A DNA stretch of 55,942 bases from the NCBI GenBank assembly GCA_007693385.1, contig REDR01000052.1:1-55942 (forward strand). The letters run 5' to 3'. The notes beneath the pieces are model-generated. The model was not told the DNA's origin. It saw only the letters and a list, made by a program, of their open reading frames with translations, and searched no databases. Positions within the stretch are counted from its first letter, which is position 1, and each line of letters begins with the position of its first letter. Source of the stretch: Anaerolineaceae bacterium. GTDB lineage: Bacteria; Chloroflexota; Anaerolineae; Aggregatilineales; Phototrophicaceae. Below, piece by piece: positions 1 through 55,942 of this stretch. A program made the translations under genes and the position numbers.

Positions 1-58
1 ACGCCGCCGAACTCAGCCGGGATGAGCAGGTCATCTCCGCGTATCTTGGCTAGCGTCC

Positions 59-1486
59 TTAGATGGGTGGTTCGGCAGTGGCGATGAAGAACGCGATGAA
101 TAGCGCCATCGGCACCAGCGCCATCAGCGTGATAACGCCGACGCGCCGCCCATCCGCCCGCCGCACGGCTACGTCCTCAGCTTTCAGCGAGCGATCATAC
201 ACTCGCGCCGCTATTTCATCGCCTAACACGCGCCCCGTCCATACGCCGCCAACGCCCGCGACTACCATCGACAAGACCATCGGCAACAGATTGCCCGCGT
301 CAATCGTCGGATAGACGTACAGCGCATTGATCGTCGGTAGCACGATGACCGCCGCGATTAGTCCGGTACCCGCACCGGCCAGCAACCAGTGAGGGGGCTT
401 GCCCGTCCGTAGGCCGGATAGCGTATACAGCGCATCGAACGTCAGCATGACGGCGGCCAGCAGTACGAAAGCGCGGATGGTCACTTCGGGATGGGGTAGC
501 GTGCTGGTCAGGATGAAACGCAGGGCGAAAGCCAGCCCAACCGCCGCCGCCGCCATGCCCCAGCGCCGCATACTATGATTCACTAGCGCCCCGACGAAGC
601 AACCAATCGCGGTGATGTTCGCGCCGAGCAACCAATCAGGCCGCGCTTCTACGATGGGCAAAACCTGCGGTTGTTCCCATTCGGCGGTTAGCAACTGCAA
701 CGCCAACATCGGCACGAAGCCCAGCGCCACGACGGGCAGTATATCGCTGGATGTAGCCGGTAGCAGGCCGCGCCACTGACGCGGCGGCAACGTGGATAGA
801 TGCAACGATAACGATAGGAGCATCATCACCACGAAGCTCAGCACCAGCATGATATGCGGGATACTCCATGCCGAGATGTCCTCACCATAGATCAGATGCC
901 AGATCGGATCGGCGGCGACAGCGTACAGGATGAACCCGCACCCTAGCACCAGCAGGCCGACTAACGGATTAGCGCGGAAACGTTGCTGGAATGTGCCGCG
1001 CCCGCGTTGTGTGATGTGGTACAGGCTAGCGAAGGCGAATACGGTGATGAGCAAGAAGCAGAAATACATCATCAGGTGTGGCCGCCAGAAGAAATCTTCA
1101 CCGAACGGCACGCCGTATTGACGATGCCACACTTCATCCCAGAACGCGCCGATCACAAAGTTGATTCCGGCGATCACGATGAGTACCGCCAATATCTGCC
1201 GCGTGAACGCGCTCATGCCTTGTTCTCTGGGGACGATTTGCCCCTCAGGTAATGGCCGGATGAACAGATGCCAGCCTAGCGCGGCGAATCCTGCCGTCAT
1301 CAAAGCCAGTATCACGATGCCGCCGATAAACGGCAGACGTTCGCCTTCCGGTGGTAAACCCGCCCAGACGGTGAATGCGACCAGCAAAGATAAGATCATC
1401 GCCAGCGCGACGGCCAACTGTAACCGCCCGTTATGCGATTGCTCGCTGGCCGGTTGATCGCTCCATTGTGTCGTTTCTGTTCGCAT
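59..1486 (-). CDS. Polytopic membrane protein with duplicated WH...PH motif, function unknown
   Basis: A 475-residue protein with about eleven hydrophobic segments and a short polar N-terminus; I do not recognise the family. Two similar stretches lie at residues 117-137 and 193-211. Each has the pattern D-x-x-W-H-x-x-Y-G, then an acidic residue, W, and P-H: D117, W120, H121, Y124, D131, W134, H137, and D193, W196, H197, Y200, D203, W207, H211. Paired histidines next to membrane helices could bind a metal or haem, but that is inference. The ATG at 1486 is the first start of a long open frame with good codon usage. The last membrane helix runs to the C-terminus, which ends ATAEPPI. It is divergent from the peptidase gene at 1740. 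Coding status is secure, function is not. Confidence 0.8.
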   Translation of the reverse strand: MRTETTQWSDQPASEQSHNGRLQLAVALAMILSLLVAFTVWAGLPPEGERLPFIGGIVILALMTAGFAALGWHLFIRPLPEGQIVPREQGMSAFTRQILAVLIVIAGINFVIGAFWDEVWHRQYGVPFGEDFFWRPHLMMYFCFLLITVFAFASLYHITQRGRGTFQQRFRANPLVGLLVLGCGFILYAVAADPIWHLIYGEDISAWSIPHIMLVLSFVVMMLLSLSLHLSTLPPRQWRGLLPATSSDILPVVALGFVPMLALQLLTAEWEQPQVLPIVEARPDWLLGANITAIGCFVGALVNHSMRRWGMAAAAVGLAFALRFILTSTLPHPEVTIRAFVLLAAVMLTFDALYTLSGLRTGKPPHWLLAGAGTGLIAAVIVLPTINALYVYPTIDAGNLLPMVLSMVVAGVGGVWTGRVLGDEIAARVYDRSLKAEDVAVRRADGRRVGVITLMALVPMALFIAFFIATAEPPI

Positions 1487-1660
1487 CGCTCGTAACCCTC
1501 TCTCGTGGTGTTGTTCAGACGATTTAATCAGGCGCTCAACTGCTGTTTGAGGGATGATGATGATGAAATCAGTTGAAGATGCACACCACTATTATGACCG
1601 CTAAGGCGAATTTGACAACAAATTAGCCTCTAATCGCCCCAAACTTTAACAAGTTTTTTA

Positions 1661-1689
1661 TTTCAACTGTCCCCCGAAAAGGTTACAAT
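1661..1689 (+). promoter_or_regulatory. Candidate sigma-70 type promoter of the S33 peptidase gene
   Basis: TTTCAA (1661-1666), a 17-base spacer and TACAAT (1684-1689) lie about 50 bases upstream of the ATG at 1740. The -10 is good and the -35 moderate. The rest of the 1487-1739 gap shows nothing else I can name. Confidence 0.4.
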
Positions 1690-1739
1690 CAGCAAACCAA
1701 GCATCACACAAATATTCACCTAATGAAGAGAGATGTGCC

Positions 1740-3482
1740 ATGAAACACCGCTTAACGCTTGTCATCTTGCTCTTATTGGCCGCTTTGCCGCTAGGCTTCG
1801 CGGGCGCTCAGGCTTCTGATGATGCCGAATTGGTCTGGATTGATTGCCCGTTCCCCATGCCGCCCGGTGAAGTCGAAGACGAGACGCTGATCTGCGGCGT
1901 GATAGTCGTCCCGGAAGATCGCACCAACCCCAACAGCCCCGAAATTGAAATCGCATTCACCATACTCTTCGCCACATCCGAGACGACATACCGGTTTGAT
2001 CCGGTCATCTATCTGATGGGCGGGCCGGGTGGTAGCGCGGTGTTTGAGGTGGCCGGATGGACGGAGAGTGCGTTCCGTACCGAGCGCGACGTGATCCTCG
2101 TCGATCAGCGCGGCACCGGCTACTCCTACCCGCGTCTCGCCTGCGATGATTTCCTGTTTGATCTCGATCTCGACCCGGATGATCCCGATTTCGACGCCGC
2201 GAGTGAAGACGCGGTTCGGGAGTGTGCCGCGTATTTCCGCAGTCTGGGCTTCGACCTATCGCAATACAACACGGTCAACAACGCGCACGACATTGCTGAT
2301 ATGATGGCGATTTTCATTGAAGCGGGGTTTTTCACCGACTATAATTTGTTCGGGGTGTCTTACGGAACGCGCCTCGCGCTGGAAATCATGCGTAATCATC
2401 CGGAGCATGTGCGGACTGTCATCATCGACGCGGTATACCCGACCAATGTCGCCGCCTACAACGAATTGGCGGTCAATACCTATCGCCTGCTGAATCACAT
2501 CTTCGACGATTGCGCGGCGGATAGCGCCTGCAACGCCGCGTTTCCCGACCTGCGGACACGCTTCTTCGGGCTTATTGACCGCCTGAACATGGGCCCCGCC
2601 GATCTCGGTGACTTTGGCTTGCTGTCTGGCGATGATTTAATCGGCGAAATCTTTAGCTTGTCGTATAATTCGATGGTTGTACCGTATTTGCCCCTGATGA
2701 TCGACGGAATTGATCGCGGCGACTATCGCACGCTGTTCGCCATCTGGGAAGGCGAGATTTTCCCGTATGAAGATATGGGCGAATACACGCTGGTTGATGA
2801 ATTTGTCGATGAATTCTTCGATGTGTTGTTCGAGATGGACGACGACACGAAGTTTGATTTTGCCGATGAACTAGACGCGATGTTCACCCCTGATCCGGAT
2901 ACCATCCGTGCCGTGATCCGCGAATATGTCGGTGTCAATACGTTGCTCAACAACATCGCCGAACGCCTGACTGATGCCGAGATCGTTCAGGGTTATCTGA
3001 TCGTGCTACAGGATGACCTCAGCGATAGTGACGGTATGTTTAACTCGGTGGAATGCTTTGAAGAAATCCCGTTTAACTCTATCGAAGAAGCGGAAGCGTT
3101 AGCGCTGTCTGCCGGTCTGCCGGAAGTCGTGATTGAATACGATCTATTCAACTTGACGCAAGCGTTTAATTCCTGCCGCCTGTGGGATGTCGCCGTCGGT
3201 CCGCCGGACTTCAAAGAACCGGTTGTCAGCGACATCCCGACGCTGGTCGTCAGTGGCATGTACGACCCGATCACGCCGCCTGCGTGGGGGGCAGTCGCCG
3301 CGCAGACGTTGAGCAATAGCTTCGTGTACGACTTCGCCAACATCGGGCACGGCGCTGTCGATCTGCCGTCGTTGCCGTGCGGTACGACGGTGGCGCTCTC
3401 GTTCCTCAATAGCCCCAATGCTGAGCCGGACGCGGCGTGCGTCGCCGAACAGCGCGTTGAGTTCGTCACGTCGTTCGACTGA
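1740..3482 (+). CDS. Secreted alpha/beta-hydrolase, S33 (tripeptidyl/prolyl aminopeptidase-like) peptidase
   Basis: 580 residues. Residues 1-25 form a signal peptide (MKHR, a leucine-rich core, cleavage near AGAQA), so the enzyme is exported. The alpha/beta-hydrolase fold follows: MGGPGG at 93-98 matches the oxyanion-loop HGGPG motif of the S33 family, DQRGTG lies at 122-127, and the nucleophile elbow GVSYG puts Ser207 as nucleophile. Asp509 (SGMYDPITPP) and His537 (NIGHG) complete the triad. The C-terminal part resembles the TAP-type C-terminal domain. Length and order fit secreted S33 tri- or prolyl aminopeptidases that release N-terminal residues from peptides; exact specificity cannot be read. 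A purine-rich GAAGAGAGA precedes the ATG. A strong terminator follows, so it is probably monocistronic. Confidence 0.9.
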   Translation: MKHRLTLVILLLLAALPLGFAGAQASDDAELVWIDCPFPMPPGEVEDETLICGVIVVPEDRTNPNSPEIEIAFTILFATSETTYRFDPVIYLMGGPGGSAVFEVAGWTESAFRTERDVILVDQRGTGYSYPRLACDDFLFDLDLDPDDPDFDAASEDAVRECAAYFRSLGFDLSQYNTVNNAHDIADMMAIFIEAGFFTDYNLFGVSYGTRLALEIMRNHPEHVRTVIIDAVYPTNVAAYNELAVNTYRLLNHIFDDCAADSACNAAFPDLRTRFFGLIDRLNMGPADLGDFGLLSGDDLIGEIFSLSYNSMVVPYLPLMIDGIDRGDYRTLFAIWEGEIFPYEDMGEYTLVDEFVDEFFDVLFEMDDDTKFDFADELDAMFTPDPDTIRAVIREYVGVNTLLNNIAERLTDAEIVQGYLIVLQDDLSDSDGMFNSVECFEEIPFNSIEEAEALALSAGLPEVVIEYDLFNLTQAFNSCRLWDVAVGPPDFKEPVVSDIPTLVVSGMYDPITPPAWGAVAAQTLSNSFVYDFANIGHGAVDLPSLPCGTTVALSFLNSPNAEPDAACVAEQRVEFVTSFD

Positions 3483-3510
3483 CGGAAACGTTCAAAAAGA
3501 GCTTAGCATA

Positions 3511-3546
3511 AAAAAGAGGGCGTAGCACGCTACGCCCCCTTTTTTG
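3511..3546 (+). terminator. Rho-independent terminator
   Basis: GGGCGTAG / CTACGCCC stem with a CACG loop (3518-3537), followed by a T run. The A run on the left side allows function on the other strand too, for the convergent aldo/keto reductase gene ending at 3599. The palindromic core recurs at 19555-19576. Confidence 0.85.
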
Positions 3547-3598
3547 TTGGGTGATGTAGGGGCGCAATTCATTGCGTCCGATTCGCTAGTTTGCGCCG

Positions 3599-4606
3599 CT
3601 AGTTTGCGCCGTGTAAGCGCGTCTGCTTGTTGTCCAGAATGCCCTCGATGGTCTCCATCACGTCATCGGTCAACTGCGGCACAAGGTCGAGCGCCTCGAA
3701 GTTCTCTTCAACTTGCGACACTTTCGACGCGCCGGTGATGACCGTGCTGACGTTGGGGTTCTTCAGGCACCACGCCAGCGCCATCTTGGGCATCGACGTG
3801 TTGAGTTCTTCGGCCACCTTCGCCAATTCTTTGACTTTGGCGACGCGCTTCTGACCTTCTTCGCTGGTCAGCATATCGCGTAGCCATTCGTAACCCGGCA
3901 GGTTCATGCGGCTGTCTTCCGGGATGCCGTCATTGTATTTGCCGGTCAATAGACCGCTTGCCAGTGGCGACCAGATCGTGGTGCCCAATCCTAGAATATC
4001 GGGATTGTACAGGCGGGCGTATTCGTTCTCGAAGCGGTAGCGGTGGAACATATTATATTCCGGCTGTTCCATTGTCGGCGGGATTAACCCGTACTGACGG
4101 GCGACGCTGTGCGCCTCCATCAGTTCTTGCGCCGACCACTCGCTGGTGCCCCAGTACAGCACATCGCCGCGCTGAATCAACTCGGTCATGGTGCGGACGA
4201 TTTCCTCCATCGGCACTTTCTGGTCGGGGCGATGGCAGAAGTACAGGTCGAGATAGTCGCATTGCAGGCGCTCGATGGCCTGATAGCAGGCTTCGTAGAT
4301 ATGTTTGCGCGATAGCCCGCGCTGAATGGGGGAGGGCTTCGGGATGCTTCCGCCGAATACCTTGCTGGATACCGTGTAGCTATCGCGCCGCCAGCCGGAT
4401 TTCTTCAGCGCTTCGCCCATGATCGTCTCGGCCTGACCTTGCGCGTAGACTTCCGCATTATCGAAGAAGTTACACCCGCGATCATACGCCGCCGTCATGA
4501 TCGCCAGCGCTTCATCAACGTTCAACTGTGTGCCGAACGTCACCCACGCGCCGAATGACAACGCGCTAACCCGTAGACCTGATTTTCCTAAACGGCGATA
4601 TTCCAT
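3599..4606 (-). CDS. Aldo/keto reductase, potassium-channel beta-subunit-like
   Basis: 335 residues from the ATG at 4606, which has AAGGACGG upstream and opens [21 protein letters not shown], the standard N-terminus of the family. A longer frame to 4801 exists but would overlap the divergent IclR gene and adds no conserved sequence. Catalytic tetrad residues are visible: Asp in [11 protein letters not shown], Tyr in the same motif, Lys in TVSSKVFGG and His in LYFCHRPD. The fold is a TIM barrel that uses NADPH to reduce aldehydes or ketones. The closest named group is the Kv-beta/YghZ-like branch (order of motifs, [16 protein letters not shown]). The adjacent divergent IclR-type regulator suggests substrate-dependent control. 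The physiological substrate is unknown. Confidence 0.9.
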
Positions 4607-4831
4607 AATAAACCGTCCTTCTTTAGTGTATTTATTGGCAAAAAATCGACACGGCGCGGACTGTTTCCCGCCAGATGTCGCTAATTTACTGTAACCCACA
4701 TCGGCGCGACTTTCAATCACATTGGACGAGTCCATAGGCGCGGGCAGGGCACGGTGACGCGAATTTTTGCGCTCGCAACAATTCCGTGTTATATTTCTCA
4801 TGTATCAAGAATGCACTATCATAGAGTGAAA

Positions 4832-5584
4832 ATGTCGCGCAAAACGCAATCTAATTCTGTTGTACATCGTGTTATAGAGATCATCCTGCTATTTCAGGAT
4901 GGTCAACAGGCGTTCACGGTGGATGAAATCAGCCGGACGCTTGACCTGCCCAAGAGTACGACGTACCGGCTGGTTCGCATCCTGCAAGAAAGCGGCCTGC
5001 TGGCGAAGGCTGATACATCACATTATCAGCTTGGCGCCGCCTTCATGCGCCTCAGCCGCGCCGCGCTGAACAGCAACCGCGACATCCGCCTGATGGCGCT
5101 ACCCGCCATGCAACGCATCGCGGAGTCCGTGCTGGAGTCCGTGTCCCTCATGCGGATCATCAATAAGCAGGTGGTGTGCATCGAGAGCGTCGAAGGCCAG
5201 CACGCGCTCCGCGTTAGCATCGAGCAGGGGCGCATCCAACCGCTTTATGCCGGTGCGTCGTCGCGGGTGCTTCTGGCACATCTACCGGAGAGCGAATGGC
5301 CGGAGTATCTGCAATTCCCGTTAAAGCGCTTCACCAGCAACACCATCATTGACTACGACACGCTAAAGGATGATTTGCACGCCGTCCGCCGCGATGGTTA
5401 CGCGGTCTCCGATGGCGAAATTGACGTCGGGGCGCGGGCGGTGGCGGTGCCGCTATACAACAATCGGGATGAAGTGGTCGCGGCGCTCAGCATCGAAGCG
5501 CCCGCCATGCGGATGCCGTCCGATGTCGTCGCCCGTTACGTGGCGATCCTGCGCGAAGAGGCGCAGAACATCCGCAACAAGTGA
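4832..5584 (+). CDS. IclR-family transcriptional regulator
   Basis: 250 residues from ATG 4832 (MSRKTQSNSVVHRVIEIILLF), the usual family length; the frame is open to 4754 but the extra 26 residues are not family-like. The N-terminal winged helix-turn-helix covers about residues 10-70 (FTVDEISRTLDLPKSTTYRLVRILQESGLL), and the C-terminal IclR effector domain about 80-245 (VLESVSLMRI..., SRVLLAHLPESEW, GYAVSDGEIDVGARAVAVPL). IclR proteins bind small aromatic or carboxylic effectors and repress or activate neighbouring genes. It is divergent from the aldo/keto reductase gene and 74 bases ahead of the ABC importer, so either could be its target. The intergenic region 4607-4831 must hold both promoters, but I could not pick out a convincing operator. 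Confidence 0.92.
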   Translation: MSRKTQSNSVVHRVIEIILLFQDGQQAFTVDEISRTLDLPKSTTYRLVRILQESGLLAKADTSHYQLGAAFMRLSRAALNSNRDIRLMALPAMQRIAESVLESVSLMRIINKQVVCIESVEGQHALRVSIEQGRIQPLYAGASSRVLLAHLPESEWPEYLQFPLKRFTSNTIIDYDTLKDDLHAVRRDGYAVSDGEIDVGARAVAVPLYNNRDEVVAALSIEAPAMRMPSDVVARYVAILREEAQNIRNK

Positions 5585-5658
5585 ATTTATGCATCGTCGT
5601 TGCTGTATGGCAACGTGAAGCAACCATCACGAAAAAGGTTATTTAAGGAGTGAGTATC

Positions 5659-7170
5659 GTGAGAAAAATTGCGCTGTCTTTTCTGTTGATGTTCGTGCTG
5701 AGCTTGACTGCTGGCATGGTCGCATCGCAAGAATCGGGCGGGACGTTACGTGCCGCGTGGCAAGCACGCTGGGAAAGTCTCGATCCGCATGTTGCCAGTT
5801 CTGAGGCGACTTTCCAGATTTTGAATAACGTGTTGGAGACGCTGACGTTCTTCGACGACGACATGAACCTGATCCCGTGGCTGGCTGAGGACTGGGAAAA
5901 TTCCGAAGACGGTCTGACGTGGACGTTCTACCTGCGCGAAGGCGTGCTGTTTAGCAATGGCCGCGAACTGACGGCGGAAGATGTCAAATGGTCGTTTGAT
6001 CGCTTGATCGATCCCGAAATCGGATCGGGTAACGCCTTCCGTCTTGGCGGCGCGGGCACACAGATCGACGTGATCGACGATTACACCGTCAGCATCACGA
6101 CGGAGAGCGTCGTCGCTACGTTGCCCGCTTCGCTGGCGGCCAACAAATCAACCGGCATCGTCGCGCCGGAAAGCGTGGACGATGAGGGCTTCATCAGCAC
6201 GCCCATCGGTAGCGGCCCGTTCGTCATCTCCGAGATTGACGGCACGACACGGTTAGTCCTCAGCCGCAATGATGGCTACTGGCAAGAAGGTCTGCCGTAT
6301 CTGGATGAGGTCATCATCCGCCCGATCACCGATGATGTCGCCCGTGAGTTAGCGTTGCAGGGCGGTGAAGTCGATTGGATTTTCACCATCGCCCCGCAGA
6401 ACCTCGATGCGTTACAGGCCGACGATAACGTGATCGTCGAGACCGCGCCGCGTCTGGCTTATGACTACTTCGGCTTGAACCTCAACCGCGAGCCGTTCGA
6501 TGATGTGCGCGTGCGGCAAGCGATTGCTATGTCGATTGATCGTCAGGTGATCTGCGATTTCGCCTTCTTCGGCATCTGCGAGCCGGTGCAGGGGCCGACG
6601 GCTAGCGGTACGCCGTGGTTCTTCGACTATGCACCGTATGACCTCGATCTTGACCGTGCGCGGGAACTGCTGGCCGAAGCCGGTTATGAAGATGGCTTCA
6701 CAATGGAAATCATGCCGGCTGTCGGCTTCGATGAGACCATTCGCGGCGCTCAGGTGGTGCAACAGCAACTGGCCGAAGTCGGGATCGAAGTGGTCATCGG
6801 CGCGGTGGAATTCGGTGAATGGCTGGAACGTCAGGGCGCGGGCGACTTCGACGCCTTCATGCTGAGCTGGCTCGGCCTGACCGACGCGGAAGATTACTTC
6901 TTCCTGCAACATCGCACCGGACAAACGTTCAACTTCACCGGTTACAGCAATCCCGAATTCGATGAACTGGTGGATCGTGGACGCGAAGTTTCCGACTTTG
7001 ACGAGCGCTTCGCCATCTACGAAGAAGCTAACCGCATTCTCGTAGATGATGCGCCGTACATCTTCATGTACGCCAAGAGCGAAGTCAAAGCGTGGTCGCC
7101 GAACGTACAGGGCTTTGTCGTGCGTCCGGATTCCGCCGTCAACTTCTGGACGGTGTCGCTAGATAACTAG
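5659..7170 (+). CDS. ABC transporter substrate-binding protein, family 5 (dipeptide/oligopeptide/nickel)
   Basis: 503 residues. I chose GTG 5659 because AAGGAG at 5645-5650 sits 8 bases before it; a GTG at 5650 overlaps that site. Residues 1-24 form a signal peptide (MRKIALSFLLMFVLSLTAGM) without a lipobox cysteine. The mature protein is a typical SBP family 5 lobe pair: LDPHVASSEATFQILNNVLE near the start, then WTFYLREGVLFSNGRELTAEDVKWSFDR as the signature segment, and DVRVRQAIAMSIDR and FDAFMLSWLG later. Its role is to capture peptides, nickel or similar ligands outside the membrane and deliver them to the permeases encoded at 7280 and 8252. Ligand class cannot be assigned. A perfect 6-bp hairpin (5598-5615) precedes the ribosome site. 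Confidence 0.93.
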   Translation: MRKIALSFLLMFVLSLTAGMVASQESGGTLRAAWQARWESLDPHVASSEATFQILNNVLETLTFFDDDMNLIPWLAEDWENSEDGLTWTFYLREGVLFSNGRELTAEDVKWSFDRLIDPEIGSGNAFRLGGAGTQIDVIDDYTVSITTESVVATLPASLAANKSTGIVAPESVDDEGFISTPIGSGPFVISEIDGTTRLVLSRNDGYWQEGLPYLDEVIIRPITDDVARELALQGGEVDWIFTIAPQNLDALQADDNVIVETAPRLAYDYFGLNLNREPFDDVRVRQAIAMSIDRQVICDFAFFGICEPVQGPTASGTPWFFDYAPYDLDLDRARELLAEAGYEDGFTMEIMPAVGFDETIRGAQVVQQQLAEVGIEVVIGAVEFGEWLERQGAGDFDAFMLSWLGLTDAEDYFFLQHRTGQTFNFTGYSNPEFDELVDRGREVSDFDERFAIYEEANRILVDDAPYIFMYAKSEVKAWSPNVQGFVVRPDSAVNFWTVSLDN

Positions 7171-7208
7171 GCGCATCTGACCACGACGTTTAATCATCTT
7201 CATCAGAT

Positions 7209-7240
7209 GGTGCGGGGCGTGCAAGATGGCGCTCCGCACC
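7209..7240 (+). promoter_or_regulatory. Intercistronic stem-loop between binding protein and permease genes
   Basis: GGTGCGGGGCG pairs with CGCTCCGCACC (11 pairs, one G-T) around a 10-base loop. It has no T run. Such hairpins between binding-protein and permease genes usually protect the upstream mRNA so that the binding protein is made in excess; here that role is inferred from position. Confidence 0.6.
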
Positions 7241-7279
7241 GCTACGCGCTAATCGTGCCAGTATTTCGGCAGGCGGCCA

Positions 7280-8224
7280 ATGAGTACACGTTATATTTTG
7301 CAACGGCTTTTCTTCGCGTTATTCGTCATCGTCGGCGTGACGTTCGTCACGTTCATGATCGTTCAGCTTGTGCCCGGCGATCCGGCGCGGGTATCGCTCG
7401 GCGTGCAGGCTACCGATGAACTGGTCGAATCGCGCCGTGAGCGACTCGGGCTGAACCGTCCGCTCATGGAGCAGTACGCCACATGGTTGTATAACCTGAC
7501 ACGCGGCGATCTGGGTTATAGCCTCATCACCGGCCAGCCCATCACCCCGCAGATCGTCAACCGCCTACCGGTGACGCTTCAGCTTGCGGGATTGGCGATC
7601 ACCGTCGGCGTGCTGATCGCGTTTCCGTTGGGCTTCATCTCCGCCACCCGCCCCGGCAGTGTGATTGATGTTATCGCCTCTTTCATCAGCCAGATCGGAA
7701 TCGCTGTGCCCGATTTCTGGATGGGTATTCTGCTGGTCTTGCTATTCTCCACCACGCTCGGATGGCTACCGCCTAGCGGCTATACGCCGATTACCGAAGA
7801 CTTCGGCGACTGGCTCTCGCACATGATCCTACCGGCGCTGACCACCGGCATGATTAGCGGCGCGATCCTGACGCGCTTCGTACGCAGTGCCATGCTCGAA
7901 GTCATGGGGCAGAACTACATCCAGACCGCACGCGCTAAAGGTCTGCGCGAACGCACCGTCATCTTGCGCCATGCCTTGCGTAACGCGCTCATCACCATTG
8001 TGACCGTCGTCGGCTTGCAGATGACCGCGCTGATCGGCTCGGTGGTGGTAATCGAGATCGTGTTTTCGTTGCAAGGGCTGGGCAATCTGGTTCTAGATGC
8101 CGTGCTAGACCGCGATTATACGCTGTTGCAGGGCGCGGTTTTCGTCGTCGCGGTGCTGGTGACGTTCATCAATCTGACGATTGACCTGCTTTATTATCTG
8201 CTCGATCCGCGCATCGAATATTAA
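7280..8224 (+). CDS. ABC transporter permease, DppB/OppB type
   Basis: 314 residues with six membrane helices. The N-terminus (YILQRLFFALFVIVGVTFVTFMIVQLVPGDPAR) is the canonical DppB opening, and the EAA loop is seen in MGQNYIQTARAKGLRERTVILRHALRNAL, the segment that contacts the ATPase subunit. It pairs with the DppC-type permease 27 bases downstream to form the channel of a peptide/nickel-type importer fed by the product of 5659-7170. ATG 7280 follows GGCGG. No ATP-binding subunit gene lies in the cluster, so ATPases must be encoded elsewhere. Confidence 0.93.
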   Translation: MSTRYILQRLFFALFVIVGVTFVTFMIVQLVPGDPARVSLGVQATDELVESRRERLGLNRPLMEQYATWLYNLTRGDLGYSLITGQPITPQIVNRLPVTLQLAGLAITVGVLIAFPLGFISATRPGSVIDVIASFISQIGIAVPDFWMGILLVLLFSTTLGWLPPSGYTPITEDFGDWLSHMILPALTTGMISGAILTRFVRSAMLEVMGQNYIQTARAKGLRERTVILRHALRNALITIVTVVGLQMTALIGSVVVIEIVFSLQGLGNLVLDAVLDRDYTLLQGAVFVVAVLVTFINLTIDLLYYLLDPRIEY

Positions 8225-8251
8225 ATCGTGGCGTCGCCCGAAGGTTAAATT

Positions 8252-9133
8252 ATGAGCGCAGATGTCATTTCACTGGATCAAACACCGTCGCGCACGCTGT
8301 TGCAGGACGTGTTATTTCGCTTCGTGCGCCATCGCGTCGGTATGGTCGGCGCGGTCATCACATCCCTGCTGATATTAGCGGCGATCTTCGGCCCGTCCAT
8401 CGCCCCGCACGAGCCGAACCGGATGCACTTCACTGACGTATACGCGCCGCCGTCGCTGGAATACCCGTTCGGCGCTGATGATTTCGGGCGCGACATCTTC
8501 AGCCGCGTCTTATTCGGGGCGCGGGTGTCGTTGATGGTCGGCGTGGTGGCGGTCAGTATCGCGCTGGTGGTGGGGACGACGCTCGGCATGATCGCCGGAT
8601 ATGGCCGCCGCTTCTTCGATGAGGCCATCATGCGGGCGATGGATGTGCTGTTCGCCTTCCCGACGATCCTGCTAGCGCTGGCAATCATCGCTATTCTAGG
8701 GCGCGGCGTCTCCAACGCGATGATCGCTATCGGCATCGTCTACATTCCCATCTTCGCCCGCATCGCACGCGGCGAAGTGCTGGCCGTTAAAAATGAGGAA
8801 TACGTCGAAGCGGCGCGGTCATTGGGCGCCGGACACGGGCGCATCTTGCTACACCATGTTCTGCCCAACATCCTCGCGCCGCTCATCGTACAGACCGCGC
8901 TCAGCCTGTCCTTCGCCATCCTCGCGGAGGCGACTCTCAGCTTCTTCACGCTTGGCACACAGCCGCCCGACCCGAGCTGGGGGCGGATGCTCTCCGAAGG
9001 GCGCGGCTTCTTCCGTCATTCGATCTGGATGGGCTTGTTCCCCGGTCTGGCGATCATGTTCTCGGTGATGGGCTTCAATTTTCTGGGGGATGGCCTGCGC
9101 GACGCGCTCGACCCGCGCCTGCGTAATCGCTAA
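8252..9133 (+). CDS. ABC transporter permease, DppC/OppC type
   Basis: 293 residues with the N-terminal OppC-N segment (FVRHRVGMVGAVITSLLILAAIFGPSIAP), the periplasmic motif YPFGADDFGRDIFSRVLFGARVS that is diagnostic of DppC/NikC, and the EAA loop NEEYVEAARSLGAGHGRILLHHVLPN. It ends with GLRDALDPRLRNR, the usual C-terminus of the family. It is the second channel subunit of the importer. ATG 8252 has AAGG 10 bases upstream. A two-way terminator follows directly, marking the operon end without ATPase genes. Confidence 0.93.
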   Translation: MSADVISLDQTPSRTLLQDVLFRFVRHRVGMVGAVITSLLILAAIFGPSIAPHEPNRMHFTDVYAPPSLEYPFGADDFGRDIFSRVLFGARVSLMVGVVAVSIALVVGTTLGMIAGYGRRFFDEAIMRAMDVLFAFPTILLALAIIAILGRGVSNAMIAIGIVYIPIFARIARGEVLAVKNEEYVEAARSLGAGHGRILLHHVLPNILAPLIVQTALSLSFAILAEATLSFFTLGTQPPDPSWGRMLSEGRGFFRHSIWMGLFPGLAIMFSVMGFNFLGDGLRDALDPRLRNR

Positions 9134-9143
9134 ATCCGCACGA

Positions 9144-9181
9144 CGAAAAAGACCAGCCGCATATCGGGCTGGTCTTCGTTT
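9144..9181. terminator. Bidirectional terminator between ABC operon and tRNA-Arg
   Basis: A perfect 10-bp stem AAGACCAGCC / GGCTGGTCTT (9149-9158, 9167-9176) with an 8-base loop. On the plus strand it runs into CGTTTT and on the minus strand into TTTTTCG. It lies between the dppC-like stop at 9133 and the 3' end of the convergent tRNA. Confidence 0.85.
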
Positions 9182-9257
9182 TGGCGTGCCTGCAGGGATT
9201 CGAACCCCGGACCTATTGTTCCGTAGACAATCGCTCTATCCGCTGAGCTACAGGCAC
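9182..9257 (-). tRNA. tRNA-Arg (ACG)
   Basis: All cloverleaf arms can be paired by hand: acceptor GTGCCTG / CAGGCAC, D stem GCTC / GAGC, anticodon stem ATTGT / ACAAT with loop CTACGGA (anticodon ACG, read with inosine for CGN codons), and T stem CGGGG / CCCTG around TTCGAAT. The discriminator base is G and the CCA end is encoded (9184-9182). Length is 76 with CCA. It ends against the bidirectional terminator. Confidence 0.97.
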
Positions 9258-9398
9258 ATCGCTTGTAGGCAGTAGATTATCATAAGCGCGATTTATGGTC
9301 AAGCGTCTATTTCGGCGGTTTGATGAATCGGGCGCAATGCCGTCACAAATTTCTCCCGCGATTTTTGTTTGTGGGGACGGCATGATCCCGCCTGCATG

Positions 9399-9407
9399 TG
9401 ATATAAT
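9399..9407 (+). promoter_or_regulatory. Extended -10 promoter, probably giving a leaderless mRNA
   Basis: TGATATAAT is a perfect extended -10 element (TG, one base, TATAAT). The last base is only 7 bases before the ATG at 9415, so transcription should start at or next to the start codon. There is no Shine-Dalgarno sequence and no room for one. The -35 region is poor, as expected for an extended -10. Confidence 0.55.
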
Positions 9408-9414
9408 CCAGCGC

Positions 9415-9936
9415 ATGAGTAACCAACAATTACAATCACTAATCGGCTTCACCCGCGATGACCTGAATGCTAACCGCAACGGGCGCTTTAGCGATACACA
9501 GATGTCGGCTATCTCTGCGATGGTGGCCGCCTTGCATCGCACGTTGATGCGCTTCGCCGCTATCAGCACAATCGTGATGTTGATCCTCGTCGTGCCGTTG
9601 ACGCTGGCGACTGGCGGGCAAGGGTTGGGGCGCTTGCTGGCGACGATCATCATTGTGGTCTGGCTGGCCGGTAATCTATTTCTGGGATATTTCGGCATGT
9701 TCTTCTCACGTCTGCGCCGCCGCCTGTTGCTCGGCAAATCTACCGGCCAACCGCAAGCCATCGGCCACACCGATGAAGCGGTCACGTTCACCATCGCCGA
9801 CGATACATTCACCGTCAAAGCTACCGACCCGGCACAGTTGGCCGACCACCTGCGCGACGGTGCGACGTATACCGTGTATTACATGACGATCAGCCGTTCG
9901 CGCACCTTGCTTTCGATGGAGCGCCGCGCCGTTTGA
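9415..9936 (+). CDS. Small membrane protein, function unknown
   Basis: 173 residues from ATG 9415 (MSNQQLQSLIGFTRDDL). A polar N-terminal helix (1-45) is followed by two hydrophobic helices (about 46-65 and 75-95) separated by a short glycine-rich turn, a basic stretch RLRRRLLLGK, and a soluble C-terminal domain rich in beta propensity (VTFTIADDTFTVKATD, ATYTVYYMTISRSRTLLSMERR). The C-terminal part may be cytoplasmic; I do not recognise the family. An in-frame extension to 9295 covers the promoter region and is not used. It is convergent with the cobalamin adenosyltransferase gene, with only 4 bases between stops. Confidence 0.75.
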   Translation: MSNQQLQSLIGFTRDDLNANRNGRFSDTQMSAISAMVAALHRTLMRFAAISTIVMLILVVPLTLATGGQGLGRLLATIIIVVWLAGNLFLGYFGMFFSRLRRRLLLGKSTGQPQAIGHTDEAVTFTIADDTFTVKATDPAQLADHLRDGATYTVYYMTISRSRTLLSMERRAV

Positions 9937-9940
9937 TGTT

Positions 9941-10486
9941 TTAGCGCACGCGCCATTTCGCTTCGGATATACCTTGCTGATGGTTCTCCCAGCGTGCCAG
10001 CGTGAACAACCAGTCTGATAGGCGGTTGAGATAGCGCATCGGCAGATCGCCAATCGGCTCGTGCGTCATCAACGTGACGACGCAACGCTCGGCACGTCGG
10101 CAAACGGTGCGGGCGACGTGCAAATGCGCCGCGCCGGTTGTGCCACCCGGCAAAACGAAATGCTTGAGTGGCGGCAGGGCGGCGGTCATCTCGTCGATGG
10201 TCTGCTCTAGCCAGTGGATCGCGTCTTCGTCAATACGCACCACATGATCGCTTTTGGCATCCTGCGGCGTGGCTAAATCCGCGCCGAGATAAAATAGCTG
10301 GTTCTGCACGCGCTCCAGCCATGTGTCGGCTTGCTCGCTGATGTCGTGCGTCCGCGCCACGCCGATCACGCTGTTCAACTCGTCGGCGGTGCCGTATGCT
10401 TCCACGCGGGGGTGTGTCTTGGTCACACGAGCGCCGGAGAATAGGCCGGTTGTGCCATCGTCGCCTGTTTTGGTATAAATCTTCAT
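9941..10486 (-). CDS. pduO: Cob(I)alamin adenosyltransferase, PduO/MMAB type
   Basis: 181 residues from ATG 10486 (MKIYTKTGDDGTTGLFSGARVTK), the hallmark N-terminus that builds the ATP site. An upstream ATG at 10510 adds eight unrelated residues. Family motifs follow in order: RVEAYGTADELNSVIG, QNQLFYLGADLATP, LPPLKHFVLPGGTTGAAHLHVARTVCRRAER with the conserved Arg and Glu of the active site, and the C-terminal LNRLSDWLFTLARWEN. It transfers the adenosyl group of ATP to cob(I)alamin to make adenosylcobalamin, so the organism probably uses B12-dependent mutases or reductases. No cobalamin riboswitch is visible upstream. It is transcribed alone. Confidence 0.95.
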   Translation of the reverse strand: MKIYTKTGDDGTTGLFSGARVTKTHPRVEAYGTADELNSVIGVARTHDISEQADTWLERVQNQLFYLGADLATPQDAKSDHVVRIDEDAIHWLEQTIDEMTAALPPLKHFVLPGGTTGAAHLHVARTVCRRAERCVVTLMTHEPIGDLPMRYLNRLSDWLFTLARWENHQQGISEAKWRVR

Positions 10487-10641
10487 CGCTTCCCATGCTT
10501 TCTTTTTCATAATCGCTCAATCGCTTTGAGTATAGCGCCAGACTCCCCATGCCGACCAGTCCGCGCCTGTCTCGTGGCTAACCATAGTGCAACCGAATCA
10601 TCACGTTATTTCTATATTTTGAGAAAGTATTAACTTCTGAT

Positions 10642-10671
10642 TTGTTCATTCTTCGTGGAATGCGCTAAAAT
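10642..10671 (+). promoter_or_regulatory. Candidate promoter of the PAS histidine kinase gene
   Basis: TTGTTC (10642-10647), an 18-base spacer and TAAAAT (10666-10671), about 45 bases upstream of ATG 10716, in an AT-rich stretch. Confidence 0.35.
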
Positions 10672-10715
10672 AGTGACGTAGAATAACATACGAAAATTAC
10701 ACGGTGGAAACTGCT

Positions 10716-12956
10716 ATGCCACAAGATAATCAACCTCCCGCACACGCCGACAAACCTGATGACACGCGCTATTTGCAGACTATCCTTGACAGCTCATTCA
10801 GTGGCATCATGGCGTTCGAGTCCCTGCGCGATGTTGATGGCCGCATCATTGATTTCGTGTGGACGATGGTTAACCGGCGGGCAGGAGAGATGACCAATCA
10901 TGAACCGGCGTCTCTCATCGGCCAACGATTGCTCGAAGTCATGCCGGGCAACCGTGAAGAAGGGCTGTTTGATCTATATGTTGATGTCGTGCAGACCGGC
11001 CAGCCATTAGAACACGAACATTATTACGAACATGATGGCATAAAAACATGGTTCCGCACGACGGCGGTTAAACTGGATGATGGCTTTGTCGTGACTTTTA
11101 GCGATATAACTATCCGCAAGAATGCCGAGCAAGCGCTGAAAGATAAACATGCCGAATTGCAAAATTTCTTCGATGCGTCGCTCGATATGCTGTGCATCAC
11201 CGAAACGGACGGTAAAATCATCAAGAGCAATAAACGCTGGGATGACATGCTAGGCTTCATCGGTACAGACCTCACCGACACGCGCTTGCTGGAATTGGTG
11301 CATCCTGACGACCTCGCGGAAGTCCAGCAGGCCACCGCCAAGCTATCTGCTGGCGAGAGCGTGATCGGCCTCATCAACCGCTTTCGTGCCCATGATGGCG
11401 ACTATCGCTGGATTGAGTGGCGGGCGTATCTGGCACATAATCGCGTTTACCTCACCGCGCAAGATGTCACCGAGCGCCAGACCATGCAAACGCGCCTGCG
11501 CGATTCAGAAGCGATCTACCGCGCTTTGTTCGAGCAATCCAACGACGCGATTTTCCTCATCGGGTTAGATGGCAAGCATATGCGCGTTAACCAACGTGCC
11601 TGCGAGATGTTCGGTTACGATTCGCCGGATGAGATGTTGCGGTTAGGCTATCGTGATCTGGTCGTGGCGGAGGAACACCACGGTAGTGACGATGTACTGC
11701 GCCGCTTGATTACCGGTCAGCGTGTCCTCCCGTATGAACGCACTTTTCAGCATCGGGACGGCTCGTATGTTAACGTCAGCGTCAGCGTCCAACTGGTGCG
11801 CGATGTGGACGGCAAGCCGCTACATATTCAAAGCATTTGCCGTGACATCAGTCAGCGTAAAATCGTTGAAGGTGCGTTGCGCCAGAATGAAGCGCGGATG
11901 CGTAGCCTGCTGGAAAATATGCGCGATGTGGTCTGGGCGGTGGAGTGGCCGTCGGGACAACTGATCTACATTAATCCCGTCGTTGAAGAGATATACGGGC
12001 ATTCGATCATCTCTTTCTATCACGATAAAAATCTGTGGTACGAAGTCATCCACCCGGAAGATAAACCGACACAGCGCGAGATTGCCGCGAAACTGCTGGC
12101 CGATGGCTGGCGCGAATCAGAATATCGCATCATCCGGCCTGATGGTGAAGTGCGCTGGTTACGCGAACGGCAATGGCTGGTCTATGATGATGATGGTGAA
12201 CCGACCCGCGTGGAAGGTATCATCAGCGACATCACCGAGCGCAAAGTCGCCGCCGAGCGTCAAATCCAGTTGCGGCTGGAACGTGAGCGCAAGAATCTGT
12301 TGCGGAGTTTTATCGAGAAAACATCGCACGAGTTCCGCACGCCGTTGTCGATCATCAACACCAGCCAATACCTGATGACCCGCGCCGATTCTGCTGAACG
12401 CCGCGCTCAGATGGGCGGACGGATTGAAGGCGAAGTGCGCTACATCAATAATCTGATTGATATGCTACTGGAAGTTGTCAAGCTGGAGACGACTTCGGAT
12501 AAAACGCACCACAAGCCAGTTAATCCGCTCACGCTGTTGCGGAGCGTGTGCGCCGACATCGAAATACTGACGAAAGGTGCGGCGATCACCTGCGACATCC
12601 CCGACGATCTGCCGACGATTTACGGTGCTTCGGTGCATCTACAGGATATGATGCGCCATATCATGCACAATGCCCGCCGCTACACGCCCGATGACGGCTA
12701 CATCAAATTAGAAGCGCAGGTTGAAGCGAATCGCCTGATGATCCGCGTCAGCGATAACGGCGTCGGCATCAGCCCCGATGATTTGCCGCGCATCTTCGAT
12801 ATGTTCTGGCGCAAGGACGAAGCACGCACGACCCCCGGCATGGGGCTGGGCTTGTCTATCGCACAGAAGATCGCCGAATTGCACGACGGCGAAATTCACA
12901 TCGAGAGCGAATTGGAGCGCGGCACGGTGGTCACGGTGTATCTGCCTTTGTCGTGA
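10716..12956 (+). CDS. Cytoplasmic multi-PAS sensor histidine kinase
   Basis: 746 residues from ATG 10716, where GGTGG lies 8 bases upstream; a GTG at 10704 is the alternative. There is no membrane helix. Four PAS domains follow each other at about 20-130, 135-250, 260-385 and 395-520, each ending in a PAC-type D-I-[TS]-x-R-K or similar signature (FSDITIRKN, AQDVTERQ, CRDISQRK, ISDITERK). The kinase core has the H box KTSHEFRTPLSIINTSQYLM, the N box IMHNARRYTP, G1 DNGVGISPDDLPRIF and G2 GMGLGLSIAQKIAELHDG. It has no receiver domain and no linked regulator. It may sense redox or small ligands through PAS; no cofactor residue is obvious. The BLUF gene 180 bases downstream on the same strand makes a signalling link possible. 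Confidence 0.93.
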   Translation: MPQDNQPPAHADKPDDTRYLQTILDSSFSGIMAFESLRDVDGRIIDFVWTMVNRRAGEMTNHEPASLIGQRLLEVMPGNREEGLFDLYVDVVQTGQPLEHEHYYEHDGIKTWFRTTAVKLDDGFVVTFSDITIRKNAEQALKDKHAELQNFFDASLDMLCITETDGKIIKSNKRWDDMLGFIGTDLTDTRLLELVHPDDLAEVQQATAKLSAGESVIGLINRFRAHDGDYRWIEWRAYLAHNRVYLTAQDVTERQTMQTRLRDSEAIYRALFEQSNDAIFLIGLDGKHMRVNQRACEMFGYDSPDEMLRLGYRDLVVAEEHHGSDDVLRRLITGQRVLPYERTFQHRDGSYVNVSVSVQLVRDVDGKPLHIQSICRDISQRKIVEGALRQNEARMRSLLENMRDVVWAVEWPSGQLIYINPVVEEIYGHSIISFYHDKNLWYEVIHPEDKPTQREIAAKLLADGWRESEYRIIRPDGEVRWLRERQWLVYDDDGEPTRVEGIISDITERKVAAERQIQLRLERERKNLLRSFIEKTSHEFRTPLSIINTSQYLMTRADSAERRAQMGGRIEGEVRYINNLIDMLLEVVKLETTSDKTHHKPVNPLTLLRSVCADIEILTKGAAITCDIPDDLPTIYGASVHLQDMMRHIMHNARRYTPDDGYIKLEAQVEANRLMIRVSDNGVGISPDDLPRIFDMFWRKDEARTTPGMGLGLSIAQKIAELHDGEIHIESELERGTVVTVYLPLS

Positions 12957-13138
12957 CCGCGTAATCAGGGCGCAAGCCGTCCCATCCTCAAAATTTCGCC
13001 AGAATATTGTGGAGACATAGCACATTACGCCCCATGAGTCCGGAACGCATTGCGTGATCTTTATTCTTTTTCGCAAAAATCTATTGTAAATTAAGCTAGC
13101 GGCAACTTCAGCATTAAAAAACTATTTTGGAGGGTATC

Positions 13139-13564
13139 ATGGGTTTAATTTCTTTAGTCTATGTCAGCATCGAGTCCCGCCCGATGTCGCCAGAGGACAT
13201 CACCGATATTCTGGAAACGGCGCGAGAGTTCAACGCGAAGCACGACATAACCGGCATGTTGCTATACCGTACCGGTTATTTCATACAGGCGCTGGAAGGC
13301 GAAGAAGAACACGTCCGCGCCCTATATGACAGCATCGCCGCCGATGATCGCCACAGAAACGTATTACTCGTCTACAACAAGCCGATTGAGGAACGCTCCT
13401 TCGGTAACTGGTCGATGGGCTTCAAGAATCTCGAAGGCATCGACACCGAAGGCTTGGAAGGTTACACCGATTTCTTGAACGAGCCGATCACCCCCGAAAT
13501 GATCGGTGATGGTAGCCGCGCACAAGCATTCATGGAACTATTCCGCGAAGAAATCAATTATTGA
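13139..13564 (+). CDS. BLUF-domain blue-light sensor (FAD)
   Basis: 141 residues from ATG 13139, with GGAGG 5 bases upstream; the frame is open to a TTG at 13127, which overlaps the ribosome site. Residues 1-95 are a BLUF domain, a flavin-binding ferredoxin-like fold. All photocycle residues are present with the spacing of AppA: Tyr8, Asn32, Gln50, Trp91 and Met93 correspond to AppA Tyr21, Asn45, Gln63, Trp104 and Met106. The remaining 45 residues are acidic and helical with no recognised output domain, so signalling is likely by protein contact. The nearest candidate partner is the multi-PAS kinase just upstream. A hairpin without a T run follows, before the convergent permease. Confidence 0.95.
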   Translation: MGLISLVYVSIESRPMSPEDITDILETAREFNAKHDITGMLLYRTGYFIQALEGEEEHVRALYDSIAADDRHRNVLLVYNKPIEERSFGNWSMGFKNLEGIDTEGLEGYTDFLNEPITPEMIGDGSRAQAFMELFREEINY

Positions 13565-13577
13565 TCGCGTAATCCAA

Positions 13578-13602
13578 GCGTAGGGGGCGTAATCCCCTAC
13601 GC
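13578..13602. terminator. Hairpin between convergent BLUF and permease genes
   Basis: GCGTAGGGG pairs perfectly with CCCCTACGC (9 bp, 7-base loop). It lacks a T tract on both sides, so a termination role is likely from position but not proved. Confidence 0.5.
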
Positions 13603-13616
13603 CCGCTTATATCGCG

Positions 13617-14678
13617 CTAGCCGATGAGCAGATTGAAGGCGTAGCCGGTTATCAAGATGCCCAGCGCCACCACACCGACGAAGATCGCTAGCAGTCGCGG
13701 CTTCAGCACGCGGCGCAGGATGATGATTTCCGGCAAGCTCAGCGCGATGACCGACATCATGAAGGCCAGCGCCGAGCCGAGCGCCGCGCCTTTTTCCAGC
13801 AGGGCGCTGACGATGGGGATGATGCCCGCCGCGTTGGAGTAAAGCGGGATGCCCAGCACCACAGAAGCCGGCACTGACCACCACGCGCCCGCGCCCATCA
13901 CGCTCGATAGTGCGTCCTCCGGCACGAAGCCGTGAATGAACGCGCCGATGCCGATGCCGACGATGACGTACAGCCATACGCGCCGCACGATCTCCTCCGT
14001 CGATTCCCACGCGCCGCCGAAGCGCTCACGCCATGAGATTTTGACCGGCTCGCCGCTTTCGCTGGTTGTCGGGATCGGCGTGTTGAATACGAAATCTTCA
14101 ACGTACCGTTCTAGTTTCATGCGCCCCAGTATCATACCGGCGACGACCCCTATCGTGATTCCCGACAGCAGATACAACAGGGCGATCTCCCAGCCGAATA
14201 AGCCCAGCAACAAGACCAGCGCCACCTGATTCATCATGGGGGAGGTGATGAGAAATGAGAACGTGATGCCTAGCGGGATGCGTGCGCCCACGAAGCCGAT
14301 GAAAAGCGGCACGGATGAACACGAGCAGAACGGCGTCACCGCGCCGAAAAGCGCCGCCATGACGTTGCCGGTGCCTTCGCCGCGCTTCTCCACAATCTCG
14401 CGCACACGCTCCAGATCGACGAAAGAATGCACCACGCTAATCAAGAAGATCATCCCCGCCAGCAAGATGAGCAGTTTGGGCACGTCATAGATGAAGAAAT
14501 TCAGCGCTTCGCCGAACTGACTATCCGGATTTAGCCCCATTAGCGTGTACGTCAGCCAGTCCGCGATGTTTTTCAGGTTCATGTACGCCACGACGCCCAC
14601 CGCGCCGATGATGCCGACGAGGGCGAACGCGCCGCGATCACTGCTCGGTTGTAGAAAATGACTGATTTGTGTAGACAT
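13617..14678 (-). CDS. ArsP/YraQ-type (DUF318) membrane permease
   Basis: 353 residues with about nine membrane helices. The family signature TPFCSCSSVPLFIGF is at 115-129, with Cys118 and Cys120 as the conserved metal-binding cysteines, and the related PMMNQVALVLLLG follows at about 147. ArsP-type permeases export organoarsenicals, while others of this family are linked to thioredoxin-like proteins of unknown role. The neighbours fit: the thioredoxin-like protein at 14761 and the ArsR regulator at 15025, all on the minus strand. AAGGTG precedes the ATG and a candidate ArsR operator lies at 14687-14711. The acidic and polar central loop (PTTSESGEPVKISWRERFGG) is cytoplasmic by the positive-inside rule. 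Confidence 0.9.
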   Translation of the reverse strand: MSTQISHFLQPSSDRGAFALVGIIGAVGVVAYMNLKNIADWLTYTLMGLNPDSQFGEALNFFIYDVPKLLILLAGMIFLISVVHSFVDLERVREIVEKRGEGTGNVMAALFGAVTPFCSCSSVPLFIGFVGARIPLGITFSFLITSPMMNQVALVLLLGLFGWEIALLYLLSGITIGVVAGMILGRMKLERYVEDFVFNTPIPTTSESGEPVKISWRERFGGAWESTEEIVRRVWLYVIVGIGIGAFIHGFVPEDALSSVMGAGAWWSVPASVVLGIPLYSNAAGIIPIVSALLEKGAALGSALAFMMSVIALSLPEIIILRRVLKPRLLAIFVGVVALGILITGYAFNLLIG

Positions 14679-14684
14679 ATCGCA

Positions 14685-14711
14685 CCTTATATTCAGAAAA
14701 TGGAATGTAAT
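14685..14711 (-). promoter_or_regulatory. Candidate ArsR operator 2, before the permease gene
   Basis: On the minus strand ATTACATTC, seven bases, TGAATATAA, running directly into the AAGGTG ribosome site of the permease. It matches the site at 15380-15406 at 22 of 27 positions, including both arms, and has the same arm spacing. Two sites of this kind in one metalloid-type operon suggest that the same regulator acts at both. Confidence 0.55.
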
Positions 14712-14760
14712 CCGGCCAAAAAAATAGCGCCCGGCCCGTCACCGGACAGGGCACAACCGC

Positions 14761-15003
14761 TTATGCGCGTTCTCGCGCCCACGTCACGATCTGCTCGTGC
14801 TTGGGGACGCGCCCCGTCGAGACGACTTCTTCATTGAGTACCAGCGCCGGTGTTTGCATCACGCCGTATCCGGCGATGTCGGCGTAGTCGGTGACTTTCG
14901 TCAGCTCATATTCGATGGTGGCTTCGTCTAACGCGGCGCGGGCTTCGCGCTCCAAACGCTGACAATTGGCACAACCGGAACCTAAAACTTTGACCTGTAA
15001 CAT
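14761..15003 (-). CDS. Small thioredoxin-fold protein (redox-active disulfide protein 2 type)
   Basis: 80 residues. It opens MLQVKVLGSGCANCQRLEREAR with a CANC redox motif at 11-14 and has the cis-proline segment MQTPALVLNEEVVSTG. This is the standard form of the short thioredoxin family often encoded next to ArsP/YraQ permeases and ArsR regulators. It probably reduces or hands over the cargo or a cysteine pair of the permease; that is inference. GAAAGG precedes ATG 15003. It lies 21 bases downstream of the arsR stop, so the two are almost certainly co-transcribed. Confidence 0.92.
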   Translation of the reverse strand: MLQVKVLGSGCANCQRLEREARAALDEATIEYELTKVTDYADIAGYGVMQTPALVLNEEVVSTGRVPKHEQIVTWARERA

Positions 15004-15024
15004 AATGTTCTGCTACCTTTCACA

Positions 15025-15369
15025 CTAAACGGGATCAGCCACGGCGACGGAGACACAATGCGGACATCCGCATCCGTCCAGACATTGCAGACCGTCGTCG
15101 TCATGATCGCCGTAAAACCAATTCAGCAAGCTGATGATTTGCTCATCGGCCAGCCAGTAGTAAACCTGTAAACCATCCCGCCGCGATGCGACCAATCCGG
15201 CATCGCGCAAGATCATCAATTGTTGTGAGATATAAGACTGACGTTTATCCAGCGCCGTCTCGATGTGGCAGACGCACGTCTCACCGCGCCGCAACATATC
15301 GAGAATTTGCAACCGCGCCGGATGACCGATGATCTTGAATTTGCTTGCGGTGTCGTTGTAATCACGCAT
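15025..15369 (-). CDS. arsR: ArsR/SmtB-family metalloregulator
   Basis: 114 residues. A winged helix-turn-helix spans about 10-80 (HPARLQILDMLRRGETCVCHIETAL, then SYISQQLMILRDAGLVASRRDGLQVYYWL as recognition helix and wing). Cys32 and Cys34 in ETCVC are the alpha-3 arsenite ligands of classical ArsR. The C-terminus adds a second cysteine group, Cys96, Cys100, Cys102 and Cys105, which may give an extra or different metal site. Such repressors leave DNA when a metalloid binds. It heads the operon arsR - thioredoxin-like - permease, with AAGGAG before its ATG and a candidate operator at 15380-15406. Confidence 0.95.
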   Translation of the reverse strand: MRDYNDTASKFKIIGHPARLQILDMLRRGETCVCHIETALDKRQSYISQQLMILRDAGLVASRRDGLQVYYWLADEQIISLLNWFYGDHDDDGLQCLDGCGCPHCVSVAVADPV

Positions 15370-15379
15370 CGCGTCAGCT

Positions 15380-15406
15380 CCTTATATTCAAAAACCTGAA
15401 TGTAGT
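15380..15406 (-). promoter_or_regulatory. Candidate ArsR operator 1, before arsR
   Basis: Inverted repeat ATTCA ... TGAAT within ACTACATTC, seven bases, TGAATATAA on the minus strand, placed directly before the arsR ribosome site. Position and symmetry fit autorepression by the ArsR homolog. Confidence 0.6.
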
Positions 15407-15464
15407 TTAGCACGCAACAGACCACATGACAAGTGACAAAACTCATCGTGCAAATGCGCCCAAT

Positions 15465-16355
15465 TTACCGCGCCAGCGCCGCCGCGCCCACCGCGCTATC
15501 TTTAACCTGTGCGGTGCAGACCGTTACCGCCGCACTGACCGGCTCGGGGCAGGCGGCTTTGATCCGCGTCTCTACGGTGGGGATCAGCCAGCGCTTCAAC
15601 GCGATGCCCATCCCGCCGCCGATGATGACCGCCGACGGATTCAGCGTGCTACACACCCACGCCGCCGCCTCCGCGATGTTGTGCGCCAGCGCACACACCG
15701 CCGCGCCCGCTAGTTCGTCGTCGTTCGTGGCGGCGCTGATGATGGCCTGCGTATCCGCCGCCGCGTCGAGCGCCGTGGGGTAATCGTCGCGCATTGCGGC
15801 CACCATTTTCAGCAGGCCGCCGCCGGATGCGCCATCCTCAAACAGCGAACCGTCGGCGCGGTTGATGTGGCCTAACTCCATAGCGACGCCGGACGCGCCG
15901 CGCAACAAGCGACCATCAGCCATCGCCGCCGCGCCCAGTCCGGTGCCGATGCTCAGATAAACCGCGTTGGCGTGTTCCCGCGCCGCGCCGTACATGCGCT
16001 CGCCGAACAGCATCGCGTTCACATCGTTCTCGATGGAGATATGCCGCGCCAGACGCTCAAACAGGATGCCCTGCAACGGGACATCGCGCCAATTCAAATT
16101 GGTCGCGTATTGCACCACGCCATCGCGGATATAGCCCGGGCATCCCACGCCCACCGCGATCTCATCGTCCGCGCCCAGCGCGTTAACGCCGGTCACGATC
16201 TGCTCGATGACCGCTTCCAGCCCTTCCTCTGCACGGGTGGCAAGGCGATAGGCCGTCATCACCTGCCCCTGCGAATCGACCAGCGCGAAGGCGATCTTCG
16301 TGCCGCCGATGTCGATACCGATGCGCCATTTGTCTTGCGTCGGATTATGTTTCAT
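15465..16355 (-). CDS. ROK-family sugar kinase lacking the zinc motif
   Basis: 296 residues. The ATP-phosphate motif is IGIDIGGTKIAFALVD at the N-terminus, followed by VGVGCPGYI, IENDVNAMLFGE with the catalytic Asp (END), and the adenine loop IGGGMG. The ROK signature region is altered: after VAMELGHIN the usual CxCGxxGCxE zinc-binding segment is missing and replaced by RADGSLFEDGASG. It probably phosphorylates a hexose or amino sugar; glucose, N-acetylglucosamine or N-acetylmannosamine are typical ROK substrates. The start codon lies inside the stop of the upstream SIS gene (ATGA overlap), so the two are translationally coupled and likely act on the same sugar. Confidence 0.9.
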   Translation of the reverse strand: MKHNPTQDKWRIGIDIGGTKIAFALVDSQGQVMTAYRLATRAEEGLEAVIEQIVTGVNALGADDEIAVGVGCPGYIRDGVVQYATNLNWRDVPLQGILFERLARHISIENDVNAMLFGERMYGAAREHANAVYLSIGTGLGAAAMADGRLLRGASGVAMELGHINRADGSLFEDGASGGGLLKMVAAMRDDYPTALDAAADTQAIISAATNDDELAGAAVCALAHNIAEAAAWVCSTLNPSAVIIGGGMGIALKRWLIPTVETRIKAACPEPVSAAVTVCTAQVKDSAVGAAALAR

Positions 16356-17383
16356 TGTGTCACCGTCACTTTCGATAACCCCCGCGGCTTATCCACCGCG
16401 TAACCGCGTACAATCGCTTGATTCATGGCGAATACCTGACCGGGCACGACGGCCACCACCGGCGATAACCACTCCGGCATGTCCGGTATACGCATGGTCT
16501 TGACGCCGGAATCCAGTGCGCGGTCATCGTTACTGATGACCAGCAATTCCGCGCCGCGCTCGCTCAATTCCGCCAGCAGGTCAAGCATGTTGTCCAGCGT
16601 TTTGCCCTTCGGCGCGACGGCCATCACCGGAAAGCCTTCCCCGACGACGGCAATCGGCCCGTGCCGGAAATCGGCTTCGCTGTAGGCGTCGCTGATGATG
16701 TAGCAAAGCTCTTTGACCTTCAGCTTGATTTCAAAAGCGGTGGCATAGTTATAGCCACGCCCGATCACCACGAACTGATTCATATAGCGGTAACGCTCCG
16801 CCCAGTGTGCGATATGGGTGATCTGCGTGAGCGTCTGCTCCATCGCGTCCGGCAAGGCCAGCAGATTCTCGCGCATCTCGTCATCGTCGGCATAGGCGGT
16901 CACTAGCGCGGCGATGGCGGTCAATTGCGCGGTGTATGTCTTGGTCGCCGCGATGCTGATCTCTTCTTCAGCCAGCAGATCAATGTGGTGTTTGGCGGTC
17001 TGCGCCAGTGGTGATTCCGGATCGTTGGTGATGCTGATCGTCAGGCCGCCGTTCGCGTTGGCGTCGTCCAACACGCGCCGCACATCTTCCGCCTGTCCGC
17101 TTTGCGAGATGCCGATGACCAGTGCCCGACTGAGGTCGGGCGGTTGCCCGTACAGCGTATGCAGGGACGGCGCACTCAGGCCGACGCTCAAGCCCGCCCG
17201 CGCCCCGAATAGATATTGTGCATAGCGGGCGGCGTTGTCGCTGGTGCCGCGTGCCGCGATGCACACAAAAGCCGGATCAAATTCGCGCACGCTGGCCGCG
17301 ATAGCTTCTATATTCTCGTTTTGCTCGGCCAGAAAACGCGCTAATACGCCGGGCTGTTCGTTGATCTCTTTCTGTAAATACAT
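16352..17383 (-). CDS. SIS-domain sugar-phosphate isomerase/deaminase (GlmS-C / NagB-II-like)
   Basis: 343 residues with two SIS domains (about 30-180 and 195-335). Motifs match the isomerase half of GlmS and the NagB-II/AgaS group: CIAARGTSDNAARYAQYLFG, VIGISQSGQAEDV with the phosphate-binding serines, TNDPESPLA, AATKTYTAQL, FVVIGRGYNYATAFEIKLKVKEL and SEADFRHGPIAV. The C-terminus DKPRGLSKVTVTQ is the GlmS-type tail that closes the active site. There is no glutamine amidotransferase half, so deamination or isomerisation of an amino-sugar phosphate is likelier than synthesis. AAAGG precedes ATG 17383. Coupling with the ROK kinase suggests an amino-sugar use pathway, kinase then deaminase. Confidence 0.88.
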   Translation of the reverse strand: MYLQKEINEQPGVLARFLAEQNENIEAIAASVREFDPAFVCIAARGTSDNAARYAQYLFGARAGLSVGLSAPSLHTLYGQPPDLSRALVIGISQSGQAEDVRRVLDDANANGGLTISITNDPESPLAQTAKHHIDLLAEEEISIAATKTYTAQLTAIAALVTAYADDDEMRENLLALPDAMEQTLTQITHIAHWAERYRYMNQFVVIGRGYNYATAFEIKLKVKELCYIISDAYSEADFRHGPIAVVGEGFPVMAVAPKGKTLDNMLDLLAELSERGAELLVISNDDRALDSGVKTMRIPDMPEWLSPVVAVVPGQVFAMNQAIVRGYAVDKPRGLSKVTVTQ

Positions 17384-17460
17384 GGGTTACCTTTCTGCTG
17401 TTTTAATTTCAATGAGATTTTTTGCGCCGACGCCCATCGGTTAGGGCGTCGCCCTGTCAG

Positions 17461-19407
17461 CTATAAGTCACGTAGAAATGTATTATAGATCGGCTGGCGC
17501 GGCGTACCGTCCGCCCGCACAAGGCCGTAACCGTTATCCATGCCATCCGCCCAAGCATACCACACCGCCGCCGCCACCTGTCCCGGGTAACGGCTGTAAA
17601 TGCGGTTCATGAAGCCGGTGATATAGTCGTTCACTTCGGCGGCGAATTGGTCTTGCCCGTTCAGGTCAAGCGTGCCCCATTCGGTGATCCATAGCGGCTT
17701 GTTGGGCAATACCGCCGCCCATCGCTCGATGGACTCCGCGATGGAGCCGAAATTGCTGAATCGTGAATCCTGTGCGCCGCGCCCATACGGATGAAACGCG
17801 ATGCCGTCCGGCAGAACGTCGGCGGGCATGTGGCGCAGTGCTTCGCGCATGTAGGCGGGGCCGTTGTGCGGCCCGCTCGCGTGGCCGCCGGTGATGATCT
17901 TCGCGGCGCTATCGTGGCGACGTATCGCCCGAATCGACTCCGCTAGCAGATGGCCGTAATGCGCGGGTGGCACCGGCACGGCGGCGCGGGCGTGTTCCGG
18001 CGGTGTGTCCTGTTCGTTCCATATCTGATAAGCATAAACCCAGTTGCGCTTGCACATCTGCGCGGCGACTTGCCCCGCCATCTGCGCGAAACGTCCGGTC
18101 AATTGCCGCCATTTAGCGCTGTCCATGCGCTCCCACACATACCCCTGACCTTCGCCGAATGTCTGGTGCGTCAAAGTCAATATCACGCGGATTCCGGCGT
18201 CCGCGTAGGCTTCTATCAGGTCGCAGTAACGATTGAATGCGGCGTTCACGTCGGTATTGCCATAGCATCGCGGATCGTCCGGCGCGTAAGCCGGATTATA
18301 TGATATGTTGTACGTCAGGCGCACCCACCCCAGCGAGCGGACGACATCGGCGGGCGGCGTGCCTAACGGATGATCGATGTCCAGATTAACGCCCGGGATC
18401 GCGATTCCGGCGATGCCCTCCGGCGGGTCTTGTACGCTGACCGCATCCAGATAAGACGCATCGCAGAACGCATCCCAGCGTCCGGCAAAGCGCACCCTCA
18501 GCCATTCGCCGCGCTGTCCGACGCGCTTCAGGATTTCGCCATGCGTCGCCGGTGACTCGATGCGATCCGCCGCGCCGACGACGCCGATGATGTCGCCGTG
18601 CAATCCCCGCGCCGAGCGCACGCGCAACGCCGAGACATTCGGGCGCAAGCGCAGGCCATGACAGTAAATGAACTCGGCGGGGTCTACCACGTTGGGCAAC
18701 TTCAAGCCGTGCATCCCGCCCGCCAATCGTTGCACCACAATTTTGATCTGATCCGCGCTCGCTTTGCCGATAGCCTGCCCACTTTCGACGGACTCGCCGA
18801 CCTGCACCGCAATATCCAGCAATCCGGCGTATGTGGTGCGGAACGCTAGATTATCGACGACGGATGTAATCTGCACATAAGCGCCATAGTTCAGCGCGTC
18901 ATTAGCCGGGACGACCTGCGACACGACGCCATCCGCGCCCGCCTGCACATCTTCGCCGGTGCTAGCGGTGATGTCGATGCCTTCGTGTTGGCGCGTCGGT
19001 GCGTTCAGGAAGGGGTGCAGGATTCGCGCCGGACGCGCCCGCGTCGGCCAGTTCAGCACGAATTGATTGTAGACGTGTTGCGGGGTGTTGCGCGTTTCGC
19101 CGTAGCGATCACCGTCAGCGATGCGCCGCGCCAGTTCCGCCCGCAGAGCGTCCGGCGTCGTCACGCGGATGACATCCACCTTAGCGATCATCGGGAGCGC
19201 CCGCCGGATGTGATAGTGCGCGTCGTCATACGCCCACATGCCGGGCAGTTCGATGACGCTCACCGTCGAGAAGTAGCTGAGGTGCGTGCCGTCTACATCG
19301 CGCACAATAGCCACCTGATCGAACGTCTGGCGATAAGCGTGAACCGCGTCTATCCAGTCGGCGAAGTCTTTGTCGGGTAGGACGAAAGCGTGCGAAATCA
19401 ATGACAT
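17461..19407 (-). CDS. LytM-like / SH3-like / clan GH-A glycoside hydrolase fusion
   Basis: 648 residues with no signal peptide or membrane helix. Residues 1-127 are unassigned. Residues 128-245 resemble an M23/LytM peptidase fold (HEGIDIT, then ASTGEDVQAGADGVVSQV with His141 and Asp145), but the second motif LHFE is absent, so it is probably not catalytic. Residues 258-322 look like a bacterial SH3 domain (LRVRSARG ... GEWLRVRF). Residues 335-648 form a TIM-barrel hydrolase with acid/base Glu465 in IWNEQD and nucleophile Glu576 in WITEWGT, as in GH5/GH39-type families. A cell-wall or exopolysaccharide substrate is plausible given the first two domains. GGGGAG lies 7 bases before the ATG. Absence of an export signal is odd for such a protein. 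Confidence 0.85.
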   Translation of the reverse strand: MSLISHAFVLPDKDFADWIDAVHAYRQTFDQVAIVRDVDGTHLSYFSTVSVIELPGMWAYDDAHYHIRRALPMIAKVDVIRVTTPDALRAELARRIADGDRYGETRNTPQHVYNQFVLNWPTRARPARILHPFLNAPTRQHEGIDITASTGEDVQAGADGVVSQVVPANDALNYGAYVQITSVVDNLAFRTTYAGLLDIAVQVGESVESGQAIGKASADQIKIVVQRLAGGMHGLKLPNVVDPAEFIYCHGLRLRPNVSALRVRSARGLHGDIIGVVGAADRIESPATHGEILKRVGQRGEWLRVRFAGRWDAFCDASYLDAVSVQDPPEGIAGIAIPGVNLDIDHPLGTPPADVVRSLGWVRLTYNISYNPAYAPDDPRCYGNTDVNAAFNRYCDLIEAYADAGIRVILTLTHQTFGEGQGYVWERMDSAKWRQLTGRFAQMAGQVAAQMCKRNWVYAYQIWNEQDTPPEHARAAVPVPPAHYGHLLAESIRAIRRHDSAAKIITGGHASGPHNGPAYMREALRHMPADVLPDGIAFHPYGRGAQDSRFSNFGSIAESIERWAAVLPNKPLWITEWGTLDLNGQDQFAAEVNDYITGFMNRIYSRYPGQVAAAVWYAWADGMDNGYGLVRADGTPRQPIYNTFLRDL

Positions 19408-19554
19408 GGTATCTCCCCGCGTTAACCGGTAATCAAGGCATCATACGCCCTAACTCTATTGTATGCGATAACGCGGTTTCCGTGTGCAAAGAGTAGCGAC
19501 GCGATGTATTGCGCCCGCGTTGGGTTACACCGTGTTTGCCAGATCGCCAAAATT

Positions 19555-19576
19555 GCGGCGTAGCACGCTACGCCGC
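19555..19576 (-). terminator. Hairpin at the end of the MgtC-family gene
   Basis: GCGGCGTAG / CTACGCCGC, perfect 9-bp stem with a 4-base loop, starting at the stop codon and followed on the minus strand by AATTTT. The inner 18 bases are the same palindrome as the terminator at 3518-3537. Confidence 0.6.
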
Positions 19577-20532
19577 TAATTGGATTTCTCTTTGCTGTCC
19601 TCACTGCTCTTGCTCTGGCGCTTTTTGGGGTAAAGTATGCGCCGGTTGGGGCGGTTATTGACGCTATCATTCAGCGACTTCGAGACGCTGTATTCCGGCT
19701 CGTTGAGGTCTTCCAGCAGATTGTCGTCGTCCAGATTCATCTGCTTGACTTGCTGTTCAGTCGCCTTACGCATCTCTTTGATGGACTGCACCAGATCATC
19801 AGCATCTTCGACTTCTAGCGCCGCCACATCGACGCGCACGATAGATTTGACGGTCAATAGCTGGCGCACCAGACGCGGCACATTCTCCGCACGGATCGGG
19901 CGGGTTAATTCGACGCGCAACACCGCGCTATCGCCCGACTCGGGGAGTACGGTTGCCCGCTTGACCGGCACGCTCAGGCGATCCAGCGCGGCCAACGCCT
20001 TACCCACCGAGCGATTGTCGTCTTTCAGGTGCAATTTCAGGTCGTTCATCGCTTCGCCGCGCCCCAGCCGCACCTCCACCCATTCCAGCGTGGTTAAGGT
20101 GAATAAAATCAGCAAGGTCGCCATCGTCGCCAGCCAGCCCAACCCGACGCCGACGGTGATCCCGATGCCCGCCGATCCCCAGATGCTAGCGGCGGTGGTT
20201 AGCCCGCGAACCGTCGTGCCATGCCGCAAAATCGCGCCCGCACCCAGAAAGCCAATGCCGGAGACGACATAACTCGCCACACGCATCGGATCGCGCATTT
20301 CCGTGTCGAACATCGAATACGCGCCAGCCATCGTCATCAATGACGCGCCCAGCCCAACCAGAATATGCGGGCGAAAGCCGCTAGCACGTTCATGCTCGGA
20401 GCGCTCCAGTCCGATCATCCCGCACAGCACGACGACCAGCAATAATCGCCCCATCAAGACCGGATCGAGCGTGCCGAATACCGGCTCGATGATAACTTCG
20501 ATGTCGCGCAGTAGCGCTATTAAATCGGACAT
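19576..20532 (-). CDS. MgtC/SapB-family membrane protein with C-terminal extension
   Basis: 318 residues. The MgtC core (about 25-150) is clear: RLLLVVVLCGMIGLERSEHERASGFRPHILVGLGASLMTM, then YVVSGIGFLGAGAILRHG and VRGLTTAASIWGSAGIGITVG. Four to five membrane helices precede a soluble domain of about 80 residues (160-245) with ACT-like alternation, and a charged, low-complexity tail ending KSSEDSKEKSN. MgtC proteins in other bacteria are membrane regulators induced by low magnesium; ion transport by the family itself is doubtful. GAGGAA precedes ATG 20532. It lies 17 bases after the ferritin-like gene and is surely co-transcribed with it. The long leader at 20994-21441 probably controls both. 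Confidence 0.9.
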   Translation of the reverse strand: MSDLIALLRDIEVIIEPVFGTLDPVLMGRLLLVVVLCGMIGLERSEHERASGFRPHILVGLGASLMTMAGAYSMFDTEMRDPMRVASYVVSGIGFLGAGAILRHGTTVRGLTTAASIWGSAGIGITVGVGLGWLATMATLLILFTLTTLEWVEVRLGRGEAMNDLKLHLKDDNRSVGKALAALDRLSVPVKRATVLPESGDSAVLRVELTRPIRAENVPRLVRQLLTVKSIVRVDVAALEVEDADDLVQSIKEMRKATEQQVKQMNLDDDNLLEDLNEPEYSVSKSLNDSVNNRPNRRILYPKKRQSKSSEDSKEKSN

Positions 20533-20549
20533 AAGCGTTCCTCGTCAGT

Positions 20550-20993
20550 TCATGAACGGCGGGCAAATTCGCGCAATAGGTTGGCGGCTTCGCGCTGGCG
20601 ACGCACATCACCGCGCTTGATCCAGCGTAGCCACATCAGCGCATAGCGCGGATTGATCTTGACCAGCGCCGCCCGCCACAACCGCCCCAACGCCGTCCCG
20701 ATCTGTCGGGGTGGCTTGGCGCCTAGCCTCTTGAGTAATTTAGCGCGGCGCTTCAATTGCTCCGCCTCCGCCAATTGCAAACGCCCGTAGAGTTGTTTGC
20801 TGGCGGGCTTGGCGGTGCGCTCTGCTAACTGCTGGTATAAATCAAACGCGATCTGCTCGTGCTGGTAAATACGGCGCATGTGATTCACTATTTTGCGATG
20901 TGCCACCCGCGCTGAAAGGTCGCTGTGCCTCTGGATGTCGAAGGCGGTGATGCCACCGTTGCCGTCGCGTGTCCAGTTGGTTGTTGTCATCAT
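20550..20993 (-). CDS. Ferritin-like (rubrerythrin-type) protein with degenerate metal site
   Basis: 147 residues, basic. Residues 30-92 resemble the rubrerythrin-like helix pair found alone or at the N-terminus of CCC1/VIT-type iron transporters: IYQHEQIAFDLYQQLAE, then LYGRLQLAEAEQLKRRAKLLKRLG. Glu46, Glu76 and Glu78 are present, but the usual ExxH ligand is ExxK (Lys81), and the second half of the four-helix bundle is short and very basic. Iron binding is therefore doubtful. AGGAG sits 9 bases before the first of two ATG codons. It is first in an operon with the MgtC-family gene and is preceded by an attenuator-like leader. Confidence 0.7.
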   Translation of the reverse strand: MMTTTNWTRDGNGGITAFDIQRHSDLSARVAHRKIVNHMRRIYQHEQIAFDLYQQLAERTAKPASKQLYGRLQLAEAEQLKRRAKLLKRLGAKPPRQIGTALGRLWRAALVKINPRYALMWLRWIKRGDVRRQREAANLLREFARRS

Positions 20994-21017
20994 GATGTTT
21001 TTCTCCTAACTGACCGG

Positions 21018-21050
21018 TCATCTGAACTGATTGATGCGATATAGGCTCAT
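21018..21050 (-). CDS. Possible 10-codon upstream ORF
   Basis: ATG at 21050 reads MSLYRINQFR then TGA. It lies 14 to 15 bases after a full AAAGGAGG site, longer than ideal. The same ribosome site is ideally spaced to a TTG at 21057 that opens a 71-codon frame overlapping the ferritin-like gene. Only one, or neither, may be translated. Confidence 0.25.
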   Translation of the reverse strand: MSLYRINQFR

Positions 21051-21215
21051 CACACAACGGGTTTACCTCCTTTCTCGCTTGGCAAGGCGTTTGTTCCGCA
21101 TAAATGAACGCGAAAAGAACGCACGCGACTATGATCTGCGACGGGGCAACGTGACGGCCTCAAATGTCGTCAGCCGTCATCTTGAACATCTTTTGCGGTT
21201 GGGGGGACGTGAATC

Positions 21216-21247
21216 AAAAACCCCGACCTGTGGCAGTGGGTCGGGGT
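21216..21247 (-). terminator. Terminator/attenuator within the leader
   Basis: CCCCGACC / GGTCGGGG, an 8-bp stem with a 10-base loop (21221-21246), followed on the minus strand by TTTTTG. It lies 39 bases after the stop of the 21-codon ORF and about 220 bases before the ferritin-like start. Confidence 0.8.
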
Positions 21248-21284
21248 GCATCTGTCAAAAGGGGATGACGAAAAAATTACGACC

Positions 21285-21350
21285 TCATTCCCAGCGCCGA
21301 ACCACCTGCAAGTTATTCAACTGTTCGTTGCTACTAGAATAGTCGTCCAT
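21285..21350 (-). CDS. Short ORF, 21 residues, candidate leader peptide or small protein
   Basis: ATG at 21350 reads MDDYSSSNEQ, then LNNLQVVRRWE and TGA. It has a weak GAAAG ribosome site 5 bases upstream and sits between a strong promoter and a terminator, so it is the only coding candidate of that short transcript. The peptide is hydrophilic with an acidic start and a VVRRWE end. I do not recognise it. It contains no run of one amino acid typical of classical biosynthetic attenuators. Confidence 0.45.
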   Translation of the reverse strand: MDDYSSSNEQLNNLQVVRRWE

Positions 21351-21377
21351 CGTTTCTTTCGCTTGTAAAAACCATGA

Positions 21378-21400
21378 CGCCATAGAATATTACTATGGCG
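21378..21400 (-). other. Hairpin at the predicted 5' end of the leader RNA
   Basis: CGCCATAG / CTATGGCG, a perfect 8-bp stem with a 7-base AT loop, beginning about 6 bases after the predicted transcription start. It could stabilise the RNA or serve as an operator, being a perfect inverted repeat. Confidence 0.5.
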
Positions 21401-21412
21401 CAACGGGATGTC

Positions 21413-21441
21413 ATGTTAACGCACATCAAACCGAATGTCAA
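21413..21441 (-). promoter_or_regulatory. Strong sigma-70 type promoter of the leader transcript
   Basis: On the minus strand TTGACA (21441-21436), a 17-base spacer and TAACAT (21418-21413). The -35 is consensus and the spacing ideal; the start should be near 21406. It is divergent from ilvD, whose ATG is at 21563. Confidence 0.7.
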
Positions 21442-21562
21442 GCAATTCTGTTCGCCATCGCGCCGCATCACACCGTATTTTGCGCCGCGCTACGTTGCGC
21501 CTTTGTGCATCATGCGGCATACTTAACCGCTAGAATTTAATCGAATATTTAGAGAGAGTATC

Positions 21563-23305
21563 ATGAGCGACTCACCAGAAATCCGTGACGAATTACGCCA
21601 ACTCAACCGCCGTAGCCGAACGCTGGTATCCGGCAATGACCGCGCCGCCGCCCGCGCCATGCTCAAAGCTATCGGCCTGACCGATGACGACCTCGCCAAG
21701 CCGATCATCGCCGTCGCCAACACATGGACGGAAGTCGGCCCGTGTAACTTCCATCTGCGCCGACTAGGGGCGAAGGTCAAAGAAGGCATCCGGCGGGCGG
21801 GCGGCACACCGCTAGAATTCAACACCATCAGCATCAGTGACGGCATCACGATGGGCACGGACGGCATGAAGGCGTCGCTCATCAGCCGCGAATTGATCGC
21901 CGATAGCATCGAGCTAGTCACCCGCGCCAATTATTTCGACGGCGTGATCGCGCTTTCGTCGTGCGATAAGACCATCCCCGGCACCATCATGGCGCTGATC
22001 CGCCTCAATATCCCGTCGCTGATGCTGTACGGCGGCACGATTATGCCCGGCAAGTTCAGCGGCGAATATCCGGTGAAATCCAAGACCGGCGAAGTCGAAC
22101 ACGACAAAGATGTGAACATCGTCCACGTATTCGAGGCCATCGGTGCCCGCGCATCCGGCCAGATCACCGACGAGCAACTCAAAGCGATTGAGGACATCGC
22201 CTGTCCCGGACCCGGCGCCTGTGCCGGACAATTCACCGCCAATACCATGTCCACGATGGCCGCCATTATGGGCATCAGTCCGATGGGCATGAATGACGTG
22301 CCCGCCGTCGCGGAGGAGAAAGACGACATCGCCATGCAAGCCGGCGCGATGGTGCTGGACTTGATCGCCCGCGATATGACGCCGGATAAGATCATCACAC
22401 GGCAGGCGCTAGAGAATGCCGTCGCCGTCGCCACCGGCACCGGCGGTAGCACCAACGCGGTACTGCACACGCTAGCCTTCGCCCGCGAAGCCGGTATCGA
22501 CTTCACCATCGACGACATCGAAGCGATCAGCCGCCGCACGCCGATTCTAGCCGATATGACGCCCACCGGACGCTATAACGCGCTCGATGTCTACAAGGCG
22601 GGCGGCATTCGCCTGTTGGCGCAACGACTGCTAGAAGGTGGCTATTTGCAGGGCGAAGCACTGACCGTCACCGGTAACACGCTCGCACACGAGGCGCAGT
22701 CCGCCACCGAGACGCCCGGCCAGCAGGTCATCCTGCCGCTTTCCGCGCCGATCAAGCCGACCGGTGGCCTTGTCGTATTGAAGGGCAATCTCGCGCCGCG
22801 TGGCGCGGTGGTCAAGCTGAAAGGTGATGAACCGCAATATCACAAAGGCCCGGCGCGTATCTTCAACCGTGAGGAAGAAGCGATGCAGGCGGTGCAATCC
22901 CAGCAGATCAAAGCCGGTGATGTGGTCATTGTGCGTTATGAAGGGCCAATCGGCGGGCCGGGAATGCGCGAGATGCTCAGCGTGACCGCCGCCATCGTCG
23001 GGCAAGGGCTGGGGCAGGATGTGATGTTGCTGACCGATGGCCGCTTCAGTGGTGGCACACGCGGCCTGATGATCGGCCATTGTGCGCCGGAAGCGATGGT
23101 CGGCGGCCCCATCGGGCTATTGCGTGAAGGCGACATCATCGAAGTGAACGTCGCGGAGCGTAGCCTCAATGTGCTGATTAGCGATGACGAGATGGCACGC
23201 CGCCGCGCCGATTGGTCGCCGCCCGCGCCGAACTATACATCCGGCGTGATGGCGAAATATGCGCGTCTGGCGCGTCAAGCTGACGACGGCGCGACAACCG
23301 TTTAG
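21563..23305 (+). CDS. ilvD: Dihydroxy-acid dehydratase
   Basis: 580 residues, near the family length. It converts 2,3-dihydroxy-isovalerate and 2,3-dihydroxy-3-methylvalerate to the 2-oxo acids in valine, isoleucine, leucine and pantothenate synthesis. Cluster and active-site segments are in order: [81 protein letters not shown], and the C-terminal [26 protein letters not shown] with the catalytic serine. The three cysteines of the iron-sulfur ligands can be located in PCN, SSCDK and GACAG. AGAGAGAG precedes the ATG. No other branched-chain genes are adjacent. A 7-bp hairpin (23322-23346, GAGGCCG / CGGCCTC) follows without a T run. Confidence 0.98.
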
Positions 23306-23500
23306 ACGCGGTATGGATGCGGAGGCCGGACGATGGATTCGGCCTCTAGCAGGGCATACAAACGCAATTTTAATTGGATTCAAAATATATTCTAGCCGCA
23401 CACACGCCATTTCATGAGACAATGAAACATGACGCCCCTTTTGTTAATCAATGGTTTCAGGGGAGTTTAACTGCTCGTGGATGCTATAAGGCGGGAATAG

Positions 23501-24595
23501 ATGGCGCGTAGCACACAGATCAAAGGGCAAGTTCTTGTTGTCGATGACTTGCCCAGCAATCGGGAGATTATGCGGCGCATGTTGACGCGCAACGGCTACG
23601 CGGTGACGTTAGCTGAAGATGGTCGGCAGGCTATTGATATATTGACCGATGCGCTATTCGACCTGATCCTGCTCGACGTGGGAATGCCGAAGATGGACGG
23701 CTTCGCAGTGTGCCGATGCGTTAAATCCGACGAACGGACGGCCAGCATCCCCGTCATATTCATCAGCGCACAGGGCGATCTGGGCGATAAGGTGCAGGCG
23801 TTTGAGGTGGGCGCGGTCGATTACATCACCAAGCCGTTCAAGCTGGAGGAGGTGCTGGCACGGGTGAATACACAGATCATGCTGGCGCAACAGAAGCGGC
23901 AAATCCTGCATCTGAGCGACCTCAAAGACCAGCTAATCCGCACCGTATCGCACGAACTCAAGAACCCGATCCATGTGGTGATGGGTTATGCCGCCTTGCT
24001 GGTGGACGAGCCGAACGCCCCGCCGGAGCAAATCTCCGAGATGTCGGCGCAAATCTTCCGTAGCGCGGAGCGTATGCACCGCATCGTGACTAACCTGCTG
24101 GACATCACCCAGATTGAATCTGGCTTACAGTGGCAAATGCGCCGCGTGTCGTTGTTGGGCATCGTGCAGGACGCCCTGCACGAGCATCTGTTTCTAGCCG
24201 GTCAAAAAGACATCCTGCTGGAATTAGCGCCGTTTGATGCTGGCATTCAGGTTATGGCCGATCCGGTTCGCTTGCACCAAGTGTTCAGCAATCTGGTATC
24301 CAACGCCATCAAGTACACGCCGACGGGCGGACAGGTACATATGAGCGCGGTCAATGCCGAAGGCGATGTCACCGTCAGCGTATCCGATAACGGATTGGGC
24401 ATCCCGGAGCATGATCTGCCGTACCTGTTCGATAAGTTCTTCCGCGTGAACACCGTCGATCACAGAGAGCAGGAAGGCACCGGACTCGGCCTGTCCATCA
24501 CCAAAGCGATAGTCGATGGGCACGGCGGGCGTATTTGCGTCACCAGTCATCTCGGCGCGGGTAGCACGTTCAACGTCACGCTACCCATCGCCTGA
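23501..24595 (+). CDS. Receiver-histidine kinase hybrid
   Basis: 364 residues, no membrane helix. The N-terminal receiver domain (about 10-125) has the acidic pair DD15-16, phosphoacceptor Asp59 in ILLDVGMPKMDG, and Lys111 in YITKPF. A short linker leads to the H box RTVSHELKNPIHVV with His151, then the ATPase domain with VFSNLVSNAIKYTP, DNGLGIPEHDLPYLFDKFFR and GTGLGLSITKAIVDGHGG. In this order the kinase is probably controlled by phosphorylation of its own receiver from another kinase. No partner gene is adjacent, and the next gene is convergent. The 195-base gap before it shows no clear promoter. Confidence 0.93.
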   Translation: MARSTQIKGQVLVVDDLPSNREIMRRMLTRNGYAVTLAEDGRQAIDILTDALFDLILLDVGMPKMDGFAVCRCVKSDERTASIPVIFISAQGDLGDKVQAFEVGAVDYITKPFKLEEVLARVNTQIMLAQQKRQILHLSDLKDQLIRTVSHELKNPIHVVMGYAALLVDEPNAPPEQISEMSAQIFRSAERMHRIVTNLLDITQIESGLQWQMRRVSLLGIVQDALHEHLFLAGQKDILLELAPFDAGIQVMADPVRLHQVFSNLVSNAIKYTPTGGQVHMSAVNAEGDVTVSVSDNGLGIPEHDLPYLFDKFFRVNTVDHREQEGTGLGLSITKAIVDGHGGRICVTSHLGAGSTFNVTLPIA

Positions 24596-24604
24596 TGCAC
24601 CGCG

Positions 24605-25573
24605 TCACAGCGTTAGCACGATCTTTCCCGCGTTTTGATTTTCGCGCATCAGCGCGTGTGCCGCCGCTACGTCATCCAGCGCCATCACCCGCCACACGTT
24701 CGGCTGAAGGTCGCCATTGGCGAAAAGCGGCAACGCCCAGCCGCTAAAATTGGCGATCAGCGCTGATTTCAGCGCCTGTTCGCGGTTGCGTAGCGTGCTA
24801 CCCATGATGCTCAGCCGCTTCGCCATGATGTCGCGCAGGCTGATCGTTTTCTCCGTCCCGCCCATCAGCCCGACCAGTACCAGCCGCCCCCACTTTTCCA
24901 GCACGCGCACGTTATCGTCCCAGTATGGCGCACCGATGAAGTCGATCACCAGATGCACGCCGCCGCACGTTTGGCGGATGACATCGGCGAAATTCTGCGT
25001 CCGGTAGTCGATGACGACATCCGCGCCATTCTCGCGGCAGATCGCATGTTTGGCGGCGCTGGCGGTGGTGTACACTTCCGCGCCGCTCACATGGGCTATC
25101 TGAATAGCGGCCAGCCCGACGCCACTCGCGCCCGCGTGGATCAGCACGCGCTCGTTATCGCACAGCCGCCCAATCTCGATCATGTTGCTGTAGGCGGTCA
25201 GGAACGCTTCCGGGATGGCGGCGGCTTGCTCGTAACTCAGGTTATCGGGAATCGGCATGATGTGTTCGTGGTGGACTACCGCCTGTTCCGCATAGCCTCC
25301 ACCGGCCACCAGCGCCATCACGCGCTGGCCGACCTGCCAGCCGGTGACGTTCGCGCCCACATCGACGATCTCGCCCGCTAGTTCAAGCCCGAGCGTGTGC
25401 GGTGCGCCCGCCGGTGGTGGGTATTGCCCGCGCACCTGCATCAAGTCGGCACGGTTGAGCGCTGTCGCCCGCACCGCGATGCGCACACCGTCGGCGGTCA
25501 TCGGCGGGGCGGGGTAGTCATTCACGATCACAGGTTTGCCGTCAGAGGCGACGACGGCTCGCATTGTACTCAT
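24605..25573 (-). CDS. NAD(P)H:quinone oxidoreductase-like, zinc-free medium-chain dehydrogenase
   Basis: 322 residues. The N-terminal GroES-like domain contains ATALNRADLMQVRGQYPPPAG and GLELAGEIVDVG, the quinone oxidoreductase (QOR/PIG3-like) pattern, without the zinc-binding cysteines of alcohol dehydrogenases. The Rossmann motif is HAGASGVGLAAIQIAHV, followed by DVVIDYRTQNF and the C-terminal MALDDVAAAHALMRENQNAGKIVLTL. It should reduce quinones or enones with NADPH in the cytoplasm. AAAGGA lies 8 bases before ATG 25573. It is convergent with the kinase gene, with 9 bases between the stops. Confidence 0.95.
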   Translation of the reverse strand: MSTMRAVVASDGKPVIVNDYPAPPMTADGVRIAVRATALNRADLMQVRGQYPPPAGAPHTLGLELAGEIVDVGANVTGWQVGQRVMALVAGGGYAEQAVVHHEHIMPIPDNLSYEQAAAIPEAFLTAYSNMIEIGRLCDNERVLIHAGASGVGLAAIQIAHVSGAEVYTTASAAKHAICRENGADVVIDYRTQNFADVIRQTCGGVHLVIDFIGAPYWDDNVRVLEKWGRLVLVGLMGGTEKTISLRDIMAKRLSIMGSTLRNREQALKSALIANFSGWALPLFANGDLQPNVWRVMALDDVAAAHALMRENQNAGKIVLTL

Positions 25574-25665
25574 CAGATGTGTCCTTTCCGCTTCTGCTTC
25601 ACTGTCAGCCTCGTGCGGTCAATGCCCGCGATGGCATGGTTCATCGCTTGCCCGTCTGCGGACTC

Positions 25666-26181
25666 TTACCCGATCAAATACGGCTCGATGTAATAAAAGC
25701 TGGCTTCGCCCTCCGCAATCCAGCCGGTGCCGTCGCCGTCGATGCGCTCCATCAAATACCACACGAAGCCGTTCGCGCATCGCGGCCCGTCGATGATGCG
25801 TACCACGTCGCCGACCTCCAACCGCCCGATGATGCGTGCATCCGTGCCCGCATCGGCGCGGATGTTCAACGGGCGCATGTCCTCCGCGCCGACTCGCCCG
25901 CGCTCCCCGACGACCAACCGTGTCGGCGGTGCATCGTCACACGGCGGGGTGCGCGTGGTCGGCGGTGTCTGCGGCCTGCGGGCGACTTCCGTCAGTGGTG
26001 GTAACGTCGGCGCGGGGGTGGCGGTGTCGCGGTTGGCGGTGGGGAACGCCGTCGCGCTGGCCTGCGGCGTCTGCGTCATGACCGGCTGTTCGGATTCCGT
26101 GCAAGCTGTCCCCAGCACAACCATCGCCAGCCCCAGCAGAACACCGGCCATCATCCGCGCTAATCTGCTACGATTAATCAT
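25666..26181 (-). CDS. Putative lipoprotein with C-terminal SH3-like domain
   Basis: 171 residues from ATG 26181 (MINRSRLARMMAGVLLGLAMVV), with GGGGGAGG upstream. This start overlaps the end of the phosphoesterase gene by 8 bases. The hydrophobic N-terminus ends GTAC-TESE, a near-lipobox whose -3 residue is Gly rather than Leu, so lipidation is likely but not certain. A Thr/Pro-rich linker follows (about 30-85, SATAFPTANRDTATPAPTLPP). The C-terminal part (RPLNIRADAGTDARIIGRLEVGDVVRII ... WYLMERIDGDGTGWI) has the pattern of a bacterial SH3 domain, often a cell-wall binding module. Co-transcription with the phosphoesterase is near certain. Confidence 0.85.
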   Translation of the reverse strand: MINRSRLARMMAGVLLGLAMVVLGTACTESEQPVMTQTPQASATAFPTANRDTATPAPTLPPLTEVARRPQTPPTTRTPPCDDAPPTRLVVGERGRVGAEDMRPLNIRADAGTDARIIGRLEVGDVVRIIDGPRCANGFVWYLMERIDGDGTGWIAEGEASFYYIEPYLIG

Positions 26182-27364
26182 TCGCGCCTCCCCCTTTGAT
26201 ATGCCATAAAACGATTTCCGGCGGGCACAGCAACCGCGCACGCGGCGCTCCCAGTCCTTCCAGTCCCACCCCGCGCGATGTGTATAACGTCGTCTTGCCG
26301 ACGCGATAGCGTCCCATCACATAGCGCCGCCCGTAGTGACTGCCACTGAAGATCGCGCCGACCAACGGTAAGCGCAACTGCCCGCCGTGCGTATGGCCGC
26401 ACACGTACAGATCAAACCCCAGTTCACCGGCTGAAGGCGCGACATCGGGCGCATGAGTTAGCAATAGCGTCATGCCGTCATCGGGCGGGCGTTCGTCCCA
26501 CAAAGCGCGGATTTTCGCCCGATCTACCGCCATGCGGTGCGTCGTCTGCATCCCCAGCAGATGCAAGTTTCCGGCTGGCGTGGCGATGCTCACCCACGCA
26601 TCTTCCAGCAAGCGCAGATTATCCAATCCAGCGCAGAACGCCCGCACATGCGCCGGTGACTCGACGGTGTATGTGCCGCCCACGCAATACACGCCATAAC
26701 GCGCCCGCCATTCCCCGATCAAAGTGCGGATGTCGTCATGCGCCCGCGCATCGTCGGTGTACGAGATATTGACGAAATCGCCGGAAAACACGATCACATC
26801 CGGCGTGAGTTCCCGCACCAGCGCATTCAGGCGACGCTCTCTGTCGGTGATGCGCTCGACGTGTATATCGCCGATATGTAACACGCGCAACGCGGGCGCA
26901 TCGCCGCGCCATTCGGGGATGACCAATGTCTGCTCCGTCACGCCTAGCCGCAACGGTTCGACGTGTGTGCTGTAATACACCACGCCGACCAGCGCCGCGC
27001 ACCCCGCCAGCAAGATGACCGGATGCGCGTTCAGCAGGCCGGTCACCACGCCGCCGAGTGTCAAAACGACGCCTAGCGCCAGCGCCGACGGACGATCCGG
27101 GCCGTAGCTTCGCTCCAGTCGCGGTAAAATCCACAGGAGCGCCCAGTTTATCAACATCGTCACCGCGCACAACGCGAACGCCACCATCGCGCCCCACGCG
27201 ATGCCGACCAGCGCCGCCAGCCCGAGCAGGGCGATCAAGACGCCGATTGGCGGGATGCGCTGTAATCGATTCGTCCCAACCAGCAGATGGTGAATGATGG
27301 TTTGCGTCATCGGGTCATCGTGAACGGGCGGCGCGGCGTCCGACTTGCCCGGTGAATGTTGCAT
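26174..27364 (-). CDS. Membrane-anchored metallophosphoesterase with an altered GNH motif
   Basis: 396 residues. Residues 35-130 hold four to five membrane helices. The calcineurin-like domain starts near 158: LHIGDIHVER (GDxH), VFSGDFVN (GDxx), LLLTHAPD, and YVCGHTHGGQLRLP (GHxH) are all present, in the YkuE/YaeI-like arrangement with a membrane N-terminus. The GNH[DE] motif that should follow GVYCV reads GGTYTVE, so the usual asparagine metal ligand and catalytic histidine are missing. Activity may be reduced or different. Family members act on phosphodiesters, in some cases lipid precursors at the membrane. The stop overlaps the start of the lipoprotein gene. Confidence 0.87.
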   Translation of the reverse strand: MQHSPGKSDAAPPVHDDPMTQTIIHHLLVGTNRLQRIPPIGVLIALLGLAALVGIAWGAMVAFALCAVTMLINWALLWILPRLERSYGPDRPSALALGVVLTLGGVVTGLLNAHPVILLAGCAALVGVVYYSTHVEPLRLGVTEQTLVIPEWRGDAPALRVLHIGDIHVERITDRERRLNALVRELTPDVIVFSGDFVNISYTDDARAHDDIRTLIGEWRARYGVYCVGGTYTVESPAHVRAFCAGLDNLRLLEDAWVSIATPAGNLHLLGMQTTHRMAVDRAKIRALWDERPPDDGMTLLLTHAPDVAPSAGELGFDLYVCGHTHGGQLRLPLVGAIFSGSHYGRRYVMGRYRVGKTTLYTSRGVGLEGLGAPRARLLCPPEIVLWHIKGGGAND

Positions 27365-27509
27365 GTGGTATATCCTGTCATGTTGGCCTGTATATTGCCA
27401 TTATAACGCGGATGCGGGCGATTGTGTTAAGCCTTGTATTGTCCTATCGGGTGGATCGACGCACGCGATACGCACCCGATTAGCGGCTTTGTTGGTGGAT
27501 GTGGGGGTA

Positions 27510-27977
27510 TCAGGGGCGTGTGACGCGCTGAATCGCTTCGGCAATTTCGCTCTGTTTCGGCCATACGCGATCAATCGACATCAGCCATTTCTCGCGCAGG
27601 ATGCGCTCGTTATCAACCAGCAACAGCCCGGGATGACGATGCATGTGATATTGCGCGTGGGTTTTGCCTTCGGCGTCGGCCAGTATGGGGAACGGTACCG
27701 GAAGCGGACTGCTCATCAAGAAGCTGTGCAGGGTGTTGTGATGCTCCTCAACCAGCAACGCGACGGAGACACCCATCAGCGTGAAGCGGTGTAGATGATG
27801 CTGTAGCCATAAGATTCTGCGGATGCTGGCGACGTGCCAGATATTGCCGATGAATCCTAGCAAAATGCCGCTATCGCCGATTAACCCGCCCAGTGTGAAG
27901 CGCTGTTGTTTGCCGTCTTCAAGGTTAAAATCAGTGACTTTCTGGCCGATGGCCGGTCCTAGTTCTATCGTCTTCAT
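27510..27977 (-). CDS. Redoxin-fold (AhpC/TSA-like) protein without the peroxidatic cysteine
   Basis: 155 residues from ATG 27977 (MKTIELGPAIGQKVTDFNLEDGKQQRFTLGGLIG); an upstream in-frame start at 28013 adds 12 residues. The beginning matches peroxiredoxins (xVGQKVPDFxLxDxxGxxxxL), and so does SSPLPVPFPILADAEGKTHAQYHMHRHPGLLLVDNE with the strand order of the thioredoxin fold. The catalytic loop reads GFIGNIWHVASIRRI where a T-x-x-C motif is expected, and the protein has no cysteine at all. It cannot be a thiol peroxidase and may be a binding or scaffold protein. It is flanked by an intergenic AT-rich stretch and divergent from the secreted protein gene. Confidence 0.8.
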   Translation of the reverse strand: MKTIELGPAIGQKVTDFNLEDGKQQRFTLGGLIGDSGILLGFIGNIWHVASIRRILWLQHHLHRFTLMGVSVALLVEEHHNTLHSFLMSSPLPVPFPILADAEGKTHAQYHMHRHPGLLLVDNERILREKWLMSIDRVWPKQSEIAEAIQRVTRP

Positions 27978-28170
27978 TGCTCGACTCTTTTCCGTGAAAC
28001 GCGGTAACGTCAATTCGTTGACATTGTGTTGTTGCTATATTGTAACATTCGCTTGCATTGATATTGAATTAAGGTTTATCGCGCAAAGCGTCGGGTTTTG
28101 GTCAGGTAATTGGCGCGGCTTTGCGGTAAGATAGCGGTTGAGTTCAGGTCAATTTTGAGAGGATCAGCGC

Positions 28171-29262
28171 ATGATGCGTAAACTTATCATCACGATGTTA
28201 TTGCTGGCGATGGCGGGCGTGGCGGCGCTGACCGTCTCCGCGCAAAATGAGGACGTTGACACCGGCCCGACATCGACTATCGACTATTTCGCGGTACTTT
28301 GTGAAGACCGCGCCGTGCTAGAGTTCTCCGGCACGATGCAGGCCGGATTCGACATCTACTATCAAATTTTCTCCGGCGCTGGTGGCACCGGCGAGCCGCT
28401 AACCGGCTTGCGGCGTGTGGCCGTCAGTGGCGCGTATAGCGTCAGCGAAGTGGTGACGTACACCGGCGGCACGCTGGCGGCGGGCGCGATTGGTAGCGCC
28501 TATGTGGCGATTGCCCGCACCAATAACGCGAACGATACCATCTTCAGCGACTTCGCCGACGATCTTCAGGACGGTTGCCGCGAGCCATCCGCACCGCCCG
28601 CAACCGGCGCGGAAGTGAACGGCGTGACGCCTGATGGCACGACGACAGACTCCACCGATACGCCGCGTGGCGACGTGTTCGAGGGGCGCTTCGTCAGCAC
28701 CGGCACCAGCGCCATCCTATCGCCGTTCGGCGGCTTCTTGAACCCCAACTACATCCCGCCGGAAAAACCACTGATCCAGATCGGCGCTCGTGACCAGTTC
28801 GTGATGCCCCGACAGGAAACGCCCGGGTTGGTGTTCGCCGAATGCCGTGATTATCCGGTGGCCGAGCCGGGCATCATCTACGACACCGATAACACCATCG
28901 TTTTCTGGTCATGGTTCACCTTCACGCGCCCGCAGATGCTCAACCACATCGAAAACGTGAACTATTCCGTCACGTACTATCAAGTTCTGCCGTTGCCGAA
29001 CCCGATACGCTCCGAAATCCGCCTGATCGGTGATCGCTATTGGGTGTTCTACTACTCGGTACTCGGCAATCTACTGCCCGGCGATTACTACATTGAATAC
29101 AAGGTGGACTGGGACGAGCCGCACTTCGACGGCTTGAGCAACTACGGTCCCGGCACGGAGAACCCCGAGTTGTTCAGTGGGTGCTTCTTCCGCGTGTTGC
29201 CCAACCCTGAAGGCCGCTCCGTCAGCCATAACACATGGCCGTATCAGGCACTCAACGACTAA
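28171..29262 (+). CDS. Secreted protein of unknown function
   Basis: 363 residues. Residues 1-25 form a signal peptide (MMRKLIITMLLLAMAGVAALTVSAQ). The mature part has an N-terminal beta-rich domain (about 35-135) that looks like a fibronectin- or Ig-like fold, with two cysteines at its ends (LCEDRAV, DGCREPS) likely to form a disulfide. A Thr/Pro-rich linker (about 140-170) follows, then a second beta-rich domain rich in Tyr and Trp (FWSWFTFTRPQML, YSVTYYQVLPLPNP, RYWVFYYSVLGNLLPGDYYIEYKVDWDEP) closing with SGCFFRVLP. I do not recognise the family. AGAGGA precedes ATG 28171. Confidence 0.8.
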   Translation: MMRKLIITMLLLAMAGVAALTVSAQNEDVDTGPTSTIDYFAVLCEDRAVLEFSGTMQAGFDIYYQIFSGAGGTGEPLTGLRRVAVSGAYSVSEVVTYTGGTLAAGAIGSAYVAIARTNNANDTIFSDFADDLQDGCREPSAPPATGAEVNGVTPDGTTTDSTDTPRGDVFEGRFVSTGTSAILSPFGGFLNPNYIPPEKPLIQIGARDQFVMPRQETPGLVFAECRDYPVAEPGIIYDTDNTIVFWSWFTFTRPQMLNHIENVNYSVTYYQVLPLPNPIRSEIRLIGDRYWVFYYSVLGNLLPGDYYIEYKVDWDEPHFDGLSNYGPGTENPELFSGCFFRVLPNPEGRSVSHNTWPYQALND

Positions 29263-29273
29263 ACGACACCCCC

Positions 29274-29320
29274 GCGCCCCGTCGATGCCCGCTTCCAGCG
29301 TCAATCACGGGGCGCATTTT
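29274..29320 (+). terminator. Candidate terminator hairpin of the secreted protein gene
   Basis: GCGCCCCGT (29274-29282) pairs with ACGGGGCGC (29307-29315), 9 bp, followed by ATTTTCC. The loop is long (24 bases) and the right arm overlaps the end of the convergent amidohydrolase gene. Confidence 0.5.
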
Positions 29321-30566
29321 CCGCCAACACCATGATCGTTTCCAGCAGGACGCGCACCCCTTTGACGACATCCGCCCATTCGGTGAATTCTTTTGGACTG
29401 TGGCTGATACCATTGACTGAGGGGATAAAAATCATACCGGTGGGGGTAAAACTGCTCATGATCTGCGCGTCGTGGCCGGCCAATCCTTGCAGGCGCATGT
29501 GGCTGACCCCGACGCGCTGACATGCTTCTTCGGCGGCGAGGATCATCTGGCCGGATAGCATCGCGGCGGGCATCTGTACCCGACAGTTAACCTCGACTTC
29601 CAGCCCGTATTGCTGGCTGATGGTCTGCGCTAACGCCTGTAGATCGTTCTGCATGGAGTCCAGCATGTCGCGGTCACTGTGGCGACATTCTACCGTGATG
29701 CACGCTTGCGACGGGATAATGTTAAACGCGCCCGGCTCCACCGTGACATTGCCGCAATTCACCGCGCCATCCGGATAACGCTGGCGGATGGTACGGTGTA
29801 TCTCGGTGATGAAGTTGGCCGCGCCCAGCAGGGCATCGCGGCGATCTGCGGTGCGCGTCGTGCCGCTATGCGACGCCTCCCCGTGAAATGTAATCATGTA
29901 CGTGCTACGCCCGACGATAGCTGTCACAACGCCGATGTCGATCTTTTTCTCGTCAAGATGATAGCTCTGTTCGATGTGCAGTTCCAGATAGCCCAGCACC
30001 GTCTCCGGATCGCGGCGGGCGCGGGGCACATCTGACGGGCGGATTCCGGCGCGGAATAGCGCGGCGCGAAATTGCCCCACATCGTCATTCAGCGTCAGCG
30101 CGTAATCTTTGTTCAACGTGCCGGTCAGGGCGCGGCTACCGAAAAGCGATTGCCAGCATCCTTCTTCATCGGTGAAGTTGATGATTTCCAGATGGAAGGG
30201 CAGTTCGATCTTCGCTTCCTGTATGCACCGCACGCACTCCAACGCGCCGAGAATACCCACCGAGCCATCATAGCGCCCGCCGTTGGGCACGGTGTCCAGA
30301 TGCGAGCCGATAATCAGCGTGCGGGCATCCGGCTGTTCGGAACGCAGGATGCCGCTTAGATTGCCGGCGTCGTCGTCGTGGACGACCAAACCAGCCTGCT
30401 CGAATTGTTCGGCCAGCCATGCCCGCGCTTCTAAGTCCTCGTTGGATAGCGCCAGACGGCTGACGCCCCCTTCGATTGTCGCGCCGATGGCGGCCAATTG
30501 GTTGAAATCAATGATGAGACGTTCGGTGTTCAATTGAGGCTTCGTTTTGTGGGACAACGCTCGCAA
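29301..30566 (-). CDS. M20-family Zn amidohydrolase (N-carbamoylase / allantoate amidohydrolase type)
   Basis: 421 residues. Metal-binding motifs of the hydantoinase/carbamoylase branch are present: GSHLDTVPNGGRYDG, FTDEEGCWQSLFGSRALTG, LELHIEQSYHLDEKKIDIGVVTAIVG, FHGEASHSGTTRTADRRDALLGAANF and the C-terminal LAGHDAQIMSSFTPTGMIFIPSVNGISHSPKEFTEW. It hydrolyses N-carbamoyl-amino acids, ureidoglycine-type compounds or similar in the cytoplasm using two metal ions. No ATG precedes the conserved region. Candidate starts are TTG 30566, TTG 30557 and TTG 30530; GGCGG is poorly spaced to the first and better to the second. A -10 box and an inverted repeat lie upstream at 30581-30607. Confidence 0.92.
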   Translation of the reverse strand: MRALSHKTKPQLNTERLIIDFNQLAAIGATIEGGVSRLALSNEDLEARAWLAEQFEQAGLVVHDDDAGNLSGILRSEQPDARTLIIGSHLDTVPNGGRYDGSVGILGALECVRCIQEAKIELPFHLEIINFTDEEGCWQSLFGSRALTGTLNKDYALTLNDDVGQFRAALFRAGIRPSDVPRARRDPETVLGYLELHIEQSYHLDEKKIDIGVVTAIVGRSTYMITFHGEASHSGTTRTADRRDALLGAANFITEIHRTIRQRYPDGAVNCGNVTVEPGAFNIIPSQACITVECRHSDRDMLDSMQNDLQALAQTISQQYGLEVEVNCRVQMPAAMLSGQMILAAEEACQRVGVSHMRLQGLAGHDAQIMSSFTPTGMIFIPSVNGISHSPKEFTEWADVVKGVRVLLETIMVLAENAPRD

Positions 30567-30580
30567 ATCCGCCTATGTGT

Positions 30581-30607
30581 GTTCGCTGAATTTGCGAACG
30601 CATTATA
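30581..30607 (-). promoter_or_regulatory. -10 element with overlapping inverted repeat upstream of the amidohydrolase gene
   Basis: Minus-strand TATAAT (30607-30602), followed by GTTCGC, seven bases, GCGAAC (30599-30581). The repeat covers the expected transcription start, a typical repressor position. Confidence 0.45.
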
Positions 30608-30812
30608 ACACACCTTCGCCTAAACGCGAGTCATTCCGTCGGCGTGCGTCGGGTGCATTCCCGATCATTGGCCGAGCATAGCACGTCATGCTCCTACAAA
30701 TCATCTTCTGAAGGGGACGCAATTTATCGCGCCTGATTTGTCCGCGCCCGACACCTGCCATCAATTCCCCCAATCGGTAGGGTGTCGTTACCCCACGCGG
30801 CGCATTTTAGGC

Positions 30813-30818
30813 TATAAT
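30813..30818 (+). promoter_or_regulatory. -10 element of the nfeD-stomatin operon
   Basis: Consensus TATAAT 41 bases upstream of ATG 30860. I see no good -35. The rest of the 293-base gap 30567-30812 shows nothing else I can name. Confidence 0.35.
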
Positions 30819-30859
30819 GGGTGTGCAGTCTGTTGAATATTGTGCTGTAAGGGAACACT

Positions 30860-31519
30860 ATGGGTATTTTTGATGTAAGTGTTGCGACGGTTAACGCCGA
30901 TCTGGTGTATCTGGGGCTGGTGTTTAGCCTGTGGATCGCGGTCACTGCCGCTTATATGCCGGGTACCGGTGTTATTGAGGTGGTCGCGCTCGGTAGTTTC
31001 GCCGGAAGCATCTATGTGCTGGCACAATTGCCGACCAACTGGTTTTTTGTGATGGTGATCGTGCTGGGTGGTAGCGCTTTTATGCTGGTGCCGTTTATCC
31101 ATACGCGCTTCGCGCCTTTCGCGCTGGGTGGTCTGGTGCTTCAGGGCATCGGCGGCTTACTGCTATTCACCGAGTCGATTTCCGTTTCACCGTTGATTCT
31201 GGTGTTGTCGTTGATTATTCCGGCGGCCTATCACCAATTTGTACTGATGCCAATGTTGCGTAACATGAAAAACGATCCGGCTATTGATCGTGATACCAAC
31301 ATCATCGGGATGCGCGGGCGTGTAACCCGTGCGCTTGATCCGGTGGGCACGGTATACGTCAACAGTGAACACTGGTCAGCAGTGACCGAAGAAGAAGAAA
31401 ATGTCGAGATGGGCGAGCGTGTCGTCGTCATCGGGCGGGAGAATCTGCGCTTGATCGTAGAGCCGCTCAAGCGTAAGCGCAGTCCGCAACCTGATGAATT
31501 ACTAGACGAAAGGGAATAA
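30860..31519 (+). CDS. NfeD-family membrane protein
   Basis: 219 residues with about four to five membrane helices (12-120) and a C-terminal soluble beta domain (about 145-200: IIGMRGRVTRALDPVGTVYVNSEHWSAVTEEEENVEMGERVVVIGRENLRLIVEPL) that fits the OB fold of NfeD proteins. NfeD proteins are partners of stomatin-like SPFH proteins in membrane microdomains. The stomatin gene follows after 5 bases, the classical arrangement. There is no ClpP-like protease domain at the N-terminus, so this is the short form. AAGGGAAC lies before ATG 30860. Confidence 0.93.
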   Translation: MGIFDVSVATVNADLVYLGLVFSLWIAVTAAYMPGTGVIEVVALGSFAGSIYVLAQLPTNWFFVMVIVLGGSAFMLVPFIHTRFAPFALGGLVLQGIGGLLLFTESISVSPLILVLSLIIPAAYHQFVLMPMLRNMKNDPAIDRDTNIIGMRGRVTRALDPVGTVYVNSEHWSAVTEEEENVEMGERVVVIGRENLRLIVEPLKRKRSPQPDELLDERE

Positions 31520-31524
31520 ACTGC

Positions 31525-32502
31525 ATGGACTCACCGGCTCTTATTATCGGGATTGTACTTGTTCTATTTGTGGTCTATGTGCTGGCGAACGTCGTCCGCA
31601 TCGTGCCCGAATACCAGCGACTGGTCATTCTGGCGCTGGGACGCTATGCTGGCACACGCGGACCCGGTATTGTCATCGTCATTCCGTTTCTGGAACGTGC
31701 GATTTCGGTAGACATCCGCGAGCGCTTTCTGGATATTCCAGCGCAGACCGCCATCACGCAGGATAACGCGCCGATCTCCATCGACTTTCTGGTTTACTAT
31801 CGCGTCACCGACCCCAAGAAGTCGGTGCTAGAAGTCGATAACGTGGTCAGCGCCGCTATCAACATCGCCACAACCACGCTACGCGCCGTCATCGGCGACA
31901 TCGAACTCGACTTTGTGCTGAGTAAGCGCGACGAGATCAACGAAATTTTGCGCGTCAAGCTGGACGAAATCACCGAGCGCTGGGGCTTGAAAATCACCAG
32001 CGTTGAAATCCGTGAGATCGAGCCGCCGCGTGAAGTACAGGACGCCATGAACCGCCAGATGACCGCCGAGCGCGAGCGCCGCGCACAGGTCACGCGGGCT
32101 AGCGGTGAGCGCGAAGCCGCCATCACCATCGCTGAAGGTCAGCGCCAATCCGCCATCCTCAAAGCAGAGGGTGAGAAGCAGTCGGCCATCCTCAAGGCGC
32201 AGGGCGAACGCGAATCGCAATTGCTCCGCGCACAGGGTTACGCCAAAGCGCTAGAAGCCATCTATCAAGATGCGCGTAATATCGACGATAAGACGATGCT
32301 CTTGCAGTATCTCGAGACGTTGAGAGAAGTCGGACGCAGTGATTCCACCAAATTCATCTTCCCGATGGAAGTGACCGGCTTCATGCAACAGTTCATCAAC
32401 CGTGTCGGCGACATGAACCGCTACGGCATCGACGCCCTGCAAGACAAAGGCGCTGGCGTTCCGCCGAAGCCGGAAGCTGAAAAACCGCCGAAAGCGGACT
32501 AA
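31525..32502 (+). CDS. SPFH/stomatin (slipin) membrane protein
   Basis: 325 residues. One N-terminal membrane helix (5-27) is followed by the SPFH domain (VRIVPEYQRLVILALGRYAGTRGPGIVIVIPFLERAISVDIRERFLDIPAQ, VYYRVTDPKKSVLEVDN, REIEPPREVQDAMNRQMTAERERRAQV). A coiled-coil region of near-identical units then appears (EGQRQSAILKAEGEKQSAILKAQGERESQLLRAQGYAKALEAI). The C-terminus is hydrophilic and Pro/Lys-rich. It forms oligomeric rings on the membrane with the NfeD protein encoded just upstream. The role is generally membrane quality control or microdomain organisation. Confidence 0.95.
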   Translation: MDSPALIIGIVLVLFVVYVLANVVRIVPEYQRLVILALGRYAGTRGPGIVIVIPFLERAISVDIRERFLDIPAQTAITQDNAPISIDFLVYYRVTDPKKSVLEVDNVVSAAINIATTTLRAVIGDIELDFVLSKRDEINEILRVKLDEITERWGLKITSVEIREIEPPREVQDAMNRQMTAERERRAQVTRASGEREAAITIAEGQRQSAILKAEGEKQSAILKAQGERESQLLRAQGYAKALEAIYQDARNIDDKTMLLQYLETLREVGRSDSTKFIFPMEVTGFMQQFINRVGDMNRYGIDALQDKGAGVPPKPEAEKPPKAD

Positions 32503-32550
32503 AGCGGCGGGCAATCGCTACGGTTTTTGACCGGATAATAGACAGATAGC

Positions 32551-32584
32551 AAACGGGCGCAGAAGCACAGCGCCCGTTTTTGTT
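32551..32584. terminator. Terminator shared by the stomatin operon and the convergent TIR gene
   Basis: ACGGGCGC / GCGCCCGT (8 bp, 9-base loop) at 32553-32577, followed on the plus strand by TTTTGTTT. The minus-strand side has only a short T run. Confidence 0.8.
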
Positions 32585-32596
32585 TGGCCTCTCGCC

Positions 32597-35590
32597 TCAC
32601 ATGCGCGGCGTCTTTTCGCCGGTGATGCCCCACTTCAACCGCTCCAACGGATTCGGCGAGCTTTGCCGGAAATCTACCCACGTCATATTTTTGAGGAATG
32701 GCGGCAGGTTGGGCACTTCGATGCACGACTCCAGAATCACCGGAATGACCGGACAACCGCGCTTGACGAATTCATCCAGAAACGCCTCAATCTCCATGTT
32801 TTGCCATGGCCCCATCTCGCCGCCGACGAATACCGCCGCCGACTTGATCTTGCCGATCTGTTGCGAGAGCAAATCCTGCCAGCGCATACCCGGACGCAAC
32901 TCCCATTCATCCAGCCACGGATGCAAGCCCTGTTCGCACAACGCCAGCCCGATCCGCTTGACTAGCTCTCTGTCGCGGCTGTTGTAGCACAGGAAAACGT
33001 CGAAATCTTCGGTCATCTGCTTGCCGGATAGCGTGGCGACGGCGGCGGCCTTCTCGCTCTCCTGACTGGCGATCCGGTTCATTTGTTTGATCCAGCGCCG
33101 CCCCTGTTCGGCGGCTTCCTGACCATCCAGCAGAGATAATTCCTGACTGCATATCGGGCAATTGACCGATGTATGATGATTGGATTTGCGTAACGCGATC
33201 ACATCGTCGGGGATGGTGTAGCCGCAATCACAGGTCAGGCTCATCATACGGCGCACCGACCCGCCGAACGCCCGTCGCCGCAGATGCGCCCGCACGTATT
33301 CCTCAAATTGATAGCGCACGTAATTGCTGGTCTTTTCGTCAAAAAACAGGGATAGTTCGCCCTCGCTATCAGTCTCCATCTGCAAGAATAAGCCGACTTG
33401 CGTCTTGGTACTGGTCGCGGTGAATAGTGCCGCGTTCTGCCATAGCTCATTGAGCGCGAAGAATCCGGTCTGCGCCAGCCGCACGACCAGCGTCGTATAG
33501 ATTTTGATGATTGACCCTTCAAACGCGAAGCGGATTTTCTGGCCGGTCTGCTCGCTGAGGTCGGGCGCTTGCCGCGTGAATTGCGACGGAAACACGATAA
33601 AGGCGCCGCCGTCGGTCTGTTCGCGCAGGGCGACTTCGTGTTGCAGGATTTTGTGCAGGGTGGCGTTCAAGAATACGCGCTCCCGCTTCTTGTTTTGCAG
33701 GCGCAACGATGACGGCAGTTGAAAGTTGCCGTTCAGCACGTCTTCCTCCGCGATATAACCCAGCCCGTCCGCTTGATCTTTAGCCGCGTTCACCAGCGCG
33801 GAGGCGTAAGCGTCCAGCATCTCCGGTTGAAGCAAGATCAAATCGCCGAACGTCAGCCGTTCGATCAGCCCGCGTGCGATTAACAGGTCGATACACGTCT
33901 CGAATTGCGCCTTGAGTTCGGCGGTATCTTTCATCTGATGCGCCATGACGAACATCGTCCGCAACGCCTCGGAGTCGACCAGCACCGCGCCGGATTCGCT
34001 CTGCTCGATGATGAAGCGTTTGATCTGGTCGAATAGCCGCGTTGAACTGACGCGGGGCAGGGTGTCCCACGCTATCGCCGCTTTGATCGTCTCGCGCAAT
34101 TCAGCGATGCCCCAGCCTTCCTTTGCGCTGGTGTTGAAATGACGCTCGATGCCCATATCGCTCATGAACTTCTGGATGCGGCGCTCGCTGATGCCGACGA
34201 CGCCGCGATCCGTGCGTGCCGCCACCAGAAAAATCTTGAGCTTCTGCCCGCCTTCGTCTAGCTTCTGCGCCTGTCGGAGCGCCTTCACCCAATGCACCAC
34301 GCCGGAAAACGGGTTGACCTCGTGCCGCGAATCGTAGACCACCAGCGCCACCGAGACATCGTTCAGATGCAACTGGTTAATCAGCCGATAGCCGGGCTGA
34401 CCGGCCAAATCCCACAGCAATGTCTCGTGTGTGATCTGCTTATCCGGATGTTCTTCAGTCTGCGTGTCGAATGAATACACCTTGCGGTTGTGTGTGGAGT
34501 CGGTCAATTCAAATGGCCGGTTACACAGTACCAGCCCCAGCCCCGATTTACCGACGCCGCTATCGCCGACCAGTACCACTTTTGCGTTGACGTAGTGGAT
34601 GGCCTGCACCGTCGCGCCTGCTGTCAGCATCGCGGGCGGGTCAAACCCCCACAGCCGCACGCCGACATCATGTTCGCCCAGCGTGGCGAGAAGCGGCATC
34701 TGTGGGTGAAATTGCAGGCTGGAGAGATACGGCCCGGATGCGCCGCGCTTCTCCGTGATGGTATGCACGGCTTTCCAGTCGCCGGTTGACCATATCTTCA
34801 CCGTATCATCGCCCGACTTCGACGCTAGAAAGCGGCCATCTGCCGAAAAACTGACCGCGTTCACGTAGCGGCTATGACCTTCCAGCGTCACCGCCGCCCG
34901 CCAGACGTGCGTATTCCACAGGCGGATAGTGCAATCGGCGGAGCTAGAGGCCAGCATCCGGCCATCCGGCGACCACGCCAGATCAATGATGACGTTGGTG
35001 TGGTCTTCCAGCGCGGTGATCTTCTGCCATGTCAGCGTGCTCCACACCACGATGCGGCTATCCGCCGAGCCGGATGCTAGCGTCTTGCCGTCCGGCGACC
35101 ACGCCACGCAGTACACGCCCTGACTGTGGTTGAGCAACTTCTTGATCGTCTGGCCGGTGTGCGCGTCGATGATTAGAACGGTGTTGCGCGTCGCACACGC
35201 GATATTGCGGCCATCCGGCGACCACGCCACGCTGAAATTCGCCCGACTGTCTAGCTGAAACTTGTTGTACGCCAGTCCGTTGACCACATCCCACAGCAAG
35301 ACCTGACCATCACGCGAAACCGATGCTAGCTGGTTGCTATCCACCGGTGACCAGCTCACGTCATATACGCGGTCAGTGTGGCCGGTCAGGTGCCGCCCGG
35401 GTTCACGCTGGTTGATGTCCCAGATGGCGATAGAGCGATTAGCGTTGGGGATGGCGAGCTTTTGCCCGTCGCTTGCCCATTGCATCCGGTATACTTCGCT
35501 CTGTGCGCTGTCCAGCACATGGCGCAACCGGATACTGGATAACTGGTTGGGTAGTCCTGCGGATGACGAATCTGTCACTTTTTTTGCCAT
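32597..35590 (-). CDS. WD40 - Ras/Roc-like GTPase - zinc ribbon - TIR multidomain protein
   Basis: 997 residues. Residues 26-320 form seven WD40 blades (GHTDRVYDVSWSP ... VLLWD; ADCTIRLWNT; DDTVKIWST), a protein- or ligand-sensing propeller. Residues 336-510 are a Ras/Roc-like GTPase: P-loop GDSGVGKS (342-349), DLAGQPG (394-400), an ARTD at 458-461 in place of NKxD, and SAK (488-490). Residues 515-780 are an unassigned, probably winged-helix/COR-like segment. C787, C789, C811 and C814 make a zinc ribbon. The TIR domain (862-960) has DVFLCYNSRDRELV, WLDEWELRPG and WQNME with Glu933 at the NADase position (W-x3-E). It is plausibly an NLR-like or conflict-system sensor that triggers NAD+ cleavage on activation. 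It is a single gene without a visible partner. The ATG at 35590 is the first start of the frame, and no good ribosome site is visible before it. Confidence 0.93.
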   Translation of the reverse strand: MAKKVTDSSSAGLPNQLSSIRLRHVLDSAQSEVYRMQWASDGQKLAIPNANRSIAIWDINQREPGRHLTGHTDRVYDVSWSPVDSNQLASVSRDGQVLLWDVVNGLAYNKFQLDSRANFSVAWSPDGRNIACATRNTVLIIDAHTGQTIKKLLNHSQGVYCVAWSPDGKTLASGSADSRIVVWSTLTWQKITALEDHTNVIIDLAWSPDGRMLASSSADCTIRLWNTHVWRAAVTLEGHSRYVNAVSFSADGRFLASKSGDDTVKIWSTGDWKAVHTITEKRGASGPYLSSLQFHPQMPLLATLGEHDVGVRLWGFDPPAMLTAGATVQAIHYVNAKVVLVGDSGVGKSGLGLVLCNRPFELTDSTHNRKVYSFDTQTEEHPDKQITHETLLWDLAGQPGYRLINQLHLNDVSVALVVYDSRHEVNPFSGVVHWVKALRQAQKLDEGGQKLKIFLVAARTDRGVVGISERRIQKFMSDMGIERHFNTSAKEGWGIAELRETIKAAIAWDTLPRVSSTRLFDQIKRFIIEQSESGAVLVDSEALRTMFVMAHQMKDTAELKAQFETCIDLLIARGLIERLTFGDLILLQPEMLDAYASALVNAAKDQADGLGYIAEEDVLNGNFQLPSSLRLQNKKRERVFLNATLHKILQHEVALREQTDGGAFIVFPSQFTRQAPDLSEQTGQKIRFAFEGSIIKIYTTLVVRLAQTGFFALNELWQNAALFTATSTKTQVGLFLQMETDSEGELSLFFDEKTSNYVRYQFEEYVRAHLRRRAFGGSVRRMMSLTCDCGYTIPDDVIALRKSNHHTSVNCPICSQELSLLDGQEAAEQGRRWIKQMNRIASQESEKAAAVATLSGKQMTEDFDVFLCYNSRDRELVKRIGLALCEQGLHPWLDEWELRPGMRWQDLLSQQIGKIKSAAVFVGGEMGPWQNMEIEAFLDEFVKRGCPVIPVILESCIEVPNLPPFLKNMTWVDFRQSSPNPLERLKWGITGEKTPRM

Positions 35591-35648
35591 AATCTAATAC
35601 GTATTTTGCGGCCAACGATGATAAAATCAAATTGTAGGCTAACTCAAT

Positions 35649-35672
35649 TCTAACGGATAAGAAACCGTTAGA
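35649..35672. promoter_or_regulatory. Perfect inverted repeat between the TIR and receiver-ATPase genes
   Basis: TCTAACGG / CCGTTAGA, 8-bp arms with an 8-base spacer. On the minus strand it lies just upstream of TACAAT (35636-35631), so it would cover the -35 region of the TIR gene. It may be an operator for either divergent gene, or an RNA hairpin. Confidence 0.4.
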
Positions 35673-35827
35673 CCATTGAAGATCGTCTCTGTGATGTTGA
35701 CTGGGCGAGAAATATCTTGCTGTATTCTCGGACGAGTCGCGCCGCGTTCTTTCGTTATTGTCGGAACGGCTCAGGTATGTCAGGTAATTTAAGTAGGTAT
35801 TGAGGCTTGAGGATTGAAGCGAACGTT

Positions 35828-36967
35828 ATGCTCCCTTTTCGCGTTTTGCTGGTCGAAGATAATCCGCAGTTATTGGATGTGCTATCGCTCGGGTTAGCGG
35901 CTAGCGGCTACGATGTCACAACCGCCGTCAATGGCCGCATGGCGCTAGAATATCTGCGCCGCCGTGATCTGCGCTTTGATGTCATCGTCAGCGATGTGAT
36001 GATGCCCGAATTGGACGGCTTCGGCCTGTTGCGTGAAGTGCATCACGACCCCGAATTACTGACGATCCCTTTTATCTTCCTGACATCGCTAGATTCACTG
36101 GATCATGTGCGCTCCGCTAAGCGCATGGGCGTTGACGACTACCTGATGAAGCCCGTCCGCATTGAAGATGTGGTCATCTCCATCGAAAACCGCCTGCAAC
36201 GCGCCCGCGTCTGGCTGGATGCGGGCAAGCGACAGGCCAACCAATCGCTCATGGACATCGTGGCAGGCAAACGCGGCAACATGACGCGCCTGCTCGAAGC
36301 GTTCGGCGTCGGGGAGTTGCTGATCGAAGAACTTGAGGAGATGCCCGACGATTTCTCGTGGCGGGCGCTCGATTCCCTGCACAATGTCTCCCAGCAGGCG
36401 GACCGCCTGATTAGCCAGATCGTCATTCTGACCAAAGTCGATTGTGACGTTATCACCCCCTTCGGCGCGGAACAACTGAGCGCGGTTGATCTGCGTCTGG
36501 CGCTAGAAGCCACCATCGAGTCCCTGCGCGAAGACTTCGCCCCCGCCGATGTTGACCGGCTCAACAGCCTGTTTTTCGATGGTGTCGATCAGGTGACTGT
36601 GCCCGGCTTCTGGGATTTGCTGACGACGATCTTCAGCGAAATTTTGCGTAACGCGCTGATCTTCGGCGGTGATTTGCCGGTATCGGTCATCATCGGTGCG
36701 CGGGACGGCTTCGGCTTTCTGCGCGTGGTGGATGGTGGGCGCGGTGTTAATCCGGCCTATCTGAATAGCCTGACTGACCGCTTCTTCAAGCTGGCGAATA
36801 CCGACAAACCCCAGCAGGGCGCCGGTCTGGGTTTGTCGCTGGTCAAAGAGGGTTTGCGCCTGTTGCACGGTCATCTGGAAATCGCCAATCAGAACGGCGG
36901 CGGCCTATCGGTCACCGCGTATCTACCACTCGCGCCCGACCCGGATCAAATTCATCGGCGCGTTTAA
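35828..36967 (+). CDS. Receiver domain fused to a histidine kinase-type ATPase without a canonical H box
   Basis: 379 residues from ATG 35828; a TTG at 35807 is the alternative and the ribosome site is unclear for both. Residues 5-120 are a receiver (VLLVEDNP, Asp56 in IVSDVMMPELDG, MKP). Residues 130-230 are helical and should be the dimerisation region, but there is no HExx(T/N)P box; the only histidine there is in LDSLHNVSQQADRL. The ATPase domain is clear (IFSEILRNALIFGGD, VVDGGRGVNPAYLNSLTDRFFKL, GAGLGLSLVKEGLRLLHGH). It may be a kinase of the unorthodox cyanobacterial type or a phosphatase/pseudokinase. It is divergent from the TIR gene. Confidence 0.88.
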   Translation: MLPFRVLLVEDNPQLLDVLSLGLAASGYDVTTAVNGRMALEYLRRRDLRFDVIVSDVMMPELDGFGLLREVHHDPELLTIPFIFLTSLDSLDHVRSAKRMGVDDYLMKPVRIEDVVISIENRLQRARVWLDAGKRQANQSLMDIVAGKRGNMTRLLEAFGVGELLIEELEEMPDDFSWRALDSLHNVSQQADRLISQIVILTKVDCDVITPFGAEQLSAVDLRLALEATIESLREDFAPADVDRLNSLFFDGVDQVTVPGFWDLLTTIFSEILRNALIFGGDLPVSVIIGARDGFGFLRVVDGGRGVNPAYLNSLTDRFFKLANTDKPQQGAGLGLSLVKEGLRLLHGHLEIANQNGGGLSVTAYLPLAPDPDQIHRRV

Positions 36968-37050
36968 TAAGCCCGCTTGATCGCCCGATAACCGACTTAA
37001 CGCTCCGTGAGTTAGAACGCTACGCCGCCCAACTACGTATTGTTTTAATG

Positions 37051-37056
37051 TATAAT
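37051..37056 (+). promoter_or_regulatory. -10 element upstream of arsA
   Basis: Consensus TATAAT 30 bases before ATG 37087. The -35 is not clear. Confidence 0.35.
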
Positions 37057-37086
37057 GATCGTAGTTTCGTGAATGGAGAAATAATC

Positions 37087-38289
37087 ATGCGCGTGATCGT
37101 CCATACAGGCAAGGGTGGCGTTGGCAAGACCAGCATCAGCGCGGCGACGGCGCTACGTTGCGCCGAGATGGGGCTAAAGACCATCGTCATCAGTACCGAT
37201 ACCGCCCACAGTCTGGCGGATTCGCTGGAAAAAGAGATCGGCCCCGAGCCGACGGAGATCGCCCCGAACCTGTGGGCACAAGAAGTAGACGCCCGCTATT
37301 CGATGGATAAATACTGGGGACGCTTCCAGCAATACATGGTTGCGCTGTTCAGCCGCGCCGGTGTGGATGAGATCGTCGCTGAAGAAGTGACCATCCTGCC
37401 CGGCCTCGAAGAAGGCGCTCATCTGCTGTGGATCAACAAATACTTTGAAGAAGACGAGTACGACGTGCTGATCGTCGATGCCGCGCCCACCGCCGAGACT
37501 CTGCGCTTGCTCAGTCTGCCGGATGTCACGCGCTGGTGGCTGATGCGCGTCATCGGTCTGGCGCGGGGATTCGGCAAGGTGTTGCGGCCTATTGGCCGCG
37601 TCTTCGGGCGCAACACGCCGGAAGCACCCGACGAAGACGCATGGAATCAGGTCAAGATGTTGTTTGACACGCTGGATAAAGTCCGCGATTTGCTGGCAAA
37701 TCCCGAAGTCGCCAGCATTCGACTGGTTATCAATCCGGAAAAAATGGTCATCAAAGAGACACAACGCACCTATACCTATCTCAATCTGTACGGCTACGCC
37801 ACCGACGCCATCATCTGCAACCGCATCATCCCCGATGAGGTGGATGACCCGTACTTCGCTATGTGGAAAGACCGCCAGCGCGAAAATATCGCGTTCATCG
37901 AAGAGGCGTTCGGCCAGTTGCCACTGATGAAAGCGCCGCTTTTCGGCGGGGAAGTGACCGGGCTGGACGCTTTGCGGCAGTTGGGCGAAGTACTATATGG
38001 CGATAAAAACCCCGTTCAACAGATGTTCAAGGGCAAGACACACACCATCGAGAAAGACGAATCCGACGGTCAATATCGCCTGCGCGTCCCGTTGCCTTTC
38101 GTCGATAAAAACGATATGGACTTGTACCGTTCCCGCGATGAACTCACCTTGCGCGTCGGGCCATACCGCCGCAATATCGTCTTACCGTATGCTTTATGGG
38201 ATTTAGAGATTGCCGATGCCAAGTTTGAAGAATTCACGCTCTGTATACGATTCGTTGATCCCCGACCCGCCACCGAGCAAAAGTCCTAA
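37087..38289 (+). CDS. arsA: ArsA/GET3-type ATPase
   Basis: 400 residues from ATG 37087 (MRVIVHTGKGGVGKTSISAATAL), where GGAG is well placed; the frame is open to 37048. The deviant Walker A GKGGVGKT is at 8-15, the ArsA/GET3 switch I segment is STDTAHSLADSL, switch II is IVDAAPTAETLRLLSLPD, and INRIIP appears as CNRIIPDE. The C-terminus (YRLRVPLPFVDKNDMDLYRSRDELTLRVGPYRRNIVLP) is an Hsp20-like domain found in one branch of bacterial ArsA homologs. It is a single-unit ATPase, so an arsenite pump role with ArsB is unlikely; a GET3-like targeting or membrane role is more likely. Its last 74 bases overlap the ABC1 kinase gene. Confidence 0.92.
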   Translation: MRVIVHTGKGGVGKTSISAATALRCAEMGLKTIVISTDTAHSLADSLEKEIGPEPTEIAPNLWAQEVDARYSMDKYWGRFQQYMVALFSRAGVDEIVAEEVTILPGLEEGAHLLWINKYFEEDEYDVLIVDAAPTAETLRLLSLPDVTRWWLMRVIGLARGFGKVLRPIGRVFGRNTPEAPDEDAWNQVKMLFDTLDKVRDLLANPEVASIRLVINPEKMVIKETQRTYTYLNLYGYATDAIICNRIIPDEVDDPYFAMWKDRQRENIAFIEEAFGQLPLMKAPLFGGEVTGLDALRQLGEVLYGDKNPVQQMFKGKTHTIEKDESDGQYRLRVPLPFVDKNDMDLYRSRDELTLRVGPYRRNIVLPYALWDLEIADAKFEEFTLCIRFVDPRPATEQKS

Positions 38290-40225
38290 CGGCGCGGGCA
38301 CGCCATACCCTGCGGGCACCGCCCACGAGACGCCGGTGCCCGCCGTCAAGTCCGATCCGGTGCAGGAACCGGATTTCCTCGAACCCGCACCAGCGCAGAT
38401 CACATCGCGCGGTGGCTGGGGCGATGACGATGTGCCGTCGCCTGACGACAGCACCGTGCGCGAGCCGGAACGCTTGCCGCGTTCGTGGCGTTTGCAGTGG
38501 CGCTTCTGGCGCACGCTGGCCTTCGATGCGTGGCTGTTCGTGCGCGTCATCTTCTGGCAGGTGTATGTGTATAAGCTGTTTCCGTCTTACGTGGAGCGCA
38601 CCAACATTCAGCGCTGGACGAAATACGCCCGCCAATATCGCAATTTCGCCGTCAAGCGCGGCGGTATGTTCATCAAGCTCGGCCAGTTCATTTCTACCCG
38701 CGTGGACATCCTGCCGCCGGAGATCATCCGCGAGCTAGAATCGCTACAGGATGAAGTGCCCACCATCCCCTTTAGCCGTATCCGCGCCGTGATCGAGAGC
38801 GAGCTAGGGACGATAGAACAGCATTACCAATGGATCGACGAGCAACCCATCGCGGCGGCCTCGCTGGGGCAGGTACACCGCGCTCGCCTGAAGAACGGCG
38901 AAAGGGTGGTCATCAAAGTTCAGCGCCCCGACATCCGCGACATCTGCTATATCGACCTCAGCACGTTACGCATCGTGGCACGGGTCGCCATGCGCTTTCG
39001 CTTCATCAACCGCCGCGCCGATGCTAACGGGCTTGTCGAAGAATTCGGCAAGGTGCTTCTCGAAGAACTGTCTTACAAGCACGAAGCATACAACGCCGCC
39101 CGCTTTATGGAGATGTTCCGCCATGTGCGCGGCGTGTACATCCCGACAGTGTACTATCGCCTCTCGACGGATCGCGTGATGACGATTGAAGATGTCACCA
39201 GCATCAAAATCACCGACTTCGACGCGCTAGACCGCGCCGGTATCAACCGGAAAGCCGTCGCCCGCCGCCTGATGGATACGTACCTGTCGCAGGTATTCGA
39301 CCATTACTTCTTTCATGCCGACCCGCATCCGGGCAATCTATTCGTGTACCCGTTGCCCGTCGAAGACGAAAACGCCGATTTCGGCCCGGATGGTCGCCCG
39401 TTCTATCTGATCTTCGTGGACTTCGGCATGACCGGCACGCTCACCCGCGAGATCGCCGATGGCATGGTGACAACGCTGTATTCCGTGCTGGTACGCGATG
39501 CCGCCGGCTTGATAAAGAGCTATCAAAAACTCGGCTTCCTGTTGCCCGGCGCGGACATTGACCGCATCATCGAAGCGGCGGAAGCCACGTTCGATCAGGT
39601 GTGGGGCTTGAGCATGTCCGACCTGAAGCAGGTGGATTACAACCAGATGGCCGACCTCGCATCGGAGTTCAACGACCTGCTACTGTCCATGCCGTTCTAC
39701 ATCCCGCAGGATTTCATCTACTTAGGCCGGACGATCAGCATTCTAAGCGGCATGTGTACCAGTCTCGACGCGCAGTATAACCCGTGGTACGAGCTACAAC
39801 CGTACACCGAGACGTTGATCGCGCGCGGCTTCGGCATGGACATCCCGCACGGCGAACGCGCCAGCATTGACGGCAAGCCCGGCGCGTTCATCGTGCAAAG
39901 CCTATTCAACGGTAACGGCGGGCAAGTGCTACGGGCGCTGGGCGAGCAACTATTCCGCCGCACCCTCGCGCCGCTTGACCGCACCAATAACGTGCTGAAT
40001 ACGCTGGACAAGGGCGAATTGCGCGTGACGACCAACCCCGGCGTCGCCCATCGCCAGCAGTTGCGCCGCATCGAGAAAGCCAACCAGACGACAGCGCGTT
40101 CCGTGTTTTTCGGTAGCGTGCTGATCGCCTCGACGCTATTCTTCATGAACGGCGTGACCGCCGTCGCCATCATCGGCTGGATGGTCTGCGCCGTCACGCT
40201 GATTATCGGCTTCCTGAAAGATTGA
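38216..40225 (+). CDS. ABC1/UbiB-family atypical kinase
   Basis: 669 residues from ATG 38216, inside the end of arsA; the first 75 residues are Pro-rich and poorly conserved, so a later start is possible. The kinase-like fold is clear: KRGGMFIKLGQFISTRVDILPPEII (KxGQ motif), AAASLGQVHRARLKNGERVVIKVQRP (Ala-rich loop and Lys), EEFGKVLLEELSYKHEAYNA, FHADPHPGNLFV (catalytic loop) and FVDFGMTGTL (metal-binding DFG). Two hydrophobic helices end the protein (SVFFGSVLIASTLFFMNGVTAVAIIGWMVCAVTLIIGFL). ABC1 ATPases support quinone biosynthesis or lipid handling at membranes. The overlap with arsA implies coupled translation. Confidence 0.9.
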   Translation: MPSLKNSRSVYDSLIPDPPPSKSPNGAGTPYPAGTAHETPVPAVKSDPVQEPDFLEPAPAQITSRGGWGDDDVPSPDDSTVREPERLPRSWRLQWRFWRTLAFDAWLFVRVIFWQVYVYKLFPSYVERTNIQRWTKYARQYRNFAVKRGGMFIKLGQFISTRVDILPPEIIRELESLQDEVPTIPFSRIRAVIESELGTIEQHYQWIDEQPIAAASLGQVHRARLKNGERVVIKVQRPDIRDICYIDLSTLRIVARVAMRFRFINRRADANGLVEEFGKVLLEELSYKHEAYNAARFMEMFRHVRGVYIPTVYYRLSTDRVMTIEDVTSIKITDFDALDRAGINRKAVARRLMDTYLSQVFDHYFFHADPHPGNLFVYPLPVEDENADFGPDGRPFYLIFVDFGMTGTLTREIADGMVTTLYSVLVRDAAGLIKSYQKLGFLLPGADIDRIIEAAEATFDQVWGLSMSDLKQVDYNQMADLASEFNDLLLSMPFYIPQDFIYLGRTISILSGMCTSLDAQYNPWYELQPYTETLIARGFGMDIPHGERASIDGKPGAFIVQSLFNGNGGQVLRALGEQLFRRTLAPLDRTNNVLNTLDKGELRVTTNPGVAHRQQLRRIEKANQTTARSVFFGSVLIASTLFFMNGVTAVAIIGWMVCAVTLIIGFLKD

Positions 40226-40239
40226 CGCCGCAGATCGCG

Positions 40240-41205
40240 CTAGAATCCCGCGCTCAGCGCGTCCAGCGATGCCACTTCTTCCGCCGTCAGCGTCAGGTCG
40301 GTAGCGCCCGCCACCTCTTGCAACTGCGCCACCGTTCGCGCTCCGATGATCGGTGAAGTGATCGTCGGCTTCGCCAGCAACCAGCCCAGCGCCACATGCG
40401 CCACCGCGACGCCGTGCCCGTCGGCAATCTCGCGGACGCGGTCCAGCACATCGAAGGCGCGATCATCGGCCGTCAAGCGCGTGATGAGGCCACCATCGTC
40501 GCGTGTGGTATCGGCGGTTTTGCCCTCACGGGTGTATTTTCCGGTCAGGAATCCGGCGGCTAATGGGCTGTACGGGATGACCCCTACCTGTTGATCGGCG
40601 CACACGTCCACCAGTTGATTCTCGTATTCGGCGCGGTGCAACAGGCTGTAATGTGGTTGGAGCGAATCATAGCGGGCGATGTCCTTCACGTCGCTCACCC
40701 ACAGCGATTTCATCAACAACCACGCCGGATAATTGCTCGCCCCCACGTAGCGCACCTTACCCGCCCGCACCAGATCATCCAATGCGCGGAGCGTCTCGTC
40801 TAGCGGTGTCTCGTCGTCGGGGAAGTGCGTTTGATACAGGTCGATGTAGTCGGTATTCAGGCGGCGTAAGCTGTCCTCAACCGCCTGCATGATGTGATGG
40901 CGGCTGAGTCCTTCGCCGGTCACGCCGTCCCACATGCGCCCCCGCGCTTTCGTGGCGACGATCACCTGCGCACGCGGCTTATCTTTCAGCCATTCGCCGA
41001 TGATCTCCTCCGAGACGCCGCCCGCGTTGCCTTCCACCCAGCGCGAGTAAATATCGGCAGTGTCGAAGAAGTTGATTCCCGCGTCGAATGCCGCGTCCAT
41101 GATCGCGTAAGATGTCGGACGATCCGCCGACCAGCCGAACGTCATCGTCCCCAGACACAGCCGACTCACTTTTAATCCGGTACGCCCCAATCTCGTGTAT
41201 TGCAT
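40240..41205 (-). CDS. Aldo/keto reductase
   Basis: 321 residues opening [24 protein letters not shown]. The tetrad is visible: Asp and Tyr in [11 protein letters not shown], Lys in VIVATKARG and His in [12 protein letters not shown]. The NADPH-binding tail segment [17 protein letters not shown] is present. It belongs to the same broad superfamily as the protein at 3599-4606 but differs at most positions, so they are not recent duplicates. The usual substrates are aldehydes and ketones; none can be assigned. It converges with the ABC1 kinase gene (15 bases apart) and is divergent from secA. Confidence 0.93.
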
Positions 41206-41322
41206 CGCATATCCTTTCCGCTATATCATAAAAGCCTAGAACAGCCATTATAACGGCAAAATGCCGCCCGCATTCAGCCTGAATCGGCGGGATATGCGTC
41301 TTACGCGGCGCTTATGCCGATG

Positions 41323-41331
41323 TGTTATAAT
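41323..41331 (+). promoter_or_regulatory. Extended -10 promoter of secA
   Basis: TGTTATAAT, a perfect extended -10 (TG, one base, TATAAT), 42 bases upstream of the secA ATG. The -35 is poor, as in the element at 9399-9407. Confidence 0.5.
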
Positions 41332-41373
41332 CTCTTTCCATATTCTGTGTGGTGTAATCAATATCGAGGATGT

Positions 41374-44181
41374 ATGTTCAAAAACATAGTTCGCATGGTT
41401 GTAGGAGACCCCATCGAGCGAGCGCTAGCGAAATATCGTGAGCGCGTCGTGGTCATCAACGATTGGGAAAAGACGATCAGCCAGTTGTCCGACGATCAAC
41501 TGCGTGCTAAGACGGCGGAATTCAAACAACGTCTAGCGGATGGCGAAACGCTGGACGACCTGCTAGAAGAAGCCTTCGCAGTCGTGCGCGAGGCGGCGGT
41601 ACGCACCATCAAGCTACGCCATTACGATGTGCAGATACTCGGCGGCATCGTGCTACACGAAGGCCGCATCGCGGAGATGAAAACCGGTGAAGGTAAAACG
41701 CTGGTCGCCACCTTGCCACTTTACCTCAACGCGCTGACCGGACTCGGCGCTCATCTGGTCACCCCGAACGACTATCTGAGTAAATACGGCTTGCAGACGA
41801 TGGGGCCGATCTATCACTTTCTCGGCGTGTCGGCGGGCGTCATCCAGAGTTCCGCCGGAAACCCCAACGAAGGCTCATTCCTCTTCGATCCCGATCACGA
41901 TGTAGACGATGACCGCCTGCAAAACCTGCGGCCAGTATCGCGCCGCGAAGCCTACGCCGCCGACATCACATACGGCACCAACAACGAATTCGGCTTCGAC
42001 TATCTGCGCGATAACATGGTCATGGACGAAAAAGAGCTTTCGCAACGCGCCGAAGGGCTATACTACGGCATCATCGACGAGGTGGACAACATCTTGATCG
42101 ACGAGGCGCGTACCCCGTTGATTATCTCCGGCCCGGCGGATCAGCCGTCCGATTATTACAAGCAATTCGCGCAGGTCGTCAAGCGCCTCAAGCCCAGTAG
42201 CCCGCAAAGCGTCGATGACGAAGAGCCGGATGGCGACTTCGTGACCGATCACAAAGACCGCGTCGCCTACCTGACCGAGCAGGGCGTGGAAAAAATCGAG
42301 GACATTCTCGGACTCGACCAGCTCTATCACCCCGACAACGCCGACATGATCCCTTATCTGGATAACTGCTTGCGTGCCGAAACGCTGTACGAGAATGATA
42401 AAGAGTACATCGTGCAGGACGGCGAAATCGTCATCGTGGACGAATTCACCGGACGCTTGATGCACGGGCGGCGCTTCTCCGAAGGTTTGCATCAGGCCAT
42501 CGAAGCGAAAGAGGGCGTGCAAATCCGCCGCGAGAACCTGACTCTAGCGACGATCACCTTCCAGAACTTCTTCCGCATGTACAAGAAGCTGGCCGGTATG
42601 ACCGGTACCGCGCTGACCGAGCAGGAAGAATTCGAGAAGATTTATGAACTCGATGTCGTCGCCATCCCGACCAACGTCCCGATTCAGCGCCTTGACCAGA
42701 ACGACCTGATCTACGCGACGGAGGCCGCCAAGTGGAAGGCCGTCACCGCCGAGATCAAAGCGCGTCAAGATAAAGGCCAGCCGGTACTCGTCGGCACGGT
42801 GGCGATTGAAACGTCCGAGCGCCTCAGTAAATTACTGCGCCGCGCCAAGATCGACCATGAGGTGCTGAACGCCAAGCAACACGAACGCGAGGCCGGCATC
42901 ATCGCGCAGGCCGGACGCCCCGGCGCGGTCACCATCGCCACCAACATGGCCGGACGCGGTGTGGACATCCTGCTCGGCGGTAATCCTGAAGGCTTCGCCC
43001 GCGACATCCTGCGCCGCGAAGGGGTCGATATGACCGATGTCGATGATACGCTATGGGAGCGCAAGCTGGCCGAAGCGCGGCAGATCGTCGCCGCGAACCG
43101 CAAGCACGTTCTCGAAGCGGGCGGCCTGTACGTACTCGGTACAGAACGCCACGACGCCCGCCGCATTGATAATCAGTTACGCGGACGTTCCGGGCGTCAG
43201 GGCGATCCGGGTGAGACTTGCTTCTTCCTCAGCCTTGAGGATAGTCTGGTCAAGCGCTTCGGCGGTGACCGCATGAAGTCCATCATGACATGGGCTAACA
43301 TGGAGGACGACGAGCCAATCGACAACAAGATCATCACCCGCGCCATCACACAAGCACAGGTGCGCGTCGAGGGGCACAACTTCGACGTTCGCAAGCGCGT
43401 TCTCGAATACGATGATGTCGTCAGCCGTCAGCGTGAAGTGATCTATGCCCGCAGGCGTGAAATCCTGCAAGCCGAGCCGGAAACATTGCGCGAGCGCTAT
43501 CTGCGGATGCTGGAAGATGCCGTCGGCGAAGTCGTGGACGAGTTCATGTCGCCCGCCGAACACGCGCACAGCATCGATGATGAAATCGAACACGATTACG
43601 AAGCGCTGTATCGTCAGATGTTCACCATCTTCCCGGTGCCGGAGACCATCACGGCGGAATCGATTGACGACATGGGCGCCGATGAAGTCGAAGAGGTTTT
43701 CGTCGAGGCCGCGATGCAAGCCTACGACGCCAAGATCGAGGAAATCGGCGAGCTAATGCCCATCGCCGAGCGTCAAATGCTACTACGCGCTCTCGATATG
43801 CACTGGCAACGCCACCTCACCGACCTTGACGTACTGCGCGAAGGCATCGGCTTGATGGCGATTGCCCAGCGCGATCCGCTTGTCGAATACAAGCGCGAAT
43901 CCTTCATGATGTTCAACGCGATGCGCGAACAGATTGACCGCATGGCGATACATCAGATATTCCGCGTGCAAATACCACAGGTACAGCGTCAGCCCGTCCG
44001 CCGCCAGATGTACGCGCACCGTCCGCAGGTCAACGGCGATCAACCGGCCAAACGCGAACCGGTACGCGCTACCAAGAAGCCCGGCAGAAATGATCCGTGT
44101 CATTGCGGTAGCGGCAAAAAGTACAAGCATTGTCACTACAAAGCCGACAAACAGGCAGAGGCCGCCGAGAGGATCAGCTAA
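41374..44181 (+). CDS. secA: Preprotein translocase ATPase SecA
   Basis: 935 residues from ATG 41374 (MFKNIVRMVVGDPIERALAKYRERV); a frame opening at 41314 only adds unrelated residues. GAGGA is 3 bases upstream. It drives Sec-dependent protein export at the membrane. The Walker A segment is MKTGEGKTLVATLP, then TYGTNNEFGFDYLRDNM and the DEAD segment IIDEVDNILIDEARTPLIISG. The HSD/helicase segments are MAGMTGTALTEQEEF, TNMAGRGVDILLGGNPE, GTERHDARRIDNQLRGRSGRQGDPG. The C-terminus carries the zinc-binding SEC-C motif RNDPCHCGSGKKYKHCH. All domains are complete and in order. Confidence 0.98.
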   Translation: MFKNIVRMVVGDPIERALAKYRERVVVINDWEKTISQLSDDQLRAKTAEFKQRLADGETLDDLLEEAFAVVREAAVRTIKLRHYDVQILGGIVLHEGRIAEMKTGEGKTLVATLPLYLNALTGLGAHLVTPNDYLSKYGLQTMGPIYHFLGVSAGVIQSSAGNPNEGSFLFDPDHDVDDDRLQNLRPVSRREAYAADITYGTNNEFGFDYLRDNMVMDEKELSQRAEGLYYGIIDEVDNILIDEARTPLIISGPADQPSDYYKQFAQVVKRLKPSSPQSVDDEEPDGDFVTDHKDRVAYLTEQGVEKIEDILGLDQLYHPDNADMIPYLDNCLRAETLYENDKEYIVQDGEIVIVDEFTGRLMHGRRFSEGLHQAIEAKEGVQIRRENLTLATITFQNFFRMYKKLAGMTGTALTEQEEFEKIYELDVVAIPTNVPIQRLDQNDLIYATEAAKWKAVTAEIKARQDKGQPVLVGTVAIETSERLSKLLRRAKIDHEVLNAKQHEREAGIIAQAGRPGAVTIATNMAGRGVDILLGGNPEGFARDILRREGVDMTDVDDTLWERKLAEARQIVAANRKHVLEAGGLYVLGTERHDARRIDNQLRGRSGRQGDPGETCFFLSLEDSLVKRFGGDRMKSIMTWANMEDDEPIDNKIITRAITQAQVRVEGHNFDVRKRVLEYDDVVSRQREVIYARRREILQAEPETLRERYLRMLEDAVGEVVDEFMSPAEHAHSIDDEIEHDYEALYRQMFTIFPVPETITAESIDDMGADEVEEVFVEAAMQAYDAKIEEIGELMPIAERQMLLRALDMHWQRHLTDLDVLREGIGLMAIAQRDPLVEYKRESFMMFNAMREQIDRMAIHQIFRVQIPQVQRQPVRRQMYAHRPQVNGDQPAKREPVRATKKPGRNDPCHCGSGKKYKHCHYKADKQAEAAERIS

Positions 44182-44269
44182 CTGTGGTTACATCCATCAG
44201 CATCATGCAATACGCGACAGACATCATCATAGCCGGTGTAGTTTCTAAGTAGCGGGAGCAAATCAAAAT

Positions 44270-44665
44270 ATGACCAACGGAAACAGCCGTAAACCGTCTA
44301 AGGCGCAAATGGACGAGGCGATCCAGCAATTCTTGAGCGAGAAGGTCAACTCGTTCATCAAATGGGATTTAGTGCGCTTCTTCCACGATACGCCGCACGC
44401 CAAAGATACCGCGCCCAATATCGCCCGTTATATCGGGCGCGATCAAACCACCGTCGAGCGCGAATTAGCGGCACTCGCGCAGAACGGCGTCGTGCAAGCG
44501 GAGCAAGTCGCGCCGGATGTGACCGTCTACAGTCTGGCCGACGACGCGGATACCCGCCAGACGATCCACCGTTTCATGGCCGCCTGCCATGACCGCAACT
44601 TCCGCGTCAAAGTTATCAATCAGGTGATACAGGCCATGCAATTTACGCCCAGCCACGACTTTTAA
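44270..44665 (+). CDS. Small winged-helix-like protein, function unknown
   Basis: 131 residues, no membrane helix. The middle part (about 30-95) reads like a winged helix: FIKWDLVRFFHDTP, then DTAPNIARYIGRDQTTVERELAALAQNGVVQAEQ and a strand pair VTVYSLA. The C-terminus is helical (RQTIHRFMAACHDRNFRVKVINQVIQ). It may bind DNA or another protein; I cannot name a family. It lies 88 bases after secA on the same strand and 24 bases before a membrane protein gene, so it may be in the same transcript. Confidence 0.75.
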   Translation: MTNGNSRKPSKAQMDEAIQQFLSEKVNSFIKWDLVRFFHDTPHAKDTAPNIARYIGRDQTTVERELAALAQNGVVQAEQVAPDVTVYSLADDADTRQTIHRFMAACHDRNFRVKVINQVIQAMQFTPSHDF

Positions 44666-44689
44666 CGGACAGGAAGAGCGCACGTAATC

Positions 44690-45010
44690 ATGGCGGCTTC
44701 GCTGAATCAATTCTTCCTGCTGTATATGTGGTTTCCACTGGTCGCTCTGCTGGTGTTCGCTTATTTGATCGCCCGCTTCTTCGAGCGCTTCTCCAGTGAG
44801 CGCACCTTCGCCCCCCTGTTTCTGGTGCCGGTAGTCACGTTCGGGGCGGCGCTGGTACGTTATGCCACTATCGACGGCATAGCGCGGGATGTGCCCGCCG
44901 ACTTACTGTTCGGCATTAGCGGTCTGCTGGTGGCGGTGATGGCGCTTCGCCTGCTGTGGCTGATGATGTACCGTCGCCACAAAAATCATCGCAACGGCGC
45001 GGAGAGTTGA
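44690..45010 (+). CDS. Small membrane protein, function unknown
   Basis: 106 residues with three membrane helices (about 5-28, 42-58, 72-94) and a basic C-terminus (YRRHKNHRNGAES). No family recognised. AGGAAGAG lies about 12 bases before the ATG. It is followed after 4 bases by a similar-sized membrane protein gene, so the two are probably partners. Confidence 0.7.
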   Translation: MAASLNQFFLLYMWFPLVALLVFAYLIARFFERFSSERTFAPLFLVPVVTFGAALVRYATIDGIARDVPADLLFGISGLLVAVMALRLLWLMMYRRHKNHRNGAES

Positions 45011-45014
45011 GCGC

Positions 45015-45329
45015 ATGACATGGCTAGCGGCGTTAGGCATGGCGGGCGTGGGCGTGCTGTTGCTGGTGCTAGGGTTGCTCAGTCGAAGACTGGGCGAAGT
45101 AACCCGCGCTTCGGCTTATTACATCGGCCTATTCGTCGCCGCGCTACTGTTCTTCATCAGCGCGGGGGTGCGGCTGTGGCACTGGTTCAACCCGCCGCTT
45201 CAGCCGGTTGATTTGACACACGACGTTATATGGATATTGTTATATCATGGCGCACCGGCGCTCGGCCTAACGCTGGCCGTCGTCGTTGCGTGGCGTTATT
45301 GGAGCTGGCTACTGGCGGAGCGCGATTAG
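45015..45329 (+). CDS. Small membrane protein, function unknown
   Basis: 104 residues with three membrane helices (about 2-22, 32-56, 74-100) and a short polar C-terminus. No family recognised. The tight spacing to the preceding gene suggests coupling. The gene for adenosine deaminase begins 58 bases later. Confidence 0.7.
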   Translation: MTWLAALGMAGVGVLLLVLGLLSRRLGEVTRASAYYIGLFVAALLFFISAGVRLWHWFNPPLQPVDLTHDVIWILLYHGAPALGLTLAVVVAWRYWSWLLAERD

Positions 45330-45387
45330 ATGCGACGCGCCCGCCCCCCATCACGTAAGCCGTAAACGAAGATATAAGGCGCGGTAC

Positions 45388-46434
45388 TTGGCGAACGACG
45401 ATCTATACCACACGATGCGGGCAATGCCCAAAATCGAATTACACCGTCATCTGGAAGGCGCGGTGCGCCTATCTACACTGGTCGATGTAGCGCGGGAATT
45501 CGGCATCGAAATGCCGGAATACGAAGCGGAAACCCTGCGCCCGTTCGTACAGATGATGCCCGATGAACCGCGCACATGGCAGAACTTTCTCGGCAAGTTC
45601 CGCACCCTGCGCCAATTTTATCTGACGCCCGCCGTCATCCGCCGCATCGTGGCCGAAGCGGTCATCGATGCCGCGCTGGATAACATCAAATACATGGAAC
45701 TGCGCTTTACCCCCAAAGCGCTTTGCAACATCACCCGTTCATCGTTCGGTGATATGGTGCGCTGGGTGTGCGAAGCGGGCACCGCCGCCGCCCGCGATCA
45801 TGATATTGACGTGCGCTTCATCATCTCCATGAACCGCCACGAAGAAGTCGAGATCGGCCAGCAGGTGACGCAAGCCGCCATCGACAATATGGGCGTCGGC
45901 GTCGTCGGCCTTGATCTGGCCGGTGTGGAGGCGGGCAACCCCGCCGCGCCGTTCGCTCGCATCCTGCAATATGGGCGTTCTGCTGGCTTGCGCGTCACCT
46001 TGCACGCTGGCGAATGGGACGGGGCGCATAGCGTCTGGGAGGCGGTGAGCTTCGTCGGCACGGATCGCATCGGGCACGGCATCCGCGCCATCGAAGACGC
46101 CGGCGTGGTCGAAGTCCTGCGGACGCGGCAAATCCCGCTTGAAGTCTGCCCCAGTAGCAATGTCGATAGCGGCGTCGTGCCCGATTTCGCGTCGCATCAA
46201 TTGCCGTTACTCTGGGACGCGGGCGTGAAGATCACGCTGAATACCGATGACCCACTCGTTAGCGGCATCACATTGACCGATGAACTGGTGCGCGTCGTCG
46301 AAAATTTGCCGTTCACCGTCGATGATGTCAAGCGCATGATGCTCAACTCCGCCGAATCCGCCTTCCTGCCCGATGTTGAGCGCCGCGTGCTGGTGCGCCG
46401 TTTTCAGGGGGCGCTTTTCCCTCTCGGCGCATAA
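45388..46434 (+). CDS. add: Adenosine deaminase family protein
   Basis: 348 residues if it starts at TTG 45388, chosen because AAGG lies 8 bases upstream; ATG 45415 and ATG 45424 have no ribosome site. The conserved start is MPKIELHRHLEGAVRLSTL with the two metal-binding histidines. Further motifs are GVVGLDLAGVEAG, LHAGEWDGAHSV with His and the catalytic Glu, DRIGHGIRAI, LEVCPSSNVDSGVV and ITLNTDDPLVSG with the metal-binding Asp. It deaminates adenosine to inosine in purine salvage, though some members of this group act on adenine or cytokinin-like bases. Confidence 0.92.
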   Translation: MANDDLYHTMRAMPKIELHRHLEGAVRLSTLVDVAREFGIEMPEYEAETLRPFVQMMPDEPRTWQNFLGKFRTLRQFYLTPAVIRRIVAEAVIDAALDNIKYMELRFTPKALCNITRSSFGDMVRWVCEAGTAAARDHDIDVRFIISMNRHEEVEIGQQVTQAAIDNMGVGVVGLDLAGVEAGNPAAPFARILQYGRSAGLRVTLHAGEWDGAHSVWEAVSFVGTDRIGHGIRAIEDAGVVEVLRTRQIPLEVCPSSNVDSGVVPDFASHQLPLLWDAGVKITLNTDDPLVSGITLTDELVRVVENLPFTVDDVKRMMLNSAESAFLPDVERRVLVRRFQGALFPLGA

Positions 46435-46443
46435 TTTTGTGTT

Positions 46444-46449
46444 ACAATC
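46444..46449 (+). promoter_or_regulatory. -10 element of the glyA-gcvT fusion gene
   Basis: TACAAT at 46444-46449, about 40 bases before ATG 46490, with AGGA well placed before the start. The -35 is not clear. Confidence 0.3.
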
Positions 46450-46489
46450 GGGGCACTTTGACCCGCTTAAACCGATAGGAATTCTGTCC

Positions 46490-49400
46490 ATGGTCACACG
46501 CGATTCTGTCAACGATTATCTTGTGCGCGGCGCTCTAGCTGACGTAGACCCCGACGTGGCCGACCTCATCCGCCACGAAACCGCACGTCAGGCGCATTAC
46601 CTCATCATGGTGCCTTCCGAGAGTACCGTGCCGGAAGCGGTACGCGAAGCGCTCTCAGCGCCATTTCACAACATTTACGCGGAAGGCTATCCGCTAGAAT
46701 CCACGCGGGCGCTGGACGAAGCCGCCATACTGGACTATCCCGCCCGTTTGAGCGAATACCGCCGTCTGGCGAACGAACGCTACTACAAAGGCGCGGAATA
46801 TGCCGACATCGTGGAGGCGCTCGGACGGCGGCGGGCGGCGGAAGTCTTCGCCGCCAATGGTTACACCCCGTCGCAACTGTACGTCAACGTGCAACCGCTT
46901 TCCGGCGCACCGGCCAATAACGCCGTTTATACCGCGTTGCTGGCCGTCGGTGATACCGTGATGGGCATGGACTTGATTCAAGGCGGGCACCTGACTCACG
47001 GCAGTCCGGTCAACCGTAGCGGCAAATTCTATAACATCGTCAGCTATGGCATCAACGCCGATGGCGACATCGACTATGACCAGATGCACCGGCTGGCGCA
47101 GGAACACCAGCCTAAGATGATTATCGGCGGCTATAGCAGTTTCCCGTATCAAGCGGACTGGGCGAAATACCGCGAAATCGCCGATTCCGTCGGCGCGTAT
47201 CTGCTGGCCGACATCGCCCATGTTGCCGGATTGGTGGCCGGTGGCGCGTATCCGAATCCGGTGGGCATCGCTGACGTGGTGACGTTCACCACGCACAAGA
47301 CGCTCAACGGGCCGCGTGGCGCGATCATCATCACGCACCGTAAAGACCTCAGCGCGAAGATTGATCGCGGCGTCTTTCCGGGTGAGCAGGGCGGGCCGCA
47401 CGTCAACCAGATGACCGCGCTATGCGTCGCGCTGAAGATCGCCAAAACGGAGCGCTTCAGCCAGCTACAACATCAGACGGTGACCAATGCCGGACGACTG
47501 GCCGACAAGCTGGCGGCGCGTGGCCTCAAGATCGCTTATGGTGGCACAAATACCCATCTGCTCAACGTTGACCTGACCGCGATCAAAGGCGCGGACGGCA
47601 CATCGTTAAGCGGCGAGATGGCCGCCAGCCTGCTTGATCTGGCCGGTGTGGTCGCCAACCGCCAGACCATCCCCGGCGATACCAGCCCGCTACGGCCGAA
47701 CGGCCTGCGTCTCGGCACGCCATGGATCACCCAGCGCGGCTTTGGCGCCGCACAGATCGACGCGCTAGCCGACATCATCGCCGACTTGCTCCTCGCGGCG
47801 CATCCGTATAGCTTGCACGGGCGGCGACGTCCCATCATGAAGGCCAAAGTGCCGTTTGATGTTTTGCACGATTGCCGCGCCCGCGTCCGCGATCTGGCCT
47901 TGAGCGTCGGCATTGATACGCCGGTTGAGGCCGATGGCTACCCGCATTTTCATTATCTGTCTGCCGACGCGGACGACTCGCCGCAGGCGCTCATCATTGG
48001 CGGCGACAAAGCCGACATTTTCCTGCATTACGCGCTGACCTGCGATGTGTTGGGACTTCCCGCCGGTGAATCCACGCCGACTGCGCTACACAAGCCGGAC
48101 GGAGAGCGCATCGCGTTCGGCACGCTGACCCATCTCGCATCCGGCCAATATCGCCTCGAATTGAACGCGAACGGCCATTACGCCGCCATGTGGCTTCGTT
48201 CGCTATCCGATGCCTACGTGTTGATCGACCCTGACGACCCCGCCGCCCGTCTGCCCGGCCCGGTCACCGTGACCGTCGCCGACGAAGCGACACAGCAAGC
48301 GGTGGACGAGAGCGCCGCCTATATGCCGTCTAAGCCGTATTTCATCGGCCACAAAGCCCTGCTGAAAGCGGCGACCTTGCCGCATTTCGCATGGAAAGCG
48401 CCGCAGACCGACGCCCCCCTGACCACGCCGTTACATGCGCTACACCAGCGCATCGGCGCGAAGATGGTGCCCTTCGCCGGTTACGATATGCCGGTGTGGT
48501 ATTCGTCGGTCATGGATGAGCATTTAGCCGTCCGCAACCATGCCGGTATTTTCGACGTGGCACACATGGGCGTCTTTGATTTCACGGGTGCGGGCGCGGC
48601 GGAATTTCTGGACAATGTGACCACAAACGACGTTCACGGGCTGGCCGTCGGCTCATCACACTACACCTACTTTCTCGATGTGGACGGTGTGCCGCTTGAT
48701 GATCTGATGATCTACCGGCTGGCCGACGACCGCTTCATGGCGGTGGTCAATGCCTCCAACAACGATAAAAACTGGGCGTGGCTGACGGCGGTCAAACGCG
48801 GTGAGGTGTGCATTGATCCGGCGCATCCGGCGCACGTCCTACGCGATGACTTCACCATGCGCGACTTACGCCTGCCCTCAGCCGGTGACGAGCGCCGCGT
48901 GAATATCGCCCTGCAAGGGCCGCAAAGCCGCGACATCCTGCTGAAGATGGCCGCCACAGATGCCGACAAAGCCGCGATTTCCGCGCTGATGTGGGCGGGC
49001 GTTGTCCACGTCACGCTTGATGACTACGACCTGATCATATCGCGTACCGGCTACACCGGCGAGCGCGTCGCCTATGAGATTTTCGTGCATCCCGAACGCG
49101 CCGCCGACCTGTTCGAGCGCTTCATCGCACTCGACGCGATCCCCTGCGGCTTAGCCTCCCGCGATAGCCTGCGGACGGAGGCTGGTCTGCCGCTTTACGG
49201 CCACGAACTAGCGGGCGATCTTCTGCTCGATCCCGCCGACGCCGGATTCGCCAGCTACGTCAAACTGTGGAAGCCGTTCTTTGTCGGTAAATCCGCCCAC
49301 GTCCAGCGCAATATCCAGCGCGACGCGGTGGTGATTCGCTTCCGGCTGGAGAACAAGCGCGGGCGTCCGCCGCATCAAGGCGACCCGCTCGTGGACGATA

Positions 49401-49630
49401 AAGGCCGCGTCGTCGGCATTGTGACCAGTTGTAGCATTGATAGCGAAGGCTACCAGCTCGGGCAGGCTTACGTCAAAACCGGTTACGCGAAAGAGGGCGT
49501 ATCGCTCGGCGTGTTCGCCGGTGCGGAGCGCATCAAAGCGCTAGACGTGGCAGAGGCCAGCATGGGCAAGAAGATCACCACGCCGGAGCGCGTCAGCGTG
49601 CTGAGTCGCTTCCCGCGTCGTCGCCGCTAA
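46490..49630 (+). CDS. Serine hydroxymethyltransferase - aminomethyltransferase (GlyA-GcvT) fusion
   Basis: 1046 residues from ATG 46490; the frame is open to 46373 within the preceding gene. Residues 1-450 are a PLP-dependent serine hydroxymethyltransferase (ADIAHVAGLVAGGAYPNPV, then VVTFTTHKTLNGPRGAIIITHR with the PLP lysine, and RLGTPWITQRGF). The usual YPGRRYYGG segment carries an insertion (about 65-95). Residues 450-640 are an unassigned linker domain. Residues 643-1040 are GcvT-like: GAKMVPFAGYDMPVWYSSVMDEHLAVRNHAGIFDVAHMG, then GYTGE, and CGLASRDSLRTEAGLPLYGHEL. Both halves use tetrahydrofolate one-carbon units and glycine, so the fusion would couple glycine cleavage to serine formation. 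No frameshift or stop separates the halves. Confidence 0.93.
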   Translation: MVTRDSVNDYLVRGALADVDPDVADLIRHETARQAHYLIMVPSESTVPEAVREALSAPFHNIYAEGYPLESTRALDEAAILDYPARLSEYRRLANERYYKGAEYADIVEALGRRRAAEVFAANGYTPSQLYVNVQPLSGAPANNAVYTALLAVGDTVMGMDLIQGGHLTHGSPVNRSGKFYNIVSYGINADGDIDYDQMHRLAQEHQPKMIIGGYSSFPYQADWAKYREIADSVGAYLLADIAHVAGLVAGGAYPNPVGIADVVTFTTHKTLNGPRGAIIITHRKDLSAKIDRGVFPGEQGGPHVNQMTALCVALKIAKTERFSQLQHQTVTNAGRLADKLAARGLKIAYGGTNTHLLNVDLTAIKGADGTSLSGEMAASLLDLAGVVANRQTIPGDTSPLRPNGLRLGTPWITQRGFGAAQIDALADIIADLLLAAHPYSLHGRRRPIMKAKVPFDVLHDCRARVRDLALSVGIDTPVEADGYPHFHYLSADADDSPQALIIGGDKADIFLHYALTCDVLGLPAGESTPTALHKPDGERIAFGTLTHLASGQYRLELNANGHYAAMWLRSLSDAYVLIDPDDPAARLPGPVTVTVADEATQQAVDESAAYMPSKPYFIGHKALLKAATLPHFAWKAPQTDAPLTTPLHALHQRIGAKMVPFAGYDMPVWYSSVMDEHLAVRNHAGIFDVAHMGVFDFTGAGAAEFLDNVTTNDVHGLAVGSSHYTYFLDVDGVPLDDLMIYRLADDRFMAVVNASNNDKNWAWLTAVKRGEVCIDPAHPAHVLRDDFTMRDLRLPSAGDERRVNIALQGPQSRDILLKMAATDADKAAISALMWAGVVHVTLDDYDLIISRTGYTGERVAYEIFVHPERAADLFERFIALDAIPCGLASRDSLRTEAGLPLYGHELAGDLLLDPADAGFASYVKLWKPFFVGKSAHVQRNIQRDAVVIRFRLENKRGRPPHQGDPLVDDKGRVVGIVTSCSIDSEGYQLGQAYVKTGYAKEGVSLGVFAGAERIKALDVAEASMGKKITTPERVSVLSRFPRRRR

Positions 49631-49651
49631 CGGGGCGATATGTATGGGACA

Positions 49652-49686
49652 CGGGCGGGATTTGTCGGCGAAACACGTCCCGCCCG
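49652..49686. terminator. Hairpin between convergent genes
   Basis: CGGGCGGGA (49652-49660) pairs perfectly with TCCCGCCCG (49678-49686), 17-base loop, between the glyA-gcvT stop and the convergent AEC transporter stop. There is no T run. Confidence 0.45.
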
Positions 49687-49693
49687 ATGAACC

Positions 49694-50608
49694 TCAACGC
49701 AAAATCGCCACCAATACCGACAACGTGAACGGGCTGACCAGCGTCGATACGAAAATGAAGGCCAGCATCAAATCACGATCCAGCCGGAATTGCGTGGACA
49801 GCACCAGCGTGATGACCGCTGTCGGCATCGCGCCCTGTACGATGAACGCGGTGCGGGCGTCGCCCGTCATGCCCAGCAATAAGGTGATGCCCGCCGCGAT
49901 GAATGGGCTGACCAGCATCCGCAGGCCGACGCCGGTCATCAGCAGTCTGCCGCTACGCGCCACCGGCTTGAACTGCGCCAATTGCAGGCCGAGCAACAGC
50001 AACATCATCGGGATAGCCGCGCCGGACAGCGTGACGATAGGGCGTTCTACCATCAACGGCAGGCGAAAGTTCAATACTGAGAAAACCAGCGCGGCGATCA
50101 GCGCATAAACCGCCGGAGTCCGCAACACCGCCGCCACCGCTTGCAAGGGCGATGTCGTGCCGTTCGACGCCACATACACCCCCAGCGTGTAATTCATCAT
50201 GGAATTCGCCACGAAAATCACCGCCGCCCGACTCAGCGCCGCATCCCCGAACGCGAAAGCCACCAGCGATAGCCCGTAATTGCCGGTATTCATCGACATC
50301 GTAGCCAGCAGGACGTTCGCACGCTGGCGCGGCTGAATATCACTCCCCATCCACATGACCGCCATTGCGATACCGAGCATAGTAGTCTGTAACACGATGA
50401 CGCCGCCGAACAGCGTCACGATCTCCCCGCCGCCGATGTCGCTATCGTACAGCGAATAGAACACCAGCGACGGCGAAAGCACATTGAAGATCACCGCGCT
50501 GATCGAACGCGGGTCAGGCTGAACGCTACGCCCCAGCGCATAGCCCACACCGGCAATAATCAAGATCGGCGCGATGTTGTCCACGAAGATTTGCAGTAAT
50601 TCCAGCAT
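49694..50608 (-). CDS. AEC-family (auxin efflux carrier-like) transporter
   Basis: 304 residues with ten hydrophobic segments in two halves. Family features are the N-terminus FVDNIAPILIIAGVGYALGR, the central ATMSMNTGNYGLSLVAFAFGDAAL and the second-half VLSTQFRLDRDLMLAFIFVSTLVSPFTLSVL. AEC proteins export organic anions such as malonate or related acids; the substrate here is unknown. No Shine-Dalgarno is visible before ATG 50608. It lies downstream of the EF-G-like gene but is separated from it by a terminator. Confidence 0.9.
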   Translation of the reverse strand: MLELLQIFVDNIAPILIIAGVGYALGRSVQPDPRSISAVIFNVLSPSLVFYSLYDSDIGGGEIVTLFGGVIVLQTTMLGIAMAVMWMGSDIQPRQRANVLLATMSMNTGNYGLSLVAFAFGDAALSRAAVIFVANSMMNYTLGVYVASNGTTSPLQAVAAVLRTPAVYALIAALVFSVLNFRLPLMVERPIVTLSGAAIPMMLLLLGLQLAQFKPVARSGRLLMTGVGLRMLVSPFIAAGITLLLGMTGDARTAFIVQGAMPTAVITLVLSTQFRLDRDLMLAFIFVSTLVSPFTLSVLVAILR

Positions 50609-50645
50609 AGCGCGGGGTGCAGTCCGTTTCGATGTAATTTTGATT

Positions 50646-50680
50646 CAAAAAGGGGCGGTCATCGTATCAGACCGCCCCCG
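50646..50680 (-). terminator. Terminator of the EF-G-like gene
   Basis: GGGGCGGTC / GACCGCCCC (9 bp, 9-base loop) at 50652-50678, followed on the minus strand by TTTTTG. Confidence 0.9.
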
Positions 50681-50697
50681 TGTGTGTAGCGCCCGCC

Positions 50698-52773
50698 TTA
50701 ACTGTCGGCGTCCGCTTTGCTCTCTTTGATGATCTGCTCCGCGATGTGCGTCGGCACCGTCTCGTAATGCGAGAATTCCATCTCGTAGATGCCGCGCCCG
50801 CCGGTGATCGAGCGCAGATCGTTTCCGTAGCGCAACATCTGCGCGAGCGGTACCTGCGCGTTGATGACGCTCCGGTTGGCGACGGTATCCATGCCCTGTA
50901 CGCGCCCGCGCCGTGTGTTCAGGTCGCCCATCACCTCGCCCATCATCACTTCTGGAACGGTGATGCGTACCGTCATGATCGGCTCTAGCAGAACGGGGTC
51001 GGCCTTCTGGAACGCCGCTTTGAAGCCTTCGCGTCCGGCGATCTGGAACGCGATGTCTTTACTATCGACGGGGTGTTCCTTGCCATCGAACACCACCGCC
51101 CGCACATCAACCACCGGATAACCGGCCAGCGCCCCCTCCGATAGCACGCCGACGATGCCCTTCTCGATGGAGGGCAGGAATCCGGCGGAAATCGCGCCGC
51201 CGACGATCTTCGTCTCGTACACGAAGCCCTCACCCGGATTCGGCAACAAGCGCATGGCGACTTCAGCGAATTGCCCCGCGCCGCCGCTTTGCTTCTTGTG
51301 GCGATATACCATCTCCGCCTCTTTGGTCACCGTCTCGCGGTAGGGCACTTTCGGCACGCTGGTATCCACGCCCACGCCGAACTGCTCGGCGCGGCTGATG
51401 GCGAGCGCGACGTGTGTCTCGCCCATGCCTTCCAGCACGACCTGCTTGGTATCGCCATCATTACGCCAGCGCAATGTCGGGTCGGCCTCGCACAGACTGG
51501 TCAGCACACTGCTCATCTTGGTGGTGTCGCCCTGCGTGCGCGGGTGCAACGCCACCTGATAAAGCGGCTCGGGGAAGTCCGGCGCGACGATGCGGAATTT
51601 CTCGCTCCGGTTGCAGATGGTGTCGCCGGTTCGCGTGTTGTTCAGCTTGGCGACCACGCCAATATCGCCGACGTGCAATGTATCAACCGGCTCGGTTTCC
51701 TTGCCGCGTATACGCAATAGTGTTGTGAAGCGCTCGTCGCTCTCTCTACTGGCGTTGTGATACGTCTCGCCGGATTTCAACGCGCCGGAGAAAATGCGGA
51801 AATAGGTCAACGCGCCGACGTATTTATCGTTCGTCGTCTTGAACACGTATACCGCTAATGGTCCGTCGTCGCTTTGCGGCGGGAGCAAATATTCCAGATC
51901 AGAGTCCGGCGTGCGGTGAATACCGACGCGGCGCACATCCGGCGAGCTGGTATAGTGGATCAGCGCTTCCATCAATGGATACGTGCCGATGTTGGCCGTG
52001 CCCGATGTGACGAATACCGGCACCGTCTTTAGCTCGTGGTTGCGGGCGGCCTTACGCATCCCCATGCGGATTTCATCCGATGTCAGCGCTTCTTCGTTGA
52101 AGTATTTCTCGATTAATTCGTCGTCCGCTTCCGCCGCCGCTTCGACCAATGTCAGGTGCGCTTCTTCCACCTCATCGACCATATCCTCCGGCAAATCGGC
52201 GCGTTCCTTGCCGACATCGTAATAAGCGCGGCGCGTCTGCACATTGACCACGCCCTTAAAACCGGATTCCTTGCCGATGGGAAGCATGATCGGCACGAAT
52301 TTATGATCGGCGTATAATTCGCGCAGTTGATCTAGCGTGTTGTAAAAATCGGCGTTCTCCCGATCCATCTTATTCACGACCACGATCACCGGTTGCTGGT
52401 ACGTCTTGGCGTATTCCCACGCCAGTTCCGTGCCCACCTCCACGCCCGAAACCGCATCCACCACCACGATCACCGCATCGGCCACGCGGATCGCGTTTTT
52501 GACTTCACCCTGAAAATCAGTGTAGCCCGGGATGTCCAGCACGTTAATCTTGTGATCTTCAAATTCAAGCGGGATCAACGATGTCGAGAGCGAAATGCCG
52601 CGTTGCTTCTCTTCTTCCTGCCAGTCAGAGACTGTATTGCCATCCTCAACACGTCCCATGCGCGAGGTCGCGCCAGTGTTGAAAACCATCGCCTCCACCA
52701 GCGATGTCTTACCACATCCCTGATGTCCGACCAGCGCGATATTGCGTAATTTGTTCGTCGTGTAGACTCTCAT
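50698..52773 (-). CDS. EF-G-like translational GTPase (EF-G2 type)
   Basis: 691 residues with the domain order of EF-G. The P-loop is GHQGCGKTSLVEAM (16-29) rather than the AHIDAGKTT of true EF-G. Switch I ends KQRGISLSTS, G3 is VLDIPGYTDF with Tyr84 where EF-G and EF-Tu have the catalytic His, and G4 is VVNKMDREN. Domain IV contains YRETVTKEAEMVYRHKKQSGGAGQFAEV, and domain V DLNTRRGRVQGMD. It matches the EF-G-like group, some of which bind GTP without ribosome-stimulated hydrolysis, rather than the main translocase. The true fusA is presumably elsewhere. A strong promoter lies upstream and a terminator ends the transcript, so it is monocistronic. Confidence 0.93.
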   Translation of the reverse strand: MRVYTTNKLRNIALVGHQGCGKTSLVEAMVFNTGATSRMGRVEDGNTVSDWQEEEKQRGISLSTSLIPLEFEDHKINVLDIPGYTDFQGEVKNAIRVADAVIVVVDAVSGVEVGTELAWEYAKTYQQPVIVVVNKMDRENADFYNTLDQLRELYADHKFVPIMLPIGKESGFKGVVNVQTRRAYYDVGKERADLPEDMVDEVEEAHLTLVEAAAEADDELIEKYFNEEALTSDEIRMGMRKAARNHELKTVPVFVTSGTANIGTYPLMEALIHYTSSPDVRRVGIHRTPDSDLEYLLPPQSDDGPLAVYVFKTTNDKYVGALTYFRIFSGALKSGETYHNASRESDERFTTLLRIRGKETEPVDTLHVGDIGVVAKLNNTRTGDTICNRSEKFRIVAPDFPEPLYQVALHPRTQGDTTKMSSVLTSLCEADPTLRWRNDGDTKQVVLEGMGETHVALAISRAEQFGVGVDTSVPKVPYRETVTKEAEMVYRHKKQSGGAGQFAEVAMRLLPNPGEGFVYETKIVGGAISAGFLPSIEKGIVGVLSEGALAGYPVVDVRAVVFDGKEHPVDSKDIAFQIAGREGFKAAFQKADPVLLEPIMTVRITVPEVMMGEVMGDLNTRRGRVQGMDTVANRSVINAQVPLAQMLRYGNDLRSITGGRGIYEMEFSHYETVPTHIAEQIIKESKADADS

Positions 52774-52832
52774 AAAGTTTTGACCTCCAAAAAAACGGCG
52801 TTTTTAGTCTATTTTGTCATACCAATGATAGA

Positions 52833-52861
52833 ATTTTAAGCGGGCGTTAAACATTTGTCAA
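52833..52861 (-). promoter_or_regulatory. Strong promoter of the EF-G-like gene
   Basis: Minus-strand TTGACA (52861-52856), a 17-base spacer and TAAAAT (52838-52833). The expected start is near 52826, giving a 5' leader of about 50 bases. Confidence 0.75.
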
Positions 52862-52982
52862 AACGTCTGGTCATGAGTCTACCATGACCCTTGTCAGAAA
52901 AATTGGGCAAAAGCGAAGGGTGAACGAAACCGTTATCTTCGTTATACTTAGTTTATGATGCGAAAAACGAACGCAAAGGGGC

Positions 52983-53420
52983 ATGACCTTGAACTGGCTG
53001 ATCGTCGAAGATGAAGCAGACATTCGTAATCTGGTTGCCATGATGTGCCAAGTATGGGGCAACACGCCCATGACATACGAAACAGGCCAAAAGGCGTGGG
53101 ACTGGCTCGACAGCGTGGAGTCCGGTGAATACACCGGAACATTACCGGATTTCGCTTTAATGGATATACGGATGCCCGGCAAACGCGGCAACGAGATTTC
53201 CGCCCGCATCCGTACCATTCCAGCTATCGCGGATATTCCTATTGTGCTGATGACCGCTTTTGTGATGACCGACGAAGAACGCGAACGCATGATAAACGAT
53301 TGCGGCGTCGATACCATCATCAACAAGCCCCTGCCGGATTTCGATGAACTCCGCGCTTTGCTCTATGGCGTGATCGAACGCAAGCAGGCCGATAACGACA
53401 AGCCGCCGCAAACATCATGA
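52983..53420 (+). CDS. Single-domain response regulator
   Basis: 145 residues containing only a receiver (LIVEDEADIRNL, phosphoacceptor Asp61 in LMDIRMPGKRG, TAF, and NKPLPDFDEL with the conserved Lys). There is no output domain. The start may be ATG 52983 or TTG 52989; AAAGGGG is too close to the first and better spaced to the second. Its last four bases overlap the start of the histidine kinase gene (ATGA), so the two form a cognate pair. Like CheY or Spo0F it must signal by protein contact. Confidence 0.92.
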   Translation: MTLNWLIVEDEADIRNLVAMMCQVWGNTPMTYETGQKAWDWLDSVESGEYTGTLPDFALMDIRMPGKRGNEISARIRTIPAIADIPIVLMTAFVMTDEERERMINDCGVDTIINKPLPDFDELRALLYGVIERKQADNDKPPQTS

Positions 53421-54733
53421 GCGACGAGCGCGATCAGCAGGTAGATAAAGCGCTGGGCGGAGTCAACTTCTTCGCCGCTATAACTGAGCGCCTATTCAGC
53501 CGTTTCTATCGTGGGCTGAATAGGCGTTCCGCCGCGCAGAAAGAGCGCGAAAAATTGCAACGCCGCCGCGATGAGCTGGAAGACAAAATCGCCCGCGCCC
53601 GCCGCGTCGCCCAGCGCAACAAACAGCTTAAGCAAGCGCTCAAACAGCGCGACGATGACGTGCAACGTCTGGGCGGTATCCTCTCCGCGCTTGATGAAGG
53701 CATCATCATGCAGGACACCGAAGGCCGCATCGTCTACATGAACAAATCCGCCCGCGACCTGCTCGGCAATCAGAAAAACTTCTGGCAGTCCGATCTCGGC
53801 ATGTTGTTTGAAGCGCACCGCGAAGTCCAGCAGATTGACTCGGAGATTGTGCCGCTTGGCGATCCCCAGCGCGTGCAGGTCAACGGGCTGGTATTGGGCG
53901 CTCAACTGGCCGCCGTCGCCAACGATGCCGGCGAGCGTCTGGGCACGATGATCGTCTTGCGTGATGTCACACAGGCGGCGCTGGCGGATCGCCTCAAAGA
54001 TCAATTCGCCACCGCCATCTCGCACGAACTCAAGACGCCGATGACCGTCATCAAAGGCATGAGCGAAGTCCTCAAAAGTCAGCCGGATGATCGCCCGCCG
54101 AATCGCCGTCTGCTCGAGACGCTCAGCCGCAATGTCGATATTCTGGATCGCATGGTGGTTGAACTGCTCGACGTGTCCGAGATGGGCGCGGATGCTTTCG
54201 ACATCCGGCAGGATGAAGTCAATCTGGAGCGCCTGCTGTGGAGCGTGGTGCGTGGCGCCGAGCCGGAGATCAAAAAGGGGCGGCTAGATGTCATGGTCAT
54301 GTTGCGCGATGTGGCCGATCTGGTCGTACAGGGCGACGCCGAGCGCCTGCGCTGGGCGTTGGGGCATCTGCTACAGAACAGCGTCGCCTACACCGAATCC
54401 GGCGGCCACATCCGGCTATCGGCGGGGCTAGATGACAATGACCGCCGCTTCATCCGCGTGGACTTCGCCGATACCGGCGTCGGCATCGCGCAGAAAGATG
54501 TCCCCCACATCTTTGACCGCTTCTATCGTGGCGACCCGCGTGATCCGTCCGGCAGGCTGGTTGATCCGCGTGGGTTGGGGCAGGGCTTGTATATCGCCCG
54601 CACCGTCGCCGAAGCGCACGGCGGCTATCTCGGCCTGCTCAAGACCGGCGTCGGCGACGGTAGCATGTTCACGATGGTGCTACCCATCCACGATATTCAG
54701 CAGTTGCAATCCGGCGAACATCCGCCGGAATAG
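53417..54733 (+). CDS. Cytoplasmic PAS-domain sensor histidine kinase
   Basis: 438 residues, no membrane helix. A basic coiled coil (about 38-85) leads to a PAS domain (86-190, GILSALDEGIIMQDTEGRIVYMN). The kinase core follows: H box ATAISHELKTPMTVIKG with His203, N box LGHLLQNSVAYTE, G1 DTGVGIAQKDVPHIFDRFYRG and G2 GLGQGLYIARTVAEAHGG. It belongs to the SenX3/PhoR-like group in layout. It is translationally coupled to the single-domain regulator upstream. Confidence 0.94.
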   Translation: MSDERDQQVDKALGGVNFFAAITERLFSRFYRGLNRRSAAQKEREKLQRRRDELEDKIARARRVAQRNKQLKQALKQRDDDVQRLGGILSALDEGIIMQDTEGRIVYMNKSARDLLGNQKNFWQSDLGMLFEAHREVQQIDSEIVPLGDPQRVQVNGLVLGAQLAAVANDAGERLGTMIVLRDVTQAALADRLKDQFATAISHELKTPMTVIKGMSEVLKSQPDDRPPNRRLLETLSRNVDILDRMVVELLDVSEMGADAFDIRQDEVNLERLLWSVVRGAEPEIKKGRLDVMVMLRDVADLVVQGDAERLRWALGHLLQNSVAYTESGGHIRLSAGLDDNDRRFIRVDFADTGVGIAQKDVPHIFDRFYRGDPRDPSGRLVDPRGLGQGLYIARTVAEAHGGYLGLLKTGVGDGSMFTMVLPIHDIQQLQSGEHPPE

Positions 54734-54764
54734 GGTATGCTATAGTTAGGGTATGTGGATATTG

Positions 54765-55341
54765 TGAGGTGTGATGATGGTCGTGCAATTAAAAGGACAA
54801 GCGACGCTAGAAGATTTTGAGGCGTTCGTCGATTTGCCGGAAAACAGCGATAAGCTATTTGAATACATCAACGGGGAGATCGTAGCGGTGCCGTCTAATC
54901 CGTATGCGTCTGAGGTCGCCAATTTGCTCAGCTTTTTCATCCGTTTATTTCTCATGCAGAATAATCTGAAAGGCCACATCACCGGCGCGGATGGCGGGTT
55001 CATGGTCGGCGGCAACCGTTACGCGCCGGACGTGGCGTACATTTCCTACGAACGCCAGCCGCAACTGGCCGAAAAAGGCTACAACCCGAATCCGCCGGAG
55101 CTAGCCGTCGAAGTCATCTCAGACCCCAACAACAGCCAAGAACAGGCGACATTGCGCCAGAAGATCGTCAGCTATCTAGCGGTGGGCACGGTTGTCTGGG
55201 TGGTCGATACCGTCGCGCAGACGATAGAGGTCTATGACGGTGTGCGTACTGCGACGGTCTACGGCATAGCCGACACGGTGAGAAGCGGCGACTGGTTGCC
55301 CGGCTTCGAGCTAGCCGTCAAAGACATCTTCCCGAAAGAGC
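54765..55341 (+). repeat. Tandem direct repeat, copy 1
   Basis: The 577 bases from TGAGGTGTGATGATGG onward reappear without a difference at 55366-55942, offset 601. The repeat starts at the ribosome site of the Uma2 gene and covers the coding region to the window end. Confidence 0.95.
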
Positions 55342-55355
55342 AGGGCGACGCTTAA
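54777..55355 (+). CDS. Uma2-family (DUF820) putative endonuclease, copy 1
   Basis: 192 residues from ATG 54777, with GAGG 7 bases upstream; ATG 54774 and GTG 54771 are also in frame. Uma2 proteins have a restriction-endonuclease-like PD-(D/E)xK fold. The signature is APDVAYISYERQPQ with the first Asp, LAVEVISDPNNS with the Glu, and LRQKIVSYLAVGTVVWVVD with the Lys. They are abundant in Chloroflexi and Cyanobacteria, often in paralogous sets, with no settled role. A perfect second copy follows immediately. Confidence 0.93.
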   Translation: MVVQLKGQATLEDFEAFVDLPENSDKLFEYINGEIVAVPSNPYASEVANLLSFFIRLFLMQNNLKGHITGADGGFMVGGNRYAPDVAYISYERQPQLAEKGYNPNPPELAVEVISDPNNSQEQATLRQKIVSYLAVGTVVWVVDTVAQTIEVYDGVRTATVYGIADTVRSGDWLPGFELAVKDIFPKEQGDA

Positions 55356-55365
55356 GACAAGTATT

Positions 55366-55942
55366 TGAGGTGTGATGATGGTCGTGCAATTAAAAGGACA
55401 AGCGACGCTAGAAGATTTTGAGGCGTTCGTCGATTTGCCGGAAAACAGCGATAAGCTATTTGAATACATCAACGGGGAGATCGTAGCGGTGCCGTCTAAT
55501 CCGTATGCGTCTGAGGTCGCCAATTTGCTCAGCTTTTTCATCCGTTTATTTCTCATGCAGAATAATCTGAAAGGCCACATCACCGGCGCGGATGGCGGGT
55601 TCATGGTCGGCGGCAACCGTTACGCGCCGGACGTGGCGTACATTTCCTACGAACGCCAGCCGCAACTGGCCGAAAAAGGCTACAACCCGAATCCGCCGGA
55701 GCTAGCCGTCGAAGTCATCTCAGACCCCAACAACAGCCAAGAACAGGCGACATTGCGCCAGAAGATCGTCAGCTATCTAGCGGTGGGCACGGTTGTCTGG
55801 GTGGTCGATACCGTCGCGCAGACGATAGAGGTCTATGACGGTGTGCGTACTGCGACGGTCTACGGCATAGCCGACACGGTGAGAAGCGGCGACTGGTTGC
55901 CCGGCTTCGAGCTAGCCGTCAAAGACATCTTCCCGAAAGAGC
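55366..55942 (+). repeat. Tandem direct repeat, copy 2 (reaches window end)
   Basis: Identical to 54765-55341 at every base I compared. The copies are separated by 24 bases that include the end of copy 1. Confidence 0.95.
55378..55942 (+). CDS. Uma2-family putative endonuclease, copy 2, truncated by window end
   Basis: Same start and ribosome site as copy 1. All 188 codons visible are identical to copy 1, including the Asp, Glu and Lys of the nuclease fold. The last few residues and the stop lie beyond the window. Only 22 bases separate it from the stop of copy 1, so the two would be co-transcribed. Confidence 0.9.
   Translation, partial: MVVQLKGQATLEDFEAFVDLPENSDKLFEYINGEIVAVPSNPYASEVANLLSFFIRLFLMQNNLKGHITGADGGFMVGGNRYAPDVAYISYERQPQLAEKGYNPNPPELAVEVISDPNNSQEQATLRQKIVSYLAVGTVVWVVDTVAQTIEVYDGVRTATVYGIADTVRSGDWLPGFELAVKDIFPKE

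Follow-up and report, generated by a model that had tools for sequence, protein, structure and literature searches.

The locus described here raises the question of what stands between a promoter and the operon downstream of it. In the window, by which we mean the whole 55,942-nucleotide stretch of Anaerolineaceae bacterium DNA that was analyzed, the minus strand from 21441 to 20994 leads from a promoter through a 5' hairpin, a 21-codon open reading frame (ORF) and an intrinsic terminator to an operon of two genes. A preliminary description had offered two readings: a control leader unrelated to known ones and similarly built, or a stand-alone small-peptide gene. From sequence comparison, we consider it very probable that the segment is a conserved attenuation-type leader of the ferritin-like/mgtC operon. 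We further propose, with a probability of about 0.45, that it may be a ribosome-mediated attenuator of a Mg2+ operon, working like mgtL and mgtQ without kinship to them. The features are as follows:

21413..21441, minus strand: promoter TTGACA-17-TAACAT (TTGACA at 21441-21436, 17-nt spacer, TAACAT at 21418-21413), with 10 of 12 consensus matches
21377..21401, minus strand: 5' hairpin CGCCATAG/CTATGGCG near the predicted transcript start, a perfect 8 bp, or 9 pairs with one G-T
21285..21350, minus strand: 21-codon leader ORF encoding MDDYSSSNEQLNNLQVVRRWE, its start aligning with the leaders of G006, L092, L093 and L097
21280..21284, minus strand: GGTCG right after the stop codon, a candidate for element 1, potentially pairing with the terminator 5' arm and positioned like element 1 of the relatives
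21216..21247, minus strand: intrinsic terminator ACCCCGACC/GGTCGGGGT, a 9-bp stem at 21247-21220 with a 10-nt loop, and T's to 21216
21152..21179, minus strand: further inverted repeat TGACGGCT/GGCCGTCA, from the helix listing
21018..21073, minus strand: AAAGGAGG (21073-21066) with a 10-codon ORF (21050-21018), of doubtful membership
20550..20993, minus strand: first operon gene, for a small all-helical, possibly ferritin-like protein (37% identity to the G006 protein, 30% to that of G310)
19576..20532, minus strand: second operon gene, for an MgtC-family protein (PF02308, E 2.4e-33; 69% identity to G006, 66% to G310)

The promoter, the perfect 8-bp hairpin, the ORF, the terminator (with 9 pairs) and the further inverted repeat were all present as the preliminary description had claimed. 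AAAGGAGG and the 10-codon ORF are also in the sequence, but as part of the device they are not supported, the ATG lying 15 nt from AAAGGAGG. At the same place (window 21073-20842, minus strand), a near-perfect AAAGGAGG precedes a 71-codon ORF that starts at TTG 21057 and overlaps the start of the ferritin-like gene out of frame; in G006, too, AAAGGAGG occurs with an overlapping ORF, whose frame relative to the gene is the same (L004:1626-1548, minus strand), and the peptides are dissimilar. The gene ilvD begins at 21563 in the opposite direction.

The leader folds more stably than shuffled sequence, with z -3.4 for 21407-21216 (0 of 200 shuffles as good) and z -2.4 for the whole leader, 21407-20994 (1 of 100). 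The 5' hairpin (-13.5 kcal/mol, z -4.9, 0/200 shuffles) occurs at one place only in the window genome and so is not a genomic repeat; G006 has a hairpin at the corresponding place (L004:5014-4976, z -5.9). No strong Shine-Dalgarno sequence lies upstream of the 21-codon ORF. The terminator (-17.0 kcal/mol, z -3.7, 1/200 shuffles) has a 5' arm that starts 37 nt past the ORF stop. Between 17000 and 25000 there were 4 promoter-like sites, against a shuffle mean of 4.5, and 7 terminator-like sites, against 7.3; since neither count exceeded the shuffles, single motifs are weak proof. The terminator scan limited loops to 8 nt, and the actual terminator is absent from its list because of the 10-nt loop. 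All 4 promoter-like sites overlap one another at 21441-21386. Between 21216 and 20994, where a separate promoter would have spoken against a common leader, no site of the scanned kind was seen at the scan threshold.

The MgtC assignment of the second gene was borne out by Pfam. The ferritin-like character of the first protein is only plausible: the predicted structure was all-helical (mean pLDDT 79) and most of the 50 Foldseek matches listed were ferritin-like or Dps proteins, but there was no Pfam match, and Foldseek found nothing at E ≤ 0.001, with a best E of 0.072. Strong matches to this protein occurred in 2 of 61 relatives, own genome counted. At the order level 4 of 154 genomes had a match, two of them strong, and among 396 genomes of the class there were 26 with a match at E ≤ 0.001, strong only in G000, G006 and G310. 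In the same 396 genomes, MgtC gave ten matches above 300 bits, the next being at 107 bits. Both G006 and G310 have the ferritin-like gene followed by mgtC; in G006, genes for an ABC permease and an ATPase with an AAA-associated C-terminal domain (L004:1670-4842, minus strand) lie between leader and ferritin-like gene. A contig scan found nothing with the ferritin-like protein as query and 13 loci with MgtC; one of these, L102 from Patescibacteria (48% over 129 residues), was left out. The neighborhoods of ilvD in relatives contained no leader, and in the closest ilvD relative, G003, the operon is absent at that place. Elsewhere in the window (17464-19407, minus strand), a single protein combines M23 peptidase and cellulase-type glycosidase domains.

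We compared what precedes mgtC at 21 loci of the MgtC subgroup: the window, L090-L101 and L133-L140. G006, which belongs to the window's family, and L090 are the same contig. A full short-ORF leader was found at 5 of these loci (window, L090/G006, L091, L092 and L093, the last three from further genomes of Chloroflexota) and a partial one at 3. Among the latter, L095 is truncated by the contig end, with the first two letters missing; L096 is classed as attenuator-like only, because its ORF is unlike the rest; and L097 has a similar ORF and no promoter of the TTGACA-17 kind, and precedes a DUF1003 gene. The arrangement at L097 (1945-2874), a similar short ORF before the DUF1003 gene and then mgtC, hints at a place for DUF1003 in Mg2+ physiology. 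At L096 (2641-2975), attenuator-like three-element complementarity accompanies a 25-codon ORF that overlaps the end of the upstream gene and encodes a peptide unlike the others.

At four other loci an M-box match exceeds the Rfam threshold: L094/G310 (130.7 bits), L137/G175 (135.7), L139/G276 (136.3) and L140/G258 (131.8; its mgtC is a fragment match). A fifth, L133/G303, begins at a contig end within an apparent M-box, judged by sequence. The remaining 8 of the 21 (L098-L101, L134-L136 and L138) had neither. In one Anaerolineae family, f11, M-box riboswitches precede genes of the mgtC subgroup at L137, L139, L140 and L012. The M-box of G310 is followed by a terminator hairpin; G310 has both operon genes of the window, with the M-box in place of the short-ORF leader. 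A tree built from 20 MgtC proteins placed those of G175, G303, G276 and G335 in one clade (support 100/100); the other clade, with most of its forks unresolved, contained the leader-bearing proteins and that of G310. The M-box model (RF00380) had no match in the window, where only a tRNA exceeded the Rfam threshold, and none in 20950-21562 at E ≤ 10; with stricter filters it matched 0 of 101 window relatives, own genome counted, and it was absent from the window-type leaders of relatives. Sub-threshold Rfam matches in the window and L092 were judged to be chance. Because related mgtC loci bear the M-box Mg2+ riboswitch instead, Mg2+ is the likely signal for the window leader.

The leaders L091, L092 and L093 have a 170-nt region in common, from which a covariance model, R1, was built. 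At E ≤ 0.001, R1 matched 3 of the 396 class genomes: G006 (51.9 bits, E 2.3e-10), upstream of genes for the ABC permease, ABC ATPase, ferritin-like protein and MgtC; G358, from a different order (44.5 bits, E 2.8e-8), before two tandem genes with MgtE domains; and G283 (28.1 bits), within a 740-codon ORF and judged to be chance, as were model matches at G310:C194 and in G064. Among 48 genomes of its order, G358 alone stood out. On the window leader R1 scored 8.6 bits (E 1.3), and it did not find this leader when run against the entire window genome. A second model, R2, was made from five leaders with the window left out. At E ≤ 10 in 17 sources (127 kb) it gave four matches, every one in leader regions: L095 (12.7 bits), window 21356-21293 (11.8 bits, E 0.11), L096 (11.6 bits) and window 21246-21211 (6.8 bits, E 2.3). 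Against the entire window genome, R2 gave nothing at E ≤ 5. It had matches at E 0.01-5 in 10 of 11 genomes, among which a promoter-plus-ORF pattern, itself derived from the known leaders, recovered known leaders only.

The preliminary description had proposed a direct search for the leader in relatives as a check. As DNA the leader matched only itself in 61 genomes. Its part around the ORF start (21378-21318) outscored all 300 shuffles in alignments with each of four leaders, those of G006, L092, L093 and L097; 231 of 300 shuffles were as good for L091 and 141 of 300 for G358. TTGACA-17-TANNNT occurs in 6 of 7 leaders (window, G006, G358, L091, L092 and L093; not found in L097), and in the same six the terminator lies 31-41 nt past the stop codon, the distance being 33 nt in L095 and 23 nt in L096. 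The window thus shows the family traits: this promoter, an ORF beginning with MD, a terminator at that distance and a Mg2+ gene downstream. Promoter, ORF, terminator, spacing and the company of Mg2+ genes are conserved, and the layout recurs before mgtC or mgtE in G006, L091, L092, L093 and G358; this supports the predicted control leader, and the exchange for an M-box supports control by Mg2+. The family is sparsely distributed, and a PHROGs search returned nothing. As far as sequence goes, the original observation was confirmed, and what decided was conservation across leaders. Because the same layout precedes magnesium genes in distant relatives, the device may well be a Mg2+ switch that uses the ribosome.

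Alongside the window peptide, the complete ORFs encode MDDHPSKRHTAADNANIVI (G006), MDTDSCSSKRHTAANRAHNPKLIWSLHSQ (G358, with a GTG start), MDSASKQHTARSLFTAQI (L091), MDGYSSQQHTAAHTVHS (L092), MDSSSSKQRAARSSFNS (L093) and MKDSPSSNEHKPPARSGGLVVAIASPL (L097). Six of the seven begin with MD, and L097 has the aspartate at position 3. Serines cluster at codons 3-7, as SSS in the window, SSSS in L093, SS in L092 and SPSS in L097. Translation of the ORF is supported by three observations: over the 7 codons of the core SKRHTAA, G006 and G358 differ by 3 synonymous and 0 amino-acid changes; the five leaders differ at 14, 16 and 23 of 70 sites in codon positions 1, 2 and 3, a modest third-position excess; and the distance from start to CTAGT (15, 18 or 24 nt) is in every case divisible by three.

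Energies computed with RNAduplex over whole leaders had no discriminating power, and nine leaders were instead tested for contiguous helices against shuffles; the p values are optimistic, as the regions were chosen once all helices had been listed. Pairing of ORF codons with RNA past the terminator had p ≤ 0.05 in 5 of 9 leaders (G006 and L091.001, L097.003, L092.009, L096.039; L093.068, window.35, G358.44, L095.68). For the ORF end with the terminator 5' arm this held in 6 of 9 (L091.001, L093.002, L092.004, L096.005, L095.006, G006.014; window.51, G358.72, L097.97). Pooled over the nine leaders, p was 3e-7 and 7e-8, respectively, and 6e-6 and 4e-5 when only one of L091-L093 was kept. The competing pairings are therefore seen in relatives and not in the window, where the best long-range helix had 6 bp and GGTCG makes 5 pairs only with the terminator arm. 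A covariance analysis had been suggested: when five relatives' leaders were aligned to fit the structure, 96.4% of cells were paired and 8 of 25 pairs had changed on both sides (0/500 shuffles), against 28-40% paired in slid versions of the alignment.

In equilibrium models with a ribosome footprint, L091 and L093 behaved as switches, with terminator probabilities of 0.02 and 0.01 in free RNA and of 0.98 and 1.00 with the ribosome at the stop codon. G006, G358, L092 and L096 kept the terminator in all modeled ribosome states, and L095 ran contrary to an attenuator, with a terminator probability of 0.0 with the ribosome at the stop. The window terminator stayed at 0.94-0.97 in every state, and with the helix tests this gives no support for an alternative hairpin in the window itself. 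Equilibrium folding takes no account of the order in which RNA is made and therefore neither proves nor excludes a kinetic switch. ACCTCGCC copies complementary to the mgtC ribosome site were observed at L091:858-1106 and L092:2474-2693; since they can pair with this site, GGCGAGGT, control of translation may be added in L091-L093.

We picture the attenuator as follows. Transcription would start just past 21413, with the terminator at 21247-21216 as the only strong stop ahead of the operon, and a ribosome would translate the 21-codon ORF. In ample Mg2+, it would get to the stop codon and block pairing of the ORF end, and the terminator would form. In scarce Mg2+, it would pause or drop off in the first codons, a start rich in Asp2-Asp3, leaving the ORF end free for the terminator 5' arm or the ORF codons for downstream RNA; the terminator would be prevented, and the polymerase would read through into the ferritin-like and mgtC genes. 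Completion of the ORF would in this way favor termination, and early ribosome loss read-through. That early pausing or abortion does the sensing is a tentative element of the scheme; the prevalence of Asp2 fits the logic of early Asp/Glu codons in mgtL and mgtQ. It seems rather doubtful that the conserved nascent peptide, MD..SS(K/N)(R/Q/E)(H)TAA, is itself a ribosomal Mg2+ sensor, evolved in Chloroflexota independently of the enterobacterial leaders, evolutionarily interchangeable with the M-box and serving mgtC, mgtE and ABC-transporter operons.

Other explanations fit parts of these data. The window copy might be a decayed member of the family that keeps promoter, ORF and terminator and has lost switching, so that the terminator merely dampens expression. 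The non-significant pairings, the terminator predicted in all ribosome states and the low R2 scores agree with this; against it, the window has kept the ORF start, the 17-nt promoter spacing, the 37-nt stop-to-terminator spacing and a strong T-tailed terminator, and we regard decay as unlikely. Direct binding of Mg2+ or another ligand by a riboswitch, with an incidental ORF, would account for the long-range helix and covariation across leaders and for the M-box at the same place in related loci. It is improbable in view of the synonymous third-position changes in the G006/G358 core, the codon-position differences among the five leaders and the start-to-CTAGT distances, and the long helix was not found in the window.

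The serine clusters would suit an attenuator that senses another cue, either charged serine tRNA or a translation-inhibiting drug. Downstream, however, are mgtC, mgtE and ABC-transporter genes, with no serine or resistance genes seen, and this reading, which also has the M-box swap against it, is one to which we give little credence. Finally, promoter and terminator delimit a complete unit of ~190 nt with strong folding, which could be a separate small RNA or small-peptide gene, the operon having its own promoter. The unit recurs, however, before different Mg2+ genes in G006, G358 and L091-L093. The ORF accompanies Mg2+ genes, and the promoter scan showed no further site before the operon; the stand-alone gene is disfavored on these grounds, and we consider it very improbable.

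If the ribosome-mediated attenuator is real, Mg2+ sensing by a tiny ORF would have arisen more than once, in Chloroflexota by an unrelated design at loci that carry the M-box in kin, and the natural variants would show which codons and residues matter. In open-licence articles (subscription journals lay largely outside this coverage), we found no such leader described in Chloroflexota. The known ribosome-based Mg2+ leaders compared here are enterobacterial. In mgtL, completed translation is tied to termination and early ribosome loss to read-through; MgtL has an EPDP motif, and its terminator is Rho-dependent (PMC11282234). The 8-codon mgtQ lies between genes and acts on mgtB translation, a tiny ORF with Asp2 and Glu5 overlapped by alternative stem-loops, 1:2/3:4 versus 2:3 (PMC8092293). 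In both, early Asp/Glu codons destabilize the ribosome (PMC11282234, PMC8092293).

Compared with a trp-type attenuator, control codons do not match, since the ORF has a serine cluster and the genes downstream are ferritin-like and mgtC. As for mutually exclusive antiterminator and terminator, 6 of 9 leaders show significant pairing of the ORF end with the terminator arm, the window not being among them, and a thermodynamic switch was modeled only in L091 and L093. The M-box (ykoK, RF00380) occupies the same place before related mgtC operons (G310, G175, G276 and G258), although the window and its short-ORF relatives lack an M-box match. In Mycobacterium, an M-box controls a conserved small upstream ORF, which also joins a Mg2+ leader to a small ORF, but with the M-box that the window lacks (PMC12810186). 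Like mgtL of mgtA, the window has a short ORF with early acidic residues before a Mg2+ gene; unlike it, the terminator is intrinsic, the peptide contains neither EPDP nor proline, with no detectable kinship to MgtL or mgtQ peptides, and the phylum is another. With mgtQ, from the mgtC-mgtB interval of Salmonella, and with mgtM and mgtP of the mgtC leader, the family shares a tiny ORF, an early acidic residue and, in relatives, putative alternative stem-loops; unlike mgtQ, the device of the window sits at the 5' end and closes with a terminator.
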